Shown here: piece by piece, positions 1 through 22,823 of the stretch
How positions within the stretch are numbered: position 1 is the first letter of the stretch
Layout: each line of letters starts with the position of its first letter
Notes under the pieces: generated by a model
What the model saw: only the letters and a program-made list of their open reading frames with translations
What the model was told of the DNA's origin: nothing
Databases searched by the model: none
Made by a program: the position numbers and the translations under genes
Origin: a virus
Length of the DNA: 22,823 nt
Direction: 5' to 3' (one strand)
Virus record (IMG/VR): IMGVR_UViG_3300033150_002146
Location: 1 to 22,823 of that record

Positions 1-12
1 ATAGGGTCTTTT

Positions 13-630
13 GTGAATTATCATGTATTAGTTCGCTCAGGTAAGGAAGAAAAACTTAATGTTGCGCAATATCTTGCGGCGCTATCAGAAGAGGAACAAG
101 TTTTGGCCCGAAGATATTTTAGTCATAGCCTTAAAATGGTCGAGATTACTGAACCCTACGCCGAACTTATAAAGGATGCACGGGTAATATTTCCAAACGA
201 CAACATGGGATTTATTGGAATCGGAACTTCATTTAGAATTCCCAATCGTGCGTATGACCGGGTTCTTAATCATGAAGTGGGCCATATGATTAGTTCTAGG
301 CTAGAGAGAGAGTCGATTACAAAGTATTATGTATTTGGCCCGGATGTTTATGCTCCTTATATTAAGAGAGTCCTTCCTCAGGTTCCTCCCTTTGTTTCAA
401 CCCAAGGTATTACAAGACGCGAGCGTAACCGCCTGTTTTATAAACTAGAACTTCTTTCGAGATCTCCCTCGTCAGAAATTCTCTCATCTATGTCCCTCCG
501 TTCGCCTGAGGAAGGATTTTCTGAAGCGTTTAGTTTTTACTCTAGTTCCAATCCTGAGAAGGTAAAACTTTTAAAGAAGAGATGGCCTGAAGCATATGAT
601 TACTTTAAAAAGTTAATGAAAGGAGATTGA
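13..630 (+). CDS. Zincin-type metallopeptidase-like protein (possibly 5'-partial)
   Basis: The protein carries a HEVGH zinc-binding helix at residues 87-91 and a downstream acidic segment, EEGFSEAF (about residues 166-173), that could supply the third zinc ligand. This is the HExxH...E pattern of zincin metallopeptidases. No signal peptide or membrane helix is visible, so it is probably cytoplasmic or carried in the virion. The GTG start at 13 has only a weak GGG upstream, and the frame stays open to the window edge, so the true start may lie outside. The stop is 3 nt before the next gene, which indicates co-transcription with the glycosyltransferase genes. The C-terminal domain of the portal fusion at 4687-8538 has a similar active site, so this phage encodes at least two such domains. 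The substrate is unknown. The zinc site is seen in sequence; peptidase activity is inferred from it. Confidence 0.6.
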   Translation: MNYHVLVRSGKEEKLNVAQYLAALSEEEQVLARRYFSHSLKMVEITEPYAELIKDARVIFPNDNMGFIGIGTSFRIPNRAYDRVLNHEVGHMISSRLERESITKYYVFGPDVYAPYIKRVLPQVPPFVSTQGITRRERNRLFYKLELLSRSPSSEILSSMSLRSPEEGFSEAFSFYSSSNPEKVKLLKKRWPEAYDYFKKLMKGD

Positions 631-633
631 TCA

Positions 634-1596
634 GTGAAAATTTTATATATTTGTAAGGATTTTACGAATTGGATCGGACATGGTCACTTGGCTTTTAAAC
701 AGGCGCTAGCAAAGATCACCGATGTAACTTTTTATCATAAATCTTGTGATATTGTTGAATTACTTTCAAAGTTTAAGTCGGAAGGGAAGACGTTTGATGT
801 TGTCATGTTAGGAGAGGCACCCCCTGTTACTCCCCCCGTACAAAATTTAAGCGCCATTTCAATCCCCAAAGTTGTTCATTATTGGGATGTTCACGTTCTT
901 CATCATGAGCGTTTACTTTTCATTCGTGAAAATAAAATTGATTTAGTAATCGTAAAGTATAAATGTGGAACAAAAGAACAATTCCCACAATTATTACAAA
1001 CCGTGCCTTGTGCGTGGTTACCAATTGGAGTTGATACTACTATTTTTAAGAATTATAAACTTGCAAAGTCAATTAATATTCTATTAACTGGAGCGTTAAT
1101 AGAATCTGTTTACCCCTTACGTCATCAGTATTTAAAGACTTTTTCGGGCTATCCCGGATTTGTTCATTTACCTCATCCAGGTTATAAAGAGTTTGAGCCG
1201 GGCTCGGCGATTACAGGAGTTGATTACGCTAAACTGTTAAATACAGCGCGAGTTTGTCCTACATGTAGTAGCATTTATAAGTATCCCATTCAGAAACATT
1301 TTGAAATACCGTCTTCTTACTCCCTATTAGCAGCTCCTTTCTTTGAAGATTTAGATGAGTTAGGTTATAAACCAGACGTGAATTTTTTAGATGTTAATTT
1401 TTCGAACTTTGAGAGAAAGATTAAAAGGATCTTAAATGATGAAGATCGATTAAAAGAAGTGACCCGAGCAGGGTATTTATTTGTGCGAAGACATCACTCC
1501 GTTTCGATTCGCGCGAAGCAATTTATTAATTTACTTTCACAAAGGTTGTTTTCGCAACGTGCCCCCTATCCTAATCTGCAATCATTTACGTTATGA
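634..1596 (+). CDS. GT-B fold glycosyltransferase (GT4 / CgeB-like)
   Basis: The 320-residue protein opens with a short Rossmann-type strand (MKILYICKDF) followed by GHGHLAFKQAL, as in GT-B enzymes. The middle has a strand-turn segment, PCAWLPIGVDTTIFK, matching the hinge region of GT4 and CgeB-like transferases (the LP-x-GVD-x-x-x-F pattern). The C-terminal half ends with the EVTRAGYLFVRRHHS helix typical of the glycosyl transferases group 1_2 / CgeB family. It should transfer a sugar from a nucleotide-sugar donor; the acceptor cannot be read from sequence. GTG start at 634 with AAAGGAG upstream. Its last bases overlap the next gene by ATGA, so it is translationally coupled to the sugar-nucleotide dehydrogenase-like protein. 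In a phage this suggests glycosylation of virion proteins or of host surface sugars (inference). Confidence 0.65.
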   Translation: MKILYICKDFTNWIGHGHLAFKQALAKITDVTFYHKSCDIVELLSKFKSEGKTFDVVMLGEAPPVTPPVQNLSAISIPKVVHYWDVHVLHHERLLFIRENKIDLVIVKYKCGTKEQFPQLLQTVPCAWLPIGVDTTIFKNYKLAKSINILLTGALIESVYPLRHQYLKTFSGYPGFVHLPHPGYKEFEPGSAITGVDYAKLLNTARVCPTCSSIYKYPIQKHFEIPSSYSLLAAPFFEDLDELGYKPDVNFLDVNFSNFERKIKRILNDEDRLKEVTRAGYLFVRRHHSVSIRAKQFINLLSQRLFSQRAPYPNLQSFTL

Positions 1597-2597
1597 GAAT
1601 TTTTATTAGAGGAATTGATGGTTACATAGGTTATGCTCTTGCTATGCACTTAGTGCAAAGAGGGAATAGTGTTGGCGGATGTGATACGTTTGAACGTGAA
1701 CAACTAGCAACTCGACTTGAGTCTCCTTCGGTCCTTCCTCATGAATTAGCGAATTTGAGTAGAAATATCTTATTTTTCGAGAATTTGGATTTTGCACTTA
1801 CTGACTTTAAACCTAATGTAATAATTGACGTCGCACGTACTTTTACTTTAAATGGTGAAACTAGTGATCCGGGATTATTACCAATTGCTGTTAAATTACG
1901 ATCTCATCCTACAAGTTGGTTAGTGTTAAGCGATATTCATACTTATGTGCCTGCCAATTTACCAATTCCAGAAAATGAACTTGAAATATTTTACGAAGCT
2001 TGTTCCTCTTTCCTGCTCCACCCAATAAGAGCCTACTCAATTCATTCAACCTACGAGTGTTTAGTTCAAACACAGGTAAATTTTTTTCGGAATATTTGGA
2101 AGCTTCCAGTTGTTGATTTGAGGATTGGTTTAGTTTATGGAGTTACTGAAGAGCCTTGGCACCGACTTCACGTTGATGAGATACAAGGTAATTTGATTAA
2201 CTATTTTTGTGCAAAAGGGGTTAAGCAAGGAATTGTTAATATTCCTTTTAATCCTGTTGTCGCTATCATTTCAATTAAGCAACTTTGCTTATTCATTGAA
2301 TCACTATTAGTTACAGGTTCAATCGATCAGTCACCTATTCATGTTTTTGATCAGCTTGTTTCATTAAAAGGATTAGGTTATAAATTGAAACATGTATTTG
2401 CGGAGGATTTTGATTTACGTCTACGACTCGGTTTTAGCAGAAAAGGAAATGCACCGTTAGGTTGGGCAACTAAAATAAATATTGAACGACATCCCTTGAA
2501 TACCGCCTTTAAGTCTCTTACAATTGAAGGAGAGTTTAAAAATTTAATTCGCACGTGCTTCGGTTTTCGGAAGAAAATTAATAAAGTAGTAAGGTAA
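1593..2597 (+). CDS. Extended SDR, UDP-sulfoquinovose synthase-like, with altered catalytic motif
   Basis: The N-terminus has the nucleotide-binding GxxGYxG motif (G7, G10, Y11, G13) and an acidic residue, D31, after the second strand, as in NAD-dependent extended short-chain dehydrogenases. The opening and the segment around residues 160-182 (DLRIGLVYGV) most resemble SQD1-type UDP-sulfoquinovose synthases and other nucleotide-sugar epimerase/dehydratases. The usual YxxxK pair is Y148-S-I-H-S152 here: the tyrosine is present but the lysine is replaced by serine. S113 sits where the catalytic serine is expected. The enzyme may therefore be inactive, use another residue, or act as a binding protein. 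The start ATG overlaps the previous stop (ATGA), which places it in the same glycosylation unit. The fold is likely; substrate and activity are uncertain. Confidence 0.6.
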   Translation: MRIFIRGIDGYIGYALAMHLVQRGNSVGGCDTFEREQLATRLESPSVLPHELANLSRNILFFENLDFALTDFKPNVIIDVARTFTLNGETSDPGLLPIAVKLRSHPTSWLVLSDIHTYVPANLPIPENELEIFYEACSSFLLHPIRAYSIHSTYECLVQTQVNFFRNIWKLPVVDLRIGLVYGVTEEPWHRLHVDEIQGNLINYFCAKGVKQGIVNIPFNPVVAIISIKQLCLFIESLLVTGSIDQSPIHVFDQLVSLKGLGYKLKHVFAEDFDLRLRLGFSRKGNAPLGWATKINIERHPLNTAFKSLTIEGEFKNLIRTCFGFRKKINKVVR

Positions 2598-2604
2598 ATT
2601 ATTG

Positions 2605-3489
2605 ATGAAAGTATTGATTTTGGATAGTGATTCAACATTTACGACTCAATTGGAGTATTTTTTAAAGAAAAGCTTGAGTTTTGATTGTTGTTCATGTCAT
2701 TCCATTGCTGAGTTTCGCCAAGTAAGTAAGAAGTTTAAACCCGATGTCTACCTTATAGATGTCATTTTAGCTAATGGCCAAATTTTTTCAATTTTAGATG
2801 AATTAGACCCATCTCGTTCAATTATAATTACGAATTATGTTACTGATCGCTTAAGTTCCACCGTTTCTTCGTTAGGTTTTTATAGTATTTTGGTTAAACC
2901 AATTAATTTTGAGGTTTTAAGAGGTATGTTAGAAGCATTAAAGCTTAAAATTAAATCCCCAGCGTCACCTCTCGTTACTCGTTTGATTTCAACGTTCCCT
3001 CAAGTATTTAAGCTTTTTAATGGGGTAATTGATGCGAATGCTATTCAAGAAGGAGTTGAAATAATTGGTAAGCACTTAAACGCTAATATTGTTGTAGCGC
3101 CATTTGATGAGGTACAAGGTCTTAGTTACCCTTTATTTGCATTTTACTTAACTGAAAGATTAGAACTCCAGATTCAAAAATTTCCTTCAAGTTGGATTGA
3201 ATCGGTTAAAAGTGGAGAGGTTGTTGTAATTTTTAAAGATCCGCGAATTCAGGAGCTGTTCGGAAAAGAAATTAACCGCGTGTTAATTGCACCCATTTCA
3301 AATGAGGTATTGGGAAATTGGGGTTACTTTTTAACGTTTGATGGACGAAAGACGCCTTATTCGTCCGAAGTTGTTACATTTATACATAGTTGTGTTGTTG
3401 TAGTTGGGCTCGCTTTAGTTAGATTGAATTTAGGTCTTACTTTGAAGTCGGTTTTGGAGGATGCAATTACACGTGTTAAGGTTACTTAA
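2605..3489 (+). CDS. Response-regulator receiver domain protein with C-terminal GAF-like domain
   Basis: Residues 1-115 form a CheY-like receiver domain. The acidic pocket D7/D9, phospho-acceptor D52 at the end of strand 3 (DVYLID), T76 (IIIT) and the K98-P99 pair (VKPI) are all in place, so it looks able to accept phosphate from a histidine kinase. Residues about 125-290 form an alpha/beta domain (IIGKHLNANIVVAPF, then NRVLIAPIS and WGYFLTFD) that resembles a GAF sensor domain. No DNA-binding output domain is visible. I chose ATG 2605; a TTG at 2602 adds one residue, and AAGG at 2591-2594 could serve either. No kinase gene is in the window, so a host kinase or a phage kinase outside the window would be needed. 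Receiver proteins are uncommon in phage accessory cassettes. The REC call is firm and the GAF call is moderate. Confidence 0.75.
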   Translation: MKVLILDSDSTFTTQLEYFLKKSLSFDCCSCHSIAEFRQVSKKFKPDVYLIDVILANGQIFSILDELDPSRSIIITNYVTDRLSSTVSSLGFYSILVKPINFEVLRGMLEALKLKIKSPASPLVTRLISTFPQVFKLFNGVIDANAIQEGVEIIGKHLNANIVVAPFDEVQGLSYPLFAFYLTERLELQIQKFPSSWIESVKSGEVVVIFKDPRIQELFGKEINRVLIAPISNEVLGNWGYFLTFDGRKTPYSSEVVTFIHSCVVVVGLALVRLNLGLTLKSVLEDAITRVKVT

Positions 3490-3807
3490 ATGGGCTTTGA
3501 AAAATCGACTATTGAAAATCTTCTCATTGAGTTAGTAAAGGAAAATACCTCTGCCTTCGAACGGTTGAAGAGTTCTATTTGTACAGAAAGTGAGCAATTA
3601 AAACGGATAGATACTTCTGTTAAAGATTTTATTTCTCAGGGCAAAATTTTGGAAACAAAATTAGGGACTGTTTCAAAAGATTTGGACTCAATACTGAAAG
3701 ACTTAAGGGAAATCAGTAGGTCGATTAAGGGTTTGCTGCTCAGAGTAATCGTAGTAGCGGGAGTAGTTAGCGGCTTAAGTTTTGTATTGGGCTATTTAGT
3801 TAGGTAG
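3490..3807 (+). CDS. Small coiled-coil protein with C-terminal membrane helix
   Basis: This 105-residue protein has a long charged helical region (residues about 5-80) with hydrophobic repeats suited to a coiled coil. One strongly hydrophobic segment follows near the C-terminus, about residues 83-103 (LLLRVIVVAGVVSGLSFVLG). The layout is that of tail-anchored phage proteins such as XhlA-type hemolysin/holin accessory proteins, but I see no specific match. The ATG follows the upstream stop directly (TAAATG), so it is coupled to the receiver protein and could be its membrane partner, or part of lysis. It ends convergently with the minus-strand gene, overlapping it by 12 nt. Topology is seen in sequence; function is not known. 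Confidence 0.55.
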   Translation: MGFEKSTIENLLIELVKENTSAFERLKSSICTESEQLKRIDTSVKDFISQGKILETKLGTVSKDLDSILKDLREISRSIKGLLLRVIVVAGVVSGLSFVLGYLVR

Positions 3808-4596
3808 TTTCATTTCTACAACTTGAAAAGTAGATTTCCTCAGGATTAAATCGTAAACGGGAATCGCGTTTTTTGGTGTGAATTTCTGTTTGTAGGTTTT
3901 TATTGTTGGGCGTAATTCAACGGGAAAAAGTCGGAGTAATCTGATAAATAGGGGAACATAATAATGATGAGGTAGTTGAGGAATCAAAATAGAGTGTGAC
4001 CCGGGATTATAATGAACTAAGTTTTTCCATATCAAAACACTGTCCGGTAGCCTACTTAAAATTCTATTCAAATCAATTTTTAATGGTTTCCCATTATGTT
4101 TTGGGTACATTGGCGCAAACTTTCTACTAATGTACTTAGGGCGTAATTCAAGATTATAAATTGGGACGTAAGATGAAAAAGGCCCTGCATAGTAGGAATT
4201 AATCCAGTGCGTTTTGGGTGGAAAGTAAGCGTTAAGTTTTGGAGGAATAAGTGACGCAATTGGATCGCAATTGATTATAGTGGGTGTTAAGATCATCACG
4301 TCGAGATCATGTGGTGTTCCATATAAGACAGAACCTGTAATTACTATGTACGGGTTTTTAATCTGAAACGGTAAGAAGTATCTCATACTTTGTTTGAATT
4401 TGACTGGTATGAGACCCCTTTTAGTTAGCTCTTTATCAATTTTTTTCTTTAGAAGCCTAAATTGGGTATAGTTTTTCTTTTTTGAAGGGGAGGAGAGGAC
4501 TTTTTTAAGCAGAGTAGTTAGTGTTAAGTACTTTGCTAAGAGCTGAGCAGTCGATAGAGTTTCTAATTTAGCCTCATTTAACTTAATAATTGACAT
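3796..4596 (-). CDS. Nucleotidyltransferase-fold protein, only minus-strand gene
   Basis: The protein has the polymerase-beta-type nucleotidyltransferase signature: TGSVLYG (G88, S89) followed by HDLDVMI, giving the metal-binding pair D97 and D99. The N-terminal 70 residues are lysine-rich and helical. The rest has no family I recognise; it is rich in aromatic residues and proline. Such folds occur in minimal nucleotidyltransferases, tRNA-modifying enzymes and some toxin-antitoxin partners (MNT/AbiE type), and I cannot choose among them. A third catalytic acid is not obvious. The ATG at 4596 is preceded by AAGGAG, but at a long spacing of about 14 nt. A near-consensus promoter drives it, so it may be expressed independently of the phage late genes, for example during lysogeny (inference). 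Confidence 0.55.
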   Translation of the reverse strand: MSIIKLNEAKLETLSTAQLLAKYLTLTTLLKKVLSSPSKKKNYTQFRLLKKKIDKELTKRGLIPVKFKQSMRYFLPFQIKNPYIVITGSVLYGTPHDLDVMILTPTIINCDPIASLIPPKLNAYFPPKTHWINSYYAGPFSSYVPIYNLELRPKYISRKFAPMYPKHNGKPLKIDLNRILSRLPDSVLIWKNLVHYNPGSHSILIPQLPHHYYVPLFIRLLRLFPVELRPTIKTYKQKFTPKNAIPVYDLILRKSTFQVVEMKLPN

Positions 4597-4614
4597 GAAA
4601 TTAAAATTTTCTCC

Positions 4615-4644
4615 TTGAATTATTCATTGATGTATTAGTATAAA
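4615..4644 (+). promoter_or_regulatory. Sigma70-like promoter for the portal operon
   Basis: TTGAAT (4615-4620) and TATAAA (4639-4644) are separated by 18 nt and lie about 40 nt upstream of the portal start, which has AAAGGAGGA before it. The -10 box shares bases with the -10 box of the minus-strand promoter, so the two promoters should exclude each other or be co-controlled. Confidence 0.5.
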
Positions 4645-4665
4645 GAGATAGTCGGCTGAAGTCAA
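4637..4665 (-). promoter_or_regulatory. Sigma70-like promoter for the minus-strand gene
   Basis: On the minus strand, TTGACT (plus coordinates 4660-4665) is followed after exactly 17 nt by TATACT (4637-4642). Both hexamers differ from consensus at one base. It reads towards the nucleotidyltransferase-like gene, whose start is 41 nt beyond the -10 box. This is the best match to the bacterial consensus that I found in the window. Expression strength is inferred. Confidence 0.65.
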
Positions 4666-4686
4666 TCCGTTTAAAGGAGGAGAATT

Positions 4687-7600
4687 GTGAAAAGGCAATT
4701 AGAAAAAAAGCCAACGAAACCAGTTAAAGAGTCCGCTGTTGGTGAAACTTCGATTTTTACCTCAGTAACAACAGGCTTAACTGGATTTCTAAGTGATCGT
4801 TCGTTAAGGAGCCTTTACAGAGAAACTAGTTCTGTAAGAAGGTGTGTTGATCATATTGCAGAATCTATCGCAAATTTACCCCGTGAGTATAAAGTAGCTT
4901 TACGAGGAAAAAAGGATGAAATAGTTAAGTCACTGTTTGAGCGTGAGACGGTAACAGGTGAGACATTTAGGGACGTGTTGATCGCAGTCTCGATTGATAT
5001 GTTAGTTTTAAACAAAGGTGTTTTAGTACCTTTATTAACTCTGGGTAAGCAACTAACCGGTTTTACAGCTCGCGACGCCGCGACTTTCTACCCCGTTTAT
5101 GAAAAAGATGGGCGGTTACGTGGTTATGTACAACAAACGCAATCAGGTCGGATTTATAAATTTTTACCTTCTGAGGTAATTTTCGTTCGTTTAGTTCCGC
5201 GTACATATTCTTCCAATGGCCTACCTATATTGGAATCACTTACTTATGAGCTTACTAGTTATTTGAAAAATCTAGTTAAAAGTGACCCCGAGTCACGAAA
5301 GCCAATAGGGACGTTTATTTTTACAAATAACATAGATGAAGACGTAATTAATAGATTCCAAGAAGATTTAACAACTTTACTTTCCGGAGATAAGGTTAAA
5401 ATTCCGCTAATTTGGGGTGCAGGAGAAGGAAAATGGGTTGAACTTGCGAAGCAGTTTGATATTCAGATGATTTCTGCCTTTTTGGATAGACTAGATTGGT
5501 TAGTCAGAAGTGCTTTTGGATTCGTACCACCAGGAAGTAACCTTCTTCAAGCATCGCCGGGGGCTGATTTAATGTTTTCAACTTTAGTTCCGCAAGTTGC
5601 TAAGGCAATTGAAGATAAGATGAATCGCTTTCTTGAGCCTTACGGAATATCATTTAGATTCAAAATTCCGCCTGTTCATTCTATAGAGAGGATAATTGAG
5701 GGTACTAAATCTGGATTAATTGCACCTAATGAGGCCCGTCAGTTTATGAATTTACCTCCTTTTGAAGGCGGCAATCAAGTTTCAGTTCTTCAACCTAAAG
5801 GTTTGACACCTGTTGGTTCAACGGAACAGCTTAATTTACCATCGTCAACTCCCGAATCAACAGCGGAACCGATACATAAATCAACTTCAGAGTCAGTGCT
5901 TGAGTCGGTAACTAGGACCGAGCCGAGTCTTCAAAGAGCAGTTTCTTTAGAAGACCTACATTTATTACATAATGCTGAGTTTGCGTTAGATGAAAAACGT
6001 GCGAAGTTTATTATTAATCGTGTAAAGTTGGTTAAGCAATTTCAGGAAGAGTTGAAAAAAGAAGTTGATAAGTTTCGCGAAAAGTTTGAAGAAAAGTCAA
6101 TACTTAGGCAAGAAGCGTCAGTCTTACCACCGTCAACCTCTTTTTTACTTCGTTTAAGTGCTTTGATGGATGATTATCGTACTGATGCTTTTGAATTGGG
6201 CTTTGACCGTGTAAACGATTTTTGGAGACCCTCCGAGTATGATAGAGAACAAGTTAGGAAAATAATAGATGAGTATAGTGATGTAGTGACGAAAGACGCA
6301 ATTAATCGATGGAAGTCGCGAATTGATAAAGCAAATAGCGATGCTAAAAGAGGTAATTGGGACGTTGTTTATGAGGATTTAAACCGGTTGGTTTTATCAG
6401 TTTTAGCTGCGGGCGGACTTGCTGTATTTTTCGCGAATTTACCATTAGTTGTAATTTCGAGATTATTTGAAAAATCACAAGGAATAGTATTACGCTGGGT
6501 TGGAATTGAAGATGATGTTACGTGTAAAGTTTGCGCTGCAATGATTGGAAGAGTATTTAGACCTTCAGTGTTGGAATTACTTCAAACTTGGCCTGGTTAT
6601 GGGACACTTTGTGGTCATAATTGTAGGTGCTCGCTCGAGCCAATTTCTGATGTCTCATTAGCATCTTATAACAAGTGGATTGGTAACAAAATTTCTGTCA
6701 AGGATTTGCAGAAATGGGGAACAGAAGCAGAGGCTATCTTTTCAAACTTACTTAAGGGAATTGACGCTAGGGTTGCGAAAGTTTTGGAGAAGACTCCTCC
6801 TCTTAGGGAGCCAGCTTATTTGGCGTTGTTTAAAGAAGTTAATTTAACTGACGCGAAAAGTCCTCGCTATGACGCAATTAAAAACGTCTTAGAACTACCA
6901 CGTACTTTTTCGGATAGTCAAATACGGGAAGCATTCGTTGACTCCGTCGCAATAAATCTTTTGTATCGATTTGATTTGATGGATCCAAGACAACCTTTTT
7001 CGGCTCAACTTCAATCTCTGCTTTTAAATACTCGAAAGAATTTGTGGGATAAACAATTGAAGAAAATTTTACCTTCCGAGCTTAAAGATGATTGGTTAGC
7101 AGGTAATAAAGAAGCTTTTAAAGGAATTTCCTTTCAGTTATTTGACATTCCTCAAAGTGCTTACTTCGACCCACGCGAATTTTTCATGCAAATGTTTCGC
7201 GCTTCGATTTTTAGTCCGCAGCGATTGGATATTGAGGGAATGACCGCGTTTCGTGAACTTTTAGGATCTACTTTTTGGACTCCAAATACATATGAGAATT
7301 GGTTAAACAGGGTTTATAAGGTGAGACCTATACCTTGGAGATCGACCCGGTCAACAGACCAAATAATATCGGCGATCCCAGTTGTTGATCCTGAGTTTAA
7401 ATCACAATTAACTACAATTTTGCAAAAATATTCTACCCTCAGAGTTCCTTCTTTTTGGAGCGGATTACAAACGATTCGTTTGTCAAATGCTGCGCGATAT
7501 GACGCGACTTATTTATTGGACGTTGATTATAAGGATTTTGTGAAGTCATTTAACGGTGTCATTACAACCACTCCCAACGACTTTCAATTCCTTCATGAGT

Positions 7601-8538
7601 TAGGTCATCATGTGTTTGAAAGACATTTTATTCCATTTTCATATATGAGAGACGCCTTCGCATTGATGTATCGAGACAGAATTTTAGTTCCTTTATATGA
7701 ACAAATATTACCTTATCTTGATGAAAAACAGGCTCAGAAGTTTATGGGTTATATAAATGGTGTACTTAAAGCTTCTGAAGAGCGTTCACTCGGATCTTAC
7801 TTAGTTGCTTCAAGAGATACATTTGAAAAGGAAATATTTGAGCCTTTGGAGGGAGTACTACCACGGGCAATGCAGAATTGGGCCCTTCCAATTCGACCTT
7901 ATGCTTTAAGGAAGATTGATGAAACTTTTGCTGAAATTTTCGCAACATTCTTTGAACGACCTACTGTGTTGTATTTTAGTGATCCTGAGTTGTATGTATT
8001 TATGGAATCCCTACTTCAAAATTTAGCTGTTAGACCCGAGTCACTCATTTCAAAACATCCTTTATGGAGTAGAGTTTATGAAGCTGCTTTACGCGCAGGA
8101 TTTACGCGGAAGCAACTGGATAAGTTACTTCCAAAATTACTTTGGGCACATTATAAGGAGGGTGTTGATCCTGAAGAAATCGTAGAATTGTTCGCAAAAG
8201 CATCTTTAGAAGATGAGAAGGAATTACGTAAGGTGATTAGTAAGAAAATTGATGAGTTGGGTAAAGCACCAGAGAAAAAGAAATTAGCGAGTAAAGAGTC
8301 AAAGCCTAAAATTAAGAAACCTGTAACTGTGCCCAAGAAGATAGTTACTCTGAGAGAAGTTAGTCAGCTGCTTAAAGAGAGGTTAAAGTTAAAGAAAAGT
8401 GAACTCGAAACACTCGTTTCGATAATAGCAGAAGACGTGATTAAAAATAAGAAATCATTAATTGATCTCTATTCAAAACTTGAGTCTATGACTAAAGAGG
8501 AGTTGCAAAAATGGATAAAAGATTTACTGAAGAAATAA
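4687..8538 (+). CDS. Portal / MuF head-morphogenesis / metallopeptidase fusion protein
   Basis: Three modules make up 1283 residues. Residues 1 to about 370 are an HK97-type portal: the segment with PPGSNLL (about 280) and the C-terminal SGLIAPNEARQFMNLPPF are typical. A Ser/Thr/Glu/Pro-rich linker (about 378-412) follows. Residues about 415-665 are a Mu gpF-like head protein with C613-x2-C616 and C642-G-H-N-C646-R-C648. Residues about 690-1165 contain a zinc peptidase-like domain with HELGHH at 970-975 and ETFAEIFATFFE at 1079-1090. The last 110 residues are lysine-rich and probably coiled coil. The portal ring forms the DNA gateway and MuF proteins enter the capsid, so the peptidase could be packaged or ejected (inference). 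GTG start with AAAGGAGGA. Portal proteins are usually 400-550 residues, so the length is exceptional. No frameshift or internal stop is present. Confidence 0.85.
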   Translation: MKRQLEKKPTKPVKESAVGETSIFTSVTTGLTGFLSDRSLRSLYRETSSVRRCVDHIAESIANLPREYKVALRGKKDEIVKSLFERETVTGETFRDVLIAVSIDMLVLNKGVLVPLLTLGKQLTGFTARDAATFYPVYEKDGRLRGYVQQTQSGRIYKFLPSEVIFVRLVPRTYSSNGLPILESLTYELTSYLKNLVKSDPESRKPIGTFIFTNNIDEDVINRFQEDLTTLLSGDKVKIPLIWGAGEGKWVELAKQFDIQMISAFLDRLDWLVRSAFGFVPPGSNLLQASPGADLMFSTLVPQVAKAIEDKMNRFLEPYGISFRFKIPPVHSIERIIEGTKSGLIAPNEARQFMNLPPFEGGNQVSVLQPKGLTPVGSTEQLNLPSSTPESTAEPIHKSTSESVLESVTRTEPSLQRAVSLEDLHLLHNAEFALDEKRAKFIINRVKLVKQFQEELKKEVDKFREKFEEKSILRQEASVLPPSTSFLLRLSALMDDYRTDAFELGFDRVNDFWRPSEYDREQVRKIIDEYSDVVTKDAINRWKSRIDKANSDAKRGNWDVVYEDLNRLVLSVLAAGGLAVFFANLPLVVISRLFEKSQGIVLRWVGIEDDVTCKVCAAMIGRVFRPSVLELLQTWPGYGTLCGHNCRCSLEPISDVSLASYNKWIGNKISVKDLQKWGTEAEAIFSNLLKGIDARVAKVLEKTPPLREPAYLALFKEVNLTDAKSPRYDAIKNVLELPRTFSDSQIREAFVDSVAINLLYRFDLMDPRQPFSAQLQSLLLNTRKNLWDKQLKKILPSELKDDWLAGNKEAFKGISFQLFDIPQSAYFDPREFFMQMFRASIFSPQRLDIEGMTAFRELLGSTFWTPNTYENWLNRVYKVRPIPWRSTRSTDQIISAIPVVDPEFKSQLTTILQKYSTLRVPSFWSGLQTIRLSNAARYDATYLLDVDYKDFVKSFNGVITTTPNDFQFLHELGHHVFERHFIPFSYMRDAFALMYRDRILVPLYEQILPYLDEKQAQKFMGYINGVLKASEERSLGSYLVASRDTFEKEIFEPLEGVLPRAMQNWALPIRPYALRKIDETFAEIFATFFERPTVLYFSDPELYVFMESLLQNLAVRPESLISKHPLWSRVYEAALRAGFTRKQLDKLLPKLLWAHYKEGVDPEEIVELFAKASLEDEKELRKVISKKIDELGKAPEKKKLASKESKPKIKKPVTVPKKIVTLREVSQLLKERLKLKKSELETLVSIIAEDVIKNKKSLIDLYSKLESMTKEELQKWIKDLLKK

Positions 8539-9173
8539 AAATAAGTCTAGGTTATATTACTGAAAGTAAAGGGGGCGAAATTGTTGGTACTTGGTTATGG
8601 AAAGATGGCAGCATGACTGTAAGTACTAAGAATCGATTTCTGCAAGATAAACTTTCACAAGGTGTACTTCGTAGAGGAATAGTACTAGATCTCGGACAGA
8701 TTGAGTTGACTTATTCAGATTCTTATGTTGCTACAGCAAAATTTACCCCAGTCGAACTGTCTTCAATCTTGTTCCCTGATTATATTTGTATTACTAATGA
8801 AGAACGTGCACGTAAAGAAGTTGTACTTCCTGCAAATGAGGGACATAATGAAGGGATCTTTAAAATGGTTTTTAGAGGTTATGTCCTTGAACAAGTTAAA
8901 GGAAGGGAAATTACCATCGGAATTTGGTTCAATTCCCCTCAAGGAATAGTTTGTCATACTACTAGTAATGCATTTGATAGGGCCTTAAGGGCAATTAAGT
9001 CGAAATTAACAACTATTGAAGTTACAAGTAAAGGAGCAAAAGAAGTACCGTTAAAATATAAAGACGCAAATTATTTTGATATTACACGTAAACTTCCTCC
9101 TAGATATTATCTAGTTCCTAGCTGGGGAATTGAAGTGAATAGGGAGGACTTATTAAAGGAGTTAGGAATATGA
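8511..9173 (+). CDS. Hypothetical protein between portal fusion and terminase
   Basis: This 220-residue protein starts inside the last 28 nt of the portal gene (ATG 8511, with GAGGAG about 10 nt upstream) and ends with an ATGA overlap with the next gene, so it is translationally coupled on both sides. It is soluble, mixed alpha/beta and rich in beta-strand-like segments (GTWLWKDGSMTV, ITIGIWFNSPQGIV). No cysteine cluster, membrane helix or motif I recognise is present. Position suggests a role in packaging or in the capsid, but nothing in the sequence proves it. Confidence 0.7.
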   Translation: MDKRFTEEIKISLGYITESKGGEIVGTWLWKDGSMTVSTKNRFLQDKLSQGVLRRGIVLDLGQIELTYSDSYVATAKFTPVELSSILFPDYICITNEERARKEVVLPANEGHNEGIFKMVFRGYVLEQVKGREITIGIWFNSPQGIVCHTTSNAFDRALRAIKSKLTTIEVTSKGAKEVPLKYKDANYFDITRKLPPRYYLVPSWGIEVNREDLLKELGI

Positions 9174-9472
9174 ACGAAGTATTAGGTTTAGGAGCGCAAA
9201 ACCTTGAAGATATAGAGTTAGAGGAGGACGAGTCGAGCTCTATTTCAGCAGAGGGTAATGCTATTGATACAATTGCCACGCGAATTATAGATGCTCTTAA
9301 TCAGAATGATTCAATTAAACCAAAGACTTGGAATGATGTATTACGTGGGCTTGAATTAGTATTAAAGTTTCGAGCCGAGCTAAAGGGTAAACAAGCAAAG
9401 GATGAGAAAGACGCCGCCTATCAGGCTTTAGAAGAGTTTAAGGAGGTTATTAGCTCCTTTGCAAAAAAGTAA
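9170..9472 (+). CDS. Small acidic protein upstream of TerL (candidate small terminase)
   Basis: This 100-residue protein has an acidic N-terminus (EDIELEEDESS) and a helical C-terminal half (residues about 28-98, including TWNDVLRGLELVLKFRAELKGKQAK). It is coupled by ATGA to the gene before and overlaps the TerL frame by 14 nt. A small, helical, acidic protein directly upstream of TerL fits a terminase small subunit or a TerL partner by position. However, I see no helix-turn-helix, and small terminases are very diverse. Function is inferred from position only. Confidence 0.6.
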   Translation: MNEVLGLGAQNLEDIELEEDESSSISAEGNAIDTIATRIIDALNQNDSIKPKTWNDVLRGLELVLKFRAELKGKQAKDEKDAAYQALEEFKEVISSFAKK

Positions 9473-10898
9473 TTTTTTGAAGGAAGCAAGACAAATTAAA
9501 GTCTTATGCCAACGTGATTTTTTAAGTTACTTAGTTTTTGTATTTGGCTTTCCTGTCGCGTTAATGCATAAAGAATGGGCTGATGCCCTTAAGATGTATT
9601 CAAGAGTTGTTTTTGCTGCGCCTCGCGCACATGGAAAAACAAGTATTATATCAATAGCCTATCCGACTTGGTTAATTGGACGTAATCCAAATATTAGGAT
9701 TAAGTTAATTACAAACGCGATCGAAAAAGGTCGGGAAGTTTTATCTGCCGTTTCTACTACTCTACTCTATAACAAAAGGTATCGATTTATATTCCCAAAT
9801 GTTAAACCGTCTAGACTACGTTATTGGACTAAAGATAGATTGTATGTCGATAGACCTCTAGTGTTGAGAGATCCCACCTTCGAAGCGCGAAGTATTTTAT
9901 CCACAGGAGCTGGTGGTAGAGCTGATTTGTTAATTTGTGATGATACTTGTGATAATTTAAATACTGTGACCGAGGGTCTTCGACGTAAAGTAAAAGAAGC
10001 ATTTTATGATACTTGGATGAATACTCTCGAGCCACAAAATAACAAGGTAGTAGTAGTTGGTACGATTTGGGACGATGATGATTTACTCTCAGAACTTTTA
10101 CGAAATAAGGATTGGGAATTTCGTAAAGTTTGGGCGATAAATGAAAATTTCGACCCCTTTTGGCCCCAGGTTTGGCCACGTGAAAAGTTATATAAGAAGT
10201 GGAAAGAAAATCCTTTAGCTTTCGACAAAGGATTTAGACACCGCCCGACCCGAGTTGATAATGCTTTGTTTCCACCTAAATGTTTCAAACAGCGTGCTGA
10301 TTGGCCATTATCTCCAGGTTCAGATCCTCCAGAACTAAGAACAGAACTAACTGCTACTCCTTCATTAGCGCGTTGTTATTTTGGGGTTGATATTTCAGCG
10401 GGTAGATCTGAGGATTACTCTGTAATTTTTATAACACGTGTAAATGTAAAAACTTTTACCAGGTGGCCTGTTGATATAATTCGGTTAAAGCAAGCTTCAC
10501 CCGATGTTACTCGACGTTTAATTCGGCTGTATGAACAGTACCACCCTGAGGTAATTATGATCGAATCGAATGCAACTCAATCAATGATGCAAGATTGGAT
10601 CGCAGAGGTCAGTAATCTGCCGTTAAAACCTTATTATACAGGAACTCAGAAACATCTAATCTCGATCGGAATTCCTTCCCTTAGAGTTGAGCTGGATAAT
10701 AATATGTGGGCCATTCCGAGTTGGGAACATCCGCTTGAGTGTAATTGTTCATGGTGTCAGTGGAAAAGGGAAGTTTTGAATTACCCTTATTTGAAAAAGG
10801 ATGATACAGTGATGGCGTGGTGGTTTAGTAGGGAGGCAATTCGAATTTATTTGGAGAAAAGTTCGCATGGAGTAGGTTATGCGATTGTTGAGTTATAA
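9459..10898 (+). CDS. terL: Terminase large subunit
   Basis: This is the ATP-driven DNA packaging motor and headful/cos nuclease. ATPase motifs: Walker A variant AAPRAHGKTS at 53-62, Walker B LLICDD ending at D161/D162, and the coupling motif VVGTIW near 199-204. The C-terminal RNase H-like nuclease domain has acids D311 (FGVDIS), E369 (IMIES) and D448/D449 (KKDDTVMAWW). C428-N-C430-S-W-C433 just before the last acid may bind a metal. The 479-residue length is normal. The TTG start at 9459 follows AAGGAGG at a rather long spacing; a TTG at 9477 is an alternative. It docks on the portal encoded upstream. The portal-before-TerL order is the reverse of the common one. Confidence 0.93.
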   Translation: MQKSNFLKEARQIKVLCQRDFLSYLVFVFGFPVALMHKEWADALKMYSRVVFAAPRAHGKTSIISIAYPTWLIGRNPNIRIKLITNAIEKGREVLSAVSTTLLYNKRYRFIFPNVKPSRLRYWTKDRLYVDRPLVLRDPTFEARSILSTGAGGRADLLICDDTCDNLNTVTEGLRRKVKEAFYDTWMNTLEPQNNKVVVVGTIWDDDDLLSELLRNKDWEFRKVWAINENFDPFWPQVWPREKLYKKWKENPLAFDKGFRHRPTRVDNALFPPKCFKQRADWPLSPGSDPPELRTELTATPSLARCYFGVDISAGRSEDYSVIFITRVNVKTFTRWPVDIIRLKQASPDVTRRLIRLYEQYHPEVIMIESNATQSMMQDWIAEVSNLPLKPYYTGTQKHLISIGIPSLRVELDNNMWAIPSWEHPLECNCSWCQWKREVLNYPYLKKDDTVMAWWFSREAIRIYLEKSSHGVGYAIVEL

Positions 10899-10957
10899 AT
10901 CTTGCCTTAAATTGGAAAGTATTCAAAAATATTGAAGTAATATAGGAATTTTTTTAA

Positions 10958-11251
10958 ATGCCGTACGATTTACTTATAAAACTGAAGAAATTTTCACCAT
11001 TGAGAAAAAAGCAATTGCTTTTAGAACATAGTATTTTACATGCTTGGTGGCGTTCTTTAAATAAAGGGAAGAATTTGATTGATCATAAAACCGGGAAGCC
11101 AATTACAAAAGAAGAAGTTATCAAAAGACACAAGTTAATCGTGGCACAAATTTTTAAAGCTGGAATGTGTCATCATATGATAAGTACTATTGATCAGACT
11201 CTCCCTAAAGTTTACATAAAAATGAGCCACACGTGTTCAAAAGGGAAATAA
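10958..11251 (+). CDS. Small basic hypothetical protein
   Basis: A 97-residue, lysine- and histidine-rich protein with no recognised motif. C70, H71 and H72 (GMCHHMIS) and a late CSKGK leave a metal site possible but unsupported. The ATG follows a 59-nt AT-rich gap that holds no clear hairpin, and no strong ribosome binding site is visible upstream (TAGGAATTTTTTTAA). Its stop overlaps the next start as TAATG, so the pair is probably coupled. Function unknown. Confidence 0.5.
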   Translation: MPYDLLIKLKKFSPLRKKQLLLEHSILHAWWRSLNKGKNLIDHKTGKPITKEEVIKRHKLIVAQIFKAGMCHHMISTIDQTLPKVYIKMSHTCSKGK

Positions 11252-12153
11252 TGGGAAGTAACGCAGCCGCAGTTTCGAAGACTGAGTTTAAACAGTATTT
11301 AACACCATTTTTAACATGGTGTGAAGGTCGATTTCCCTACGTTTTTCATGTACATTTTGCTAGTGTATTGCATGGGGATTTACGGATGGCGTATTGTGGT
11401 GATCCTAAAGAAATGATTGGAGTAACTTTGTTTATTTATAAGGCGGGTTCCGTTAAAGACAGACCTGAGGGGGTTAAAGAATGGTCAAAATTTGTTAAAA
11501 TAGTTAATCAACCTTCGAATTTTAAGTTAAATTTTAAAACGGGTGAGATTGTTGGTCAAAGGAGTTTACAAGCGACGGTAAAACTTCCTGAGCCTATTGA
11601 GTGGATGAAAGTAAAAAAGTATATTAGTCCTCCTGGCAGGATCGGCGCACGTTATTTAAAAAAGCATTGGGGTTATATGGTTATAGTTGATCGGGGATTA
11701 GTAGAGCATTTAACGCGAAAATTAGATGAATTTGAGTTTTATTTTAGTGGAGGCAAAACTTTTCGAGGAAGATATATTTTAAGACCATTTGGGAAGAATT
11801 TTAACTTTTTTTCAGCTTCCGCAGATGAAGTGAACCCGGTAATAGTAGGGACTAGTGTTAAGAATTTACGTGAGGGGAAGGAGTTAGGCGGATTTCTTTG
11901 GATTAAAACTAAAAATCAAACGCCGTATGTATTATCAAGAAGAGCGATTCAAAAGAAGTTTATCTCACCCAAGAATTTTTCAGCCCTTCCTCAATTATTA
12001 AAGAAGAGAATTCCACGAAAATTTCAATATTGGCGACATGAGCAACTTGAGAAACGGCTATCTGTTAGAGATGAACTAGTTACTGAATTAAAGCGCCAAA
12101 AATTATTACAGCCTCTGGTTGAGGGTAAATGGGAAAAGATTCGGATAAAGTAA
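11251..12153 (+). CDS. LigD 3'-phosphoesterase-like protein
   Basis: Near the N-terminus the protein reads HVHFASVLHGDLRM, which matches the core of the LigD 3'-phosphoesterase family (H-x-x...LHxDLR), including the two histidines and aspartate that hold Mn in that family. The following strand (MIGVTLFIYKAGSVKDRP) corresponds to the region where that family reads WAVPKGPS. The rest, about 200 residues, is basic and unrecognised. The known activity of the family is removal of 3'-terminal phosphates or ribonucleotides at DNA ends. I chose ATG 11251 because it forms TAATG with the previous stop and has AAGGG upstream; a GTG at 11233 would add six residues. The gene sits between TerL and a metallophosphoesterase, suggesting DNA-end handling, but the similarity is recognised by eye only. 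Confidence 0.5.
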   Translation: MGSNAAAVSKTEFKQYLTPFLTWCEGRFPYVFHVHFASVLHGDLRMAYCGDPKEMIGVTLFIYKAGSVKDRPEGVKEWSKFVKIVNQPSNFKLNFKTGEIVGQRSLQATVKLPEPIEWMKVKKYISPPGRIGARYLKKHWGYMVIVDRGLVEHLTRKLDEFEFYFSGGKTFRGRYILRPFGKNFNFFSASADEVNPVIVGTSVKNLREGKELGGFLWIKTKNQTPYVLSRRAIQKKFISPKNFSALPQLLKKRIPRKFQYWRHEQLEKRLSVRDELVTELKRQKLLQPLVEGKWEKIRIK

Positions 12154-12476
12154 TTAGATGGAAAAAAGAACACGAGAAACGTGGTCTTTGTATTAGTTGT
12201 AATAGAGAGGCAGTACCAGGTTTTAAGAGTTGTGCTTTACACCTTGAAAAGAATAGAGAGAGAGCCCGTCGTTGGAGAAAGAATAATCCTAAGAGAGTTA
12301 AAGAGTATAGAAGCTTGGTTAGTGAAAGGTACCGTAAAGAGGGTAGGTGTTCTCATTGTGGAGCACCTCTATTAGAGGATTATCCTAATAAAATATGTGT
12401 AAATTGTATAACAAGAAGTAATTACGGAGGTTATAGATTTGGAACTTTTACGAAGACGATTACCGTTAAATCATAA
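12129..12476 (+). CDS. Small protein with two zinc-finger-like cysteine clusters
   Basis: This 115-residue basic protein has two metal-binding units: C-I-S-C with a downstream C-A-L-H (CCCH type) near residues 21-38, and C-S-H-C with C-V-N-C near residues 74-94. A very basic helix (RERARRWRKNNPKRVKEYR) lies between them. This layout is common in phage-encoded DNA-binding proteins and in the zinc-binding part of endonuclease VII-like nucleases. No catalytic nuclease residues are evident. It overlaps the previous gene by 25 nt, with GAGGG before the ATG, and the next gene by 38 nt. Nucleic-acid binding is likely; a specific role is unknown. Confidence 0.6.
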   Translation: MGKDSDKVIRWKKEHEKRGLCISCNREAVPGFKSCALHLEKNRERARRWRKNNPKRVKEYRSLVSERYRKEGRCSHCGAPLLEDYPNKICVNCITRSNYGGYRFGTFTKTITVKS

Positions 12477-13299
12477 TTTGTTTATGTTTGGTGATACGCA
12501 TCTTGGTTCTAAGCTTTGCCATTTACCGGGTATTACTAAATTAATTGACATGATGGAGTCTCCTTATGAAGGCTTAGCCCCTAGTCGAAATTTTGGAATT
12601 CATATGGGAGATGCAATTGAAGCAATTTTGATTGATGATCCTCGTTTTCGGCCAAATACAACTAAGATGCCCTTTCCGATGGAACAGATTGATGCATTTG
12701 TTAAGTTGTTTACCCCAGTTAAGGATAAGCTAATTACTATATTAGCGGGGAATCATGAGTTGAAATTGTGGCGTTATGGTGATTTAAACGAGATTATTTG
12801 TAATAAACTAGGCGTTCCTAAGGGGACTTTTACAGCTAAGGTAACTATTAGTGCAAAAAATAGGAAGAATTATCAATATAAAATATTCGCGCAACATGGG
12901 AAAAAATCAATTACGAGTACCGCTGATAGTCCACATCGTAGAAAGTCAAATCTGGGTTTAATTTTACAACGACATTTGAAGTTTAAAGCAGGTGATTGTG
13001 TTTTAATGGCAAAGGCACATGTCCATAAACTGATTTTAGTTGAACCTGAGAAGAGTTTGTATTTAATCGATAAAAATGGGAGATTTAAACCGCGTTATAC
13101 CGAATCAGTTGAAAATTCTGAATACATCCACCCCGATCATCGATGGTATATTTGTACAGGTGCTTTCTATAAGATGTATGAAATTGGGACTAATTCGTAC
13201 GTGGAATTGGGTGAATATGACCCAGTTGAATTAGGATTTATGGTTGTTAAAGTTAGAGACGGAAGAATTGTCGGAATTAATAAAGAAGTAGTTGAGTAA
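12439..13299 (+). CDS. Calcineurin-like metallophosphoesterase
   Basis: All five metal-binding blocks of the calcineurin-like fold are visible: GDTH (D19, H21), MGDAIE (D58), AGNHE (N105, H106), AQHG (about residue 155) and AHVHK (about 194-198, where GHTH is usual). The enzyme would hydrolyse a phosphate ester using two metals. Substrate could be DNA (Mre11/SbcD-like), a nucleotide or a phosphoprotein, and sequence does not decide this. TTG start at 12439 with GGAGG at good spacing; most of the overlap with the zinc-finger gene is this N-terminus. The 286-residue length fits stand-alone phage versions. It lies with the phosphoesterase-like and zinc-finger genes between TerL and the protease. 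Confidence 0.82.
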   Translation: MELLRRRLPLNHNLFMFGDTHLGSKLCHLPGITKLIDMMESPYEGLAPSRNFGIHMGDAIEAILIDDPRFRPNTTKMPFPMEQIDAFVKLFTPVKDKLITILAGNHELKLWRYGDLNEIICNKLGVPKGTFTAKVTISAKNRKNYQYKIFAQHGKKSITSTADSPHRRKSNLGLILQRHLKFKAGDCVLMAKAHVHKLILVEPEKSLYLIDKNGRFKPRYTESVENSEYIHPDHRWYICTGAFYKMYEIGTNSYVELGEYDPVELGFMVVKVRDGRIVGINKEVVE

Positions 13300-13316
13300 A
13301 ATTAGGTGGTTAGAAT

Positions 13317-13583
13317 ATGGTTAAAGTAATTCCATTAAAAAATACTCCTCAAGCAGTGTTTGAGGCGTTTTTAAAGTTATTAACCGATGAAAAAGTGAAT
13401 ATAACGAGTGCTGCTTTGGTTTGGGTTGAAAGTACAGAAGATTCGACCGCTCGTTGTATTACGCCTTTAGTAAATAATCCCAGTCTTGACCAATTAAGAT
13501 TATTGCTGCATGATATTTCTCATTTTTTGGATCATTTAAAGTATGATGGAAACTATGATGAGATTGATATCACTAGTTCTTGA
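13317..13583 (+). CDS. Small hypothetical protein
   Basis: This 88-residue acidic protein has no cysteine cluster or membrane helix, and I do not recognise it. The pattern is an alpha/beta start (VKVIPLKNTPQAVFEAFLKLL) followed by a beta strand (AALVWVEST) and a helix (LDQLRLLLHDISHFLDHLK). Start ATG at 13317 has TAGGTGG upstream. It is the last gene before the gap that precedes the capsid block. Coding support comes from the ribosome binding site, its place on the common strand and the tight spacing. Confidence 0.55.
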   Translation: MVKVIPLKNTPQAVFEAFLKLLTDEKVNITSAALVWVESTEDSTARCITPLVNNPSLDQLRLLLHDISHFLDHLKYDGNYDEIDITSS

Positions 13584-13690
13584 TTTTTTCTTCATTATTG
13601 TTTAAAAAAGAGTGGTAAATTGAGAACCCCTTGCCTAAATTATTACTTTTTATGACTCTTATACTTAATTGAGGTAAAGGAGGTGACTAG
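13584..13690 (+). promoter_or_regulatory. Intergenic leader of the protease-capsid block
   Basis: This 107-nt AT-rich gap contains TATACT at 13660-13665, a good -10 box, and TTGCCT at 13631-13636. They are 23 nt apart, too far for an ordinary -35/-10 pair, so any promoter here is either activator-dependent or not sigma70-like. CTTGCCT followed by an AT tract also occurs upstream of 10958. A perfect AAAGGAGGTGA site precedes the protease start. No terminator hairpin is visible. Confidence 0.25.
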
Positions 13691-14824
13691 ATGCAATTTG
13701 AAAATGGACTGTTTCAGATTACTCCCGAATTTATTCGGGCCCCTCTAGATGTATCCAAGAGGATTGCTAACCCGGGTGAACTGGTAATTGCTGGCTATGC
13801 TACCACATTTGATAAGGGGTTGGATAATGCGATATTGGCACGTAAAGCACTTGAAGGAGCTACTAAGGATCTATCAAGGCGAAGCACAGTTCTTTTTAAT
13901 CATAATCAGGACTTACCGATAGGACGAATTCACGAAGCAAAGTTAGATGACAAAGGGTTGTTTGTAACGGTTATAATTGATAAGTCTGAGCAAAGTATTC
14001 AGGAGAAGATCAAATCGGGAACGTTGAGTAAGTTTTCTATTAGAGGCCGAATTCTTTCATCTCATGAGAAGTGGGATGAATCTTCCCAGAAAACAGTTTC
14101 GGTCATTGATGGGTTAAAACTTCTTGAAGTTTCCGTTGTATCAGTTCCAGCAGTTGATGCCGCGGAAATTCAATCTTGGTATCTTCAAAGAAGTGCCATG
14201 GATTCTGATTTTCAATTAACTCAAAAGGAATTACAAGGAGGTGAAAAAATGAGTGGAGATCTGGAAAAAACTGAGACCGCTGTCGAGGAAGTAGAGACAA
14301 ATGAAGAGGTTAATGAGGACGTCGAAATGAATGAATTAGCAGAAGCTGTTGAATCGAGCCAGCTTGAGCTTTTATTAGACCTCGATGAGCGAGTTTCGAC
14401 CCTACTGGAAAGGTCTGATGAATTGTTAAAGGCAGTAGACACAGCTGCTTTAATGAACAAGCTTGATGCAATTGAAGAAGTAGTAAAGAAAATTTGGGAT
14501 AAAATAGAAAAATACCCTTATCCCTATCCTTACCCAAAGAAGAATGCTTCAGCTGAAGGTGAGGAAGAACCTGAAGAGAGTGAAGAAGCTGCTAAATCTA
14601 CACGAGAGACTAACGAGGTTTTAGATTCAGTGAGAGCTCTTGCTGAGGAAGTGAAGGAGTTGAAAAAGACTGTAGTTGTTAAGGGCGAAAAAGAGGAAAC
14701 TACGACATCAGACGATTCACTACGTAGTTTTGTAGAGTCTGATGAATACAAAAACGCTGCCCCAGCTGAGAAATTGCGTCTTCTCTGGGAGGCTGCAGAA
14801 AAAGTAAAAGGAGGTGAAAAATAA
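13691..14824 (+). CDS. HK97-type prohead protease fused to scaffold
   Basis: Residues 1 to about 165 are a herpesvirus/HK97-type capsid maturation serine protease: H71 in NHNQDLPIGR, catalytic S116 in LSKFSIRGR, and E146 in LLEVSVVSVPA. Residues about 175-377 are an acidic, helical scaffold with long coiled-coil stretches, interrupted by a YPYPYPYP repeat at 275-282 that would break the helix. The protease cleaves scaffold and often the capsid N-terminus during maturation. ATG 13691 follows AAAGGAGGTGA. The stop overlaps the capsid start (TAATG). An internal in-frame start at 14249 probably yields free scaffold. Confidence 0.9.
   Translation: MQFENGLFQITPEFIRAPLDVSKRIANPGELVIAGYATTFDKGLDNAILARKALEGATKDLSRRSTVLFNHNQDLPIGRIHEAKLDDKGLFVTVIIDKSEQSIQEKIKSGTLSKFSIRGRILSSHEKWDESSQKTVSVIDGLKLLEVSVVSVPAVDAAEIQSWYLQRSAMDSDFQLTQKELQGGEKMSGDLEKTETAVEEVETNEEVNEDVEMNELAEAVESSQLELLLDLDERVSTLLERSDELLKAVDTAALMNKLDAIEEVVKKIWDKIEKYPYPYPYPKKNASAEGEEEPEESEEAAKSTRETNEVLDSVRALAEEVKELKKTVVVKGEKEETTTSDDSLRSFVESDEYKNAAPAEKLRLLWEAAEKVKGGEK
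14249..14824 (+). CDS. Internally started scaffold protein, nested in the protease gene
   Basis: Inside the protease frame, AAGGAGGTG (14235-14243) precedes ATG 14249 with 7 nt between GGAGG and the start. The site is almost identical to those before the protease itself and before the capsid gene. The ATG is codon 187 of the long frame, so it gives a separate 191-residue protein holding only the scaffold part: acidic N-terminus, coiled coil, YPYPYPYP turn and acidic C-terminus. Phage lambda makes Nu3 scaffold from within gene C in the same way. The dual product is inferred from the site and not shown. Confidence 0.7.
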   Translation: MSGDLEKTETAVEEVETNEEVNEDVEMNELAEAVESSQLELLLDLDERVSTLLERSDELLKAVDTAALMNKLDAIEEVVKKIWDKIEKYPYPYPYPKKNASAEGEEEPEESEEAAKSTRETNEVLDSVRALAEEVKELKKTVVVKGEKEETTTSDDSLRSFVESDEYKNAAPAEKLRLLWEAAEKVKGGEK

Positions 14825-15774
14825 TGTTGGACCCTATTAATGAACTACGAAGGGCATTAGCAGAGAGCACTGGAGGTGGATACGAGGGTATTTCGGATAT
14901 TCTGCCCAAGGAAGTTGACCGAATAATCACTCAGATGGTTGAGCATTTAAATCCGGTTAGGCAAAATCTCCCAAGGAAGAAAGGTTCAGGTGCTGGCGTT
15001 TATATCAACCGTAGAACTCCTGGTGCTACGAAAGCTGCATTTTATGCGGATACTGATTCGTTCACTGAGGAAACTGGGACTTATGATCAAGTATCTTTCC
15101 TCTATAAGACGATTGGTACACAGGGGAAAGTTACTCGTAAAGGAAGGGCTATAGGCTCTGCTTATATTGATATTTTGTCTCAGGAAATGGAGGCAAAGGC
15201 GGATGATTTTAAAGATAAAGAGGAATATGCGCTTTATTGGGGCGATTCTTCAACCGATTCGAAAGAGTTTGATGGATTATATGCATTGTGTGATTCCGCA
15301 AATGAGATTGGTGCTGGCACGGATTCTACTGGTGGTGATTTAACTTTGACTCTTTTAGATCAGGCTATGGACGCGATTAGGGGAATGCCCACTTTATTGC
15401 TGTGCTCCAAAAGAACACGGAGGAGAATTAGAGCTTTGTTACAGACTCAGCAACGGTTTGTGAATGTTGTAGAGATTAAAGGTGGATTTAAGGTTTTAAG
15501 TTATAACGAAGTTCCCATACTTGTAAGTAATCAAATTCCGGATACCATGCAAGTTGGTGCGGCTGGCGTTACAATCACTAGTTTGACTGGTGGCTCCTTT
15601 AGTGCCTTATTCTTTGTTGATACGACCAAGGTTTTTATTTCTGAGCTTACACCTCTTACTGTTCAACCGCTTGCAAAAGAAAGCAGCCAGTATGATAAGT
15701 TTGATATTTTCACGGATGAGGTTTTAGTCGCTCGGGATCCACTTGCCATTTCTTGCATTGTTGGAATTAAGTAA
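14824..15774 (+). CDS. Major capsid protein, HK97 fold
   Basis: The 316-residue protein directly follows the protease-scaffold gene with a TAATG overlap and AAGGAGGTG upstream, the usual place of the capsid gene. Features of the HK97 fold in family order: a helical N-terminal arm; an extended loop region, YDQVSFLYKTIGTQGKVTRK (about 89-108); the spine helix around SAYIDILSQEMEAKADDFKDKEEYALYWGD (about 114-143); an A-domain with LDQAMDAIRGMPTLLLCSKRTRRRIRAL; and a C-terminal strand set ending FTDEVLVARDPLAISCIVGIK. Many copies form the shell. A strong terminator lies just downstream, as expected for the most abundant late product. Confidence 0.88.
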   Translation: MLDPINELRRALAESTGGGYEGISDILPKEVDRIITQMVEHLNPVRQNLPRKKGSGAGVYINRRTPGATKAAFYADTDSFTEETGTYDQVSFLYKTIGTQGKVTRKGRAIGSAYIDILSQEMEAKADDFKDKEEYALYWGDSSTDSKEFDGLYALCDSANEIGAGTDSTGGDLTLTLLDQAMDAIRGMPTLLLCSKRTRRRIRALLQTQQRFVNVVEIKGGFKVLSYNEVPILVSNQIPDTMQVGAAGVTITSLTGGSFSALFFVDTTKVFISELTPLTVQPLAKESSQYDKFDIFTDEVLVARDPLAISCIVGIK

Positions 15775-15796
15775 TTAAGCCTTGAAAAAGTTTGGA

Positions 15797-15827
15797 CCCC
15801 CCGAGAATTTAGCCTCGGGGGGTTTTT
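15797..15827 (+). terminator. Rho-independent terminator after the capsid gene
   Basis: A perfect 9-bp stem, CCCCCCGAG (15797-15805) with CTCGGGGGG (15814-15822), closes an 8-nt loop and is followed by TTTTT. It is the most GC-rich stem in the window and lies 23 nt after the capsid stop. Confidence 0.93.
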
Positions 15828-15836
15828 AAAATATCC

Positions 15837-15866
15837 TTGACTTTTTAAGTTGAAATGTTGTATGTT
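15837..15866 (+). promoter_or_regulatory. Sigma70-like promoter for the connector-tail operon
   Basis: TTGACT (15837-15842), an 18-nt spacer and TATGTT (15861-15866) lie directly after the terminator. The next gene starts 36 nt beyond the -10 box, with TAGGAGG before it. The pair restarts transcription after the capsid terminator. Confidence 0.6.
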
Positions 15867-15901
15867 AAAAGAAATTTTTTCTAAAAAGTTAGGAGGTAAA
15901 C

Positions 15902-16270
15902 GTGATTAAGTTAAAATATGAAGGACCGTTTGAGAGTCCGTACTGGGAATTTGCAACTTATCAAGAATTAGTTCGAGTTGTTAATGGTGAATGTAAAGTT
16001 CAGCATGAAGAAACCGCTCAAACTCTTGAACTTCATGGTTTTAAACGTGTAGGTATTAAAATTGAAAAGCCAACCCCGCCGGAAACTCCTCCTGTTGTGA
16101 GAATTCCCTCCACCCTTACAAGTAAAGAGAAAAAAGTTCTCGAAATGTATAATAAGGGCGATGCTAGTATTTCTATGATCGCAAAGTCGCTGCGTATTAG
16201 TAGAAAAAAAGTTGAAGAAATTTTAGATCGACATAAGTCATTGTTAAAAAAGGAGGAAGGAAATGTTTAA
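15902..16270 (+). CDS. Small protein with C-terminal helix-turn-helix
   Basis: This 122-residue protein has an N-terminal beta-rich part (residues 1-58), a proline-rich link (KPTPPETPPVVRIP, about 59-72) and a C-terminal three-helix region (TSKEKKVLEMYNKGDASISMIAKSLRISRKKVEEILDRH). The C-terminal part matches the helix-turn-helix of LuxR/sigma-4 type (EKKVLEMY...IAKSLRIS...VEEIL). It probably binds DNA and may regulate the late operon it opens, or it may be a small capsid-associated protein as is often found after the capsid gene. GTG start with TAGGAGG. It overlaps the next gene by 8 nt. Confidence 0.6.
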   Translation: MIKLKYEGPFESPYWEFATYQELVRVVNGECKVQHEETAQTLELHGFKRVGIKIEKPTPPETPPVVRIPSTLTSKEKKVLEMYNKGDASISMIAKSLRISRKKVEEILDRHKSLLKKEEGNV

Positions 16271-17084
16271 ACAAGTATACGCAAGCGACAATATTTTACT
16301 TCAATACGACTTCGTTTGTGGAGGCGTAACTGTACAAGTTGAGCAACCTCAAACTGACGTGTTCGATCCGTATGGTAATAAAGTCGCGACTTTGGATTTA
16401 AAACTTGTAGCCGGGCATTATCTTACTTATTACACAGCCCCTTCAACTACGTTGGGGACTTATTTTGCAATCGCAAAGGGAACTTATAATCATGAACAGG
16501 TTCTTGCTGCTTCGCGTATTCAATTTGATGTATTAAACGCGTTAGATCTTGAATTGGCGACGTTAGAAGAAGTTAAAGATTATTTAGGGATTACTACTTA
16601 TACCGAAGATTCAATTCTCCAAGGTTTACTTTTAGCCGCTTCAAGTGCTATTTTGCAATATACTCAGTTCAAGTTGGGGATTGTCACTAAAACCGAAATC
16701 AAAGAGTTAAACAATGTTTCAAGTTATAGTTTAAGGTATTTCCCTATTAATGAAATTACTTCAATTACGTTAGATGATGAAGAGCTAGTAGAGGGGACGG
16801 ATGAGGATTATTATGTGGATAAGACTCTGGGAATTTTGTATTTTCCCGGTGGGTTAACTGGTTTATTTGAGTGTGTTTATACAATTGGAGAAACACAAGT
16901 ACCGGCTCCCATGAAATTAGCTTGCCTAAAAACAGTGTCAACCTTATATAATTTGAGAGAATCTGAAGGTTTTTCATCTCAACGAATTTTGAGCAATGTT
17001 GAAAATTATTTGCGTGACGTAAAAATGGATTTAATGTTCGAGGTTCGAAGTTTGTTAGAGCCTTATCGACGTAAGTTGGCTTAA
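16263..17084 (+). CDS. Head-tail connector, gp6-like, with N-terminal beta domain
   Basis: Residues about 93-273 match the gp6-like head-tail connector (adaptor) family: the opening LATLEEVKDYLGITTYTEDSILQGLLLAASSAILQYTQF, then strands with YFPINEITSITLDD and YYVDKTLGILYFPGG, then a C-terminal helical part. The adaptor ring docks under the portal. The N-terminal 90 residues are an additional beta-sandwich-like domain (VCGGVTVQVEQPQTDVFDPYGN) not needed in ordinary connectors, which are about 100-200 residues long. It may decorate the neck. ATG start with AAGGAGGAAGG upstream. Confidence 0.75.
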   Translation: MFKQVYASDNILLQYDFVCGGVTVQVEQPQTDVFDPYGNKVATLDLKLVAGHYLTYYTAPSTTLGTYFAIAKGTYNHEQVLAASRIQFDVLNALDLELATLEEVKDYLGITTYTEDSILQGLLLAASSAILQYTQFKLGIVTKTEIKELNNVSSYSLRYFPINEITSITLDDEELVEGTDEDYYVDKTLGILYFPGGLTGLFECVYTIGETQVPAPMKLACLKTVSTLYNLRESEGFSSQRILSNVENYLRDVKMDLMFEVRSLLEPYRRKLA

Positions 17085-17109
17085 TTGGAAAAAAGTTAGG
17101 AGGATAATT

Positions 17110-19011
17110 ATGTCAAAGATTTCTGCAATAGTTTATACTTCTGAAGATTTGGTTGCAACACTTAATGCTATTTTACCGCTTACCACTTTTAAAATTCCAG
17201 TAGTTGTAGTAGGCCCTCATCACACTGAAGTTTGTCGAGCATTAGGATGCGATGTATATAGTGGTGGGAATACATTTAAGAAATATCTTGTAGCTGGTCT
17301 TCGTAAAGTAAAATCTGATCTATTTCTATTTTTAGATGGACGTTTTTCACTTTCGAATATTGAATTTTTAGATGAGGCTGCGGAATTGTTGAACGTCCCT
17401 GACGTAGGTTTCGTCGTTCCCTCTTTAATTAAGAGCGCCGGCCCTCAAAGTTATAAAAGAAAAGAGAAAGGCCCAATTTCGAAAATTGCACCTTGGTGTT
17501 TTGTGGGAAGAACACAAGAGTCACTGCGTTATTTTGAGAGCGTTACTTCAAAATTTAGTGATGTAAGAGTTGTAATGTATGTAAGTTACTTAATGATGCG
17601 CGAAGGTAAATTTTCTCATGTGATTCCTAAGTATACTCTTGAGCAAGAAGGGGAAGCTAAAGTAGAAAGGATTTTTTCAGATCAAATTAAAGAAAAGCTG
17701 CACCCCGTTTTGTTATTCAGAAGTCATCAAAAGGGCGTTGCTCCTCCATCTGAGATAACTGACTTGTTTGAGAGAGTCGAGGTTTGCTCCCTATTTGACA
17801 TTCCTAAGTTCAAAACCAATGAATTAGTTTTTATTTTGAAGGAGGGTGAATCCTTTGGGCCAAATTTGACAAAATCTTTGATTGACCGACTATGTTATAA
17901 TCCCGATCCATTTGTTTTTGCTTATCAATTTCCTATTTTGAAAACATGGGATAAGAGTCATTTTTTAGTTAATGAAGTGACTTGGGAAGTTAGAGCGTTT
18001 CAGGCATTGGAAAATACTACCGCACGTGTTTTGGTAAATCCATTTTATTTCCAACAATTGCCTTATGAATGTTTAAGAACTACATCAGTTCCTATATTAA
18101 AAGCAATTTCAAATAAACCTGAGACTGGGACAGTCGCGTCTTTAAAACATCCGACTTTAACAATTGCAACAATAATGAAAGATGAAATGAAAAATCTTCC
18201 TACTTATTTAAGCGCAGCATTACCTTTTGCGGCGGAAATCATACTTGTAGATACAGGTTCATCGGATGAATCTAAAGAATTTGCGTTGAAGTATAATTGT
18301 AAGGTAATTGAGGCTGATCTGAATAAAAATTTCTCAGGAGCGCGAAACAGGTATTTAAAAGATGCATCTAGTCAATGGTTATTACATCAAGATTTGGATG
18401 AGATTGTTGATTATAAACAAATTTACTTAATGTTGTTGAAGGTTCCTGTGGTAGTAGACGGTATCCAATTATCGGTACATAACCTGACACCTCAAGAGGG
18501 GACAGTTGTTTTTCAGGACGCTTTACGATTGATTCAGAATCCCAAAACTTGGTTCTATTCAAACAGAGTGCATGAGACACTTGAAAGGTGTGCAACTGAA
18601 TTAGGCAAGCAAATTTTACGTACTTCGGATATTATCATTTATCATTTAGGATTTTTATCTCCAAGGATGAAGGAAAAATTGGCGTTTTATAAAGAACTAA
18701 CAACACTTCAACTTGAAGAGGAACCTGAAAATCCTCTACCCTATTTTAACTTAGCCTTAGATTTGTTAAATGATACGGATGAACATCCCGAAAACTTTGA
18801 CGTAGCGCTTGAACTTTTACACGAGGCAGTTAAATTACAGCCAAGCTTTTCACTTGCACAATACGAGTTATCGAGGATATATTGTACTAAAGCACTATTT
18901 GCGATTGATGAAACTTTAAAGTGGGTTCCGCCCGATCACCCGATGATTAGGTTAATTAAAGCTATTTACAAACCTTTGAAAGAGTATACTGAGAGGTACA
19001 TTATTAAGTGA
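17110..19011 (+). CDS. Two-domain glycosyltransferase with GT2 domain and TPR-like C-terminus
   Basis: Residues about 347-530 are a GT-A fold family 2 transferase: TIATIMKDEMKNLPTYL opens it, VDTGSSDES (381-389) binds nucleotide, and HQDLDE (D428, D430) is the metal-binding DxD. Later, FQDALRLIQNP and NRVHETLE are typical of TPR-linked GT2 proteins. Residues about 540-610 form paired helices like TPR (NPLPYFNLALDLLNDT, then LELLHEAVKLQPSFSLAQYELSRIY). Residues 1-330 hold a second GT-A-like region (AIVYTSEDLVATLNAIL, FLFLDGRFSLS) whose DxD is not clear, perhaps degenerate. It lies between connector genes, so a virion protein target is plausible (inference). RBS TTAGGAGG. Confidence 0.75.
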   Translation: MSKISAIVYTSEDLVATLNAILPLTTFKIPVVVVGPHHTEVCRALGCDVYSGGNTFKKYLVAGLRKVKSDLFLFLDGRFSLSNIEFLDEAAELLNVPDVGFVVPSLIKSAGPQSYKRKEKGPISKIAPWCFVGRTQESLRYFESVTSKFSDVRVVMYVSYLMMREGKFSHVIPKYTLEQEGEAKVERIFSDQIKEKLHPVLLFRSHQKGVAPPSEITDLFERVEVCSLFDIPKFKTNELVFILKEGESFGPNLTKSLIDRLCYNPDPFVFAYQFPILKTWDKSHFLVNEVTWEVRAFQALENTTARVLVNPFYFQQLPYECLRTTSVPILKAISNKPETGTVASLKHPTLTIATIMKDEMKNLPTYLSAALPFAAEIILVDTGSSDESKEFALKYNCKVIEADLNKNFSGARNRYLKDASSQWLLHQDLDEIVDYKQIYLMLLKVPVVVDGIQLSVHNLTPQEGTVVFQDALRLIQNPKTWFYSNRVHETLERCATELGKQILRTSDIIIYHLGFLSPRMKEKLAFYKELTTLQLEEEPENPLPYFNLALDLLNDTDEHPENFDVALELLHEAVKLQPSFSLAQYELSRIYCTKALFAIDETLKWVPPDHPMIRLIKAIYKPLKEYTERYIIK

Positions 19012-19595
19012 TAAAACTAGCGAGCTTCGATTCAATTAAACATCAATATAAAGTAAGAAGATACGCACAGTTATTATACCCTAGTCTTCAATGTGAAGCA
19101 AATGTTGAAGTTCCCCTACAAGTTACTTTAATTAATCCCGCAACATCCTTGCGAGTAACTTTGATTCATGGTGCAGCCTCTGCGAAATGTACGTTAAAGA
19201 ATTTGAGTATTAGCGCGACTTTAAACTTGACACAATTTACTACTAGCCCAACTGTAAATGATTTTGACAGCCTTACTTCAGTAGAATGTGATGCTGATTG
19301 TATTATTTCAATTTATACAGTTAAGGAATCTAATATTGAACTAGGTACTATATGGGGAGCGCTTTATTCTGAACGTCGTTCGTTGGGTGCAGATGAATTA
19401 GGAAGGATTACTTTGGTTTCGTCTCGGGTAATGGCTTGTTTACCTGTTACTGGATTGGAAATTAAAGCAAATGATATGTTAATTGATACAGAGACTAGTG
19501 AACATTATACAGTATTAACAGCGCAGAAAGGCTTCGATAGAAGAGGACGTCTTCATCATTGGGAGTTAGACGTAGTTGAGGCAGTAGAACGATGA
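19008..19595 (+). CDS. Head-closure (stopper)-like neck protein
   Basis: This 195-residue, beta-rich protein lies between the connector region and the gp10-like gene, where phages place the head-tail stopper. Its last 60 residues (GLEIKANDMLIDTETSEHYTVLTAQKGF...HHWELDVVEAVE) resemble stopper proteins that carry a D-x-L/I-x-D...Y-x-V strand pattern ending in a beta hairpin. The first 120 residues are an added beta domain containing three cysteines. GTG start overlaps the previous stop (GTGA). The call rests mainly on gene order plus this C-terminal pattern. Confidence 0.5.
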   Translation: MIKLASFDSIKHQYKVRRYAQLLYPSLQCEANVEVPLQVTLINPATSLRVTLIHGAASAKCTLKNLSISATLNLTQFTTSPTVNDFDSLTSVECDADCIISIYTVKESNIELGTIWGALYSERRSLGADELGRITLVSSRVMACLPVTGLEIKANDMLIDTETSEHYTVLTAQKGFDRRGRLHHWELDVVEAVER

Positions 19596-19966
19596 AAATT
19601 AGGCTTAGATTTCCTTCACCTGATTACTTGTCAACGACTTTAGATGATAAAGTTCAAAGAACGATTAGTGTGATATATGATGAGCTTGAGAAATTAGTCG
19701 GGAGTTCAAAAATTACCCAAGAAACATTACGAAAAAGGGGTAATCCTTATGCAAGAAGACGCCCGCGAAACTTATCACCTTTAGTGCATGTCCAGTCTGG
19801 TAAATTGAGTTCGGCACTTATGAAATCACGTAAAGGTATAGTTTGGAAGGATAAACCAAAGTATGTTGATTATGTACTAAAAGGGACCTCTAGGATGATT
19901 CCACGAGAATTTATTCTTGCAGCTTTGAAAAACGCGGAATCTAAGCTCAAGGAGATTTGGAAATGA
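19592..19966 (+). CDS. HK97 gp10-like neck / tail-completion protein
   Basis: The 124-residue basic protein has the layout of the gp10-like family: an N-terminal helix (LDDKVQRTISVIYDELEKLV), then RKRGNPYARR, then a conserved LVHVQSGKLSSAL motif and a C-terminal YVLKGTSRMIPREFILAALK. The GT-x-MIPR-x-F signature is typical. These proteins join the neck and tail in siphophages. ATGA overlap with the gene before and with the gene after. Confidence 0.75.
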   Translation: MKIRLRFPSPDYLSTTLDDKVQRTISVIYDELEKLVGSSKITQETLRKRGNPYARRRPRNLSPLVHVQSGKLSSALMKSRKGIVWKDKPKYVDYVLKGTSRMIPREFILAALKNAESKLKEIWK

Positions 19967-20388
19967 TTTATTTGTTCGAAGTCCAGGAGAATTTAAAAGA
20001 TTTAATTGAAGATATATTAGCTACTGCATCTCAAACTTATTCAGTTAGCTTAACTCGAGCACCTGTTTTAACTGATTCATTCCCAGAGGAATTAGTAGTT
20101 CCTGAAACGCTTATGAAATTAGAGGATATTTCGGTTCGGCCTTATTTTTTACGCTGTAAGTGTGAATTACGGCTTTACCTTGCAGTTGAATTGGGTGAAG
20201 ATAAGATTATAGATTTGTTAAATTTTATCGAGTCTCATTTGAGAGCAGAGCTAGAGCAAAAACATGATACTCCACATACGAATTATTTTGGAAGTATTAG
20301 TAGAGTTTCTCGAAAGTTTAGTAAGGAAGAAAATGTAATAATTGGTAGTTTTGAGTTTGAGGTAAATGGAATTGAGCACATTGAGTAA
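19963..20388 (+). CDS. Tail terminator-like protein
   Basis: ATG 19963 forms ATGA with the previous stop and has AGGAG about 8 nt upstream, so I prefer it to TTG 19957. The 141-residue protein has an N-terminal helix, strands around RPYFLRCKCELRLYLAV, a long helix (DKIIDLLNFIESHLRAELEQ) and a C-terminal strand pair with VIIGSFEFEV. This is the alpha/beta order of tail terminator (gpU-like) proteins, which cap the tail tube and meet the head. The call rests on length, order and position between gp10-like and tube genes. Confidence 0.6.
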   Translation: MIYLFEVQENLKDLIEDILATASQTYSVSLTRAPVLTDSFPEELVVPETLMKLEDISVRPYFLRCKCELRLYLAVELGEDKIIDLLNFIESHLRAELEQKHDTPHTNYFGSISRVSRKFSKEENVIIGSFEFEVNGIEHIE

Positions 20389-20614
20389 TAATGAGTGGCG
20401 TTGTGAAAATTGTAGAGCTATTTTAGGTTATTTTGATGGTGAGGATATTTTGAGGATTAAATACAAAGACTTGTATTTTTTCGTTTTTTCAATTACTGGC
20501 ACGACACAGGTTAAGAGTTTATGTAGAAAATGTGGGAAGATAAATTCGATATTTGTTAAGTCCGGGAAGTCACAGCCATCTTCGAGTATAGTTGAACTTG
20601 AAAAGTATTTGTGA
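20366..20614 (+). CDS. Com-like zinc-ribbon protein
   Basis: The 82-residue protein has two knuckles, CENC (C13, C16) and CRKC (about C52, C55), around a beta-rich core (ILRIKYKDLYFFVFSI). The opening RCENCRAILGYFDGEDILRIK and the closing CRKCGKIN resemble Mu Com, a zinc-binding RNA-binding protein that allows translation of the mom DNA-modification gene. No mom gene is visible here. ATG 20366 lies inside the end of the tail terminator gene; no strong ribosome binding site is seen. Its 70-nt downstream gap leads to the tail tube start. Com-like function is inferred. Confidence 0.5.
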   Translation: MELSTLSNNEWRCENCRAILGYFDGEDILRIKYKDLYFFVFSITGTTQVKSLCRKCGKINSIFVKSGKSQPSSSIVELEKYL

Positions 20615-20683
20615 GTGAGTTTTTTAAATGTTAACTAGCAGCTGAAGTGGGAGTAAAATTAATAGTAAGGGAGGTGAAAATTA

Positions 20684-21850
20684 GTGAATACGCCAACTTA
20701 TAATACCAAGCGCCTGAACTAGCTCGGGCCCCTAACTAGTAATAGTTAGGTGAAAAGCTCGCTTGGTCAGGGAAGCCTAAGTCCAATAGGATATGGTAAC
20801 CCTGAGGGGTTAGATTTGAGAGAATCGAAGCCCTGCAGAGACTTTCTTGGGAGACTTGTTGGTGGAGCTTAACGTAATTTATAAAAGCGAGAAATTTAAA
20901 GTTTTAATAGATGATCGAGATGCGGATCTTGTTACAAAAGGATGTTACATACAGAAAACACGTGAAAAATCTGGATTGTTATATTTACGAGTTTTTGCGT
21001 CTAAGAATGGATTTAAGCGAAGGCATTCTGACATGAGGCTGTTACACATATTAGTTGTTGAAAAAGTGCTTGGACGAAAGTTAAAACCTAATGAGGTAAT
21101 TCATCATATTAATGGTAACCCATTTGATTGTCGAAGGGATAATTTATTGGTCATGAGACAAAGTGAACATGCTAGACTTCATATGGTTATGAGTGTTGAA
21201 TATGCGAAAAATATTTTTCAAAGTCTTTCAAGCGACGAGAAACTTCAGTTATTAGAAAAACTGCTTTCTCGTAAGACGCGAGACATCCGTGGAATTTTTC
21301 AGGTGATTGGACCTGGAAAAGACAATATAATTACGGATGAAGAGATAGTCCACACTCATCGAAAGATTGAGAGTAAGTGACAATTGACGTCGGTGCAGTT
21401 AAAACTGGTGCAGTGTTAACTTTTACTCGTGATAAGTTGGAGGTTAAACAAGGTTCTCCTGAGAGTTTGATCAAGCAATGGGTTATTACTGAAACAGTTA
21501 GACTTGAAGTAGTTGGTCATGAGTGGAATATTGATAATTTGCAATATGCTATTGGAACTGGTATAATTTCAACTAATGGTGATGAAAAGACAATGGATGT
21601 AGGTGGAGATATGGAGGTTAAGGAAGCTTCTCTTAAGTTCGTGCATCAGATGCCGGCTGGTGGTACGGTTGAAGTTGATATTTGGAAAGCGCAATCTGCT
21701 GGCGAGCTGTCTGTTACCTTTGGTGGTGATCCTCATGAGTTTCCCTACACATTTGTTGCGCTGGACGCTAGTACAGATTGGAGTGGTTCTTCATTACCTT
21801 CAGCTGGTAGGTTATGTCGTATTAAGTTAACCGGCGATTTTTCTTCGTAA
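20684..21850 (+). CDS. Major tail tube protein, split gene (exons 20684-20715 and 21394-21850)
   Basis: GTG 20684 follows a strong GGGAGGTG. The frame reads MNTPTYNTKRL and then hits TAG at 20720, inside the proposed intron. Joining U20715 to 21394 restores a frame of 162 codons that continues AVKTGAVLTF. This resembles phage tube proteins that open with a short polar stretch, Thr-Pro-x-Tyr and a Gly-rich strand. Exon 2 is beta-rich (LEVVGHEWNIDNLQYAIGTGI, then ASLKFVHQMPAGGTVEVDIWKA, then YTFVALDAS), as expected for a tube monomer. Position before the G/T chaperones and tape measure agrees. Without splicing only a GTG at 21377 could start exon 2, and it has no good ribosome binding site. The exact 3' junction is inferred from frame and the need for a terminal G. 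Confidence 0.75.
20716..21393 (+). ncRNA. Group I self-splicing intron (probably subgroup IA)
   Basis: Helices visible: P1 GCCUGA (20712-20717) with UCGGGC (20724-20729), having the required U-G wobble at U20715; P2 20731-20738/20743-20750; P3 AAGCUC 20755-20760/GAGCUU 20865-20870; P4 CAGGG 20768-20772/CCCUG 20800-20804; P5 GCC 20775-20777/GGU 20795-20797, flanked by AA on both sides; P5a 20781-20784/20789-20792; P6 AGGG 20805-20808/CCCU 20831-20834; P6a GAUU/AAUC; P7 GACU 20840-20843/AGUC 21347-21350; P8 CGUAAUU 20873-20879/AAUUACG 21329-21335; P9 21355-21360/21365-21371 capped by GAAA. R-like CAGAGACU and S-like GAGAUAGUCC are present. About 20 nt between P7 and P3' fits the P7.1/P7.2 of subgroup IA. 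The 5' site is firm, the 3' site moderate. Confidence 0.88.
20847..21380 (+). CDS. Intron-encoded HNH homing endonuclease
   Basis: Residues about 66-105 hold an HNH core: LLHILVVEKVLG, then VIHHINGNPFDCRRDNLLVM, with the HH pair, the N of HINGN and the closing RRDNL seen in HNH_3-type phage intron enzymes. The N-terminal part (KVLIDDRDADLVTKG...LRVFASKNG) matches the DNA-contact region common before HNH in AP2/HNH-like homing nucleases. It would cut intronless tail tube alleles and so spread the intron. Start is uncertain: TTG 20847, or GTG 20862 with GGGAGA 7 nt upstream. The ORF begins before P3' and P8 and runs past P7', so its first and last residues are encoded by ribozyme core sequence. 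Confidence 0.85.
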   Translation: MGDLLVELNVIYKSEKFKVLIDDRDADLVTKGCYIQKTREKSGLLYLRVFASKNGFKRRHSDMRLLHILVVEKVLGRKLKPNEVIHHINGNPFDCRRDNLLVMRQSEHARLHMVMSVEYAKNIFQSLSSDEKLQLLEKLLSRKTRDIRGIFQVIGPGKDNIITDEEIVHTHRKIESK

Positions 21851-21885
21851 AATAAAAAAATTTGACGCCTAGGAGGTGCTTTTTT

Positions 21886-22287
21886 ATGTCTGCTTTTGAT
21901 GAATTCATTTCTGGAACTAATGAAATAACTTTAAGTAAGGGAGAGAGGGTTAATGTCCCCCCTCTTACTTGGGGTAAAGAACTCCGCATTTATAATATAA
22001 TCACAAAAATCTTTTCTCGTTTCCCCGCTGGAGATGTTGATGACGATAATTTAAACGTGTCTAGTGAATTAGCTTATACTTTTATGACCAGTTTTGCTAC
22101 AGATATCACAGAGATCGCAGCTTTAGTTTTTGATAAAGATAAGAAATGGGTGGAGTCTAATCTTACATCACAGGATATGGTGGATTTTGTTGTCCCTTTG
22201 TCACTTCACGTCTTCGGGAAGCTCGGGAAGGGTCTGTCCGAAGCGGTAAACAAATTGGCAGAGGAGACGTCAGAGGTGACAGTGTAA
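21886..22287 (+). CDS. Tail assembly chaperone (G-type)
   Basis: ATG 21886 has AGGAGGTG 7 nt upstream; an earlier TTG at 21862 is not needed. The 133-residue acidic protein (LSKGERVNVPPLTWGKELRIYNIITKIFSRF...) has the pattern of siphophage gpG-type chaperones and sits between the tube and the tape measure genes. It coats the tape measure protein during tail assembly. Frame -1 is open from 22161, overlapping the last 127 nt of this gene and running to 22556, so a -1 ribosomal frameshift would yield the longer G-T protein, as in lambda. No classical X-XXY-YYZ heptamer is evident. Confidence 0.75.
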   Translation: MSAFDEFISGTNEITLSKGERVNVPPLTWGKELRIYNIITKIFSRFPAGDVDDDNLNVSSELAYTFMTSFATDITEIAALVFDKDKKWVESNLTSQDMVDFVVPLSLHVFGKLGKGLSEAVNKLAEETSEVTV

Positions 22288-22556
22288 ATTTTGAAGAAAC
22301 TGTCGCAAAGGTAGTTGATTTTATTTGTTCTCAGTATGGATGGACACCCGATCAGGTCTTTACCTTGACAAGATCTACGATTGAGTGTTTACTAAAAGAA
22401 GCAAGGAAACGACTCCACGCTCAATATAAGTTTTATGCGTCTTTAGTAGGAGCGGAGTTACAAGATTACCAACCCGAGATAGAGGATGATCCAAAGAAGT
22501 TACTTGGTATGATAAAGAACATTGGAGTCGATTTTGAAATTTCGGGTGGTAAATAA
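22161..22556 (+). CDS. T extension of the tail assembly chaperone (-1 frame)
   Basis: The -1 frame is open from just after TAA at 22158 to the stop at 22556. After the G stop it reads NFEETVAKVVDFICSQYGWT and then PDQVFTLTRSTIECLLKEA, the typical gpT pattern (aromatic-x-W-x-P-x-x-V...LT...I). No ATG, GTG or TTG occurs in this frame between 22161 and the TTG at 22365, which lies inside that conserved region, so independent initiation looks unlikely. Production as a G-T fusion by frameshift is the best explanation. Its stop overlaps the tape measure start (TAATG). The coordinates given are those of the open frame. Confidence 0.65.
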   Translation, partial: SYITGYGGFCCPFVTSRLREAREGSVRSGKQIGRGDVRGDSVNFEETVAKVVDFICSQYGWTPDQVFTLTRSTIECLLKEARKRLHAQYKFYASLVGAELQDYQPEIEDDPKKLLGMIKNIGVDFEISGGK

Positions 22557-22823
22557 TGGTCGAAGAATATGTAGTTGAAATTGACGTTGAAAATTTAAAG
22601 TCTCTTGAAGAAATTCAAAAAAAGATTCAAGAGACTAATAAAGTCGTCGCGGAAACGGCAAAGGCTGTTAATCAATTAGCTCTTAATCAACGAGCCTTAA
22701 GTAATTCAATTTCAAAAAGTACTAATAGCCTTCGGCAAAATGTCGAAGCATCCAAAGAATCTGTTAGAGTAGTTAATAATTTATCCAAAAGTACCAAGCG
22801 GTTAAGATATATCTTTCTTGGGA
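22556..22823 (+). CDS. Tape measure protein, N-terminal part (3'-partial)
   Basis: ATG 22556 shares its A with the TAA of the T frame (TAATG). The frame is open to the window end, giving 89 complete codons. The sequence is strongly helical and polar (IDVENLKSLEEIQKKIQETN and later SISKSTNSLRQNVEASKESV), as at the start of tape measure proteins, which set tail length and are ejected with the DNA. Its place directly after the G/T chaperones is diagnostic. The remainder, normally the longest gene of the phage, lies beyond the window. Confidence 0.75.
   Translation, partial: MVEEYVVEIDVENLKSLEEIQKKIQETNKVVAETAKAVNQLALNQRALSNSISKSTNSLRQNVEASKESVRVVNNLSKSTKRLRYIFLG

Follow-up and report, generated by a model that had tools for sequence, protein, structure and literature searches.

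Most group I introns of bacteriophages interrupt genes of nucleotide metabolism, polymerase genes or terminase genes (PMC11878797). The closest described system is orf142 of Staphylococcus phage Twort, which has since been identified as a tail-tube gene (PMC11878797) and is interrupted by three group I introns (I1-I3). A 23-nt exon has been reported for it (PMC10136302), and the exons as reconstructed here, 345+41+23+20=429 nt, fit 142 codons plus stop. In Cluster J mycobacteriophages, too, virion structural genes contain introns for which splicing has been shown (LittleE capsid, BAKA minor tail; PMC3706429); these concern other genes and hosts and are likened to the present case by gene type.

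In this work we analyse positions 1 to 22,823 of the viral record IMGVR_UViG_3300033150_002146; this whole stretch of 22,823 nt is called the window. At 20684-21850 on its + strand a short coding exon is followed by a group I intron that contains an HNH open reading frame (ORF), and then by a long coding exon. An earlier note made from the sequence had claimed that an HNH-carrying group I intron interrupts a tail-tube gene within its first dozen codons, which is borne out by fold, synteny and intron anatomy, and had called such a location unusual, a claim weakened by the three introns of Twort. A tail-tube intron is not new; what is unusual is the damaged allele. After Twort, the window represents a second phage group with group I introns in this gene.

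Our preferred reading, to which we give a probability of about 0.6, is that a mobile, HNH-encoding group I intron of an IA-like subgroup, whose sisters are intron 1 of Twort orf142 and introns of capsid and PolC genes in phages, entered a siphophage-type tail-tube gene within the Leu codon of ...KR-L, between its second and third bases. With guanosine attack at U20715/G20716 and exon joining after G21379, 664 nt would be released. In this contig the downstream exon lacks its first 49 nt, and the tube allele is most likely broken, or at best a truncated tube would be made from unspliced RNA, starting at GTG 21377. The features are as follows.

20684..20715, +: exon 1 of the tail-tube gene, GTG start, VNTPTYNTKR plus CU (homologues L005, L007, L008)
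20716..21379, +: group I intron, 664 nt, 5' end G20716, most likely omega-G G21379 (RF00028, models R1 and R2)
20712-20717/20724-20729, +: P1, GCCU-GA with UCGGGC, hyphen at the 5' splice site; U20715.G20726 pair there, guide 3' of it
20731-20736/20745-20750, +: P2 hairpin, CCUAAC/GUUAGG (pairing, model R2)
20755-20760/20865-20870, +: P3, AAGCUC/GAGCUU, 6/6 pairs, preferred version
20758-20764/20885-20891, +: alternative P3, CUCGCUU/AAGCGAG, 7/7 pairs
20767-20772/20800-20805, +: P4, UCAGGG/CCCUGA (pairing, model R2)
20775-20777/20795-20797, +: P5, GCC/GGU, flanking AA (read from sequence)
20806-20809/20831-20834, +: P6 (pairing)
20838-20843/21347-21351, +: P7, G(A)GACU/AGUCC, bulged A, guanosine site (pairing)
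20873-20879/21329-21335, +: P8 closing helix, CGUAAUU/AAUUACG, 7/7 pairs, enclosing nearly the whole HNH ORF
21355-21371, +: P9 hairpin, GAAA loop (RF00028, pairing, model R1)
20859..21380, +: HNH_3 homing endonuclease ORF (PF13392, E=6e-11; PHROG HNH endonucleases)
21380..21850, +: exon 2 remnant, from TIDVGAVKTG (homologue comparison; frame open from GTG 21377)
21886..22287, +: tail assembly chaperone gene (PHROG 1442), following the tube gene

The group I intron is real. The core helices P1-P9 lie where they had been claimed and all of them pair; the stretch from P7 (20843) to P3, where P7.1/P7.2 of a subgroup IA2 intron would be located, is 21 nt long with the preferred strand (20865) and 41 nt with the alternative P3. 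The proposed search of the region with the Rfam group I model RF00028 (Intron_gpI) matched the two intron halves, 20706-20991 (E=0.001) and 21169-21371 (E=3e-4), on the correct strand and in the correct order. Because the HNH ORF in P8 splits the core, both matches fall below the gathering score, and a Rfam search at that threshold found nothing. The in-frame TAG that had been noticed is present at 20720; its read-through was considered and set aside, as no homologous peptide results (one other gene of the window ends in TAG).

The nearest DNA match found is Twort intron 1, 89% identical over 37 nt of core within the P4-P5 stretch 20767..20805. Both introns start with GAACU, which agrees with a 5' end at 20716, and share the order P1-P2 (AGUAA loop)-P3-P4-P5. 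The Twort introns differ in lying in the 3' part of their gene, in having no ORF of note and in carrying extra sequence after P9; their splicing leaves an intact protein, and Twort is a myophage. Scanning viral contigs with a pattern for the P4-P5 core recovered Twort and added sister introns that interrupt T7-like major capsid genes (L026, L027), PolC genes (L028, L031) and an ATPase gene (L030); these host gene names are our own reading of the ORFs. A first core pattern had given a chance match only, in the GC-rich contig L022. The capsid and PolC introns share with the window the core CAGGGAARCCUAAGUC..UAUGG.AA.CCUG and a short 3' end directly after P9; they differ in host gene, in showing no endonuclease ORF and in having exons that can be joined in frame where checked. 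The two capsid introns, which lack an ORF, lie just before the HTPG motif.

In three of these sister genes the reading frame, as we interpret it, fixes the position of the 3' splice site, shortly behind P9: in the capsid gene of L026 (GAG U-UU CAU ACU CCA, giving E-F-H-T-P, as in E-F-HTPGN), in PolC of L031 (FE-S-SGMKR) and in PolC of L028 (MP-DIDFDTP). Covariance model R1 was built from five sister-intron 3' ends, including these three frame-fixed ones, and model R2 from the 5' parts of the introns of L026, L027 and Twort introns 1-3, the window being excluded from both. The best R1 match in the window is 21335-21379 (E=9e-4, runner-up E=2.6), ending at model position 45, and the sole R2 match is 20716-20844 (E=1e-5), starting at model position 1; these E-values are approximate, and the R1 alignment contains some non-standard P9 pairs. 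The ends thus obtained, 20716 and 21379, make an intron of 664 nt. The 3' splice site is therefore most likely G21379 and not G21393, as judged from the sister introns. The earlier junction at 21393/21394 would be off by 14 nt, and the predicted removal of about 678 nt becomes 664 nt.

Fold and synteny support the identification of the interrupted gene as a tail-tube gene. An AlphaFold model of the L007 protein, of moderate confidence (pLDDT 67) and with predicted strands at residues 5-13 and 16-22, had tail tubes as its top Foldseek matches in the PDB (E 5e-4), and PHROG 2175 and weak major-tail-protein family matches are consistent with this. The order of a Zn-ribbon-like ORF, the tube gene and the tail assembly chaperone gene is conserved in the loci viewed, the tube-chaperone order being shared with L007, L008 and L018. 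Exon 1 is closely preceded by a good ribosome-binding site, AGGGAGGTG, and its peptide and codon phase are shared by L005, L007 and L008. Homologues of the exon 2 protein came from viral contigs and one MAG contig. All complete ones begin with an MNTPTY-like peptide, which a routine annotation of the window would, as foreseen, miss. The only long tube frame that remains starts at GTG 21377, and its product would lack about 28 N-terminal residues present in homologues.

Comparison with intronless homologues, proposed earlier as a means of fixing the junction, gives no support to 21393/21394 and reveals that 49 nt of conserved coding sequence are missing. The homologue N-terminus reads MNTPTYxTKRL-SFGPGVLYIGxxGxTP-TIDIGAVKTG. 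In the window VNTPTYNTKRL precedes the intron and TIDVGAVKTG follows it, and the 49 nt between are absent: the third base of the Leu codon and the equivalent of SFGPGVLYIGxxGxTP, the most conserved N-terminal strand. All six complete intronless homologues (L007, L008, L018-L021) hold SFGPG(V/I)(L/V)Y(I/L/M)G..G.TP between the N-terminal peptide and the (D/E)(I/V)G.V block; L005 carries it after removal of its own intron, and it is retained down to 37% identity. Sought across the whole window, the missing segment gave a best peptide score of 22.7 vs 77.6 for the real one, and within the intron region a best score of 7.7; a micro-exon hidden inside the intron was rejected, since neither DNA pattern nor peptide score gave a match. 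With 49 nt of exon missing, canonical splicing, joining U20715 to A21380 after G21379, gives a frameshifted product that stops after 23 codons. The sequence AGCUC, just 5' of the guide, would pair as P10 with GAGUU, which follows the same site in L005, and no partner for it was found at candidate 3' ends in the window. This pairing suggests that the intron once sat before an intact exon 2.

In related phages a different group I intron interrupts the same gene family. Contigs L002-L006 and the MAG contig L023, together representing two metagenomes and one MAG, carry it between FGP and G (for example L005:111-1296), 13 nt downstream of the window's site. It resembles the window's intron in being a homing-endonuclease group I intron within the first 15 codons of the tube gene; it differs in encoding a LAGLIDADG_2 endonuclease (PF03161, E=8e-12) rather than an HNH protein, in giving no relevant match to Rfam (RF00028) or to model R2, and in leaving a complete tube N-terminus on removal. 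Its P1 is GGGCCU/GGGCCC and its P10 has 4 bp; drawn by hand, P1, P3, P7, P8, P9 and P10 all pair. An insertion of the window's intron at this site, where its guide GGGCCC would also pair over 6 bp with GGGCCU, was considered and rejected, as model R2 and the Twort-like GAACU both point to 20716 as the 5' end. One conserved coding motif is thus used, at sites 13 nt apart, by two unrelated introns whose endonucleases differ.

Against a broken allele it may be said that the other structural genes of the window look intact, unlike those of a decayed phage, and that the 49-nt deletion rests on a single copy of the allele. The first of these points equally favours the strongest competing explanation, that the gap is a sequence artefact, from a chimeric metagenomic contig or wrongly merged variants, and that the real phage has a full exon 2 after G21379. 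The missing segment is near-invariant among homologues, and an ancestral exon beginning GAGYT would give a 5-bp P10 with AGCUC, like the L005 sequence (chance about 0.004, for one site). A false joint in a k-mer assembly, however, needs shared sequence, of which none was seen, and an artefact does not predict a break exactly at the intron end. We consider it a possibility with perhaps a third or so of the weight of the alternatives to it.

How the segment was lost is a separate matter, compatible with our preferred reading. Recombination between two related introns, one at KRL and one between TP and TID, would have deleted the small exon between them and would explain a loss that starts exactly at the intron end, equivalent, at the level of DNA, to exon skipping in Twort orf142. 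The three introns of that gene, with exons of 41 and 23 nt, and the second intron type located 13 nt away in the L005-type phages speak for such an origin; however, no intron between TP and TID was found among the homologues, and from one sequence a chimera is indistinguishable from a simple deletion. We regard it as unlikely.

Somewhat less probable still is a tube made in frame, by cleavage after G20716 or because one base is missing from the contig, giving KRL-TIDVGAVKTG with an in-frame loss of 16 codons. The 20716/21379 joint is indeed open for 167 codons. A group I intron normally uses the U of its U.G pair as donor, however, here U20715, and the 16 residues lost are the most conserved N-terminal part.

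We give a slightly smaller chance to the tube gene having escaped the intron: the adjoining exon would have been lost, perhaps by recombination of tandem introns, and a shortened tube would be translated from unspliced RNA through coupling between the HNH stop and the GTG start, whose codons overlap as GTGA at 21377-21380 (TGA stop, GTG 21377). A broken gene is preferred over both such a truncated start and a contig error since homologues down to 37% identity retain the lost block, in which the model places a strand (residues 16-22).

The claimed joining of U20715 to T21394, which would give a functional 162-codon tube MNTPTYNTKRL-AVKTGAVLTF, is the least credible: the frame is open, and with this donor no G of 21372-21400 other than G21393 keeps it so, but R1 ends at G21379, there is no P10 with the exon TGCAG, and the product drops 21 residues, including a predicted strand, that complete homologues keep. 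The choice of G21393 is made by frame only, a practice that can mask a missing exon segment.

The ribozyme itself would be expected to fold and to splice, and homing would presumably be promoted by the HNH protein. The HNH ORF is open from TTG 20847, with a likely start at TTG 20859 or GTG 20862, after GGGAG. The PF13392 match scores 42.3 bits against a cut-off of 24.8, and the HNH_3 motif, EVIHHINGNPFDCRRDNL, is intact. As had been claimed, the ORF lies mainly within P8, which spans 20873-21335. A scan of viral contigs with the HNH protein found no relative.

Several other genes of the window were observed in passing. A 1283-aa portal-like protein (4687-8538) has HELGH in its C-terminal part and a weak, below-cut-off match to M90 peptidases, and a small ORF at 13-630 carries a zincin-type HEVGH motif, its family match being likewise weak and below cut-off. 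Near the phage head genes, 2602-3489 encodes a response-regulator receiver-like domain just under the Pfam cut-off, and 17110-19011, inside the head-tail connector gene block, encodes a protein of 633 aa that has a glycosyltransferase family 2 domain.
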